From positions 1 to 44,466 of the forward strand of contig JAUXAU010000016.1 in assembly GCA_030619765.1 (NCBI GenBank): a stretch of DNA of 44,466 bases, given 5' to 3'. Source of the stretch: Thermoplasmatota archaeon. Lineage in GTDB: Archaea; Thermoplasmatota; E2; DHVEG-1. Every line of letters starts with the position of its first letter. Positions within the stretch are counted from its first letter, which is position 1. The position numbers and the translations under genes were made by a program. A model generated the notes under the pieces. The model was given only the letters and a program-made list of their open reading frames with translations, was not told where the DNA came from and did no database searches. This document shows, piece after piece, positions 1 to 44,466 of the stretch.

Positions 1-1
1 T

Positions 2-196
2 ACATCTAGAACAGATAATATTGCTAAGAAGACTGGAAGTTTTTTAGCAGCAGATTATATTACAAAACCTTTTGATATAGATGATTTAAAGAGAAGAATT
101 GATAAGATTTTGAAGAACAGTAATCATTTAAAAAAAGAAGACTTAAAGAAAAGAATTGATAAGATTTTGAAGAAGAGTAGTCATTTACAAAAATAG
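2..196 (+). CDS. Response regulator receiver domain, C-terminal fragment (5' end outside window)
   Basis: The open frame enters from the left edge and stops at 194-196, giving 64 residues. The segment AADYITKPFDIDDLKRRI is the typical end of a CheY-like receiver domain: the conserved Lys-Pro pair (K of TKPF) before helix alpha5, then an amphipathic basic helix. No output domain follows, so this is either a stand-alone receiver or a protein whose receiver is C-terminal. The tail after alpha5 is a duplicated basic helix (see the repeat at 83-196). The phosphoacceptor Asp lies outside the window. The family call rests on about 25 residues, so it is good but not certain; partner kinase and role cannot be told. 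Confidence 0.72.
   Translation, partial: TSRTDNIAKKTGSFLAADYITKPFDIDDLKRRIDKILKNSNHLKKEDLKKRIDKILKKSSHLQK
83..196 (+). repeat. 57-bp direct tandem duplication in the response-regulator tail
   Basis: Copies at 83-139 and 140-196 have a period of exactly 57 bp (19 codons) and differ at only a few positions. Both encode a unit reading LK(R/K)RIDKILK followed by a short polar stretch, so the duplication stays in frame and doubles the C-terminal basic helix. Confidence 0.85.
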
Positions 197-439
197 TTCT
201 GTAGAATACTGATGTAGCATCATAAATAATTAGATAATTAATTAGTTGTCAACCATTATCACGATATGTGTGTTAAGTTTATATATTATAACTAATCGGC
301 TATCAAAATAGGGTTTTCAACAGAAGAAAGTAAATATATGAACTATACATTTAATATATAATTTTAGAATATACTAGTATGAAAACAAAATTACCCTAAC
401 GAATAAGTATATCAAATACAATTGTACTATTGAAAACAC

Positions 440-1078
440 ATGTTTGAACTCGAAAGAGAAAGGTTAGTTAACAACCTTGTAAGAGAAGGATATATAAAAA
501 GTGATGAAGTAAAAAAAGCATTCCTGAAAGTTCCTAGGGAAATATTTGTACCAGATTCTTTAAAAATGAGGGCATACGTAGATACGCCGCTTGAAATTGG
601 TAAAGGACAAACAATTTCAGCACCCCACATGGTAGCAATAATGTGCGAAGCATTAGATGTTAAAAAAGGACAAAAAATTCTGGAAATCGGGGCAGGATCT
701 GGCTACCATGCAGCTATTGTAGCTTACCTTGTTGGAGAAAAAGGTCATGTGTACACAATCGAAAGATTTGAAAAACTTGCAAATAGAGCTCAAGAAAACC
801 TTAAACAAGCAAGCATAACAAGCGTTAATGTAGAAATTGGAGATGGTTCTGAGGGTTTTGAAAAATACAAACCATATGATCGTATCTATGTCACATGTGC
901 ATCTCCTGGAGTACCTCAACCGCTTTTAAATCAGCTTAAAGATTCTGGAAAACTTCTGATACCTGTTGGAAAAATGTTTTGTGAGCTAAAATTAATAGAA
1001 AAAAAAGGCGAAGATATCTTATCAAAGGACCTTGGAGGTTGTGTTTTTGTTCCTCTTGTTGGAAGGCACGGTCATTAG
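440..1078 (+). CDS. pcm: Protein-L-isoaspartate O-methyltransferase
   Basis: A cytoplasmic SAM-dependent methyltransferase that methylates L-isoaspartyl residues in damaged proteins so they can be repaired. All landmarks are present in 212 residues, the family's normal length: VPREIFVP near residue 31, the PCMT signature GQTISAPHM at 56-64, SAM motif I LEIGAGSGYHAA at 81-92, and the post-motif segment VTCASPGVP at 151-159. The ATG at 440 has no Shine-Dalgarno-like sequence in front of it; an AT-rich element about 30-35 nt upstream is consistent with a leaderless transcript. It converges on the DUF355 gene with one base between the stop codons. Confidence 0.95.
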   Translation: MFELERERLVNNLVREGYIKSDEVKKAFLKVPREIFVPDSLKMRAYVDTPLEIGKGQTISAPHMVAIMCEALDVKKGQKILEIGAGSGYHAAIVAYLVGEKGHVYTIERFEKLANRAQENLKQASITSVNVEIGDGSEGFEKYKPYDRIYVTCASPGVPQPLLNQLKDSGKLLIPVGKMFCELKLIEKKGEDILSKDLGGCVFVPLVGRHGH

Positions 1079-1079
1079 A

Positions 1080-1583
1080 TTATAGTTTGTATTGTATATC
1101 TCGTAAAAACTTCTTTCTCCAAGAAATTTCTTCTTTATTTTCTATACCTTTTGGAATGAATCCGTCTATAACGCCAAGAATTCCTCGCCCTGTCTCATTT
1201 CCCATTTTTGACTCTGCTATTACTACTTTTGTGGGATTAGCTGTTGCACAGTAAATTGAGCAAACCTCTGGAATGTTTTTTATAGCGTTTAAAACGTTTA
1301 TCGGAAAACAATCTTTCATGAAAACTATGAAGGAGTGCCCTGCTCCAATGCTCTTTGCATTATTTTCTGCAAGTTTCTTAAGTGCTTCATCGTTTCCTTC
1401 ACTTCTTATTTTGCATGCTCCACTTGCTTCACAGAATGCAATGCCAAATTTCCCATTAGAAACAATTGTTATCATTGCTTCATAGAGATCCTCTACAGAT
1501 TTGATAAAATGGGTTTGTCCCAATATGAAATTTATATCATCAGATTTTTCTATTTCAACGATTTTTATTTCTACATCTTTCAT
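1080..1583 (-). CDS. Adenosine-specific kinase family protein (DUF355, PF04008)
   Basis: Residues around FGIAFCEASGACKIRSEGND, GAGHSFIVFMKDCFPINVLNAI and CSIYCATANPTKVVIAE match the small archaeal/bacterial family named adenosine-specific kinase (DUF355). The whole protein is this one domain, about 167 residues. I chose the ATG at 1583 rather than the in-frame ATG at 1601 because an AGGGGAGAA ribosome binding site sits between them, five bases before 1583. The family name comes from structural and ligand-binding work on homologues; the physiological role is poorly settled, so a nucleoside-binding or kinase role is family knowledge and not shown here. Monocistronic and convergent with pcm. Confidence 0.8.
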   Translation of the reverse strand: MKDVEIKIVEIEKSDDINFILGQTHFIKSVEDLYEAMITIVSNGKFGIAFCEASGACKIRSEGNDEALKKLAENNAKSIGAGHSFIVFMKDCFPINVLNAIKNIPEVCSIYCATANPTKVVIAESKMGNETGRGILGVIDGFIPKGIENKEEISWRKKFLRDIQYKL

Positions 1584-1688
1584 AGTTTCTCCCCTATTCA
1601 TTAATGTGAATTTATAATGAAAAGATAGTATATAAAATAGTGTAGAAGCAGCTAATTAGTTTCCCTGTATTTTGGATCAAGAATGCCT

Positions 1689-3461
1689 TTATTTCAGTAA
1701 TCTATTTGCTAATACCTGTCGTACTTTACCAAGCATTCCGCCGCCACTCGAACTTCTTAAGAATAATAGTAAATAATCTACGATATCAGTGTCTATCATG
1801 TTTCCATCTGCATCATATGCATATGCTGTTATTCTGAAAAGCCCGAAAGGAAGAGTGATATATGCATCAGCGCCATCGGACATATCGTCATCCAATTCTT
1901 CTGTACTCATATTCCATAAAATTTGAAAAGCTTCAAATCTTACAGAATCTACTGCTTCGGTGACGGTCGCGTTTACATATAAACTGCTACCAGTAGAAAT
2001 CATGCCTGTAATTCCCAGTTTTTCAAACGCATTAAGGAATATATAAGATTTTTCAAAGGTTAATATATGGAAATATATAAAACCTGGTTCGAGGTTCTCA
2101 ATCTCTATTTGTTTTGAAATTGATACATTAAATATTTCTGACCAGTCGCCCTCTTCATCGTGTATATCCTTTGCTTTCACTTTTATTCCATACACTCCAC
2201 TCTCATTCCAACTGTAACTTGTTACTACAGGGTTGGTAATATCAAATGGTCCTATCCAGCCACTAAAGTTACCGTCTCCCCAGTCCCACATGTAATAAAC
2301 GTCATCTCCTTCAGGGTCAGACGTTATAGCTGAAAAGCTATGATTTATTCCTGGGCCTCCGAAGGCTGGTCCAGATATTATGCTTGGCGGGTAAGGAGGT
2401 TGGTTTCCTGCAGTTGTGAATTCCCACATAGGGCTTTCTGCTGAGGCACCAATATCATCCCAGGCAACAATCTGCCAGTAATAAGTTTCAATATTATTAA
2501 GCGTTCCAGGGTCATACATGGAGGCAGATTGATTATTGGAAACTATAGGTAGAGATGAGCTATTTGTTCCAAAATACACATCATAAGTAACAGTATCGCC
2601 AGGATCGGGATCACCACCCGTCCAACTTATATCCACATTTATATCAACGCCAGATGAACCATTTGCCGGAGATGCATTGGTTGGTTGGTACGGCGGATGA
2701 TTTATTCCTGTGGTAAAATTCCATAAAGGACTTTCGTTAAAAGCGCTATTGTTATCCCATGCTATAATCTTCCAGTAATAGGTCGTATTATTATTAAGTA
2801 TTCCAGGAGCGTACATAGTAGCTGTTTGATTGTTAACAACCTCTGGTGGTGTACTATTTGTTCCAAAGTGTACAACATAGGTTACTGGATCACCATCAGG
2901 GTCACCACCTGTCCAACTCAGAACTGCATCAAGGCGTACTCCTGTTGAGCCATTTGCTGGATTAGGATTACTTGGTTGATACGGTGGATGATTCTGTTCT
3001 ACTTCTGTAGTAAACTCCCACACAGGGCTTTCGTTAAAAGCGCTATTGTTATCCCATGCTATAATCTTCCAATAATAGGTCGTATTATAGTTCATTATTC
3101 CAGGATCATAGGTAGTATTTGTTTGATTAATTGACACTTGAGGTGGAGACGAAATATTACCAAAATATACATCATATGTTACGGGGTCCCCATCAGGATC
3201 ACCACCAGTCCAACTCAAATCCATATCAAAATAAACATCTATAGAGCCATTTGCTGGAGAAGCATTGGTTGGCTGGTAAGGAGGCAGATTAGCCCTTCCT
3301 CCTGATTCCATCGCAGTTTTTGAATCAGTTAATGAAGTACGATTGTTACTGGTAAGGTTTTGCCAATAATAACCTGTATCATAATCAATGATTCCGGAAA
3401 CCGGTAAAACCGCTAATATTAGCCCTATACAAATCAATATACCAATTACTTTTTTTTTCAT
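1689..3461 (-). CDS. Secreted modular protein: three Fn3-like modules, one PKD domain, Ig-like C-terminus
   Basis: The start is the ATG at 3461: GGGGGAT lies four to five bases upstream, whereas the ATG 12 bases further out would place that site inside the gene. Residues 1-25 form a signal peptide (MKKKVIGILICIGLILAV). Three near-identical modules of about 99 residues follow, each running from PPYQPxNxxPANGS through LSWTGGDPDGDPVTY and TYYWKIIAWD to a W-F-T-T end. A PKD domain (YYMWDWGDG) and a C-terminal Ig-like domain related to those ending the 35243 and 36778 proteins come next. Sequons (NQT, NNT, NES, NGS) are very frequent, consistent with a glycosylated surface protein. There is no C-terminal membrane anchor. 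A binding or adhesion role is likely, but no ligand can be named. Confidence 0.82.
   Translation of the reverse strand: MKKKVIGILICIGLILAVLPVSGIIDYDTGYYWQNLTSNNRTSLTDSKTAMESGGRANLPPYQPTNASPANGSIDVYFDMDLSWTGGDPDGDPVTYDVYFGNISSPPQVSINQTNTTYDPGIMNYNTTYYWKIIAWDNNSAFNESPVWEFTTEVEQNHPPYQPSNPNPANGSTGVRLDAVLSWTGGDPDGDPVTYVVHFGTNSTPPEVVNNQTATMYAPGILNNNTTYYWKIIAWDNNSAFNESPLWNFTTGINHPPYQPTNASPANGSSGVDINVDISWTGGDPDPGDTVTYDVYFGTNSSSLPIVSNNQSASMYDPGTLNNIETYYWQIVAWDDIGASAESPMWEFTTAGNQPPYPPSIISGPAFGGPGINHSFSAITSDPEGDDVYYMWDWGDGNFSGWIGPFDITNPVVTSYSWNESGVYGIKVKAKDIHDEEGDWSEIFNVSISKQIEIENLEPGFIYFHILTFEKSYIFLNAFEKLGITGMISTGSSLYVNATVTEAVDSVRFEAFQILWNMSTEELDDDMSDGADAYITLPFGLFRITAYAYDADGNMIDTDIVDYLLLFLRSSSGGGMLGKVRQVLANRLLK
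2731..3088 (-). repeat. Near-identical 61-bp direct repeats marking duplicated Fn3-like modules
   Basis: Positions 2731-2791 and 3028-3088 differ at one base in 61 and lie exactly 297 bp (99 codons, one module) apart. The segment encodes the TTYYWKIIAWDNNSAFNES part of adjacent Fn3-like modules. Identity at this level, including third codon positions, points to recent duplication or gene conversion between modules of the same gene. Confidence 0.85.
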
Positions 3462-3704
3462 GGTATCCCCCATTTATCCTTTTTCAAATTCATTTTATTT
3501 TACTATTCTGTGTATATATAATACTTTCTATTTATTTAAATGTTCTGTATGGAAAATATATTTCAACTTGTATTTAAAATTTATTTATCAAAAATATAGA
3601 GATAATATAAAACAAAACCGACAATTTAATATTCTTTAGGAAAAATATGTCAATTTTTATTTAAATATTAGAATGGTGCAATATCAATTTTTCATCAACT
3701 ACTA

Positions 3705-3884
3705 TCATTTTGAGTGGTATTTGCTCCATCTTACCCGTCTAGGAACACGTTTTAATTTTATCATATTCTTATGACATTTGTTTTTACAAAAATAGAGTAC
3801 GGTACCATCTTTTCTAACAAAAATTTTTCCAGTTCCAGGTTCGATTTCACTCCCACAAAACGAGCAATTCCTTCTTTCTACCAT
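3705..3884 (-). CDS. rpl24e: 50S ribosomal protein L24e
   Basis: A 59-residue zinc-ribbon ribosomal protein. It opens with [11 protein letters not shown] and has Cys7-x2-Cys10 and Cys33-x3-Cys37 ([10 protein letters not shown]), then the conserved basic end around [15 protein letters not shown] at 3884, stop TGA at 3705-3707. It starts 12 nt after the S28e stop and is the third gene of the L7Ae-S28e-L24e run, a widely conserved archaeal gene order, although the ndk and infB genes that often follow are absent here. Confidence 0.95.
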
Positions 3885-3896
3885 GAAAAATAACCT

Positions 3897-4106
3897 CTAT
3901 TTTGGCCCACCTAGTTTCTTTGCTTCTCGTTGAGTTTCATTTAACATTAAGATATCGCCTAATCGAACTGGCCCCATAACGTTACGAGTTATAATTTTAC
4001 CTTTATCTCTTCCATCCAAAACTCGAACCTTCACTTGAGAGGCTTCACCAGCCATCCCTGTTCTGTCAATAATTTCTACTATCTCACAAGGGGTTCCTTC
4101 TATCAT
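3897..4106 (-). CDS. rps28e: 30S ribosomal protein S28e
   Basis: A complete 69-residue S28e. The OB-fold protein carries the conserved segments [36 protein letters not shown] and [13 protein letters not shown]. Its ATG lies four bases after the L7Ae stop codon, so it is cotranscribed and probably translationally coupled with L7Ae. It has no strong ribosome binding site of its own. Confidence 0.96.
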
Positions 4107-4110
4107 AATT

Positions 4111-4482
4111 CTAGCCCTGTTTCTTTAATGCACCTATCTTTTTAACAATGTTCTCAATCATATCTTTTTCTTTTCCGGGATCGATAACAGCTACTGCACT
4201 TGTAGAAGTTCCCAAACCTGCTGCATTACCCAACTCTTCTTTACTCGGAACATAAGTATATGGAATATTTTTTTCTTCACACAATATTGGCATATGAGCA
4301 AGAATCTCCTCTGGAGAAACATCCTCAGCCATTACAACAAGCTTTGCCTGGCCTCTTTCTACATGTTTTGTTGCTTCATTTGCACCTTTTCCTATCTTCC
4401 CACTATCTCGAGCCTTTTCTATCAATTCATAGGCTAAATCTTGCATTTCTTTTGATGCTCGAAATCTTATATACATAGCCAT
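4111..4482 (-). CDS. rpl7ae: Ribosomal protein L7Ae, kink-turn binding
   Basis: This 123-residue RNA-binding protein is part of the large ribosomal subunit and, in archaea, also of box C/D and H/ACA snoRNPs and RNase P. Diagnostic segments are [38 protein letters not shown], shown here only as the family's RNA-binding core from residue 30 to 67, and [15 protein letters not shown] near residue 76. The start at 4482 has a strong GGAGG seven bases upstream. It is first in the L7Ae-S28e-L24e operon, with a promoter and an unusually long leader (see 4483-4562). Confidence 0.96.
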
Positions 4483-4562
4483 ATTTTAGCCTCCTTTCAG
4501 AGCTTTCATCGATTTTTTTCCTTAAGGAATGTAAAGTTGGAATGTAGGGCCCATATAAAAAT
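4483..4562 (-). promoter_or_regulatory. L7Ae operon promoter and roughly 48-nt leader with box C/D-like elements
   Basis: Read on the minus strand, a TATA-like ATTTTTATAT (4562-4553) predicts transcription from about 4530. The leader then carries GATGA (4510-4506), CTGA (4500-4497) and GGAGG (4494-4490) before the start codon. GATGA and CTGA are the cores of boxes C and D, which build the kink-turn that L7Ae binds. Flanking complementarity for a proper stem is weak, so a regulatory kink-turn is only a suggestion. TATA box and GGAGG are well supported. Confidence 0.55.
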
Positions 4563-4602
4563 CTTTTTCAGGAAAAAAACAGTGTTATCATTTTTCTATT
4601 TT

Positions 4603-5718
4603 TTAAATTGGCAATGGAATTCTTTCAACTTCTAATCTATCAGCAGTCGGGTATTCTTCCACCATAAAACATTTACATCCCTTCATTTTAAGTTCAAAAG
4701 CAATTTTTTCTAAAATCCATAATCCAATTTCAATCCTACTTTTTTCTTTGTTTAAAAAAATAAATTTTTCTGGGATATCATATTTTTCTTTCAATGAGGT
4801 AAATAATTGATCTAAAGGTGCATCTTGTTTGTATATCGCGCCTTTAATTATTGTTCCTTCGTCTGTTATAACTTCATATTCTTTAGCAATATTTCGTGCC
4901 CTACGCTTTATCCTATTTTTGAGTTGAATACCATCTTTGAAAGAAACTGAACAATAATGGACCCCTATGTCAAAGTCTTCGTTATTTGCCATATTTAAAA
5001 CAGCAATAGCAGATTCTTGGCTACCCTTAACCGCTGCAGAAATATCATCCTTAGCTACATAATTCTTATTATTTAACGATTCACAGTTTCTCTCAGAATA
5101 TTCAAGTTCATTTAGATTGACCCAACGTAATTCATTATCATCTGCCCATTTAATTAGAGAAAACATTTCTTCTTCCATATCTGGAATGACAGGTATTTCC
5201 AATGCAACATCTATTTGTGTATCTAACACATTTTTAATTGAAACTTTTATTGGGCTATTATCCATATCACTCCAGTATTCAGGAAATGGATGAAATCTTA
5301 CTTCATCAAGTCCAACGGAGGCAAGCTCCACTATGCGATCTGCATTTTTGAGACCCGATGTATATAAATGAATGTGAAATTCGGATCCAAATACATCTTT
5401 CAAAAGAGATATATATTTTTTTACTCTTTTCCAAACAATCAGCGGATCCCCTCCTGTAATGCCAGCCCCAGTTGCATCAATATACTCTGCTTCACGAATC
5501 AATTTTTTTGTGTCATCTTCGTTGTCTAACTCCCATTCATTAGCGAATATTCGATCCTTTCCACCTTTTTTAAAGCTCAAAGGACAGTAAAAACATTTAG
5601 AAGGGCATAGGCCTGTCGCCAGCACCACCATTTTTGAACCTTGTGCACACATCTTACATGCAGGTGATAAAGGAGCAATGTATAAACTGTTATTAAGCCA
5701 AGAAGTGATTTCTTTCAT
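4603..5718 (-). CDS. Radical SAM protein of the COG2108-like archaeal family
   Basis: A 371-residue cytoplasmic radical SAM enzyme. The 4Fe-4S/SAM motif is C38-x3-C42-x2-C45 (GLCPSKCFYC), preceded by a second Cys pair C21-x2-C24 (ACKMCAQGSKM). The SAM-binding GGE-type motif appears as ATGAGITGGDPL near residue 82-93, and later strands include IHLYTSG, EVRFHPFP and VALEIPVIPDM. The extra N-terminal CxxC and the general layout resemble the archaeal family described as related to pyruvate-formate-lyase-activating enzyme (COG2108), whose reaction is unknown. No SD is visible before the ATG at 5718, so a leaderless start is likely. It stands alone between the ribosomal run and tRNA-Ile. Confidence 0.8.
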   Translation of the reverse strand: MKEITSWLNNSLYIAPLSPACKMCAQGSKMVVLATGLCPSKCFYCPLSFKKGGKDRIFANEWELDNEDDTKKLIREAEYIDATGAGITGGDPLIVWKRVKKYISLLKDVFGSEFHIHLYTSGLKNADRIVELASVGLDEVRFHPFPEYWSDMDNSPIKVSIKNVLDTQIDVALEIPVIPDMEEEMFSLIKWADDNELRWVNLNELEYSERNCESLNNKNYVAKDDISAAVKGSQESAIAVLNMANNEDFDIGVHYCSVSFKDGIQLKNRIKRRARNIAKEYEVITDEGTIIKGAIYKQDAPLDQLFTSLKEKYDIPEKFIFLNKEKSRIEIGLWILEKIAFELKMKGCKCFMVEEYPTADRLEVERIPLPI

Positions 5719-5778
5719 TTGATTTATGATATTGGTTCATGGTATTAAACTATCTATTATACCATAAGAAAAGACGTA

Positions 5779-5853
5779 TGGGCTCGGAGAGATTTGAACT
5801 CTCGACCTCCCGGTTATCAGCCGGGTGCTCCAACCAACCTAAGCTACGAGCCC
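5779..5853 (-). tRNA. tRNA-Ile (anticodon GAT)
   Basis: The minus strand folds into a full cloverleaf. The acceptor stem is GGGCTCG/CGAGCCC with discriminator A at 5779, the anticodon stem is CCCGG/CCGGG around the loop CTGATAA (anticodon GAT), and the T arm contains GAGAGTTCAAATCTCTC. There is no intron, and CCA is not encoded. A TATA-like AATTTTTAT at 5889-5881 lies about 30 nt upstream of the mature 5' end. Confidence 0.97.
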
Positions 5854-6094
5854 AATTGAAGGTGATAATACACTTTTCCTATAAAAATTAATTCCACGAT
5901 ACAATTTTGCGTCACCTTTTTATCCGTTATCCGATGATTTCTTCAGATTATTGATGTACTTATAAAAGTCAAGTATTTCTACAGTAGAATCTGTGCTAAT
6001 ATGAAATAATACTCGAAAAAAATAAAGAGAAATTTGGTTTATCACTAAAGATATAGTATCCTATTGAAAATTGTAATTGATGAAAGCATTGGTT
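5854..6094. other. Intergenic spacer between tRNA-Ile and the 6095 gene
   Basis: Apart from the tRNA promoter at its left end, this AT-rich stretch shows no convincing gene. A 7-bp inverted repeat (AAGGTGA/TCACCTT) lies near 5858-5864 and 5912-5918. A 41-codon GTG-started minus-strand frame (5920-6045) was considered and not accepted. Confidence 0.5.
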
Positions 6095-6625
6095 TTAGAG
6101 TTGATTCATTCCAGCAGTCTGGCTTTGGGATGCATAGGTAGTGTAGACATTACCAGTGACTTTGGATTGGGTAACATGAGTGGGAACATGAGTAACTTTA
6201 GGACCGATATATGTGATAGATAAATCAAGAGTTACTGTTTCTCCATCGTTCACATAGATGGGGCCGGCCCATGCACCTATATATAAAGGTAATCTAGCAG
6301 CTCGGACAAATAGATACCTACCTGGTTCAACTTGCATTTCGTATGTGCCTTTACCGTTTATTAATAGGTGTGTAATAGCGAAACCAAATTCTCTACCACC
6401 ATCTGACTTGTTGCCAAATGCTGCTACTCTCACAAAAGCTACAGGATTACCATTCTGATTGGTAACTGTTCCTTTTATAGTACCCGTACCAATCTTTTGC
6501 AATGGTATTGATCTATCTTTTTCTATTCGATGTGAGCCCAGTGCTGCACCTGCTGTAAAACAGGCACTAACGACGGTTAAAACAATGAGACCTCCAACTA
6601 GAATCGACAACAATTCTTTCTTCAT
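6095..6625 (-). CDS. Small secreted protein with a carboxypeptidase-regulatory-like beta-sandwich
   Basis: Of 176 residues, 1-27 form a hydrophobic signal sequence. VVSAC near residue 18-22 fits a lipobox, so a lipoprotein is possible. Residues about 47-135 form a CarboxypepD_reg/Cna-B-like domain: GTIKGTVTNQNGNPVAFVRV, then YEMQVEPGRYLFVRA, then YVNDGETVTLDLSI. The Thr/Gln-rich tail resembles a linker. The gene has the secreted-gene promoter layout, with a TATA box at 6668-6676 and a GGGG site ten bases before the ATG. It lies next to an M14 peptidase that carries the same type of beta-sandwich, but has its own promoter. Function is unknown; a passive surface or adhesive role is plausible. 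Confidence 0.7.
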   Translation of the reverse strand: MKKELLSILVGGLIVLTVVSACFTAGAALGSHRIEKDRSIPLQKIGTGTIKGTVTNQNGNPVAFVRVAAFGNKSDGGREFGFAITHLLINGKGTYEMQVEPGRYLFVRAARLPLYIGAWAGPIYVNDGETVTLDLSITYIGPKVTHVPTHVTQSKVTGNVYTTYASQSQTAGMNQL

Positions 6626-6667
6626 ATTTTAGCCCCTTTTTTATCAAAATAATATAAGACATTATAG

Positions 6668-6676
6668 TATATAAAT
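6668..6676 (-). promoter_or_regulatory. TATA box for the 6095-6625 gene
   Basis: Minus-strand ATTTATATA. The GGGG ribosome binding site begins about 40 nt downstream, followed by the ATG at 6625. Confidence 0.6.
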
Positions 6677-6743
6677 TTTTATAAAAAATAACCTTATTTT
6701 TCTGAAATTATCATAAAATAAAAGGAGAAAGGAATGCATAGTG

Positions 6744-6902
6744 CTAAGATACCCCAAGTACAAAAAACAGAAGTATTAAGGCGTTTTTTTCCTCTATCTT
6801 ATCTGCAACAGTTACAGTTATTGTTGGTTTGCCAAATCCAAAGACAAGAGACTTTACTGTTTCTGATGTCCCAGGCACAAGACTGGGAATTGTACCAATC
6901 TT
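6744..6902 (-). pseudogene. Orphan C-terminal tail homologous to the end of the upstream M14 peptidase
   Basis: A 52-codon open stretch on the minus strand, closed upstream by TAG (6903-6905) and downstream by TAG (6744-6746), has no start codon. It encodes KIGTIPSLVPGTSETV, then SLVFGFGKPTITVTVADKIE and a hydrophobic end. This matches the last part of the peptidase just upstream (GTTPSIPDGGEVIV, then LILGFGNTKITVTM), but in a different frame and 13 bases past that gene's stop. It looks like the remnant of a duplicated or replaced 3' end of a secreted protein gene. Confidence 0.7.
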
Positions 6903-6915
6903 CTAATTTATAGTA

Positions 6916-9030
6916 TTATATACCACCACTAGGGTCAACCTTGATAAAGATCAGCAATACCTTTGCACCTTGTTCTCTGGTATCTGAAGATCCATGTGGC
7001 TCTTCCATAGTAACCGTTATTTTTGTATTTCCGAATCCCAATATTAGCGATGAACTAACTATTACTTCGCCACCGTCAGGAATACTTGGAGTCGTGCCTG
7101 TTGTTTCTCCACCAAGAAGTATAATACCGCCTTCCAAGGTGATGCTCCAATCAATGTCGGTTGCTTCAGCGCCACCTATATTTTTGATAACTGCGTTTAC
7201 TTTGAGGAGACCACCAGTGATAAAGCCTGCATCAAGTTCAGGTGCAAAAATCGTAATATTAAAAGGTTCTGACCAGGCGCCTTCTGCATTTAGGGCGTTC
7301 TTGGCTTTTCCTCTAATAGAATACGTTCCTTTTTCAGTCCATGTGTGACTTGCGGTTACATTCTCACCAGAAGCATAAGGTCCAATCCATTCTTCCATTG
7401 TTCCGTCCCCCCATTCTATCCAATAATATACATCTTCATTTAAAGGGTCCGTGGTCATGATTGTAAACTCGTACTCCTTCCCCACGTCTCCTTTGGTGGG
7501 ACCATCTATGTCTGGTGCTTCCGGTGGATTATTATCCCGTACAAGCAGAATATCAAGAATTTCGGCACCATCAGGTGTTATTGTTACTTGATGACTTTGG
7601 TTAGTGTAGTCAGGTGCCGAAAAATTAACGGTATAGCTACCTGCAGGGAGGAATAAATGATAACGGCCAAAGGAACTTTCACTCTTGAACTCTTCACCAT
7701 TAGGGAAGGTGACTCCAATTAGGTCAATCGTTGCTTCCAGCGGCTGTCCTGTGATCGAATCTGTTACATGCCCGCTCAGCGGGATAGGCCGTTCGAGCAT
7801 CCACAAAGCGCCCGGCCAAACCAAAGCAGCCTCGGTCTGAGCACTAGCGTAACTTGGTTGGAACTGGGTGTGGGTCTCAATTAAGTTAGCATAAGATCCG
7901 TTCGTCCACAGCTGCCACTCGTAGTTTTCACCTTCTGCACTTGGGCCTCGTACGCTTCCTCCATAACCGGAAGCCGTGGATAACTGTACAGCTTCAGACT
8001 GAAGGAAGGAATCAAAAGGATGACTGTGGCAATAAGAATCGTATCCCCAAAGAGCCTCACGACCATAGGAGTGGTAGTCTACTACCTTAGTAAAATGTCT
8101 GTCATTACTAAAGGCAATCATTGTCTGTGTCTCGGGCTCAGATGCAGAACTAGGACCTTTATAGGTTTCTGAATAAGGATCTGTACTTCCTGAACATCCG
8201 CCATTCCAGCCAAATGGGTAATTTCGGTTAAGATCAACTCCATCAGGAGGAAATTTGTTCTTCCGCCACATGTTGTCTACGTTGAAAACATGAACATAAC
8301 CATCAGGATTCCAAACTGGAGAAATCCAGATTTCGTATTCATCAACTAATGTAGTAATTTGCGGATCTGATCCATACTCTGTGGTAAGTTGCTCGATGGC
8401 ATACAACGCAATTACAGGAGTGACAATTTCCCGAGCATGATGGCAGCTTACCATTAAAAACGTAGGCTCGTCCTCATCCTGATTCACATTGTCAGAGATT
8501 TTGATGGCGTACAGATTTCGATCCTCGAAAGTAGGAGAGACGCCGTATGCAGTTGTAAGATCAACCATCTTACATATCGATGGATAGGCAGTTTCTGCAG
8601 CAGTCATTTCTGCATAGATTTGGGATAGATCTGGATAGCCAGGTGGCGGCGGAAGGGGACCTGCTCCTCGCTCGGTTTGGATCTCGCGAAACGGCCGACC
8701 CTTTTCCAACATAACTGGCTTATATCCCTGCCCCTTCAACTGTGTCAGTTCTCCAGGGGTAACGATTAACTCCAGAGAGGTCGTAGTCACTGTTCCATGC
8801 AATACATCAAATCCGTCGAACTTCAATTTGGATGCAACTTTCTGGGCATCAAGCGAATCTATACGTATATGACTAGATGTATCAGAAAAAGCAGGCATAT
8901 CCGATCCTGTTTTGTCGTTAATCGTGTCAATACTCTCCCCTGTTGAAACAGAAAAAGCTGTTGTTACAAATAATATGCATACAGCTAGGCTTAAAACAAA
9001 TTTTATTTTTTCATTCATATTTTTCTTCAT
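6916..9030 (-). CDS. Secreted M14-family zinc carboxypeptidase with regulatory, PKD and C-terminal beta domains
   Basis: An exported metallopeptidase that trims C-terminal residues. After a signal sequence (to about residue 30) and a propeptide-like stretch, the catalytic domain spans about 130-410. Zinc ligands are H198-x2-E201 (HAREIV) and H320 (DYHSYG), substrate-binding N268-R269 lies in DLNRN, and the catalytic Glu is E385 (LIETHT), so the active site looks intact. A CarboxypepD_reg domain (GHVTDSITGQPLEATIDLIG) follows at 418-500, then a PKD domain (EWGDGTMEEWIGPY) and a CARDB-like beta domain. GGGGATT lies shortly before the ATG at 9030. The catalytic region looks richer in G+C than its neighbours, a possible sign of transfer judged by eye. 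A role in scavenging extracellular peptides is the natural inference. Confidence 0.93.
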   Translation of the reverse strand: MKKNMNEKIKFVLSLAVCILFVTTAFSVSTGESIDTINDKTGSDMPAFSDTSSHIRIDSLDAQKVASKLKFDGFDVLHGTVTTTSLELIVTPGELTQLKGQGYKPVMLEKGRPFREIQTERGAGPLPPPPGYPDLSQIYAEMTAAETAYPSICKMVDLTTAYGVSPTFEDRNLYAIKISDNVNQDEDEPTFLMVSCHHAREIVTPVIALYAIEQLTTEYGSDPQITTLVDEYEIWISPVWNPDGYVHVFNVDNMWRKNKFPPDGVDLNRNYPFGWNGGCSGSTDPYSETYKGPSSASEPETQTMIAFSNDRHFTKVVDYHSYGREALWGYDSYCHSHPFDSFLQSEAVQLSTASGYGGSVRGPSAEGENYEWQLWTNGSYANLIETHTQFQPSYASAQTEAALVWPGALWMLERPIPLSGHVTDSITGQPLEATIDLIGVTFPNGEEFKSESSFGRYHLFLPAGSYTVNFSAPDYTNQSHQVTITPDGAEILDILLVRDNNPPEAPDIDGPTKGDVGKEYEFTIMTTDPLNEDVYYWIEWGDGTMEEWIGPYASGENVTASHTWTEKGTYSIRGKAKNALNAEGAWSEPFNITIFAPELDAGFITGGLLKVNAVIKNIGGAEATDIDWSITLEGGIILLGGETTGTTPSIPDGGEVIVSSSLILGFGNTKITVTMEEPHGSSDTREQGAKVLLIFIKVDPSGGI

Positions 9031-9065
9031 TTTTCAATCCCCTATATAATAATATAAAGTTAGGT

Positions 9066-9074
9066 TATATAAAT
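9066..9074 (-). promoter_or_regulatory. TATA box for the M14 carboxypeptidase gene
   Basis: Minus-strand ATTTATATA, with the GGGG ribosome binding site 32 nt further on, the same spacing as at the 28193 and 29027 genes. Confidence 0.6.
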
Positions 9075-9180
9075 GTTTACAACAATAGATAATTAGATTT
9101 TCTCCCGAATTTATATTAGTTGATTTTGTTTACGACTCTTCCGTAGGTTTTATTACATACTTATTTGATTTCGGATTCAG

Positions 9181-10698
9181 ATGGATGTTGATAAAACAAT
9201 TAAAGAGCTATCTCAAAACGAGAAAAAAGTACTTTTAACTCTCAAAAAACTTAACGGAAAAGGATCCCCAGAAGATATCTTGAAAAACGGCGATTTTAAT
9301 CAAGAAGTAGAAGTTATGAACGCCTCTTCATGGCTTCAATCAAAGAAATTAGTTAGTATTGAAGAACACATAAAAACTGTTTATTCTTTAGGCAAAGAAG
9401 GAAAACGTTTTTTAGAAAAAGGATTGCCAGAGAAAAGAGCATTAAAATTAATTTATGAAAAAAAAGGAAAAACAATCTTAAAAGACCTTGCTGTTTCTCT
9501 AGAAAAAAACGAAATACCAATTGCCATTGGCTGGCTTAAAAAGAACGATTGGGCAAACATAAGAAAAGATAAAGAAACTTTTTTAGAAATTACAGAAAAA
9601 GGAAAAAAAGCACTTATTGAAGAGAGTGATGATGAGAAAACACTTCAACTTCTGAAAGAAAACGACAATATAGAGATTGGTAAAAATAAAATCAATTCAT
9701 TGTTATCTAGAAAGAATGTAATTAAGGAGAAAGATATTATTACTAGTACTATACTTTTAACAGAGAATGGTAAAAAGGCACTTGAGAAAGGTTTTGAAAT
9801 TAAAGATGAAATTTCTCAGGTAACTTCATCTATCATCAAAAACAACGAATGGAAAAGCAATATTATCAGACCCTATGACATTAATGCATTTGCACCTGCA
9901 GTTTATGGAGGAAAGCCACATCCTTTGGTCGATCTAATATCCAAAATCAGACAGATATTTTTAGAAATGGGATTTCAGGAGATCCAAGGGGATTTTGTTG
10001 AATCTTGTTTCTGGAATATGGATGTGCTATTTATTCCTCAGGATCACCCAGCAAGGGAGATGCAAGATACCTTGTATTGTAAAACCCCATCTAAAATAAA
10101 AATTGAAGAGAAACAGTTGTTAAATGAAATCGCAAAGGTGCACGAAAACGGTGGCACTACCTCTTCAACGGGTTGGGGCTATGAATTTTCTAGAATTGAG
10201 GGTGAACGAGCTCTATTAAGAACCCACACAACAGTTAATACAATTCGTTATCTTTATAACAATCCAAAACCACCTTCCAAGGTTTTCTCCATAGGACGTG
10301 TTTTTAGAAAGGAGAACATTGATGCTACTCATTTGCCCGAGTTTTATCAGATCGAAGGTATTGTTCATGAGAAAGATACCAACTTTAGACAATTAATAGG
10401 TGTTCTAAAAGAATTTTATAAAAGAATAGGTTTTGAAAAGATCCGTTTTAGACCCGGCTATTTCCCATATACAGAGCCTAGTATGGAAGTCGAGGTTTTC
10501 TGGAATGACGAATGGATGGAATTAGGCGGGAGTGGCATTTTCAGACCAGAAGTTACAGAACCAATTGGAGTTGAAAACCCGGTACTTGCTTGGGGCCTTG
10601 GTTTGGAAAGGCTTGCAATGTTGAAGTTTGGTGTGACTGACATACGTAGTTTGTATATTAGCGATTTAGAATGGCTTAGAAAGAAATCTTTGATTTAA
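9181..10698 (+). CDS. pheS: Phenylalanine-tRNA ligase alpha subunit
   Basis: Class II aminoacyl-tRNA synthetase subunit that, with PheT, charges tRNA-Phe. The N-terminal 200 residues are winged-helix units (EKKVLLTLKKLNGKGSPEDI and later repeats), normal for archaeal/eukaryotic-type PheS. The catalytic domain has motif 1 around GKPHPLVDLISKIRQIF (244-260), motif 2 in GRVFRKENIDATHLPEFYQ (372-390) and motif 3 in GLGLERLAMLKFG (472-484). Its 505 residues are the usual archaeal length. The ATG at 9181 has no SD but an AT-rich element about 25-30 nt upstream, as expected for a leaderless message. pheT is not adjacent. Confidence 0.97.
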   Translation: MDVDKTIKELSQNEKKVLLTLKKLNGKGSPEDILKNGDFNQEVEVMNASSWLQSKKLVSIEEHIKTVYSLGKEGKRFLEKGLPEKRALKLIYEKKGKTILKDLAVSLEKNEIPIAIGWLKKNDWANIRKDKETFLEITEKGKKALIEESDDEKTLQLLKENDNIEIGKNKINSLLSRKNVIKEKDIITSTILLTENGKKALEKGFEIKDEISQVTSSIIKNNEWKSNIIRPYDINAFAPAVYGGKPHPLVDLISKIRQIFLEMGFQEIQGDFVESCFWNMDVLFIPQDHPAREMQDTLYCKTPSKIKIEEKQLLNEIAKVHENGGTTSSTGWGYEFSRIEGERALLRTHTTVNTIRYLYNNPKPPSKVFSIGRVFRKENIDATHLPEFYQIEGIVHEKDTNFRQLIGVLKEFYKRIGFEKIRFRPGYFPYTEPSMEVEVFWNDEWMELGGSGIFRPEVTEPIGVENPVLAWGLGLERLAMLKFGVTDIRSLYISDLEWLRKKSLI

Positions 10699-10808
10699 CT
10701 TTACGTTAACTATATTTTTGATTTTCCATATGGAATACACTCCCACAATATTTATTAAATATTAGACATATTATATTTTATGAAAAATGGTAACTGTTGT
10801 AAACAAAC

Positions 10809-10817
10809 ATTTATATA
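10809..10817 (+). promoter_or_regulatory. TATA box that fixes the start of the 10856 gene
   Basis: ATTTATATA lies inside the longest open frame, downstream of its first ATG at 10787. Transcription should begin near 10838, so the first usable start is the ATG at 10856, preceded by GAGGT. Confidence 0.65.
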
Positions 10818-10855
10818 TTAACCGGTTTGATAATAGTTACCGAGGTTGTGAATAT

Positions 10856-13753
10856 ATGCATTCAAACAGGCCACTAAGAGCAACTCTAATATCAGTTATC
10901 TTAGTCTTAGTTTCATTATTACCAGCTTTGAATATTGTTCCAATAGTCAGCGGAGATCCATCAACAGGAGAAACTACTTTCTATTTTCATGAATCCGATT
11001 TTGATCTATTAGAAGGAATTATCGACCAAAATCCTCCAACAAAAATAAATGATTCAATCTTGCCTCCAAAGATAACTAGCAAAGAGTTTCCCGGCTGGGT
11101 TTTTGCATGGTTTCTCTATATTGAAATGCAATCAATTTTAGATGAAATTATCAACGATCCAGATTTTCAAGACTTATTAAACGAGACAGGTTTGACAATA
11201 GAAGAACTTTTGGAATTGTTAGGTGAAGATCTTGCTTTTGCAAATCCCTTTAAAATAAGAGAATCATATTTTTATTTAGGTGAAGAATCAGTCGATGTCA
11301 AGGGAGATGTTACATATAATCTCTATTTTTTACCAAATATGCGACCATTACTGCCAAAATTCAGGGACAATATAGAAGTCAAACTTTATCTCAATAATAA
11401 AGTGATTGCTAATAAAACATTTACCCTAACGCAGAAGATTCGCAATATACCACAACCCCATACCATAACTATCGAGAATGTTGACTTTTCTCTTAAACCT
11501 GAAGATGAATTAAGTTTTTCCGTAGAAATCGTACCAAGCAATAAAACAATTCATTGGATGGTAGAAAGGGGCGGAATTATAAGGCAAAGATCAGAAGAGG
11601 ACATAAAGAATCTCATAGGTACAGTAGCAAATATCTTAAGTAATAGGGATAAATTCCCGAGAGTACAATCAATCGGTGAATCAATCAAGTTATTTCTCAA
11701 TGAAAGCGAGGGATCTGAAATAAATATTACTCTAAGAGACTTTGCCGAATTCTTTAACGCAATAGTATCATCCTCTTTTGTTTATGACTCAGTAGCCCAT
11801 CCTTCATCTGTAACTTTAGAATTTAGATTACCTAGTGAAGATGAAAACACATATATGTATTACCTACACGAAGAAAATAAAATGGATGTGGAAAAACCAA
11901 CAAAAGAAAACCCATTAGATATTAAGTTATCAAAAGAACCTGGAAGATGGGATGGACCAAATCTTGAAAGAAACAAAATATTGAAGAAAGCTGTAGCCAG
12001 ATTATATATAGATCATCGCGATTTAACGCGGATTCTTAACTTATTAAGGGGAAAAATCAAAATAACAGTATCGTTGTTTGATGGTGAAACTGAGATTGGT
12101 TCCTCAGTAGAAGAATTTGATAGGACATTTCGGCGCTTGAAACCAGGTGAACCGACAATATTTACTTTTGATGATTTAAATCGTGAAATAGTACATGACA
12201 ATAGTTTGAGATTAGAGGTTTCTGCTAATGATACAAAGTTTGGGCTTCTAGGTTTTCGTAGGTATGCTAAATTGTTATATGACTCACCTGAGTATCCGTC
12301 TTCTCTGACTGTAACATTTGATGAGACAGACCATATTAAAATAGATGCTGTAGCCGATCCATCAGATGGGAAAATAGTGCCAGGTGGAAGCGTTAAGTAC
12401 ACCCTAAACATCACAAGCAAGTACGATGATGATATTTATATTAACGTTTCAGAAGATAAAGAAGGCGACTGGAAAGTTACAATTGCTAGAGATCAGCCAA
12501 TAGATATATCAGCAGGTGGAACTGCTGAAGTGTCTATCTTTGTCAACTCAACAGATAACGAGAAGAAAGCCTATGGTGACACCATCGACATGACCTTTGT
12601 CGTAAGTGGTAAGACAGGTATTGATCGTCAAACAGCATCAGCTGAGGTATCAGAAGATGCAATAGAATATGATGTGAATATAGTGGTCAGTACTGAAAGT
12701 AAAAACATTAAAAAAGGTGAAAACGACACATTCTACTTCATTATTGAAAATAAGAATACAGGTGCAGTAGATGATGTAGACAGCTATACGATAACTGTCA
12801 CATCGAAAAATAATTGGGAGATTAAACATACCGATTCAGTTATGGATTTAGAGATAAGGGAAAAAACAAAGCCTGAGAAAATTTTTGCAATAGTAAGTGT
12901 ACCTAAGAATACTACTTTTGAATCTGACATCATTACATTTACCGTTACTTCCGATAGTGATAGTGAGGCGTTTGCTACAATAAACGTAACAGTGAATGTT
13001 CTTGGTCTAAGTTTTTTAGAGAGTATATACGAATTTTTTGAGTCTGCATCAAATGCTTTAGGCTTCGATGAATTGTTTGGTTCCTATGCCCCTATTGCAT
13101 TAGCGGCTATACTGATGATAATAATTTTGTTCATAATAATAATACTTGCATTATTATTGACAAGAAAATCTGTAAATATCATATGTACAGAACGTATAAA
13201 AGAAATTGATCCCGATGATGAAGCCAGTTTTGAAATCACCCTGGAGAATCCGACTAGAAAAACTCAAACATATGAAATATTCTCAAACGAAAATCCCTCA
13301 TCGCCTAAATGGGAAAAATCAATAGAAACAGAAAAGATTACAATAGGAGCTCGTCAATCAAAAACAGTATTGTTAACTGTTAAGCCAACGGAACTTACAG
13401 AGCCCAATGATTGGACAGAGACTAAAGTAAAAGTTAACATTTTAGGTAAACAAAAATCAGAAGAAATAACCATAATGACCATGGTAAAAGATGGTAAGAC
13501 GCTACTAAAAATTACCGATATATTTACTTGGCCAAAAAAATTCAAAAAGGGCGATAGAATAATAACTTCTTTTAAATTAGAAAATAAAGGAAATATCACG
13601 GCAAGAAATGTTAATGCAGTATTGAATTTGAATAACAAGGAAAAGAATAAAGTAGAGGTAACTATTCCAAGTGGGGGATATGCTGATATTAGAATGCCTT
13701 GGATTGCTATCAAAGGTAAAAATAAGTTGCACATAAAAGCAATAGAACAGTAA
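10856..13753 (+). CDS. Large membrane-anchored protein with extracellular Ig-like (COG1470/NEW3-like) domains
   Basis: A 965-residue protein from the ATG at 10856, chosen because of the internal TATA box and because residues 1-35 then form a clean signal sequence (LRATLISVILVLVSLL). The large middle part holds beta-rich extracytoplasmic domains. Two repeats at about 500-720 resemble the NEW3/COG1470 Ig-like fold (GGSVKYTLNI, GWKVTIA-like positions, GGTAEVSIFV). One strong membrane helix (IALAAILMIIILFIIIILAL, about 744-768) is followed by LLTRK and two more Ig-like domains. By the positive-inside rule the tail faces the cytoplasm, which is unusual for such domains. A coiled-coil gene starts 38 nt downstream. 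No function is known; a structural or envelope-linking role is inference. Confidence 0.72.
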   Translation: MHSNRPLRATLISVILVLVSLLPALNIVPIVSGDPSTGETTFYFHESDFDLLEGIIDQNPPTKINDSILPPKITSKEFPGWVFAWFLYIEMQSILDEIINDPDFQDLLNETGLTIEELLELLGEDLAFANPFKIRESYFYLGEESVDVKGDVTYNLYFLPNMRPLLPKFRDNIEVKLYLNNKVIANKTFTLTQKIRNIPQPHTITIENVDFSLKPEDELSFSVEIVPSNKTIHWMVERGGIIRQRSEEDIKNLIGTVANILSNRDKFPRVQSIGESIKLFLNESEGSEINITLRDFAEFFNAIVSSSFVYDSVAHPSSVTLEFRLPSEDENTYMYYLHEENKMDVEKPTKENPLDIKLSKEPGRWDGPNLERNKILKKAVARLYIDHRDLTRILNLLRGKIKITVSLFDGETEIGSSVEEFDRTFRRLKPGEPTIFTFDDLNREIVHDNSLRLEVSANDTKFGLLGFRRYAKLLYDSPEYPSSLTVTFDETDHIKIDAVADPSDGKIVPGGSVKYTLNITSKYDDDIYINVSEDKEGDWKVTIARDQPIDISAGGTAEVSIFVNSTDNEKKAYGDTIDMTFVVSGKTGIDRQTASAEVSEDAIEYDVNIVVSTESKNIKKGENDTFYFIIENKNTGAVDDVDSYTITVTSKNNWEIKHTDSVMDLEIREKTKPEKIFAIVSVPKNTTFESDIITFTVTSDSDSEAFATINVTVNVLGLSFLESIYEFFESASNALGFDELFGSYAPIALAAILMIIILFIIIILALLLTRKSVNIICTERIKEIDPDDEASFEITLENPTRKTQTYEIFSNENPSSPKWEKSIETEKITIGARQSKTVLLTVKPTELTEPNDWTETKVKVNILGKQKSEEITIMTMVKDGKTLLKITDIFTWPKKFKKGDRIITSFKLENKGNITARNVNAVLNLNNKEKNKVEVTIPSGGYADIRMPWIAIKGKNKLHIKAIEQ

Positions 13754-13791
13754 TAATATATAATAGGAAATAATTTAGGTATCAAAAGGGT

Positions 13792-14688
13792 GTGCTTCTA
13801 GTGGTAAAAGATGGATCTAAAAAGAGAGAACAACAAGAACAACTGAAAAATGCCGAAAAAAAATATCAGAGTGTAATACAAAAAAGAAACGAACTGAACG
13901 ACATTGCAAAACTTGTTCGTGAAGAGAGGGATATGCTCAATGATAAGCGAAAAGAAATCACAGAGCAGATGAAGAAAAACAAAGGAGAAAGAGATGGACT
14001 TGTCTCTAAAATGAGGCAACACAAAGAGATGAGAAACAAACTTCAACAGCAGGCAAAAGAACTAATTAAAGCTAAACAGAAGAAAAGAGGAGATGTTATT
14101 AGAAATTTGCCTTTAAGAATCGAGGAACTGAAGGCAGATGTTCAGATGCTGGAATATAAACAAGAAACAGTTCCTATGAACACCAAGAAAGAAAATGAAT
14201 TAATTGACCAGATAAAAGTAAAAAGAGAAGAATATAATAAAGGTAAAAAGCAGCTGGAAAAACAACAACTGATTGAGACTGATCTCTCGGATACTGATGA
14301 TACTATTACTGAGCTTTTTAAGAAAGCAGATGAAGAACATGAAAAAGTTCAGAAATATTATAATGAAAGTCAGAAAAAGCATGAAGAGTATATGAAATTT
14401 GTAACAGGAATATCTGCTTCTATAAATGAGTCGAATAAAAAACATAAAAAGTATGTTGAAATAAGAGAGGAAGCACAGAAACATCATGAGAAAGCCATGG
14501 AAATGCTCTCAAAGATAATGTCCGTTAAAAAAGATAGAAGGAAGCGTTGGCAAGAATCAAAAGAAATTCTACGAAATCAAAATATCAAAGCTCAAAAGGA
14601 ATTATTTGATAAAGAGAAACTTGCTGAAGCTGCTGATGAATCGGTTGATGCCTTGAAAAAGGGTAAAAAAATTTCGTTATCAGGATAA
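13792..14688 (+). CDS. Archaeal coiled-coil protein (COG1340-like), copy 1
   Basis: About 298 residues, almost all predicted long alpha-helix rich in Lys, Glu and Gln. It lacks any signal peptide or membrane segment, so it is cytoplasmic. Helical segments such as REERDMLNDKRKEITEQMKK recall the uncharacterised archaeal coiled-coil family COG1340. A central break (VPMNTKKENELIDQIK) divides the protein; the same hinge (QPMSSKKERKLIETIK) occurs in the paralogue at 22613, which confirms the homology. GTG at 13792 is the longest start and GTG at 13801 is equally possible. It lies 38 nt after the large membrane protein on the same strand and is probably cotranscribed. Function is unknown; SMC-like or scaffold roles are guesses. 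Confidence 0.75.
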   Translation: MLLVVKDGSKKREQQEQLKNAEKKYQSVIQKRNELNDIAKLVREERDMLNDKRKEITEQMKKNKGERDGLVSKMRQHKEMRNKLQQQAKELIKAKQKKRGDVIRNLPLRIEELKADVQMLEYKQETVPMNTKKENELIDQIKVKREEYNKGKKQLEKQQLIETDLSDTDDTITELFKKADEEHEKVQKYYNESQKKHEEYMKFVTGISASINESNKKHKKYVEIREEAQKHHEKAMEMLSKIMSVKKDRRKRWQESKEILRNQNIKAQKELFDKEKLAEAADESVDALKKGKKISLSG

Positions 14689-14765
14689 CATACATACGAC
14701 GATTATCGAAAAATTAATCGGCAATTTTAAATATTAAATTTTGTTTTGCCCACATTGTGGCTATT

Positions 14766-15815
14766 ATGGATAAAATAGGGATAGTCAGTTATGGGGCGAA
14801 TATACCTCGATGGAGAATAAAAACAGAAGATATTGCATCTGTATGGGGGAAAGACGGTAAAACAATAAGCAAGGGACTGGGGATAAACGAAAAATCAGTT
14901 CCTTCTATAGATCAGGACACCGCCACCATAAGTGTTGAAGCAACCCGTGCAGCATTGAAGCGATGCAATATTAATCCTCAAGATATTGGTGCTATTTATA
15001 TTGGAAGTGAATCGCATCCTTATGCGGTAAAGCCAACTGGGACAATTGTTGGAGAAGCAATTGGTGCAACGCCTGATTTAATGGTGGCAGATTATGAGTT
15101 TGCCTGTAAAGCAGGAACTGCTGCTATTCAGTCCTGTTGTGCATTTGTCAAAGCAGGAATGATAAAATATGGGTTAGCAGTGGGTGCAGATACTTCTCAA
15201 GCCGCTCCAGGAGATGCCTTGGAATACTCAGCATCAGCAGGAGGTGCTGCCTTTATCATAGGTAAGGATAATGTTATAGCAAACATCAATCACACATATT
15301 CTTTTACCACAGATACACCGGATTTCTGGAGAAGGGCACAGAGCAAATATCCATCACATGGCGGACGATTTACTGGAGCACCAGCGTATTTTAAGCATGT
15401 AACAAACTGTGCAACTAACCTTATGCAGATAGCAGGTACAAAACCAGAGGATTACAATTATGCAATCTTTCATCAGCCCAATGGTAAATTCCCTGTAAGC
15501 GTTGCCAAAAAACTTGGTTTTACACACGATCAAATAAAACAAGGACTGATTGTTCCTTACATTGGTAACACCTACTCAGGAGCCTCATTAGTAGGGTTAG
15601 CATCAGTATTAGATGTTGCAAAGCCAGGGGATAGAATATTTCTTACAAGCTATGGTTCGGGAGCAGGAAGTGATGGTTTTGATATATCTGTTACTGAAAA
15701 GATGAACAATTTGTTAAGAGAGAATGCCCCCTCTGTTTTTCAAATGGTTGAAGATAAAGAATATATTGATTATGGAACGTATGCAAAAGTTACCGATCTT
15801 TTATACTGGGAGTGA
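14766..15815 (+). CDS. Hydroxymethylglutaryl-CoA synthase, archaeal type
   Basis: Condenses acetyl-CoA with acetoacetyl-CoA to HMG-CoA, the second step of the mevalonate route to archaeal isoprenoid lipids. It is a thiolase-fold enzyme of 349 residues from the ATG at 14766; a GTG at 14757 would add MAI. The nucleophilic Cys is C114 in [11 protein letters not shown], the general-base Glu lies in [14 protein letters not shown], and the His is H236 in [15 protein letters not shown]-like TTTTAAATATTAAATTTT at about 14724-14741 suggests a leaderless or near-leaderless message. It heads the HMGS-thiolase-DUF35 operon with four bases to the thiolase start, the order conserved across archaea. Confidence 0.96.
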
Positions 15816-15819
15816 TAAA

Positions 15820-16986
15820 ATGAGAGATGTGGCAGTTATTGGAGTTGGGCTGACAAAATTCGGAGAACTATGGGATAAATCATTTAGACAGTTAATAGCA
15901 GAAGCCGGAGCGAAAGCCATACTTGATTCAGGGATAGAAGGAAAGGAAATAGATGCAATGTATGTTGGATCCATGAGTTCAGGACGATTTGTTGGTCAAG
16001 AACATGTGGGAGCTTTGGTAGCAGATGCATCAGGTTTTTCGAATACACATATCCCTTCTACTCGGATTGAAAGTGCTTGTGCTTCAGGTGGATTAGCTGT
16101 CCGACAGGGATATTTATCTATTGCGTCAGGTATGAACGATATCGTAGTAGTTGGAGGTATGGAAAAAATGAATGATGTAGTAGGTGCCTCTGCTACAGAA
16201 ACACTTGCAACAGCCGCAGATCAAGAGTGGGAAGCTTTCTTTGGTGCAACTTTCCCCGGATTATATGCTATGATTGCAACAAAACACATGCATGATTATG
16301 GAACAACAAAAGAACAACTCGCTCAAGTTGCAGTGAAAAACCATGCTAACGGTGCGTTAAATCCCTATGCACAGTATCAAAGAGAAATAACCATAGAACA
16401 AGCGATGAATGCTACAACTGTTGCATACCCTCTTGGCTTACTGGATTGTTCCCCAGTAACTGATGGAGCCGCATCTATCATATTATGTGCAGCTGATAAA
16501 GCAAAAGAGTACATCGATAAACCAGTCAAAATAATTGGATCTGGACAGGCCTCAGATTCACTTGCTCTTCATGCACGAAGAGATATCTGTACGTTAGACT
16601 CAACGGTTTATGCTTCAAGGATGGCTTATAAACAGGCGAACTTAACGCCAAAGGACATTGATTTTGCAGAGGTACATGATTGTTTTACGATTGCAGAAAT
16701 ATGTGCAATTGAAGATCTTGGCTTTGTAAAAAAAGGAGAAGGGGGCAAAGCAATAGAGAATAAGATCACAACTTTGAATGGATCATTACCAGTAAACACA
16801 AGCGGTGGGCTTAAAGCCAAAGGTCATCCTGTAGGAGCAACTGGTGTAGCTCAAGTAGTGGAAGTTACCTTACAATTACGGGGAGAAGCTGAGAAAAGAC
16901 AAGTTAAAGATGCAAAAATAGGACTAGCGCATAATGTAGGTGGATCTGGTGCTAGTTGTGCTGTTCATATCTTGGAGGCGATGTAA
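15820..16986 (+). CDS. Acetyl-CoA C-acetyltransferase (thiolase) of the mevalonate operon
   Basis: Joins two acetyl-CoA to acetoacetyl-CoA and feeds HMG-CoA synthase. Its 388 residues start from the ATG at 15820, chosen because GGAGTGA lies seven bases upstream, it follows the HMGS stop by four bases, and [16 protein letters not shown] is the normal N-terminus. Frames opening at 15724 would lie inside the HMGS gene. Catalytic residues are C87 (IESACASGG), H286 (AEVHDCFT) and H336 (GHPVGATG). In methanogens this thiolase, HMGS and the DUF35 protein form one complex that passes acetoacetyl-CoA directly (established family knowledge), and the gene order here predicts the same. Confidence 0.95.
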
Positions 16987-17400
16987 ATGGGTGAGGGAGT
17001 TGCAAGATTTTGGAGAGAAATCCCACAAAGGTATAATTTCATAGGAAATAAGTGTGGATCCTGTAAAAGAATTTTTTTCCCACCTAGAGAGTCATGTCCT
17101 TATTGCAGAAGGAAAAGCATGGGCAAGATGAAAGACATAAAACTTAATGGGAAAGGAGAAATAGTAACTTATACAATCATCCATGTGAGCTCTGAAGATT
17201 TCGAAGAACAAGTTCCATATCCAATTGCAATTATCAAACTAGATGAAGGTCCGCAAATAACAGCTCAGATCGTAGATTGCAATATTGATGATGTAAAAAT
17301 CGGCATGAAAGTAGAAAGTACTTTCAGGAAAATAAGGCAAGATGGTAGCACAGGTGCAATCTATTACGGATACAAGTTTAAAAAAGTAATTGAGCAGTAA
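16987..17400 (+). CDS. DUF35 zinc-ribbon/OB-fold scaffold protein of the thiolase-HMGS complex
   Basis: A 137-residue DUF35 protein. The N-terminal rubredoxin-like zinc ribbon uses C23-x2-C26 and C37-x2-C40 (NKCGSCKRIFFPPRESCPYC), followed by an OB-fold (about 50-135) with KGEIVTYTIIHV and YPIAIIKLDEGPQITAQIVD. The ATG directly follows the thiolase TAA with no gap. In homologous archaeal complexes this protein bridges thiolase and HMG-CoA synthase and shares a CoA-binding site, allowing channelling of acetoacetyl-CoA. It completes the three-gene operon. Confidence 0.94.
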   Translation: MGEGVARFWREIPQRYNFIGNKCGSCKRIFFPPRESCPYCRRKSMGKMKDIKLNGKGEIVTYTIIHVSSEDFEEQVPYPIAIIKLDEGPQITAQIVDCNIDDVKIGMKVESTFRKIRQDGSTGAIYYGYKFKKVIEQ

Positions 17401-17406
17401 CTAAAG

Positions 17407-17445
17407 ATTTAGGTGAGAACTTTATCTTTATGCACTAACCTAAAT
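17407..17445 (+). other. Inverted repeat just after the mevalonate operon
   Basis: ATTTAGGT (17407-17414) and ACCTAAAT (17438-17445) are perfect 8-bp complements around a 23-nt loop, starting six bases after the DUF35 stop and followed by T-rich sequence. It may be a 3'-end or termination structure. The remaining spacer to 17677 shows nothing else. Confidence 0.3.
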
Positions 17446-17677
17446 TACATTATTTATTATACCTCTTTATGTTTTAGGAAAGATGCACTATGGAGATTTC
17501 AGGATTAATGAAGGTAAAAATAAACGATAATTTTGGTTGATATTTTTTGTCTTGAGAAAATAAAGAGTTTTTCGTTTAAAAAAGCCATTCTAATTGATAA
17601 TTTAAAATGCATACTGCTATCATATAAATAGAAAAATAGAGAAACTAAAAATAAAAAAAGAGAGGGCAGTAGATGGT

Positions 17678-20600
17678 TTAATCTACTGGTATGGGTGATG
17701 TCCACTCTGGACTATATAGGATAAGGTTTGGATCGCCGTATATGCACTGTACAGTTGTAATTGGGTAAAGGGATGATGAGCCATACATTGATGTTGGGTC
17801 ACCGGTTGTGAAATCTCTGAAGTGTAACCAGACGGTTTTCGCAAATGCTGGACCTACTGGTGTTCCATATACCATTGCATCCTCAAAGAACCAATCATCC
17901 TGCAAATCTGCCTGTGGGCAAAGTCCAGATCCTGCATTTCCATAATTTAAGACTGCTCCGTGATCAAGGAAGACCAATGGTCCGAATGCATCCTGAGTAG
18001 AACATGACATGTAGAAGACTGCGTTGCTTCGTAGGTTTTCATAATTTCCATCTACATGGTCGTAATGTATAATGTCATATAGCATTGGCGGCTCAGGATT
18101 ATACCACACCCGTCCATTTTTACGCGGCATCTTCCAACTATCATAAGAATATCCACGCCATGAATCCCACCAAATCTGAGAAGGATAGTTACCTTGGGGG
18201 GGGCCCTCAATATATTGTGCTGATTGACCGCTTCCACCCGTTCCATGTCCAGAGTAGTAAAAGACACTAGCACCATCATTCATCCGTTCCAGATGAGCAT
18301 CCCAAAGAGAATGTCCATCAAACGTTCTACCGTGAGTGCTAAACACCTTTTTCAGTACTCGACTTGAATAAGCAATATGAGAAACACCATCATTTGTCGT
18401 CCATGATCCACCATCAGGATAATTCATCAACATGGTAGTAGTAACATCTCTATTTTCATTTGCAAATATCAACGCTGGATACAAGATATTCCTTACAATA
18501 ATTGCTGAGATATAAGCAGGTGTTAACCCAGGGATATGACCTGCGTACGAGTTGTTCCCCATCATAACGGCATGTGCCGGGAGATAAATGTCATCTCGTG
18601 GTGCAACAAAACAGTATCCATCTTGTCCAGAAAGATCAAGTCCATAACCAGCAATCCAATCATGAATGCTATCGTGAAGTTCTTCGTTCCAGTATCTCTT
18701 TGCATCCAAGCCGATAGGTGGATGTTCATCCTCCCACCCCATAAAAAACTTAAACAACTGGATAGCGAGCGATAGCTGACTCATCTCCTCTATTGGCTCG
18801 TCATGAACAGGTAAATGACCAGGAGCACGAGATCCGTGATAATAATCACCTTTCCAGAGTCTCCAGGTCTCTATTCTATCTGCTAACCCTGCTGGATTAC
18901 CTGGAGCATCACCTATTCGAAGAACTGGCGATCCATGGTACGCTGCGAGCATGGCTGCTGGTGCGAAGTAGCCATCTCCTGATTTAATTGAGGTAATGGT
19001 AATATAGTTTTCAGAAGAAGGATAGGCCTTAATGTAGTCAATTATTTCCTGCATTGTTGTTAGATCTGCTTCAAGAGTTGGAAGACCACTCACACCGCTA
19101 CCAATTCCGCCCCTTTCGACAAATATGACTTTAGTGACACCAAGCGCAGTAAATGCACTCTGTGTCTCAGATGGTATGCTGTCTTCAGTTACGTACAATA
19201 AAGGTGCATGTTCTTGTGAAGCGATAACCGCAGCGTTTGCAGCAGATACAGCTGCATCAGCCCTCTTTGGATTGATCTTTCTTAACTCGGCTGTAATAGT
19301 GTATTTTGTTGAACCTTCATCCTCATATCGTGGCACAACAATGGCAGTCCATTTTCCCTGTTCAGGATGAAGGACTTCAGCAGAACAATCAAGATGATCC
19401 TCTGGCTCCCAAGCTCTCCACGGATTAACAGGTGGATTATGATATCCATACCACTCATGAATTGGAAGAACTGGGCCAGTCCATTGAGGAATATCAGGAG
19501 CACGAATATGTCCCTGTGGATCGACAAGAAATACCTGCAGATCAGATTCAGTATCAGTTGATACAGTAACCTTCAAAGCTGAATCTGCATCAGCAGCGCC
19601 TATATTTATTTTATATCTATGACCGGCTAATTTTGTAATGCGCATCGTGTCCCAGCTAGTTGATGTTAATTGTGAGCTGGCAGACCATATGCCCCATTGG
19701 GTAAGGGGATAATATAGGTCAAAGGAATCACCCGCTCCATCGTAGGGGACAGGCCACCAATCGCCACCTTGATCCATAAATTGTGGAAAAACTTGGGTAA
19801 TTTGAGCTGCATTAGAATCACCGCCACTGGCTGTTATGTCAAAAACATCGACTTTAAGTGCACCCCACTTTGGACCTATGAGCATTGGATAGCCAAAAGC
19901 TCCAGCTAATTTAGGATCATCACTATATATCTCTGTTACGTCTGCGGTACGTTTCAGTGTTTTTGTCTTTTGAAATACCTGTTTTACCTCATCCTCAAAG
20001 TCACTTCCATCAACTGCCACAACCGCAAGATCTGATGAAACCCAGTTATTTGTTGCAATTTCAGCTGCTGCCTCAATAGGGTCAGCAGGAACAGTGTACT
20101 CAGTAGCAGAATCACCATGTGAAGTCAAATAATCATTCCAGTCTTCCAGTAAATAATCGGTAGTATCATCAACAACTCCACGGTAATCTTCGGTATCAAA
20201 ATAATTGGTTGATGTATCATCCCCATCATACACAATAGGTGCTAGATATCGATCACTGCCTTCTAAATAGTTACACGCTGGTATAGATGCAATATATCCA
20301 TACTCATCATTGTTGCTATCTGGATCGTTGTTAATAATGAAAGTTTTAGTCATTGGCGTAATCTGAGGTTGAGGTATTGGACCTGGTGGAGCAGGAGCAC
20401 TCCCATCTATGGCAAATTCAAGATTATATGCACCTGAACCATAATTATAATACTTCCACTCAGTTGGCTCCGGTGCATCAACCCATCCTGGAAAGATCTC
20501 TATTTTCGCTCTCCATTCTCCTGATACATCGGCAGGATAGAGAAGTTCATCATCATAATAATACTTTTCATAATGTACTAACTCTTCGCTTGGATTGTAC

Positions 20601-21412
20601 AACAAAATATCAAAATCAGATAGATCAGTAGTGTCATACATTTCTAGATTAAAATGAATGCCATCTCCCGGATCTACCACAAATTTGTACCAATCATATG
20701 GGTCGTCCATGTCAAGATACCCGCTGTAGGTATCTGGAGTAATGAGAACAGCATCAGCAAAGGTATTACCCGCATCATCACCAGTGTTAGCATCGTTTTG
20801 GTCTGACAGGTCAACATCAAACGAATACTGACCACTACCCCCAGCAGCATAAGTGATCGCCATATAATAAAAGCCGGTATACTCAGCGGTGAAGAATACA
20901 GATTCCGCCACACCATTACCAACGTTTGAAGATGAAACTTTCATAGTTTCTGTCTCATCCCAAAGAGCAAGATCAAAATCAGCAGTTCCAGGTAGAGTCA
21001 TAGTAATATCAATATCTTGACCGATACAAACCGAAAAATCGAACCAATCTTCATCACTAGAATCGAGTTCACCGGTTACTCCTCTTCCTGGTGTATTATC
21101 AACAAGTTCACCAGGATAAATAGCAGTTGAACGAGTAAGCTTATCACCGGCATCCTTTCTCGTTCCTACATCATCGTTGTTACTTCTATCAAGTGGTGCA
21201 GGTTCTGGATCTAATATGTATTTTCTATCAAGTATAAAAGGCCCAGGATCTACCACCTTATCATATGGTTTATTGTTAATAGATCTATATGTTTCTACAA
21301 GAGATTTTTCTTCTATATCGTTTTCTACAGAGCTTGCTGGAACTAAAAACATTGCTCCCAAGAGTAGCACAGTTAACACAACAGCTTCTATTCTAACTTT
21401 TTTATGATTCAT
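17678..21412 (-). CDS. Giant secreted clan-CD (gingipain-like, C25-type) cysteine peptidase with PPC domains
   Basis: A 1244-residue exported protein. Residues 1-28 form a signal sequence. Two pre-peptidase C-terminal (PPC) beta domains follow at about 90-210 and 215-350; the first has DSSDEDWFDFSV and FDLALWDE, the second DMDDPYDWYKFVVDPGD. Middle regions contain two repeated surface-array-like units (NNWVSSDLAVVAVDGSDFED; AAVIASQEHAPLLYVTEDSI). The C-terminal catalytic-like part has H1056 in FYYSGHGTGG and C1137 in FYMSCSTQDAFG, the His/Cys dyad of caspase-fold peptidases, plus YAGHIPGLTPAYISAIIVRN, resembling the gingipain GRIP segment. The active pair looks intact. The gene is single, with GGGGG about 11 bases before the ATG. 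It probably degrades or processes extracellular proteins; cleavage specificity is unknown. Confidence 0.82.
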   Translation of the reverse strand: MNHKKVRIEAVVLTVLLLGAMFLVPASSVENDIEEKSLVETYRSINNKPYDKVVDPGPFILDRKYILDPEPAPLDRSNNDDVGTRKDAGDKLTRSTAIYPGELVDNTPGRGVTGELDSSDEDWFDFSVCIGQDIDITMTLPGTADFDLALWDETETMKVSSSNVGNGVAESVFFTAEYTGFYYMAITYAAGGSGQYSFDVDLSDQNDANTGDDAGNTFADAVLITPDTYSGYLDMDDPYDWYKFVVDPGDGIHFNLEMYDTTDLSDFDILLYNPSEELVHYEKYYYDDELLYPADVSGEWRAKIEIFPGWVDAPEPTEWKYYNYGSGAYNLEFAIDGSAPAPPGPIPQPQITPMTKTFIINNDPDSNNDEYGYIASIPACNYLEGSDRYLAPIVYDGDDTSTNYFDTEDYRGVVDDTTDYLLEDWNDYLTSHGDSATEYTVPADPIEAAAEIATNNWVSSDLAVVAVDGSDFEDEVKQVFQKTKTLKRTADVTEIYSDDPKLAGAFGYPMLIGPKWGALKVDVFDITASGGDSNAAQITQVFPQFMDQGGDWWPVPYDGAGDSFDLYYPLTQWGIWSASSQLTSTSWDTMRITKLAGHRYKINIGAADADSALKVTVSTDTESDLQVFLVDPQGHIRAPDIPQWTGPVLPIHEWYGYHNPPVNPWRAWEPEDHLDCSAEVLHPEQGKWTAIVVPRYEDEGSTKYTITAELRKINPKRADAAVSAANAAVIASQEHAPLLYVTEDSIPSETQSAFTALGVTKVIFVERGGIGSGVSGLPTLEADLTTMQEIIDYIKAYPSSENYITITSIKSGDGYFAPAAMLAAYHGSPVLRIGDAPGNPAGLADRIETWRLWKGDYYHGSRAPGHLPVHDEPIEEMSQLSLAIQLFKFFMGWEDEHPPIGLDAKRYWNEELHDSIHDWIAGYGLDLSGQDGYCFVAPRDDIYLPAHAVMMGNNSYAGHIPGLTPAYISAIIVRNILYPALIFANENRDVTTTMLMNYPDGGSWTTNDGVSHIAYSSRVLKKVFSTHGRTFDGHSLWDAHLERMNDGASVFYYSGHGTGGSGQSAQYIEGPPQGNYPSQIWWDSWRGYSYDSWKMPRKNGRVWYNPEPPMLYDIIHYDHVDGNYENLRSNAVFYMSCSTQDAFGPLVFLDHGAVLNYGNAGSGLCPQADLQDDWFFEDAMVYGTPVGPAFAKTVWLHFRDFTTGDPTSMYGSSSLYPITTVQCIYGDPNLILYSPEWTSPIPVD

Positions 21413-21770
21413 ATTTTTTTACCCCCGATTCTATTCTATTAAACATTATATGTTACTCTATTATATATATGTTTCTCTTAATATTTTGTACAAAATAGTA
21501 CAATAAATCAAGTTGTTGAATACTAGTAAAATTATAGAACAATTAGTGTTGTTTACCTAATGTATATTTATTAGAACCCAGTGTATTTAATTAATGTGCC
21601 AAATGTTTTAAATTTAATGATACAAATATAAACGAGATTGTTTTATCTGCCCCCTAATTTTATATTGAGTAAAAACAAAATTTAAAGCGCGCAATACTAC
21701 TTTTACAGCATATAAACGAAGTATTTTGTCACTAAATTTATAAATAGTTTTTTCATCCAAAAAATTAATT
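21413..21770. other. Divergent intergenic region between the peptidase and the DUF1614 gene
   Basis: AT-rich and holding promoters for both flanking genes. On the minus strand a TATATATA-type box near 21463-21470 lies upstream of the GGGGG site of the peptidase. On the plus strand TTTATAAAT near 21736-21744 lies about 27-35 nt before the ATG at 21771, fitting a leaderless or very short leader. No further gene or repeat was recognised in between. Confidence 0.55.
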
Positions 21771-22466
21771 ATGCTCGCTACATCTGTATTAACTCAAATA
21801 AGCGCATATATTCTTTATATTCTTCTTCCTCTTTTGGCTCTGTATTTTGGATATTTAATTATAACCAAAGCTTTTAATAACATGGGTTTTACTTCATTTG
21901 AAGCCTTAATTATTGTTTTTGTTTCATTTTTGCTTGGATCAGGAATAGTTGATGAATATATCGGATTCAGCTTTTCTAATATCCATCTTTTCGTTTATGG
22001 CAGTTGGATAGTTGGCATAAATACGGGTGGTGCTGTAATTCCTATCATTCTTAGTATCTATTTATTGGTAAAAAATAAACTACAACTATCAAGGATTTTA
22101 CTGGGAACGATAATTGTTGCAGTTATTACTTACTTTGTAACTGAACCAATTCCTCAAAAAGGCATAGTTGCTAAGTTTCCTTTTTGGCTCCTTCCAGTAT
22201 TTTTCGCAAGTCTTGCTTCAATAATTTTATCATGGAAAGATAAACGCAAAGCGGCTCCACTGGCATACATTTCTGGAACAATGGGAGTTTTGATAGGAGC
22301 TGATTTTTTACATCTAATAAGTTTGCTAGAAACTGAAATTCAAACAACAAGAAACGCAGTTATTGGCGGAGCAAGTGTTTTTGATATGGTATTTATAACA
22401 GGGATACTAGCAGTAATTGTTGACGGTATTTTGTTGTATCGAGAAAGAAAAGAGGTTAGTTGTTGA
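21771..22466 (+). CDS. DUF1614 family polytopic membrane protein
   Basis: A 231-residue integral membrane protein with about seven hydrophobic helices. VGINTGGAVIPIILSIYLL (about 84-102), FVTEPIPQKGI, APLAYISGTMGVLIGADFLHL and VIGGASVFDMVFITGILAVI are the conserved blocks of the DUF1614 family found in archaea and some bacteria. The conserved Gly/Pro/Asp positions inside membrane segments recall presenilin- or transporter-like cores, but no activity has been assigned and I make no claim. It stands alone, with its own TATA element and no SD. Confidence 0.82.
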   Translation: MLATSVLTQISAYILYILLPLLALYFGYLIITKAFNNMGFTSFEALIIVFVSFLLGSGIVDEYIGFSFSNIHLFVYGSWIVGINTGGAVIPIILSIYLLVKNKLQLSRILLGTIIVAVITYFVTEPIPQKGIVAKFPFWLLPVFFASLASIILSWKDKRKAAPLAYISGTMGVLIGADFLHLISLLETEIQTTRNAVIGGASVFDMVFITGILAVIVDGILLYRERKEVSC

Positions 22467-22612
22467 AATAAAGCATATGTAGATGACTTTATATTTTATC
22501 AATTCTTGGAGATGTAGCTAAATGAGTATTATTTGGCATATTATCTTTCGAAATACTTAATAAACACCTAATATTTTACCTGAATGTTTTAAATCCCAAT
22601 AAGAGGCTTAAA

Positions 22613-23485
22613 ATGGACGCTGAATCTAGCGAAGTGATGAGAAAGGAAAAAGACGATTTTCAAGAAAAAGCAAATGAATTCAAGAGAAAAAGAGATGATT
22701 TGCACGAAAAATCGAGGAGTATGGCTAAGGAAAGAGATGACATAAATGCCAAAGTAAGGCAAATGAGAAACCAAATAAGTGAACACAAAAAAAGAAGAGA
22801 TGAATATAACGAACGGGTGAAACATGCAAAAGAACAGAGAAATGAAATTATCAAAAATCGCTTCGATTTAAAGAAAAAAGTTAAGGATCTAGAATGGGAG
22901 AGATCATCTGCTTCAGGTGTAAATCTAAATAGCCTTAAACAAAATCTAAGGAAATTAGAAACTGAACAGATGACACAGCCCATGTCTTCTAAGAAAGAAA
23001 GAAAATTGATTGAAACAATAAAAGATCTACATATGAAAATAAAAGAAGAGGAGGAGCGATTAAATAAAGACCCGAAACTAAAAAAAGCTATTGAAGAAGA
23101 AAAAATGTCAAAACAAAAAGCAGAAAAACAGCATGATATTGTAGAGAAAATGGCTAAAAAGGCTCAAGAAGAACATCAAAGTATGATCGAATTATTTGAC
23201 CAACTTGATAATCTCGTCAAAAAAACAACTGAAATACAAGAAAACATTGTATTGACTAAGATAGAGGCTGATACGGTTCATAGAGAATTTATTGATTATG
23301 TAAATAGAATACATGAATTAGAAAAAAGGATTTCTGGTTTTGAAAAGACGAAGGATAAAAAGAAAAAAATGGCAGATGTTTCTGCGGTTCAAAAAGAAGC
23401 AAATGAGATATATGAAAGATTCAAAAGAGGAGAAAAACTTAGTACTGAGGATATAATGATTCTTCAGAGGGCTGGATTGCTATAA
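22613..23485 (+). CDS. Archaeal coiled-coil protein (COG1340-like), copy 2
   Basis: 290 residues, nearly all charged coiled coil, cytoplasmic. It is paralogous to the 13792 protein: both have an N-terminal helix with repeated RDxxNxKxRxxR patterns (KERDDINAKVRQMRNQISEH), the central hinge QPMSSKKERKLIETI, and a second long helix ending in a short Leu-rich tail (STEDIMILQRAGLL). A TATA-like TTTTAAAT at 22584-22591 and AAGAGG before the ATG support the start. The MBF1 gene follows 22 nt later, so it may be the first gene of the MBF1-TsaC-MetAP operon. Function is unknown. Confidence 0.77.
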   Translation: MDAESSEVMRKEKDDFQEKANEFKRKRDDLHEKSRSMAKERDDINAKVRQMRNQISEHKKRRDEYNERVKHAKEQRNEIIKNRFDLKKKVKDLEWERSSASGVNLNSLKQNLRKLETEQMTQPMSSKKERKLIETIKDLHMKIKEEEERLNKDPKLKKAIEEEKMSKQKAEKQHDIVEKMAKKAQEEHQSMIELFDQLDNLVKKTTEIQENIVLTKIEADTVHREFIDYVNRIHELEKRISGFEKTKDKKKKMADVSAVQKEANEIYERFKRGEKLSTEDIMILQRAGLL

Positions 23486-23507
23486 TAAAATTGTTTCATT
23501 TTGAGGT

Positions 23508-23984
23508 ATGTATATGCAATGTGAGCTTTGTGGTAGAGATAGTAAGGGATGCAGGGAAGCCGCTGTTGAGGGGGTTAATATGATGCTATGCCCAGATTGC
23601 ATTAAACATGGAGAAAACGCTGTACCTATTTCAAAAACTCCTGCAAATGTTAAGAGATTTGTTACGCAAAGGGCACATAAAGCTGCACCAAAAGATATTT
23701 ATAGAAATATGGAAAAAGAGCTTGTATCGGATTGGTCTGAATTAATTAAAAAAGCAAGAAAAAAGAAAGGATTAAGTAGGGAAGGTCTTGGTTTTAAAAT
23801 AGGGGAAAGAACTGTAACGATTTCTAAAATTGAAAATGGTGATTTAAGACCTCCCGACAAAATGATTGCTAAGTTGGAAAAGGAATTAGGGATTTCTCTT
23901 CTGGAAGAGGTAAAAAAAGTTTCTACAGATCGTCATATACATGCGGGCATGACTTTGGGCGATTTTATAAAAACAGAAAAGTAA
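23508..23984 (+). CDS. Archaeal multiprotein bridging factor 1 (zinc ribbon plus HTH)
   Basis: A transcription/translation-associated DNA- or ribosome-binding protein of 158 residues. The N-terminal zinc ribbon has CELCGRD with a second pair at CPDC, then a linker, then a Cro/C1-type helix-turn-helix (LIKKARKKKGLSREGLGFKI and TISKIENGDLRP) at about 78-130. A second ATG at 23514, with TGAGGT eight bases upstream, is the more likely start (MQCELCG, 156 residues). It is followed by TsaC after five bases, so the two are cotranscribed. In archaea MBF1 has been linked to TBP contact and to the ribosome; its exact role remains open. Confidence 0.93.
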   Translation: MYMQCELCGRDSKGCREAAVEGVNMMLCPDCIKHGENAVPISKTPANVKRFVTQRAHKAAPKDIYRNMEKELVSDWSELIKKARKKKGLSREGLGFKIGERTVTISKIENGDLRPPDKMIAKLEKELGISLLEEVKKVSTDRHIHAGMTLGDFIKTEK

Positions 23985-23989
23985 TAGAC

Positions 23990-24577
23990 ATGAAAAGAAG
24001 CGTTTTGTCAGATGCGGTAAAAGCCCTTAATAATGGAGAGGCCGTTGTTTATCCAACAGATACATTATATGCGTTAGGAGCTGATATATACAATGAGGGG
24101 GCAGTAAAAAAAATATTCGAGATAAAAAGACGCCCTTATTCATGTCCTTTTCCCGTTGCCGTTGCTAATTTTGATGAGATAGATAAACTTTCATATACAA
24201 ATGGTTTAGTAAAGAGAGTAGTTAAACGTTTTTTACCAGGTCCTTTAACTTTAATTTTAAAGAAAAAAGATTCAGTTTCAAGTATTGTTACTGGTGGTCT
24301 TGATAAAATAGCTGTTAGAATTCCAAAAAATGATGTTGCTTTGGATTTGCTATCAAGATTTGGCCCGCTCACTGCAACAAGTGCAAATATTCATGGTAAA
24401 AAAACATCATATGTTATAAAGGATTTAAAGATGCAGTTTAGTAGCGAAATTTCAGTATATCTAGATGACGGTAGATTAGATGCAAAACCCTCAACCATTG
24501 TGGATTTGACATCCAAAAAACCAATAATCGTTCGTAAAGGTCCCATAAATAAGGATGAAATAATGGAAGCGATCTAA
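23990..24577 (+). CDS. Threonylcarbamoyl-AMP synthase (TsaC/Sua5/YrdC family)
   Basis: Makes threonylcarbamoyl-AMP from Thr, bicarbonate and ATP, the first step of t6A37 formation in tRNAs reading ANN codons. The 195 residues cover the YrdC domain only: VVYPTDTLYALGADI, then KRRPYSCPFPVAVANF with the KRRP substrate loop, PGPLTLILKKK, DKIAVRIPKN, TATSANIHGK (the STSAN-type motif) and PSTIVDLT. It lacks the C-terminal Sua5 domain many archaea have, so it is TsaC-like in length. It sits between MBF1 (5 nt) and MetAP (1 nt). It is a translation-linked gene in a translation-linked operon. Confidence 0.93.
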   Translation: MKRSVLSDAVKALNNGEAVVYPTDTLYALGADIYNEGAVKKIFEIKRRPYSCPFPVAVANFDEIDKLSYTNGLVKRVVKRFLPGPLTLILKKKDSVSSIVTGGLDKIAVRIPKNDVALDLLSRFGPLTATSANIHGKKTSYVIKDLKMQFSSEISVYLDDGRLDAKPSTIVDLTSKKPIIVRKGPINKDEIMEAI

Positions 24578-24578
24578 T

Positions 24579-25481
24579 ATGGATGATACTATCTATGATA
24601 AATATAAGCAAGCTGGAAAGATTGCAGCTGCAGCTAGGGACTATGGTGCGGGTTTAATAAAACCAGGAGTCAGTTTTTTAGAGGTCGCAAATCTTGTGGA
24701 ATCAATGATACTAAAAGAAAAGGCGGGTCTTGCATTCCCAGTCAATATTTCAACAGACGAGGGTGCTGCTCATTATAGCCCAAGACATGATGATACCTTG
24801 GTTTTTAAAAAGGGAAATGTTGTAAAATTAGATGTTGGCACACATATTGATGGCTATATTGCCGATACTGCAATTACCGTTGAGGTTGAAACAAATAACT
24901 ATAGCAACATGATCAAGGCATCAAGTGATGCATTAGATAATGCAATAGGTTTAGTGAAAGCAGGTGTTGATCTTTCTGAAATTGGCAAAATTGTAGAAGA
25001 AACTATTAAATCCTATGGTTATAAACCCATAAGCAATCTATCAGGACATAGTCTGGAACAGTACGAACTGCATTCTGGTACATCGATTCCCAATGTTTCA
25101 AATACACATAACAAGACAAGACCAAGAGAGGGAGATGTTTTAGCGATTGAGCCATTTGCAACTAATGGACAGGGTCGTGTTGTATCGGGAAAAGGAAGTA
25201 ACATCTACTTATGTGACAAATCTTTTAGATCGAAACTCATTAGAGATAATAAATCAAAAAATTTATTTAACAAGTTGATGGTTAAATTTAAAACACTTCC
25301 ATTTGCGCAACGGTGGTGTGAAGATTTACTTCCAGATGGTGGTGATCGGGCATTAAAAAAACTTTCTTTTTTAGGGCTCATAAAACACTATCCTCAATTA
25401 ATTGAAGCAAAAGGTGGTACTGTCACACAGAAGGAACACACTGTTATTGTAAAAGAAGATGGATGTGAAATAACAACATGA
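24579..25481 (+). CDS. map: Methionine aminopeptidase, type II (archaeal)
   Basis: Removes the initiator Met from new proteins using a two-metal site. All five metal ligands are seen in 300 residues: D85 and D96 (LDVGTHIDGYIADTA), H157 (LSGHSLEQYELH), E191 (AIEPFAT) and E286 (TQKEHTVIV), with H65 in AAHYSPRHDD for substrate binding. The insert at about 208-268 inside the pita-bread fold identifies the type II enzyme. The ATG follows the TsaC stop by one base, and its own stop overlaps the next start (ATGA). Confidence 0.96.
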   Translation: MDDTIYDKYKQAGKIAAAARDYGAGLIKPGVSFLEVANLVESMILKEKAGLAFPVNISTDEGAAHYSPRHDDTLVFKKGNVVKLDVGTHIDGYIADTAITVEVETNNYSNMIKASSDALDNAIGLVKAGVDLSEIGKIVEETIKSYGYKPISNLSGHSLEQYELHSGTSIPNVSNTHNKTRPREGDVLAIEPFATNGQGRVVSGKGSNIYLCDKSFRSKLIRDNKSKNLFNKLMVKFKTLPFAQRWCEDLLPDGGDRALKKLSFLGLIKHYPQLIEAKGGTVTQKEHTVIVKEDGCEITT

Positions 25482-26341
25482 ATAACAAAAAAAGTGATGG
25501 TAAGCAGGATATAAAAGTAATTCAGCTTGAAGAGTTGAGTTGGAAACAGATTGAAGAATTAGATAAAGAGAAAACGATTTTCTTCATTCCTATAAGTCCA
25601 TTGGAAGAACATGGTCCACATTTGCCTGTTGGAACCGACTACTTGACATCAAGAGATACTGCAAGAGAAGCGATAAAAACACTAATTAAAAAAAAGCCAG
25701 GGTTTACCTATGTTTTATTTCCCGCTATACCTCTTGGTTACAGCAAAATGGCATCATGCTTTCCTGGTACTGTGTCAACCCATGTAAAAGCAGTAAAGAT
25801 TATTGTACACGATGTTTGTTCATCTCTTGCTCAATTTGGATTTAAATATTTTGTTATTTGTACATTTCATATGGATCTAGGGCATTTGAAAGGAATATAT
25901 GCTGGTATGGACAAGGCTATGAGAACGCACAACATCAAGATTTCTGAACCCTTGGGACCTTATTTTTATAATAAGGACGTAGAGAAGCGTGAGCCGAAAG
26001 TAGGATTTGATACAAAAAAAGAGGTGCATGCAGGCTTCAGAGAGACCTCTCTTATGAAATATCAGTATCCTTATCTTGTCGATGAATCATACAAAAAACT
26101 GCAGAGTATCTACAGAGATTTATATTCGCCACGATGCCTTGGGAAAACATTTAAGGATATTGGGATAGAAGAGGGATACGTAGGTAGTCCTGCTCGTGCA
26201 GATAGCAATTATGGAAGATGGTATTTTCAGGAGACAGTAAATACTTATGTAGAAGGAGCTATTGATTTGATAGAAGGAAAAGAATTACCAAAGCTCCCTA
26301 AACGTGCAATAATGATTATGAAATCGTTGTTTTGGTTATAG
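25478..26341 (+). CDS. Creatininase-family amidohydrolase with altered motifs
   Basis: 287 residues matching the creatininase family: PLEEHGPHLPVGTDYL carries presumed metal ligands E43, H45 and D54, and PAIPLGYSKMASCFPGTVS follows. Two blocks depart from the usual pattern. The NGHGGN block is TFHMDLGHL (H131, D133), and HAGExETS is HAGFRETS (184-191), with Phe where a Glu is expected. It may therefore be a divergent enzyme with a changed metal site. Family members include creatininase and the archaeal formamide hydrolase ArfB of flavin and deazaflavin synthesis; I cannot choose between these. It overlaps MetAP by four bases, so it is translationally coupled to it, and it converges on the 26347 gene. 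Confidence 0.8.
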   Translation: MNNKKSDGKQDIKVIQLEELSWKQIEELDKEKTIFFIPISPLEEHGPHLPVGTDYLTSRDTAREAIKTLIKKKPGFTYVLFPAIPLGYSKMASCFPGTVSTHVKAVKIIVHDVCSSLAQFGFKYFVICTFHMDLGHLKGIYAGMDKAMRTHNIKISEPLGPYFYNKDVEKREPKVGFDTKKEVHAGFRETSLMKYQYPYLVDESYKKLQSIYRDLYSPRCLGKTFKDIGIEEGYVGSPARADSNYGRWYFQETVNTYVEGAIDLIEGKELPKLPKRAIMIMKSLFWL

Positions 26342-26346
26342 TTAAT

Positions 26347-27432
26347 TTATGTATCTCGATATTCTAGTATTCTATGTTCCCCACTTCCATAATACGTTAA
26401 TTTTGATCCAAGCAAGAAGTTTAATATGCTGCCAAATCTAATGAGTCGGCAAACCTGTTTAACTGTAAAACCTCTAGCAAATAATTTAAAAGCGAGTACT
26501 GAGGTTAGACTATTAGTCCAAAATATTGTATTTCTAGTCCAACCCATGTATGCGCTTGCTCCTGAATCGAGAAACGCATTTGCCATGGAATCATCAAATG
26601 TTGCATGACAGGTAGCCATATATGCCATTGAATCTGGTAAATCCCCGGGCTCATAGTAGTATTCTATTAAAGCTGGAGTAAAGGCGATAAAGCTCTTATC
26701 TCCCACCATACCTTCTACAATCATCTGGTTTTCATACTCAAATTGATAAATTTCTTCAGTCTCATTTGTCCAATACTCGCCAGTAGCAATAACCACCGCA
26801 TCAGATTCGTTATCACCATCTATATCCCAGTAGCCGGCATGTGTGTTCATGTAAATTATTTCTGCCTGTAGATTGTATTTGATGTACGGCAAGTCCACAT
26901 CTTCGTTTGCCAAGTAAACAATGTTAAATCCTTTATCGATTAATATATTGATTATCTTTTTACAGTGCCGATTGCCATAAAGGTATTCTGATGGATTTAG
27001 TATCAAGGCGGTCTGTCCAGAAGTGTATCCTGAAAAAACATCGATAGGATCATGGAATGTTTTTTCGTTTTCTGTGTCACATTTATTCATTAATTTAAAA
27101 ATATCCATAAGCAGTGTGTATGATCCATCAATGAATTTTATTGTAATAGTTGTTTCAATAAGGCTTGCGAACTCTATCATAGGATGAGAATTATACCATT
27201 TTTCTAATTCTGTAAGTAATGATGTTCTAGGAAATAGAGTCACCTCATTTATTTCCAAATTGTTTTCTTTGCACAATATTTGAAGCCCTTGATCAATTAT
27301 CCCATCATGATTTATTTCTACATTTGAAAATTGCTCAAAAGAATTTTTTAATGGCTGGGCGTGAGATAGAGCTCCGCCTGCAATTAGAATAAAAAATAGT
27401 ATGGCAACATATTTTTTCTTTCTAAAATGCAT
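26347..27432 (-). CDS. Secreted caspase-fold (clan CD) peptidase-like protein
   Basis: 361 residues with a signal peptide (1-25, YVAILFFILIAGGALSHAQ) and no anchor. The C-terminal half has a Rossmann-like series: SGQTALILNPSEYLYGN, NIVYLANEDVD, EIIYMNTHAGYW with H198, then DSMAYMATCHATFDD with C275, then GASAYMGWTRNT. This is the strand-His/strand-Cys layout of C25/C11/caspase-like peptidases, also present in the 1244-residue protein at 17678. The match is by fold logic rather than overall similarity, so activity is inferred. AGGGGCC lies before the ATG and a TATA box at 27467-27475. It is the last gene of a six-gene minus-strand block that includes three small secreted paralogues just upstream. 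Confidence 0.65.
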   Translation of the reverse strand: MHFRKKKYVAILFFILIAGGALSHAQPLKNSFEQFSNVEINHDGIIDQGLQILCKENNLEINEVTLFPRTSLLTELEKWYNSHPMIEFASLIETTITIKFIDGSYTLLMDIFKLMNKCDTENEKTFHDPIDVFSGYTSGQTALILNPSEYLYGNRHCKKIINILIDKGFNIVYLANEDVDLPYIKYNLQAEIIYMNTHAGYWDIDGDNESDAVVIATGEYWTNETEEIYQFEYENQMIVEGMVGDKSFIAFTPALIEYYYEPGDLPDSMAYMATCHATFDDSMANAFLDSGASAYMGWTRNTIFWTNSLTSVLAFKLFARGFTVKQVCRLIRFGSILNFLLGSKLTYYGSGEHRILEYRDT

Positions 27433-27466
27433 TCTTGGCCCCTAAATTAAACATTGTTTACTATAA

Positions 27467-27475
27467 TATATAAAT
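27467..27475 (-). promoter_or_regulatory. TATA box for the 26347-27432 gene
   Basis: Minus-strand ATTTATATA; the AGGGG ribosome binding site begins about 32-33 nt downstream. Confidence 0.6.
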
Positions 27476-27518
27476 ATATCGTATAAAAGATAAAAAGTAA
27501 GGAGAGGGGGTTGAGATC

Positions 27519-28193
27519 CTAGATATAATCTGGTGGTGTTAGTCCCTGAATAAAGTTATCTATAAGTTGCTGCACTAAATTTTCAAAGCAGTTATTTATG
27601 TTAAAACAGGTTAGGATTGTGATCGTTGCAATTATCAAGCCTATCACAGCAAATATGGGGACCAGAATTAAAGCTACGATAAAACATCCTAGAGCACTGG
27701 AAGTAGAAAGTCCTAACGGTAAAGGATCATCCCCAAATGGTGACAGCAAAACAGCCTCATCGACCTTTTCTCTTAAAAGAGAAGGATCATTCATGGCTTG
27801 ATTCATTTGACTCTTGAACTCATTTATGGTCATGCCGTTTTCTTTTAATAAAGTAGCAATCTCTGGCATCTTAGCAATTCTATTTACCACTGAACGTAGT
27901 ATCTGCGGTCGAGCATCAATTATTTTTAATGCCCTATCAACGTAGCTTTGTAGAGATGATTTTCTAAGGAATAATAGGTTTAATGTCTTACCTTTTCCAA
28001 GATAGTTGGCACTTATCTTTTTTTCTTCCTCTTTCTCTAAAGAGCGTTGTGTACGTACCGCAAAAAGAGGCGAAGCAATACTTCTTTTTTCATCATTTGA
28101 TTTTATAGCGTTAGTACCAACAACAGAGCTCAATGATGCTAAAACAATTAGTACAGCAGCTAGGATACTTACAACTAATGCTTTTTTATTCAT
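27519..28193 (-). CDS. Small secreted/membrane protein with SPLF motif, tandem paralogue 1
   Basis: About 224 residues from the ATG at 28193, which has GGGG seven bases upstream; an ATG 12 bases earlier would put that site inside the gene. The N-terminal signal sequence is nearly identical to that of the 28359 protein. Next comes a conserved stretch, KRSIASPLFAVRTQRSLEKE, then ISANYLGKGK, a helical middle (LLKENGMTINEFKSQM) and a C-terminal membrane helix (about 165-195) followed by LTCFNINNC and an amphipathic end with IQGLTP. This family is not recognised. The three copies lie side by side on one strand, each with its own TATA box and GGGG site. Function is unknown. Confidence 0.75.
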   Translation of the reverse strand: MNKKALVVSILAAVLIVLASLSSVVGTNAIKSNDEKRSIASPLFAVRTQRSLEKEEEKKISANYLGKGKTLNLLFLRKSSLQSYVDRALKIIDARPQILRSVVNRIAKMPEIATLLKENGMTINEFKSQMNQAMNDPSLLREKVDEAVLLSPFGDDPLPLGLSTSSALGCFIVALILVPIFAVIGLIIATITILTCFNINNCFENLVQQLIDNFIQGLTPPDYI

Positions 28194-28226
28194 ATTTTTC
28201 CCCAACTATTAAATATGTTACGATAG

Positions 28227-28235
28227 TATATAAAT
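28227..28235 (-). promoter_or_regulatory. TATA box for the 27519-28193 gene
   Basis: Minus-strand ATTTATATA, 32 nt before the GGGG site at 28203-28200. The predicted transcript starts almost at the ribosome binding site. Confidence 0.65.
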
Positions 28236-28250
28236 ATGTCGAAAGTTAAA

Positions 28251-28325
28251 TAAAAAAACTAAAAAAACTAGGAGAAACCGGCAAGAATTGTTTATGATGT
28301 TTTTGTTTCTTGTAGGTGTTTCTCC
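28251..28325 (-). terminator. Hairpin plus T-tract after the 28359 gene
   Basis: On the minus strand GGAGAAAC (28325-28318) and GTTTCTCC (28278-28271) form a perfect 8-bp stem, extended after an internal loop by CAAGAA/TTCTTG. TAGTTTTTTTAGTTTTTTT follows directly (28270-28251). It begins 34 bases after the stop codon, as expected of a transcription terminator. Confidence 0.65.
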
Positions 28326-28358
28326 GAAGAATCTATCATTAATCAGATTTAAGATTCC

Positions 28359-29027
28359 TTAGCCTTCGGTTAATCCTTGTATAAGTTGTTCCCAGAATCC
28401 TTCCGCGATCTTATTAGCACAATCGTTAATATTTAAACATGTAAAGATTCTTAGTGTAAAGAAGAGGACGAGCAAAGTTAGGATAATAGCTACAGGGGCA
28501 AGGACTATTGCTGTAATAAGGCACTCAATAAAAACGGTTTCGAGTCCTAGAGGTTGAGGTATATTATTGTCGATAGGTACCTTTATTTGAATGTTTTCAA
28601 TTTCTTCTGTTAATGCTAATGGATTATTCTTAATAATTCTTATATAATTTTTAATGTCTTGTTTGCTAACATCATGTTTATTTAACATTCTAGCAAAATA
28701 AGGCGTTTTATCTAGTCTTTCCAGTAGCTTATCGATAAGAACAGGGTTTGTATCAAATATTTTAATTGCCTTGTCAATCCAGACTTGTGCCATTGATTTT
28801 TTTGGAAGCAAAATGTTAAGTTGTTTTCCCTTTCCAAGATAGTTGGCGCTTATCTTTTTTGCTTCCTCTTTATCTAAAGAGCGTTGTGTACGTACCGCGA
28901 AAAGAGGCGAAGCAATACTTCTTTCTGCATCAGATTTTACAATGTTCGTACCAATAACAGAGCTTAAGGACGCTAAAACAATTAGTACAGCAGCTGAAAT
29001 ACTTATAACTAATGCTTTTTTATTCAT
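28359..29027 (-). CDS. Small secreted/membrane protein with SPLF motif, tandem paralogue 2
   Basis: 222 residues, ATG at 29027 with GGGGAAAGAGT in front. The first 70 residues are almost the same as in paralogue 1 (MNKKALVISISAAVLIVLAS, ERSIASPLFAVRTQRSLDKE, ISANYLGKGK), while the rest has diverged strongly. The middle is predicted helical (MLNKHDVSKQDIKNYI). The C-terminal part has a hydrophobic span (LITAIVLAPVAIILTLLVLF) followed by FTCLNINDC and LIQGLTEG. Conserved landmarks across copies are a PLG(L/F) turn, a Cys before the membrane span, a Cys-x5-Cys after it and the terminal QGLT. A terminator-like hairpin follows. No family is recognised. Confidence 0.75.
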   Translation of the reverse strand: MNKKALVISISAAVLIVLASLSSVIGTNIVKSDAERSIASPLFAVRTQRSLDKEEAKKISANYLGKGKQLNILLPKKSMAQVWIDKAIKIFDTNPVLIDKLLERLDKTPYFARMLNKHDVSKQDIKNYIRIIKNNPLALTEEIENIQIKVPIDNNIPQPLGLETVFIECLITAIVLAPVAIILTLLVLFFTLRIFTCLNINDCANKIAEGFWEQLIQGLTEG

Positions 29028-29061
29028 ACTCTTTCCCCAATTAGTATATATGTTGCTAAAG

Positions 29062-29070
29062 TATATAAAT
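29062..29070 (-). promoter_or_regulatory. TATA box for the 28359-29027 gene
   Basis: Minus-strand ATTTATATA, 32 nt before the GGGG site, the same spacing as its neighbour at 28227-28235. Confidence 0.65.
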
Positions 29071-29188
29071 ATATCTAGAAAATAAATAAAAAATAGGAAG
29101 AGAGGAGTGAATCACTAAGATTTATTTCTGTTTCTTTGGCCTATCTTGTTGAGTTGAGATTATACTGGTTTAGATGTAATTTACAGTT

Positions 29189-29887
29189 TCAAGTTGGCGT
29201 TAACCCTTGAAAGCCTTCAGATATTGAATCGAATACCATTTGGAACACCCATTCTAGGCAGCCGGGGATCAGAAATGTCCCGGGAATTATTACCGCAAGT
29301 ATCCCGCCTAAAAATCCACCTATCATCATTATTATCGGAAGGACCACCAAGAAAAATGTAAGCGCGCAACCGATTTGTCCGCTGAAACCTAAAGGCTTTG
29401 GAGGTTCAATCTGTGGGAGCTTGATGTGTTGTTCTCCATACATTTGAACTGCTTCATCGATTTTCTGTTGTAAAATCGATGAATCACTTTTTATCAACGC
29501 TATTTCTTTATTTAGGTAATCTTTGCTAACACCGTGTTTTTTCAATAGAGTAACAAGTTCAGGTATCTCATAGAGCTTGTTCAGTACTTTATTGAGAAGT
29601 TCAGGATTTGTATCAAGTAATTTCAATGCCTTGTCAATCCAGCTATGTAATGATGTCTTCGGTGTGGAAAACACATTAAGAAATTTCCCTTTTCCAAGAT
29701 AATTGGTACTTATCCTCATTGTATTTTTTTTCATAATGCTGTTTACTCTTTTTGTAAAAAGAGGCGAAGCAACACTTCTTTTTTCATCATTTGATTTTAC
29801 TATGTTAGTACCAACAACAGCAGATATCGGCAACAGAATCATCAGAACTGCAGCAAATATACTTATTACCAATATTTTTTTTCTCAT
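29189..29887 (-). CDS. Small secreted/membrane protein with SPLF motif, tandem paralogue 3 (most divergent)
   Basis: 232 residues, ATG at 29887 with GGGGGAAAAA in front and a TATA-like GTTTAAATA at 29926-29918. It shares the signal sequence (MRKKILVISIFAAVLMILL), KRSVASPLFTKR and ISTNYLGKGK with the other two copies, and the helical middle with LLKKHGVSKDYLNKEI. The C-terminal hydrophobic region is longer and richer in Gly (IIMMIGGFLGGILAVIIPGT), and only one Cys follows it (IPGCLEW); the protein ends in QGLTPT. It is next to the GATase-like membrane gene 29990, separated by 102 bases. Function is unknown. Confidence 0.75.
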   Translation of the reverse strand: MRKKILVISIFAAVLMILLPISAVVGTNIVKSNDEKRSVASPLFTKRVNSIMKKNTMRISTNYLGKGKFLNVFSTPKTSLHSWIDKALKLLDTNPELLNKVLNKLYEIPELVTLLKKHGVSKDYLNKEIALIKSDSSILQQKIDEAVQMYGEQHIKLPQIEPPKPLGFSGQIGCALTFFLVVLPIIMMIGGFLGGILAVIIPGTFLIPGCLEWVFQMVFDSISEGFQGLTPT

Positions 29888-29989
29888 TTTTTCCCCCGAT
29901 TATTCATATATGCCCTAGTATTTAAACACATCGTCTGAAAAATTTGTTTTTTAGCTGTTTACATGGTTTTTAAAATAAATTTAAGGTTA

Positions 29990-32521
29990 TCATGTATCGT
30001 TTAGTAAAACTTCTTCAAAGATGTAAAACTCGGTGTTATATATTTGTAATTGACCTTCGTCAGGCTCAATAAACGGCCCGCCCATAATAAAATCACTGAA
30101 TGAATATGAATCTACTAAAACCACAATTTTACCGGTTTTCCCAGTTGTCTCATTATAAAATTCGGCAACACTTGCATGTGTTTCGTTATTTTTAATAAAG
30201 AGAATTTTTTCTCCCCCAGTTATTGTTAGATAAGGAGAAGTAATATTGCCAACTGTTGAATTATTGGTTGTATCATTAAAACCACGGTATAAGCTACGAT
30301 CGAATGTGTTGTAATTTATCCATATTCCAAAATTGCCTATCAACTCATTAGCAGTTGAACGACTATTAGTTATGCTGTCCATTACGAGCACCTTTCCTCC
30401 ATTCTCTACAAAATCAGTTATAGTGTCTATGTCTTCTGTTTCAAAAGATTTTGTTGGATTTATGATCACGATAATGTCACCTATTTTTATTGCATCATCC
30501 AATGTTTTTTCTAATGTAGGAATACAACCTACACGTTGTGTCCAAACAAAGAATGTTCCATAGTTGTCTTTTTCATTATAAAGTCCAATACTTGGCTGTA
30601 ATGAAACATTAAAATCTGAATATTCCTGATCAAAACATATTTGTATGTAATCTGAATGGGCACTCGGTAACGGATAATTTACTTCGTTCATATACGAAAA
30701 TACTGGAGTTGCTGTTGAAAACGATAGCAATCCTGCAAGTAAAAACAAAAAGAAAATCTTGATCTTTTTCTCATTTCTCAGTAAATATAATGATACGATT
30801 AGAAAGATTATAGCAAGTCCAATTAAAACCGAATTTAAATATGGGTATGAGTTAACTCTGTTGAGATACTCCATTGTTCCAAAGGTAAAAGATTTGTATC
30901 CATCTGAAAACATAGAGAAACTGGAAAAAACTGTGCTATCTGTAAATGCTACTACTCTTCCTTTTCCATATTTCACTGCAATAACTTGTAAAAGAAGTCC
31001 ATATTCTGATTCTGGCGAAGCGACAGATTCCTTAAAAAAGTTCTCAGTGGAATACGTGCCAGGTTCACTAATTAATCTGTTTCCGATGATAACGTTTTCT
31101 GAATTAAGAGGAGCTCTAAGTGTACATGAGGTCATGAACTCAAATTGTTCCACGTTTTGTACAATGGGATGCGGAAACATATCGTCAGGTTCATAAACTG
31201 ACATCATTCCAGTTCCCAATTCATATGTAGCATCTGTTTTAAACCGGATACCAAAGTTTTCGGAAACTTGGTTAAGAAACGTGTTCATTCCAAAAACATC
31301 GGTATGATCACCTATTAAATAGAGACCACCTCCCCTTTCAACAAATTGTACAATTGACCAGATTTCTTCGTTTGAATAACTATTTGTTGGACATTTGAGA
31401 ATCAAGATGTCATAATTTCCTAAGATTGCTGCTGTTAATGTGTTGTTGTTTTTCTCTACATGATAATAGTAGTTAAGCCATTCTGCCCATGAGTAGTAAT
31501 TATAAGTGGAAAGCATTCCGTACCATTCCTTGTCAAGTGCTTTTGTTGTATCTTCCCAATCGCTGTGATATTCATCTATTAGTACCCTTCCACCTTTTTT
31601 AGTACCTGGATCTTGAAAGGCAAAGGCGCCAACCATTGAAAATACAAAGATAAAAATCATTATCATTGCTAAAACGTGTTTTTTGTTTATTCTAAGGTTT
31701 TTAAAACAGTCATTACTAACTTTGGCATCTTTTAATGGTATTATCTTCATGAGTAGTAATGCAAATGGGAGAAAGCTTAACAGCATGTACAATGGATTCC
31801 AGAAAATATCTAGTTCTAATGTGCTTATGTATAAATGTATAAAAGCAACGTATCTAAGAATAAGATACAAGAAACTAGCTATGAAAAATATAAGGATGTT
31901 CCGAAGGATTTTTCTTTTTCCATAAAGTAAAATGAGTAGCAACAGCGCGCCAATAAGTATATTGAACCAAGTATAGAAACCCAGTTTTTCCCATGTAGTT
32001 GTAAAGGGATATGTTTGTTGAAATGTTTGGACAAAAACAATTCCATTGTTTACCGTGGTTTTTAAACCAAGGTAATTTCCAAATATTGAAACTACAGGTG
32101 AGAGAATGTCTATTCTATGACCGTGAGATACAAAGATACTGTAAAAAGGAAGTAGGGCAGTTTGAATGGTCAGTACTATTCCAGTAAGTGATATTCCGGC
32201 TATCATTGCATTTGCTTTTTCAATTTTTAATTGATTTGTGATAGCATATAGAAGGAGGCCTATTGTTAGTACAATGGGTCCAATATTGTATGGATAGTTA
32301 ATGATCAAAATAGAGATTAACAGAGGAATGAGAAGAATGAGATATTTTTTGTTGATTTGTTTGGGCCTGTTTTTCCAAAAGGCAAGGATGTTGCAGATTA
32401 TTCCTACTGCTAAAAAGAAGGTACCGATTTTCCAATCAGGGATAGTAAAGATTGGGATGAAAAACAGCCAGCTTGTGGAAATAAACAGAAGTCCTAGCCA
32501 TAGTAATCGTTTCACTTCCAT
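29990..32521 (-). CDS. Polytopic membrane protein with two extracytoplasmic GATase1/DUF4350-like domains, copy A
   Basis: 843 residues. Positions 1-300 hold about eight or nine membrane helices, with a segment (TTWEKLGFYTWFN, KRKILRNILIFF, YLILRYVAF, 174-228) that recalls the exosortase/archaeosortase core but has no catalytic Cys. A Rossmann-like domain follows at about 310-555: GGRVLIDEYHSDW, then YDILILKCPTNSYSNEE, then GGGLYLIGDHTDVFG, then GRVVAFTDSTVFSS. Two membrane helices (562-605) precede a second such domain (about 620-835) with GDIIVIINPTKSFETEDID and GGKVLVMDS. This fold occurs in DUF4350 and GldG-type proteins. Its start overlaps the end of the paralogous 32512 gene by ten bases, so the two are cotranscribed and likely form a pair. 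Function is unknown. Confidence 0.72.
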   Translation of the reverse strand: MEVKRLLWLGLLFISTSWLFFIPIFTIPDWKIGTFFLAVGIICNILAFWKNRPKQINKKYLILLIPLLISILIINYPYNIGPIVLTIGLLLYAITNQLKIEKANAMIAGISLTGIVLTIQTALLPFYSIFVSHGHRIDILSPVVSIFGNYLGLKTTVNNGIVFVQTFQQTYPFTTTWEKLGFYTWFNILIGALLLLILLYGKRKILRNILIFFIASFLYLILRYVAFIHLYISTLELDIFWNPLYMLLSFLPFALLLMKIIPLKDAKVSNDCFKNLRINKKHVLAMIMIFIFVFSMVGAFAFQDPGTKKGGRVLIDEYHSDWEDTTKALDKEWYGMLSTYNYYSWAEWLNYYYHVEKNNNTLTAAILGNYDILILKCPTNSYSNEEIWSIVQFVERGGGLYLIGDHTDVFGMNTFLNQVSENFGIRFKTDATYELGTGMMSVYEPDDMFPHPIVQNVEQFEFMTSCTLRAPLNSENVIIGNRLISEPGTYSTENFFKESVASPESEYGLLLQVIAVKYGKGRVVAFTDSTVFSSFSMFSDGYKSFTFGTMEYLNRVNSYPYLNSVLIGLAIIFLIVSLYLLRNEKKIKIFFLFLLAGLLSFSTATPVFSYMNEVNYPLPSAHSDYIQICFDQEYSDFNVSLQPSIGLYNEKDNYGTFFVWTQRVGCIPTLEKTLDDAIKIGDIIVIINPTKSFETEDIDTITDFVENGGKVLVMDSITNSRSTANELIGNFGIWINYNTFDRSLYRGFNDTTNNSTVGNITSPYLTITGGEKILFIKNNETHASVAEFYNETTGKTGKIVVLVDSYSFSDFIMGGPFIEPDEGQLQIYNTEFYIFEEVLLNDT

Positions 32522-35133
32522 CCCTCCATTGCCTTAAAATCATCTAGGATGTGCTTCAGGAATATGATGTTTCCTGGCCAGTAATCGTATATCGACTCTA
32601 TGTTTTTATCCAGTAGGTATTGACTATCGCTGATTAATAATAGTCCGCCGTTTCCATGTTCTACGAATACCATAAGATAGTAGTCGATATCCCATGTAAA
32701 ATTGTAGTAGGATCTGCTATATTCTTCATTAAAAACTATGGGCCAGCTATCTACGAATTTAGGTTCGTTTTCGTATTCTTCAGGACTTTCTTCAACATAG
32801 GGAACAGGTCCAAGTGGTACACCTTCCATGTCTAATTCGAATTCATCGAGCAATGGTAACGAAGCATATTTGTCCTCGTATCCAACAGCTAGAACTATTA
32901 TTCCGCCGTTGGACATGTACTGTTTTAGAAATTCTACTTCATCTCCAGTAAATGATCTTGTTGGGGCGTTGAAAAACAGTATTTTGCTTCCTTCGATTTT
33001 TTCTTTTGAAAAGTCTCTAAGAATGATTGGAAGATAACCGTTTCTATTGAGATTTAACATAAGTCCATTAACTGAATCATCCGTGAATAGCTCTAGACTA
33101 AATCGTTCTCCGTGAGACGAATCTATGTACACGACATCTCCACTTATTTTCACATCCTCGATAAGTATGGGATTAACAATCGTAGAAATGAGTAATGCAA
33201 TGCAAAGTGCTACAGGGAAAAAGGCAAATGAAATGCGAGTGTTTTTTAAGATAATGTATACTAAGAATGCTGCTATGAGAAGAAGTATTGATATTCCTAT
33301 TTGCAGTAATTCTCCTGTCTCTGTTCTTTCGTTGTTCAGCCATGTAAAAATGCTTTGTATAAATGGATAAGAGTATGCCATTGCCGAGTTTTGAAACGTG
33401 GAAGTATCGCCAAATACCAACACCTTGCCTTGCCCATAATACGATCCTGCAACAAGAACTACATCTCCAAGTTGTTCACCTGGATTATACTCATAATCGC
33501 CAAGATAAGCCATCTCCTCATTCAAACGGTCTCCCTCATCGGAGAGAGCATACCTTCCCACTATCATGGGAAATGAAGAAGAGGTAATGTCAAGAGATGC
33601 ACCAACGCTTATCTGGATTTCGTCTAAACTATCTATTTTTAATGTTATTGGATGATGAAGTAGTTGATAGCAGGTGATCCATTTAAACTTTGAATCCAAG
33701 GGAAGTGACGAATCAAACCTGAATCGTATGTTTGCAGGTTCTAGTAAATCATTTAAGGGTTCCTGTATGCCACCAACGTTTGTATGATCCCCTAGTACCA
33801 GTAAAGAACCTCCGTTTTCTACATATTCCCAGATTATATCTTTTTCATTCTGGGAAAAGGATTTGTTGATGTTTGCTACTACAAAGACGTTGATATCTTT
33901 CAATATATCTCTGGTAATTTCTGGTGATTCGATAATAGATACGTAGTCTGTTACATTCACGTATCTTGTGATATTTTCATGTACCGGTTGAGTGGTGTTA
34001 AGAAACGTTGTTATGTTTTCAACAATGATTTCGTTTTCATATCCGGATGCAGTCAAATAAATGGGCAAGAGGCCAAACATGCCTGATGCTTCTCTTCCGT
34101 ATTTTCCATATTCGGGTATATCCCATGTACCTAGCATGTTTTGGCCGTAGAACAAGATTTTTTGATCATCGGTGTCCGTGGTGTCAGCACCTATGAAGGT
34201 TGTAAGCGTTACACTAGAAATAAACAAAAATAACAAAGCCCAGATAGCTCCGTTTTTAGGCAATTTTTTTATGTCTTTGAATTTCAGAATCCTAGTTGTT
34301 GATTCTTTGTATTCATATTTTGATAGGTATAGAAAAGTAGGTATTAAACATAATAAAAAGAGAATGTAATGTAGATTTATTACATCATTTTTTGATTCAA
34401 ATTCAATAAAACCTAGGATGATGAGATAGACTGACCAAGCAATAAGAAGTCCCACTATGGGTAAAGTAAGTCTAATTATTTTTGATTGTTTTTTATTATA
34501 TGATATGAAAAAGCTAACTATTGATAATATTAAAAAAATAACTACTATCCACAGTCCACTTGCAGAAGGACCAAGTGACAACGGTTTGTTTATGACAGTA
34601 CCTATTAAATTTGAAAACATGAGTGAGGACCGTTGAATTGTATGCCATAGTATTGGGATTGTCTGTAAAAGCATGAAAAATAATACGTAGACAAAAGACG
34701 CTACTGATAGTAGGTGTAGTTCCTTTCTTTTTTTATCAAGTCCTTGAAGGGTGAGATCTAATCCTGATGCCAATATCGGGATGCTAGTTATCCACAGTAT
34801 TTGCATTTTTGTAAATAGTAGTAGAACAAAGGAAAATAAAATGAGAAGTAATCCCGCTAAGATTTTATCAAGATGTCCTTTATTCTTTCTTCTAATTATT
34901 AGATATAATTTTTTTAGTGGTAGATTTAGTAGTAGTATACTTAAAAGTATATAGAATGTGAATGCGAGAGTAAATGATTGCTCAAATATGCCCAGGTTAA
35001 GTGAGAGTAAGTTTAATACTAACAGAATCAGAAATATGTTGATGCCACCAATTATAGCAGATGGCAAGAGATTTCTAAGGGTATCAAGATAATGTTTTCC
35101 CCTCATATAAGGACATATCATAACTATAATCAT
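32512..35133 (-). CDS. Polytopic membrane protein with two extracytoplasmic GATase1/DUF4350-like domains, copy B
   Basis: 873 residues with the same architecture as copy A. The N-terminal membrane domain (1-315) contains LSLGPSASGLWIVVIF (186-200), placed where exosortases have their Cys-containing motif, with Ser instead of Cys. The first Rossmann-like domain (about 323-600) has INVFVVANINKSFSQNE, GGSLLVLGDHTNVGG and GKVLVFGDTSTFQNSAMA; two membrane helices (608-655) follow, then a second domain (664-870) with SKILFFNAPTRSFTGDEVE and GGIIVLAVG. The motif GDHT(D/N)V is shared with copy A. No SD is visible; ATGs at 35133, 35121 and 35106 are all possible. Divergent from the thioredoxin-like gene. 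Confidence 0.7.
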   Translation of the reverse strand: MIIVMICPYMRGKHYLDTLRNLLPSAIIGGINIFLILLVLNLLSLNLGIFEQSFTLAFTFYILLSILLLNLPLKKLYLIIRRKNKGHLDKILAGLLLILFSFVLLLFTKMQILWITSIPILASGLDLTLQGLDKKRKELHLLSVASFVYVLFFMLLQTIPILWHTIQRSSLMFSNLIGTVINKPLSLGPSASGLWIVVIFLILSIVSFFISYNKKQSKIIRLTLPIVGLLIAWSVYLIILGFIEFESKNDVINLHYILFLLCLIPTFLYLSKYEYKESTTRILKFKDIKKLPKNGAIWALLFLFISSVTLTTFIGADTTDTDDQKILFYGQNMLGTWDIPEYGKYGREASGMFGLLPIYLTASGYENEIIVENITTFLNTTQPVHENITRYVNVTDYVSIIESPEITRDILKDINVFVVANINKSFSQNEKDIIWEYVENGGSLLVLGDHTNVGGIQEPLNDLLEPANIRFRFDSSLPLDSKFKWITCYQLLHHPITLKIDSLDEIQISVGASLDITSSSFPMIVGRYALSDEGDRLNEEMAYLGDYEYNPGEQLGDVVLVAGSYYGQGKVLVFGDTSTFQNSAMAYSYPFIQSIFTWLNNERTETGELLQIGISILLLIAAFLVYIILKNTRISFAFFPVALCIALLISTIVNPILIEDVKISGDVVYIDSSHGERFSLELFTDDSVNGLMLNLNRNGYLPIILRDFSKEKIEGSKILFFNAPTRSFTGDEVEFLKQYMSNGGIIVLAVGYEDKYASLPLLDEFELDMEGVPLGPVPYVEESPEEYENEPKFVDSWPIVFNEEYSRSYYNFTWDIDYYLMVFVEHGNGGLLLISDSQYLLDKNIESIYDYWPGNIIFLKHILDDFKAMEGWK

Positions 35134-35200
35134 GTTATAATATTATCGTCATTTTATGTATTTCTATACTTTTTTTCCTTCTTTTCTCTACAATATAAAC

Positions 35201-35242
35201 ATTTATATATGCTATCATATATTATTAGGTGGGGAATATAAT
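35201..35242 (+). promoter_or_regulatory. TATA box and ribosome binding site that set a TTG start at 35243
   Basis: ATTTATATA at 35201-35209, then GGTGGGG at 35228-35234 eight bases before TTG. The ATG at 35156 lies upstream of the promoter and cannot be the start. Confidence 0.65.
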
Positions 35243-36763
35243 TTGGAAGATCATATAGTTAGAAAAGTCTTGGTTTTTGGGATATCATTATTATTTGTAG
35301 GGGTAAGTGTTGTTGTACCAAATCTCAATGGGAATATTACAAGATCTAGTAGTATTCAAACTCTAAAAGTATCAACGGAATCATTGGGTGAAATGATTGC
35401 TTATCAGAATTATTCTCATACAGTTTTCGTAGGAGTGGCGACATCCCAAAATTGTCCTCCATGTCACACTTGGAATCAAGATATACATGATGCATATGTT
35501 TCAGGATTATATGATTTTGAGTACGTGGAAATGATTGAGTTTGCCCATAATGGATCTGTCCTTAATTATAAAGCACATGATTGGGCAAGCGGTTATAATG
35601 TAAATCAGTGGCCAACTTCTATTTTTGATAGGGATTATGAAAGAATAGCTGGTAATAATACTGGAGCGCTTCCAGGTGCCCTTGATGCTTGCGGGAATAG
35701 AACAGTGGAAGATATAATCGCTAATATGACGTTGTTATGGCTGGGAAACGCAACAATTGAGGTTAATATTACCATTCAAAATAATGAAGAAGCGCAATAT
35801 AATGGCCACATTCTGGCATTTATTACAGAGATTGTCTCTCGATATGATACAGATGGTGGTGATCCATATCATTTTGGATTTTTGGATTTCGCTTTCGATA
35901 AGAATATTTCTATAGATGCAGGAGGCGAATACACAGATAGCACGGTTTGGAACGGCAATGATCATGGAGATGCCCATGGCGATAATTTTGGAGATATCAC
36001 TGAGGGTAATATTCAAGTGACAATGATTGTGTTTAAGAATGATGAGTATCTGGACGAAACGGTATCGGCACGTATGGCCGCTAATAATCCACCTTATGTT
36101 CCCGGTGAGCCATTTCCACCCAATGGGGCTACTGATGTAGATCTAGGTATTGATTTGAGTTGGATTGGTGGAGACCCTGATGGGGATCCGGTTACATATG
36201 ATGTGTATTTTAATTCTAGTAGTCCTCCTTCACAGGTAGCATGGAATAAAACTGGGGCAATGTATGATCCAGGTATTCTAGATTATGAGACAACATACTA
36301 CTGGCGAATTGTTGCCTGGGATGATTTTGGTGCTTCAACAGGAGGGGCCACCTGGAGTTTCACCACAACAAATCATACAGAATTAAAAGTATCAATAATA
36401 AAGCCAATGAACAAATCTTTCTACTTACGAAATATTCGCCTATTTCCCTTGCCCCGTAATATTATAGTATATGGTCCTATTGATATTACTGTGAACACTA
36501 CCTCATCTATAGGGATAGAAAGTGTAGATTTGTATATAAATGAAAAACTTGTAGAAACATTTACTGAAGAATCATTCAGCTATAGGTGGGCGCCCATACT
36601 ATGTTCCAGATACACTATAAGAGTCATTGCCTTTGACGAAAATGGTGGTCAAGCAGAGGATCAAATCATCGTATTCAAATGGAGAGTACATCCTCTTTTA
36701 ATACTTGCTGGCTCTCTGATATTACTCAAATTCAGACCCCGGATACTACGACACCTACTGTAG
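35243..36763 (+). CDS. Secreted thioredoxin-like (CPPC) protein with Fn3-like and Ig-like domains
   Basis: 506 residues from TTG at 35243. A signal or anchor helix (VLVFGISLLFVGVSVVV) is followed by a thioredoxin-like domain of the Omp28/extracytoplasmic type: VFVGVATSQNCPPCHTWNQD with the redox pair C71-P-P-C74, then VEMIEFAHNG and NQWPTSIFDRDY, where the Pro fits the cis-Pro loop. A beta domain follows, then one Fn3-like module (LSWIGGDPDGDPVTYDVYF, TTYYWRIVAWDDFG) of the same kind as in the 1689 and 36778 proteins, and a C-terminal Ig-like domain. The end is a hydrophobic stretch with a basic tail (LLILAGSLILLKFRPRILRH). It probably handles disulfides or thiols outside the cell; this is inferred from the motif. 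Confidence 0.77.
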   Translation: MEDHIVRKVLVFGISLLFVGVSVVVPNLNGNITRSSSIQTLKVSTESLGEMIAYQNYSHTVFVGVATSQNCPPCHTWNQDIHDAYVSGLYDFEYVEMIEFAHNGSVLNYKAHDWASGYNVNQWPTSIFDRDYERIAGNNTGALPGALDACGNRTVEDIIANMTLLWLGNATIEVNITIQNNEEAQYNGHILAFITEIVSRYDTDGGDPYHFGFLDFAFDKNISIDAGGEYTDSTVWNGNDHGDAHGDNFGDITEGNIQVTMIVFKNDEYLDETVSARMAANNPPYVPGEPFPPNGATDVDLGIDLSWIGGDPDGDPVTYDVYFNSSSPPSQVAWNKTGAMYDPGILDYETTYYWRIVAWDDFGASTGGATWSFTTTNHTELKVSIIKPMNKSFYLRNIRLFPLPRNIIVYGPIDITVNTTSSIGIESVDLYINEKLVETFTEESFSYRWAPILCSRYTIRVIAFDENGGQAEDQIIVFKWRVHPLLILAGSLILLKFRPRILRHLL

Positions 36764-36777
36764 CATTAAAAAAAAAT

Positions 36778-38856
36778 TTAGAGGAATCTCCATACCATGA
36801 TTGTATCATAGGCATGGTTTCCAGCGTTATCATATGCGATTACTTTTATATCACATAGCTTTAAACCAAACGTTATACCTCCCCATAGCCAAATATATGG
36901 AGCGGAAGTAACAGTTTTCTTTAGGACATCCTTAATGTAAAATTCAACCCTGCCCATTCCGGATAAATCATCAGATGCATTAACTGCAATGTCTATTGAT
37001 CCTATTATCACTGTTACAAAAAAGGGGAAAAGCGGTTGATTCCCAAAGTATAACATATTTGGAAGTGGTTTGGTAATTACTATATCGGGAGGATTGTTTT
37101 CAATAATTATTTGAACTGGCTCAGACCAGTAACTTTCGGCATCATTAGAATCTTTAGCCTTTACTTTAATCTCATATTCCCCCGATTCATCCCATGTGTG
37201 ATGTGCTTCTGCAGTTTGACCAGAAACAAATGGTCCTAGCCAACCACTTAATTCACCGTCTCCCCAATCCCACATGTAATAGATTTGATCTCCCTCAGGG
37301 TCCATTGCTACTGTGGAAAAGTCAAGCTGAATTTCAGGCATTCCAAAAGTTGGTGCTGACAGTATAATTGGTTTAGAAGGCGGTTGATTTGTCCCTGTGC
37401 TGAACCACCATACAGGACCTTCGGTGAATGCACTTTGGTTATCCCATGCTATAATCTTCCAGTAATAGGTTTTATCAAGGTCTAATGTTCCAGGATCATA
37501 AGAAGTAGCAGTTTGATTATTAGCAACCTTTGGCGGTGTACTATTTGTACCCAAGTAGACATCGTAGGTTACTGGATTGCCATCGGGGTCTCCACCTGTC
37601 CAGCTCAGATCCACGTTAATATTAACGCTGGTTGAACCGTGTGCTGGATAAGGATTACTTGGCATATGTGGCGGTCTGTTAGATGCTTCTTCACTGCCAA
37701 CAGTCAAAAATGTAGATGGATTATTTATTGTGTTATATGTTACATTAATCCAACTCTGATTACGTGCTACATTACTTATACGAATCTCATCAATTAATCC
37801 ATTGAAATAATCTGCTGCTGTATAACTTCTTCCAATAAATAAATCATTATCATGTGTACTTATTGAACTTTCGGTACTTGTTGTATATTTATTTTTGTTG
37901 ACATACATATCAATAGTTCCAGAATTATAACTCCATGCAATATATGAAAAACCAGAAGAAGCAAGAGCTATTCCTGATTGTTCGTTTTGTGCCGAACCAC
38001 CCCCAATATAAATATCGAAAATACGGTCTGTATCAAAATGTGTAAGCCAACCCTTGTTCTGTGTAGTATGCCAATAGCTAAACGGTCTTGCCCTTGTTAA
38101 CCATGAATCCTTATTCAGCCAAATTTCACCAGCCATTGTTGTAGAAACCTGTAAACTTGCTGAATCGAAAACAGTGATATAATCAGCATCGCCTTCGAAA
38201 TGAATAGCTTTTCCTACTTTACCGTTCGTCTGAACGGTATCATTATCTATATCAGTAAGTGTTCCATCATTGTCATAATTTGTAGAATCCTTATAATGAC
38301 CTGCATTTGTGCTTCTGGCCTCATTTAAATGCTGGACTAACACAAAATTACTATCCCATGTTCCTTGAATATTTTCCTGACTGTTGCAGGTAGTGTTGCC
38401 GTAATACATCCACAACTTCGTATCAGTAGACGAACTCAAGCTAGTGACATTCACCCAGATCCAACCAGTGCCAATGCTGTAACTTTCAATCTCGTGGTTT
38501 AACTTCGTGGAATTATCAGAATACAATACAAAACAAATATCGTCACCATCTACTTGAGCATGAGAAAATAAATCATCATCTTTGAATCTATAGACAAGTA
38601 TTGGGAAGTTTGTTAAGTCCTCATCAACCTGACTGTGATTGATTGTAATAAGTTTACGATAATAGAAGCTACTGTTCCACCAATTCTCTCCACCTGGTTC
38701 GACGAAACCCAACCTTTCCTCCAATTCATTATCTTTTGTACTAACAACATTTTCAATTGTCATAACGGAGCTGATAACAAATAGAATAGCTGTAAAAAAA
38801 ACAACCGTCTTTCTTAATGTATTTGGAGCTTTTTCTTTTTTATTGAAATTTTTCAT
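36778..38856 (-). CDS. Secreted DUF2341-LamG-Fn3-PKD modular surface protein
   Basis: 692 residues from the ATG at 38856, preceded by GGGGGAG nine bases upstream; the longer TTG-started frame would contain that site. Signal segment VVFFTAILFVISSV. DUF2341 follows at about 55-150 (NSSFYYRKLITINHSQV, LWMYYGNTTC), then a LamG/concanavalin-like domain at about 165-370 (GKAIHFEGDADYITV, NGLIDEIRISNVARNQSWI), one Fn3-like module (LSWTGGDPDGNPVTYDVYL), one PKD domain (YYMWDWGDGELSGWLGPF) and a C-terminal Ig-like domain ending in IMVWRFL. DUF2341-LamG pairs usually bind carbohydrates in cell-surface proteins; the ligand here is unknown. Many sequons are present. No C-terminal anchor. Confidence 0.85.
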   Translation of the reverse strand: MKNFNKKEKAPNTLRKTVVFFTAILFVISSVMTIENVVSTKDNELEERLGFVEPGGENWWNSSFYYRKLITINHSQVDEDLTNFPILVYRFKDDDLFSHAQVDGDDICFVLYSDNSTKLNHEIESYSIGTGWIWVNVTSLSSSTDTKLWMYYGNTTCNSQENIQGTWDSNFVLVQHLNEARSTNAGHYKDSTNYDNDGTLTDIDNDTVQTNGKVGKAIHFEGDADYITVFDSASLQVSTTMAGEIWLNKDSWLTRARPFSYWHTTQNKGWLTHFDTDRIFDIYIGGGSAQNEQSGIALASSGFSYIAWSYNSGTIDMYVNKNKYTTSTESSISTHDNDLFIGRSYTAADYFNGLIDEIRISNVARNQSWINVTYNTINNPSTFLTVGSEEASNRPPHMPSNPYPAHGSTSVNINVDLSWTGGDPDGNPVTYDVYLGTNSTPPKVANNQTATSYDPGTLDLDKTYYWKIIAWDNQSAFTEGPVWWFSTGTNQPPSKPIILSAPTFGMPEIQLDFSTVAMDPEGDQIYYMWDWGDGELSGWLGPFVSGQTAEAHHTWDESGEYEIKVKAKDSNDAESYWSEPVQIIIENNPPDIVITKPLPNMLYFGNQPLFPFFVTVIIGSIDIAVNASDDLSGMGRVEFYIKDVLKKTVTSAPYIWLWGGITFGLKLCDIKVIAYDNAGNHAYDTIMVWRFL

Positions 38857-38874
38857 TTTTTCCGACTCCCCCAA

Positions 38875-39206
38875 TGTAAATTATTAAATAGATATATTAT
38901 AGTTAAGTTTAAATAATTTTCCTCTAAAATTTTGCAACATATGTCACATGATTCTATAAATCTCCTTTTAATATTACTATACTTTTTATTTTTCTGCATT
39001 AAAAAACGAAAATGTAATAGAATATTATTCACAAGCTTCAACAAAAATTTGCTGAGAAATATTACTATGGAAAATAGGAGAGTCAATAAAAAAATCATAA
39101 AAAAGAATGGGCAATTTATAAGTTAGCAAAAATTCAAAATGTTATTCTCAGATAAATAAGATAAAGACTCATGGTAAAAACTATAAGATGTATTGGTTGA
39201 GGAAGT
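38875..39206. other. Intergenic region upstream of the DUF2341-LamG gene
   Basis: Contains the promoter area of the 36778 gene (AT-rich, near 38886-38915 on the minus strand) and otherwise poly-A/T-rich sequence. Short frames on both strands here have low-complexity Lys/Asn/Phe composition and no ribosome binding site, so no gene is called. Confidence 0.5.
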
Positions 39207-40214
39207 TTACACTAGAAATGGGTCTAATAGGGGATGCCAATCGAAATTAAGCCATGGTATTGGTCCAATAAGTCGTCCGAGAATTACTTTTGGAAATATT
39301 TCCCATCCTTCAATTATTATTCCAACCCAGTTATCCCAGTAGTTATGATCCCACCTATTTAGAAATGACATTGTAAAAGTAGCATGGATATTGTTTTCTA
39401 TAAAGTTGTTATGATGGAAGTAATTATTGTCGCTGAAACGATCAAGATATACCCCGCGATGTGAGTTATATTTTATATCATTGCCAGCTATGGTGTTTTG
39501 TTCACTATACAATTTAAACCATACGCCATCTTCATTATATTCTATGATATTCACGGAAATATCATTGTTAAATGATTCTTCATCTAGATGTATACCTACC
39601 TTATTCTCTTTGATAATATTTTCCTTTATGTTATTGCGTTCTGAATTAAAAAGATAAATGCCGAAATCACAGTCTATAATGGTGTTTTCTAATATTGTAG
39701 TGAATTTCGAATCCCATAAGTAAATACCTTCCGTGTTATCTATAATAATGTTATTACTGATTGTATTATCATAAGACCCTACGTATATGCCAGAATCTTT
39801 AGAGAAATACCCACTATCTCTGATAGTAAACCCATCGATATATACATTGCTTGAAGTTATACTAACAACTTTGCCTGTATTTGACCCGTCAACTATGCAA
39901 CTGTTTTTATCTTCTCCGATCAGGTTTATCTTTTTATTTACAACAACATTTTCATAATATGTTCCATTAAAAACAAAAACCGTGTCATCGTTATTTGCGT
40001 TATCTATCCCATCTTGAATGTTATCAAAGTGATCAATTCCCCATCCAGGCGTAGAAGCATTGTAATCATCATCAACATAGATTGTATTTTCAGAAATAGA
40101 GGTTGGGACCCTATATTGTAATGCACTTCCAGATGTAGTTCCAATAATCATACCTAAAATAAGAAATATTATTAACATTAATGTTTTTATTCTGGGTGAA
40201 TTATATTGCCTCAT
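39207..40214 (-). CDS. Secreted NosD-like right-handed parallel beta-helix protein
   Basis: 335 residues with a signal sequence (LMLIIFLILGMIIGTTSG). IYVDDDYNASTPGWGIDHF and FDNIQDGIDNANNDDTVFVF open the beta-helix, as in archaeal NosD/PbH1 surface proteins. About eight coils with the pattern xxNxIxxNxxGIxLxxS follow (NTISNNIIIDNTEGIYLWDS, NNIKENIIKENKVGIHLDEE). The end, DHNYWDNWVGI then PWLNFDWHPL, is the usual cap. The beta-helix family often binds polysaccharides or other repetitive surfaces; the target is unknown, and no catalytic residues of a lyase or hydrolase are evident. A TATA-like box lies at 40253-40261 with CGGGG before the start. Confidence 0.85.
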   Translation of the reverse strand: MRQYNSPRIKTLMLIIFLILGMIIGTTSGSALQYRVPTSISENTIYVDDDYNASTPGWGIDHFDNIQDGIDNANNDDTVFVFNGTYYENVVVNKKINLIGEDKNSCIVDGSNTGKVVSITSSNVYIDGFTIRDSGYFSKDSGIYVGSYDNTISNNIIIDNTEGIYLWDSKFTTILENTIIDCDFGIYLFNSERNNIKENIIKENKVGIHLDEESFNNDISVNIIEYNEDGVWFKLYSEQNTIAGNDIKYNSHRGVYLDRFSDNNYFHHNNFIENNIHATFTMSFLNRWDHNYWDNWVGIIIEGWEIFPKVILGRLIGPIPWLNFDWHPLLDPFLV

Positions 40215-40252
40215 TTAATTATTGCCCCGTTATTAAAGTAAGTGCATCACCA

Positions 40253-40261
40253 CATATAAAT
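40253..40261 (-). promoter_or_regulatory. TATA box for the NosD-like gene
   Basis: Minus-strand ATTTATATG; the GGGG ribosome binding site follows about 33 nt downstream. Confidence 0.55.
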
Positions 40262-40424
40262 GTTACTGATGAGATACTATTATGAGACATATTTTTTATT
40301 TCATCAAAATTTTAGGCAAAATTTTTAGTTTGCCATTGAAAAGTTGAGAGAGAAAAATTGTTTTATAAACATTTGTTTCAAAAAAAGTAACTATGAAAAA
40401 TTTATGATGGACGAACAATATTAA

Positions 40425-42473
40425 TTAAAAATAGCCTTTCTTGTAGAAATAGATAATGATAGATATAACCGCTAATGCAACCAATATTACTGCGATCACT
40501 GTCCAAGGTATTTCATCTATTGTTTCTTCTTTAAATTGAGTAGTTGTTCCGGTTGTTTGATTGTAGATATAATCCCAGTTGCCATCTCCATCACTATCTA
40601 TCAGATAGCTTCCATCCTTCTGTCCCAATACTGTTTTATCTCCAGTCATATTGGAATAGAATAAATCATAGATGCCATCACTGTCACTATCAATAAAATG
40701 ACCTATGTTATCGCAGTACTGTACATCAATTAAAACTGTTAGTTCTACAGTATCTGATATTGCATTATTTTCATCTTCAGCATATACGCTTACAATAAAT
40801 ATTCCTGGAGATGTCCATGTATGATTTTGCATAGTTGAAGTACTATTTGGAAATAACCCGGTTATTGATGTACTGCCATCGCCCCAATCGAAGATGTAAC
40901 TTATATTGTCGTTGTCTGCATCTGTGGATATAGCAGTAAATTGGTACTCAACATTTTTTTTACCAGTTGTCTCCCCTGCTACAATTGGGTTTGAAGGAGG
41001 GCTGTTTGCAGTAACTATAACAACTGTAATTGAATCTTCATCTTTGGCATCATCATCATCTGTAACTGTTAATGTTACCTTGTATGTTCCACTATTTGAA
41101 TAAGCATGTGTCACTATTTCTCCAGTTTCGTTCGTGTCATCTCCAAAGTCCCAAGACCAGTCTTTGATATAGCCATCTTGATCAATGCTTTGAGAACCGT
41201 CAAATGTTAGTAATACACCTATAAGTCCTATTGTTTCACTCGCAGAGGCATTGGCAGTTGGTGCTACATTTGGTTCTGGTGGGCTTGGACCAGGTCCTGG
41301 GCTTGATGATGCTGTGGTAAACGACCAAACAGGTCCAGTAGAGTATAATCCATAATTGTCCCATGCAACAATCCTCCAATAATAGGTGGTTTCAGTACTT
41401 AATGAAGGTGCAAAAGATGTACTTGATTGCTTAGAAACAATTTTTGGAGGAGAAGTTTCAGAACCAAAGTAAATATCATAGGTAACAATATCTCCAGTAT
41501 CTGGATCCCCGCCTGTCCAGCTTAAAGCGGCATTAGTATCTACGCCGGCTGTTCCATTTACCGGAGATGGATTACTCGGTATATTTGGTGCTCTATTTTC
41601 CATTGCTATTAATAACTGTGGTGACCAACCGCTTTCTTCCTCATACACATCTTTTGCCTGTACACTGATATTATACATTCCAGGTGATTGCCACGCGTGC
41701 GATGTACTACATATCTCTCCATTAGCATATGGTCCTATCCATCCACTATTGGTTCCATCATTCCAGTTAAAAAAGTAAGAGATATCGTCACCATCTAAAT
41801 CAGTTGTAGACGTATTATAAGTATAGGAAGTTCCATGGTATCCGTCTGTTTCTCCAGATGGTTTACCAGGCGTCTCAGGCGGGTTGTTAAGATCTTCACA
41901 GATAATTGTGAAACTTTGTGGTATCATAGCAGAGCAAGTAAAGGTATAGCTGTTTTGTGTTAATATATCCTTTAGAGGGTTGCCTCCACCATCATACAAA
42001 AATACAGAAATATACTCACTATCATCTACTTCGAGAATATTCCAAGATATTGTTGTAGATGTGGATGTTACATAATCAGAGGGAACCCATCGAACCGATA
42101 GATTCCAAACTTTATACGTATCAGGATACTTGCGGTAATCACTCATTATTTCATTATATGGAACTGGTAAAGAGTCACTAAACCATGCACGAATATATGG
42201 CTCTGGTGGTACTGGTGGTTTCGGCTCGTCATAACTATCGACAGGTGGTCCATCATTGGCATCAGGTGCCTCACCAAAGGCTACATAATCAGTACTACCA
42301 TTGGTTTCGGAGAAATTTAATGTAACGCTCCATTCTATGTTACTCGCTTGTGCTCCCCTGCTAGTTATGTCAATTGATATAAATGCACCTACACTAAATA
42401 TCATAGATGCAGCTAAAATAGCTACCATTCTCAATATGAAAAAATTATGATATTTTTTACTCAACTTGCTCAT
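40425..42473 (-). CDS. Surface protein: N-terminal YDxPKPP-type domain, three PKD domains, Fn3-like module, C-terminal anchor
   Basis: 682 residues. A signal sequence (16-42) precedes an unnamed domain at about 45-195 with IEWSVTLNFSE, SYDEPKPPVPPEPYIRAWF, YRKYPDTYKVWNLSVRW and ICEDL; the same domain makes up the whole neighbouring protein at 42578. Then come a PKD domain (200-290, FFNWNDGTNSGWIGPYANG), an Fn3-like module (297-388), a PKD domain (403-487, WSWDFGDDTNETGEIVTHAY) and another PKD domain (490-580). Two calcium-loop-like segments (DSDSDGIYD, DSDGDGNWD) are followed by a C-terminal membrane helix (656-676, WTVIAVILVALAVISIIIYF) and a KK tail, so it is anchored with its domains outside. 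A structural or adhesive role is likely. Confidence 0.8.
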   Translation of the reverse strand: MSKLSKKYHNFFILRMVAILAASMIFSVGAFISIDITSRGAQASNIEWSVTLNFSETNGSTDYVAFGEAPDANDGPPVDSYDEPKPPVPPEPYIRAWFSDSLPVPYNEIMSDYRKYPDTYKVWNLSVRWVPSDYVTSTSTTISWNILEVDDSEYISVFLYDGGGNPLKDILTQNSYTFTCSAMIPQSFTIICEDLNNPPETPGKPSGETDGYHGTSYTYNTSTTDLDGDDISYFFNWNDGTNSGWIGPYANGEICSTSHAWQSPGMYNISVQAKDVYEEESGWSPQLLIAMENRAPNIPSNPSPVNGTAGVDTNAALSWTGGDPDTGDIVTYDIYFGSETSPPKIVSKQSSTSFAPSLSTETTYYWRIVAWDNYGLYSTGPVWSFTTASSSPGPGPSPPEPNVAPTANASASETIGLIGVLLTFDGSQSIDQDGYIKDWSWDFGDDTNETGEIVTHAYSNSGTYKVTLTVTDDDDAKDEDSITVVIVTANSPPSNPIVAGETTGKKNVEYQFTAISTDADNDNISYIFDWGDGSTSITGLFPNSTSTMQNHTWTSPGIFIVSVYAEDENNAISDTVELTVLIDVQYCDNIGHFIDSDSDGIYDLFYSNMTGDKTVLGQKDGSYLIDSDGDGNWDYIYNQTTGTTTQFKEETIDEIPWTVIAVILVALAVISIIIYFYKKGYF

Positions 42474-42577
42474 TTTTATCCCGAATTAGTATGTTATAAT
42501 ATATTTTTTCATTGTCTATATAAACTCTATAAGGTTTCTTTAAGCTGATGCAACAGTTTATTTATTTAAAAAAACCC

Positions 42578-43270
42578 CTACCTCCTTATTATCTTCCAGT
42601 ATAAAATTAAAAGACATATGATTATTAGCGCAATAATTAGAATTAAGTATAAGAAAGAAATTTCATTGGTATCTGTTTTTCCATTAGATGTTCCGCCCTG
42701 GCAAATAATCTGAAAATGCTGTGCTTCATTAGCTGGGCAAATAAAAGAATATTTTGTATCCATCAATATATCTGTAACAGGATTACTATTGCCTGCCCTA
42801 TACATCTCTATAGAATCATACTCGAGATTAGTAATGTTACTGGTATTCCAAGATATATTAATCGTGGTAGATGCGTTAAAGTCAGAGGGAAGCCATAGGA
42901 CTGTTAAATTCCATACTTTATGAATGTCAGGATATTTTCGATAATCTGCGATTAAAAGATTATATGGCTCAGTTAGGTTATCGTTAAGCCACGCGCGAAT
43001 AAACGGTGTCATTGGTGCCGGTGGTTTCGGCATGTCATAACTGTCAGGTGATAGTCCATCATTGGCATCAGGTGTTTCACCAAAAACTACATAATCATAC
43101 TTACCACCTGGTTCATCGAATTTCAACTTTAGCTCCCATTCAACATCATCAGCTGCCTTGGTACTTATTTCTGATACCATGGTCGCACCAATGATAATTA
43201 GCAATAGTATTCCAAAAACAACTGTCTTTTTTAATACACAAGGACTATCTTTTTTGTTGATGTTTTTCAT
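42578..43270 (-). CDS. Membrane-anchored single-domain sibling of the 40425 protein
   Basis: 230 residues from the ATG at 43270 (AGAAGGT upstream). After a signal sequence (LKKTVVFGILLLIIIGATMV) the whole ectodomain is the unnamed domain seen at the start of the 40425 protein: VEWELKLKFDEPGGKYDYVV, FGETPDANDG, SYDMPKPPAPMTPFIRAWL, YRKYPDIHKVWNLTVLWLPS and FQIICQ. A short linker leads to a C-terminal membrane helix (ISFLYLILIIALIIICLLIL) with a basic end. The 40425 gene follows on the same strand after a 104-bp gap with its own TATA box. The paired presence of the bare domain and a multidomain version suggests partners in one surface assembly, which is inference. Confidence 0.72.
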   Translation of the reverse strand: MKNINKKDSPCVLKKTVVFGILLLIIIGATMVSEISTKAADDVEWELKLKFDEPGGKYDYVVFGETPDANDGLSPDSYDMPKPPAPMTPFIRAWLNDNLTEPYNLLIADYRKYPDIHKVWNLTVLWLPSDFNASTTINISWNTSNITNLEYDSIEMYRAGNSNPVTDILMDTKYSFICPANEAQHFQIICQGGTSNGKTDTNEISFLYLILIIALIIICLLILYWKIIRR

Positions 43271-43535
43271 TTTTCCATACCTTCTACTTAAACATATTCG
43301 CAAAGAGTGTTTTTATTGTTTCGGTTTTTCAATGCCTATTTTTTTATGTATAATATACCTAGTTTTTGTATCTATATTTTTTGCTCTGGAGACAATGATG
43401 AAAAAGAATTTTAAAAGGTAGATGTTTTTAACATACATTTGTTTTGCATCTACCTTTAATTTTTCCCAAACCTGTTCTTTTCCCTGCATTATCTAGGTTA
43501 ATATTTGATTTCTCGGTTCTATTTAGTTTTTAGAT

Positions 43536-44466
43536 TTAAGATCTTTTTAGTGTACAGCTGTAATATGCATACATCCAATAGCCGTATCCTGGATCAAATG
43601 TATCTGATAACATGTAGAATTGGTTGGTTCTGTCCCAGCCGTAGATGAACCCAAGTATGAGTGGGGCTCCTTCTTCGTTGTTAGTACCTGTAGCGTCTCC
43701 CCAACTGTAGTCTGTTACATTATAGTGTATAATAAGATCTTCTTTTGCAAGAGATTGATTGTATGGTAGTCCCATGATGTTCCATTCTACTTGTAGTTCA
43801 GTGATATAGCCATCACCAACGATATTGCTAGGAATTAACAGCTCACAATCATAGTAAGCCCATGACCAATACCCATAACCAGGTTCAAGGGTATCTACAT
43901 GCTCATAAGCTGTTCCAGTCCAATTGTAAAGAAAATTAAGTATGATACCTTCGCTAACAGCAGTAGTCCAGTTGTAATTAATACTATTATTTCTAACGAT
44001 AATATCGGTTTTATCCATAGACTCGTTGAATGGTAGTGATATCAGGTTCCAATAAGATTTTAATATTAGATAATGTAGATTTAAAACTGTTATATATACC
44101 GTAGCTGTATCTGTTCCTCCATTTCCATCGCTTATGTTATAAGTGAATGAATCGGTACCGTTAAAGCCGATATCCGGTGTGTAGTTCACTTTATTGTCGT
44201 AGATTTCTGTTAAACCATTTGGTGGTTGGGTAACACTAGTTATTATGAGAGCGTCACCATCAATATCGTTATCATTAAATAAAACATCTATCTGGTTATC
44301 GGAAGAATTCTCATTGACTGTAGCAGAATCATCATTGGCAACTGGAGGATCATTAACATTATCAACAGTCAAAGTGAAATTAGTGAAGTCAGTACCGCCA
44401 TTACCATCACTTACAGAAACATTCACCCAGTAGCTTCCCACATCAGAGTTATCAGGAGTACCAGAA
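43536..44466 (-). CDS. Secreted protein with cadherin/Ig-like repeats and two WN-LP-type C-terminal repeats (5' end outside window)
   Basis: The frame is open through the right edge, so only the last 310 or so residues are seen and the start is unknown. An Ig/cadherin-like domain ends with VGSYWVNVSVSDGNGGTD. A tandem-95/cadherin-like repeat follows (PPVANDDSATVNENSSDNQI, GFNGTDSFTYNISDGNGGTD). Then come two repeats of about 85 residues starting YWNLISLPFNESMDKTDIIV and VEWNIMGLPYNQSLAKEDLI, each ending in EPGYGYWSWAYYDCEL or DPGYGYWMYAYYSCTL. Sequons are dense. There is no C-terminal anchor; each repeat ends in a Tyr-Tyr-x-Cys motif, so the Cys residues may pair or be modified. Probably a large glycosylated surface protein. 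Confidence 0.78.
   Translation of the reverse strand, partial: SGTPDNSDVGSYWVNVSVSDGNGGTDFTNFTLTVDNVNDPPVANDDSATVNENSSDNQIDVLFNDNDIDGDALIITSVTQPPNGLTEIYDNKVNYTPDIGFNGTDSFTYNISDGNGGTDTATVYITVLNLHYLILKSYWNLISLPFNESMDKTDIIVRNNSINYNWTTAVSEGIILNFLYNWTGTAYEHVDTLEPGYGYWSWAYYDCELLIPSNIVGDGYITELQVEWNIMGLPYNQSLAKEDLIIHYNVTDYSWGDATGTNNEEGAPLILGFIYGWDRTNQFYMLSDTFDPGYGYWMYAYYSCTLKRS

What the first reader, a model, noticed from the sequence alone, without database searches (positions are those of the whole stretch)
26347..35133. Six-gene minus-strand block: paired GATase-like membrane proteins, three SPLF paralogues and a caspase-like secreted protein
Between a convergent and a divergent neighbour lie only genes for envelope or secreted products: two overlapping paralogous membrane proteins, three tandem paralogues of an unrecognised small exported protein, and a small secreted protein with a His198/Cys275 pair. 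Local triplication of a probable substrate or effector next to a protease-like gene and a dedicated membrane pair is the layout of a processing, export or antagonism system. The gene order and motifs are seen; the functional link is inference.
Basis: partly seen in the sequence, partly recalled or inferred. Interest (0 to 1): 0.62.

Follow-up and report, generated by a model that had tools for sequence, protein, structure and literature searches.

The report
Archaeal SPLF-protein envelope system
In a group of uncultured sediment archaea, two linked membrane proteins occur in almost exactly the same genomes as a family of small exported proteins carrying a shared 'SPLF' tag, which suggests an undescribed protein-handling system at the cell surface whose biochemical action is still unknown.

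Summary
The block is real and conserved. MB-MA-SPLF(1-3)-CASP recurs in the same order across several genera of the order.

In 390 genomes of the phylum the membrane pair occurs in 22 and SPLF-motif proteins in 21, all within those 22. The other 368 have neither. Within-genus contrasts and a decayed locus in G006 argue for coupled loss.

SPLF is not a local triplication. It is a genome-wide family of about 20 genes here and about 40 in one relative. Its hallmark after the signal peptide is SPL[F/Y]xxR[T/S]xR[A/S].

CASP (26347-27432) tracks a subset: proteins with one particular membrane-hairpin C-terminus. Among the 22 pair-positive genomes CASP is in 15, all with that C-terminus; one 63%-complete genome has the C-terminus only.

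'Caspase-like' rests on an invariant His198/Cys275 and model topology only; profile and fold searches found no peptidase.

Best reading: a dedicated many-to-one system in which MB-MA handles SPLF-tagged exported proteins. The partnership is well supported; the action (processing, sorting or assembly) is inferred.

The parts
32512..35133 (-). MB: 873-aa polytopic membrane protein with two GIFT-type domains
   Evidence: Above Pfam cut-offs for IFT52_GIFT, ABC_transp_aux and DUF4350; always directly before MA where both are assembled
29990..32521 (-). MA: 843-aa paralogue of MB; about 8 N-terminal membrane helices, then GIFT domain, helices, second GIFT-type domain
   Evidence: Pfam; AlphaFold2 model mean pLDDT 68; Foldseek best hit IFT52 N-domain 5fmr, E=2.5e-5; present in 22 of 390 genomes
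31301..31312 (-). Invariant GDHT of MA, at the place where glutamine amidotransferases have the nucleophile elbow (placement inferred from the fold family)
   Evidence: Alignment A4 of 12 orthologues; the same motif in MB
29189..29887 (-). SPLF protein 3 (232 aa): signal peptide, SPLF motif, helical part, C-terminal membrane hairpin
29756..29767 (-). SPLF motif of protein 3
28359..29027 (-). SPLF protein 2 (222 aa)
28899..28910 (-). SPLF motif of protein 2
27519..28193 (-). SPLF protein 1 (224 aa)
28062..28073 (-). SPLF motif of protein 1
27531..27737 (-). C-terminal hairpin (GC...hydrophobic...TC.NINNC...GL.P) of SPLF protein 1, the type that tracks CASP
   Evidence: Profile A7, distribution
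26347..27432 (-). CASP: exported 361-aa protein of unknown family, alpha/beta domain
   Evidence: No family match; conserved next to SPLF in many genera
26839..26841 (-). Codon of invariant His198 of CASP
   Evidence: Invariant in 15 homologues; directly follows model strand 192-197
26608..26610 (-). Codon of invariant Cys275 of CASP
   Evidence: Invariant in 15 homologues; directly follows model strand 269-274

Best explanation
The block encodes the core of a dedicated many-to-one envelope system. MB and MA form a heteromeric membrane complex whose GIFT-type domains recognise the motif SPL[F/Y]x[I/V]R[T/S]xR[A/S], which lies shortly after the signal peptide of a family of small exported proteins. 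The complex then processes, inserts or assembles those proteins in the cell envelope. CASP is an accessory factor for the subset whose C-terminus is a conserved membrane hairpin, acting through His198 and Cys275, perhaps as a thiol peptidase or peptidyl transferase. Shown: gene anatomy, motif conservation, co-distribution of MB-MA with the motif family, co-distribution of CASP with the hairpin C-terminus, and joint loss. Inferred: physical complex, recognition of the motif, any chemistry, and which proteins are substrate and which are machine.
For: Pair in 22 and SPLF-motif proteins in 21 of the same 390 genomes, all 21 inside the 22 (Fisher p=7.5e-34, and 6e-11 within the order). Within-genus contrasts: in g12 seven genomes have both and two have neither; in g11 one has both and one neither. 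G006 lost the block and keeps only a CASP remnant between the usual flanking genes; G232 also keeps only a broken CASP. Conserved order MB-MA-SPLF-CASP. The motif is kept in 34 of 35 G002 genes found by profile, counting one TPLF. CASP matches the hairpin C-terminus within the pair-positive genomes. Precedent for this inference: rhombosortase/GlyGly-CTERM (PMC3237569). Archaeal DUF4350 proteins were predicted to be part of a secretion complex (PMC5898192).
Against: No direct evidence of cleavage, binding or sorting. G038 has the pair but no SPLF protein that I could detect. The carriers are one order, so relatedness inflates the p values. GIFT domains in eukaryotes are usually non-catalytic, so MB-MA may not be an enzyme. 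L077 and L157 have Gln instead of Arg after SPLF, so a strict Arg cleavage site is unlikely.
Confidence: 0.55

Rival explanations
1. SPLF proteins are not substrates but small adaptor subunits of the MB-MA complex. The shared N-terminal motif docks on MB-MA and the variable C-terminus tethers a secreted partner encoded next door; CASP is one such partner.
For: 33 of 83 dispersed SPLF genes sit directly downstream of a gene for another exported protein, many with overlap or gaps under 10 nt. The CASP/hairpin match fits a partner-specific C-terminus. G026 has one SPLF gene only, next to CASP.
Against: SPLF C-termini do not covary with the C-termini of the upstream partners (Mantel r about 0, p=0.55). 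Many SPLF genes have no such neighbour.
Confidence: 0.22
2. The SPLF proteins are pro-toxins or bacteriocin-like peptides matured and exported by MB-MA and CASP, that is, an antagonism system.
For: Conserved N-terminus with variable, Cys-containing C-terminus; large copy number; short Cys-rich members in G013, G017 and G041.
Against: No recurrent immunity gene was noticed beside them and no PADLOC hit was found. The hairpin C-terminus is conserved across genera instead of diversifying. No phage or plasmid homologue of the one SPLF protein and of MA that I tried.
Confidence: 0.07
3. MB-MA is a glycan-binding or glycosylation-associated scaffold, as OST48 is in oligosaccharyltransferase, and SPLF proteins are among its acceptors or partners.
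For: Foldseek matches to OST48 and sugar-active enzymes. GIFT domains have been proposed to bind sugars (PMC7226087).
Against: The invariant SPLFxxR motif is not a glycosylation sequon, and no glycosyltransferase is in the block.
Confidence: 0.09
4. No functional link: the genes are old neighbours in one lineage and the co-distribution reflects shared ancestry only.
For: All carriers are in one order, and part of the SPLF family is physically linked to the pair.
Against: Most SPLF genes are dispersed on other contigs yet are absent together with the pair in G152, G232, G014 and G006. In G026 the pair and the SPLF-CASP half lie on different contigs, away from contig ends, and both are kept.
Confidence: 0.07

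Closest known systems
Rhombosortase / GlyGly-CTERM, and the sortase and exosortase class of motif-enzyme pairs (PMC3237569)
   Same: One membrane machinery per genome, many exported proteins that share mainly one short region, near-perfect co-distribution, some carriers encoded next to the machinery.
   Different: Here the shared motif is N-terminal, after the signal peptide, not a C-terminal motif-helix-basic tail. The machinery is a pair of GIFT-domain proteins, not a known protease or transpeptidase. No cleavage is shown.
Archaeal DUF4350 (arCOG01314) predicted secretion complex (PMC5898192)
   Same: DUF4350/GldG-like extracytoplasmic domain in a membrane protein beside genes for secreted proteins.
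   Different: MA and MB are polytopic with two such domains each, are a tandem pair, and no vWA or AAA+ ATPase gene was found among the window proteins scanned.
GldG, IFT52, OST48 (GIFT domains)
   Same: Domain family, by Pfam and fold.
   Different: No ABC transporter partner, no cilium or OST context; full-length GldG model score far below its cut-off.
Clan CD cysteine peptidases (clostripain, gingipain, caspase)
   Same: Invariant His and Cys, each directly after a strand of an alpha/beta domain; exported.
   Different: HAG rather than HG at the His in most members (HGG in the divergent L080), no profile or fold match, and an invariant GE.W segment of unknown role.

Membership tests
GIFT / GATase1-like domain proteins (MA, MB) | Significant match to the GIFT, ABC_transp_aux and DUF4350 models | tested here: met
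   All above curated cut-offs; IFT52 N-domain is the best fold hit for MA
Class I glutamine amidotransferase (MA, MB) | Cys nucleophile in the elbow | tested here: not met
   Invariant GDHT at that place in both families; placement inferred from the fold family
GldG equivalog TIGR03521 | Score above cut-off over the full length | tested here: not met
   32.7 and 24 bits against a cut-off of 389.85
arCOG01314 predicted secretion complex | DUF4350 domain | tested here: met
   45.5 and 31 bits against a cut-off of 30.4
arCOG01314 predicted secretion complex | vWA and AAA+ (COG0714) genes in the neighbourhood | tested here: not met
   None among the 20 window proteins scanned with Pfam
Clan CD (caspase-like) peptidase, for CASP | Conserved His/Cys pair | tested here: met
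   His198 and Cys275 invariant in 15 homologues
Clan CD (caspase-like) peptidase, for CASP | His and Cys at the C-terminal ends of two core strands | tested here: inconclusive
   So in the model, pTM 0.73; alignment of 15 sequences; distance between the residues could not be measured
Clan CD (caspase-like) peptidase, for CASP | Profile or fold similarity to a known clan CD family | tested here: not met
   Pfam, NCBIfam, PDB, Foldseek (top 50), hhalign against C25
Clan CD (caspase-like) peptidase, for CASP | Proteolytic activity | not testable with these tools
   Needs purified protein
Sortase/exosortase/rhombosortase-type motif-machinery pair | Many proteins with one shared motif, co-distributed with one membrane machinery | tested here: met
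   21 of 22 against 0 of 368 genomes
Sortase/exosortase/rhombosortase-type motif-machinery pair | C-terminal tripartite signal (motif, helix, basic tail) | tested here: not met
   The shared motif is N-terminal, 23-42 residues from the start
Sortase/exosortase/rhombosortase-type motif-machinery pair | Cleavage or transfer at the motif | not testable with these tools
   Needs biochemistry or proteomics

The most novel reading that the evidence does not exclude
An N-terminal sorting or processing code in archaea: a GIFT-domain membrane pair reads an SPLFxxR tag placed after the signal peptide on dozens of otherwise variable exported proteins, with a second, unrelated His/Cys protein serving one C-terminal subclass. 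No described sorting system that I know of combines an N-terminal post-signal motif with GIFT-domain machinery.
Probability: 0.35. Interest if true: 0.85.

Novelty: new variant of a known kind. Interest (0 to 1): 0.7.

Why it matters
If right, it gives a testable partner and motif for a whole class of unannotated exported proteins (about 20-40 per genome in the genus) in uncultured Thermoplasmatota. It would also give GIFT/DUF4350 membrane proteins, so far only predicted to belong to secretion complexes, a concrete set of partners. The clean co-distribution makes the partnership directly testable by heterologous co-expression.

Tried and rejected
(1) CASP as a C25-type peptidase: hhalign against 11 C25 proteins from the same lineage gave probability 0.2%; my first try used a set polluted by misframed sequences and was discarded.
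(2) CASP fold by Foldseek: the 50 hits shown are weak and mostly flavodoxin-like, none a peptidase.
(3) CASP as the general processor of SPLF proteins: rejected, because G013, G017, G021, G037 and G041 have SPLF and the pair but no detected CASP.
(4) Cognate pairing of SPLF C-termini with upstream secreted partners: Mantel test negative.
(5) Weak SPLF-profile hits in G006, G008, G014, G025, G028, G035, G152 and G232: those listed match only the signal-peptide part (profile positions up to about 37) and are not counted as SPLF proteins.
(6) SPLF proteins as a known NCBIfam family: only scattered chance hits.
(7) Structured RNA in the block: no Rfam hit.
(8) Mobile-element origin: no plasmid or phage hit for the single proteins tried.
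(9) Literature: the papers found with 'SPLF' are on staphylococci, where SplF is an unrelated protease; no description of this system found.

Full report
WHAT IS THERE. The six minus-strand genes exist as described. I call them MB (32512-35133), MA (29990-32521), SPLF 3, 2, 1 (29189-29887, 28359-29027, 27519-28193) and CASP (26347-27432). MB and MA overlap by 10 nt; the other gaps are 102, 161, 165 and 86 nt. MA and MB score above Pfam cut-offs for IFT52_GIFT, ABC_transp_aux and DUF4350. They are paralogues of each other with no further close copy in the genome, and each carries a polytopic membrane part plus two GIFT-type domains. Foldseek of the MA model (mean pLDDT 68) finds the IFT52 N-domain first, then S1P and, further down, OST48. 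Where amidotransferases have their nucleophile both families have an invariant GDHT (placement inferred from the fold family), so 'GATase-like' is right for the fold and wrong if read as an enzyme.

THE SPLF FAMILY. The three paralogues belong to a family with about 18 more genes scattered over the genome. They share a signal peptide followed by SPL[F/Y]x[I/V]R[T/S]xR[A/S] and usually a YxGKG-like segment about 20 residues on. In 108 proteins collected from 20 genomes the fourth position is F or Y (95 and 4%) and Arg at +6 is 98%. That set was gathered with a pattern, so as a less biased check I read 35 genes found by profile only in G002: 33 keep SPL[FY], one has TPLF, one has a stop inside the motif. 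In family f1 most members also have a C-terminal membrane segment; in G013, G017 and G041 most are about 100-145 aa, Cys-containing and without it.

CONSERVED SYNTENY. In the same genus and in other genera the order is MB-MA-SPLF(1-3)-CASP, followed on the other strand by creatininase, M24 peptidase and further conserved genes (loci L061-L063, L069, L070, L077, L120, L121, L127, L154, L155, L158, L159). SPLF copy number in the block is 3 or 2 in the genus and 1 elsewhere. In G155 no SPLF gene lies between MA and CASP, but SPLF genes exist on other contigs. In G015 the block SPLF is interrupted by a stop. In G026 the pair and the SPLF-CASP half lie on separate contigs, away from the contig ends, and both are kept. 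Named carriers include Thermoplasmatales archaeon bin45 (CP070724.1), bin14 (CP070798.1) and SM1-50.

CO-DISTRIBUTION, FIRST TIER. In 390 genomes of the phylum MA is present in 22, and SPLF hits that cover the motif are in 21, all inside those 22. Fisher p is 7.5e-34, and 6e-11 within the 43 genomes of the order in the first survey. These p values ignore relatedness, so the contrasts matter more. In genus g12 seven genomes have both and two (G152, G232) have neither; in g11 G031 has both and G014 neither; in g27 G041 has both, G040 and G042 neither. Because SPLF genes are spread over many contigs, one missing contig is an unlikely cause of these absences. G006 is informative: between the genes that flank the block elsewhere there is only about 0.5 kb, containing a CASP remnant of about 83 residues, and no MB, MA or SPLF is found in that 91%-complete genome. 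G232 also keeps only a broken CASP. The one exception is G038, which has the pair and no SPLF protein that I could detect.

CO-DISTRIBUTION, SECOND TIER. The C-terminal hairpin of the block SPLF proteins (profile A7) was sought separately. Among the 22 pair-positive genomes it is in 16; 15 of these have CASP, and the 16th is G003, 63% complete with the block cut by contig ends. The six others (G013, G017, G021, G037, G038, G041) have neither (p=9e-5). So MB-MA tracks the N-terminal motif and CASP tracks one C-terminal type. CASP is therefore accessory, not the general processor.

CASP. His198 and Cys275 are invariant in 15 homologues, together with a near-invariant GExWT segment. The model (pTM 0.73) puts each directly after a strand, as in clan CD (PMC4850288). 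But Pfam, NCBIfam and PDB searches, Foldseek and HMM-HMM comparison with the lineage's own C25 peptidases do not support membership. I keep 'works like a thiol peptidase or transferase' as an inference and do not file it as a caspase relative.

MECHANISM. The pattern of one membrane machinery and many proteins sharing one short region parallels rhombosortase/GlyGly-CTERM, where the pair was likewise found by co-distribution and adjacency (PMC3237569). Archaeal DUF4350 proteins, relatives at domain level, were predicted to belong to a secretion complex (PMC5898192). I therefore propose that MB-MA recognises the SPLF tag after export and processes, inserts or assembles the tagged proteins, with CASP serving the hairpin subclass. 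The main rival makes SPLF proteins adaptors instead of substrates: 33 of 83 dispersed SPLF genes sit directly after another secreted-protein gene, some overlapping it. A covariation test for cognate pairs was negative. Antagonism has no positive support. The functional link is well supported; the chemistry is not known.

LIMITS. The genomes are nearly all incomplete metagenome assemblies; carriers lie in one order; profile thresholds decide borderline cases; the MA and CASP models come from alignments of only 12 and 15 sequences. No expression, proteomic or biochemical data were available.

Noticed in passing
L010-L021, L170-L196 (for example L010:4752-6326, L013:4180-6290): Many dispersed SPLF genes follow directly, often with overlap, a gene for a larger exported protein whose N-terminus resembles MNNLIKKGVVVAVILLFVSVSVIPSTG, with varied middle parts and a few recurring C-terminal types. 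What these pairs do is unknown.
   Followed up: partly
G000 and relatives: Up to 46 C25 (gingipain-type) peptidase matches per genome; 38 in the window's own genome.
   Followed up: no
G044: L080-L083: A genome of another family of the class has four CASP-like loci (one full length, with HGG at the His) but no detected MB-MA or SPLF proteins, so distant CASP relatives exist outside this system.
   Followed up: no
window 13792-14688 and 22613-23485: Two DUF7121 coiled-coil genes in one window.
   Followed up: no
window 35156-36763: Divergent gene for a secreted protein with a weak Omp28 match and a bacterial Ig domain; beside MB in L061 and L064 of the same genus, not seen beside MB in other genera.
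   Followed up: partly
window 17678-21412: 1244-aa protein without any Pfam or NCBIfam match; proteins of similar length (1241-1243 aa) lie near the block in L122 and L123, but I did not compare them.
   Followed up: no
L183 (G002:C1:227959-228156) and L187 (G002:C1:643129-643332): SPLF copies with in-frame stops near the motif, pointing to birth and decay of the family (or assembly errors).
   Followed up: no
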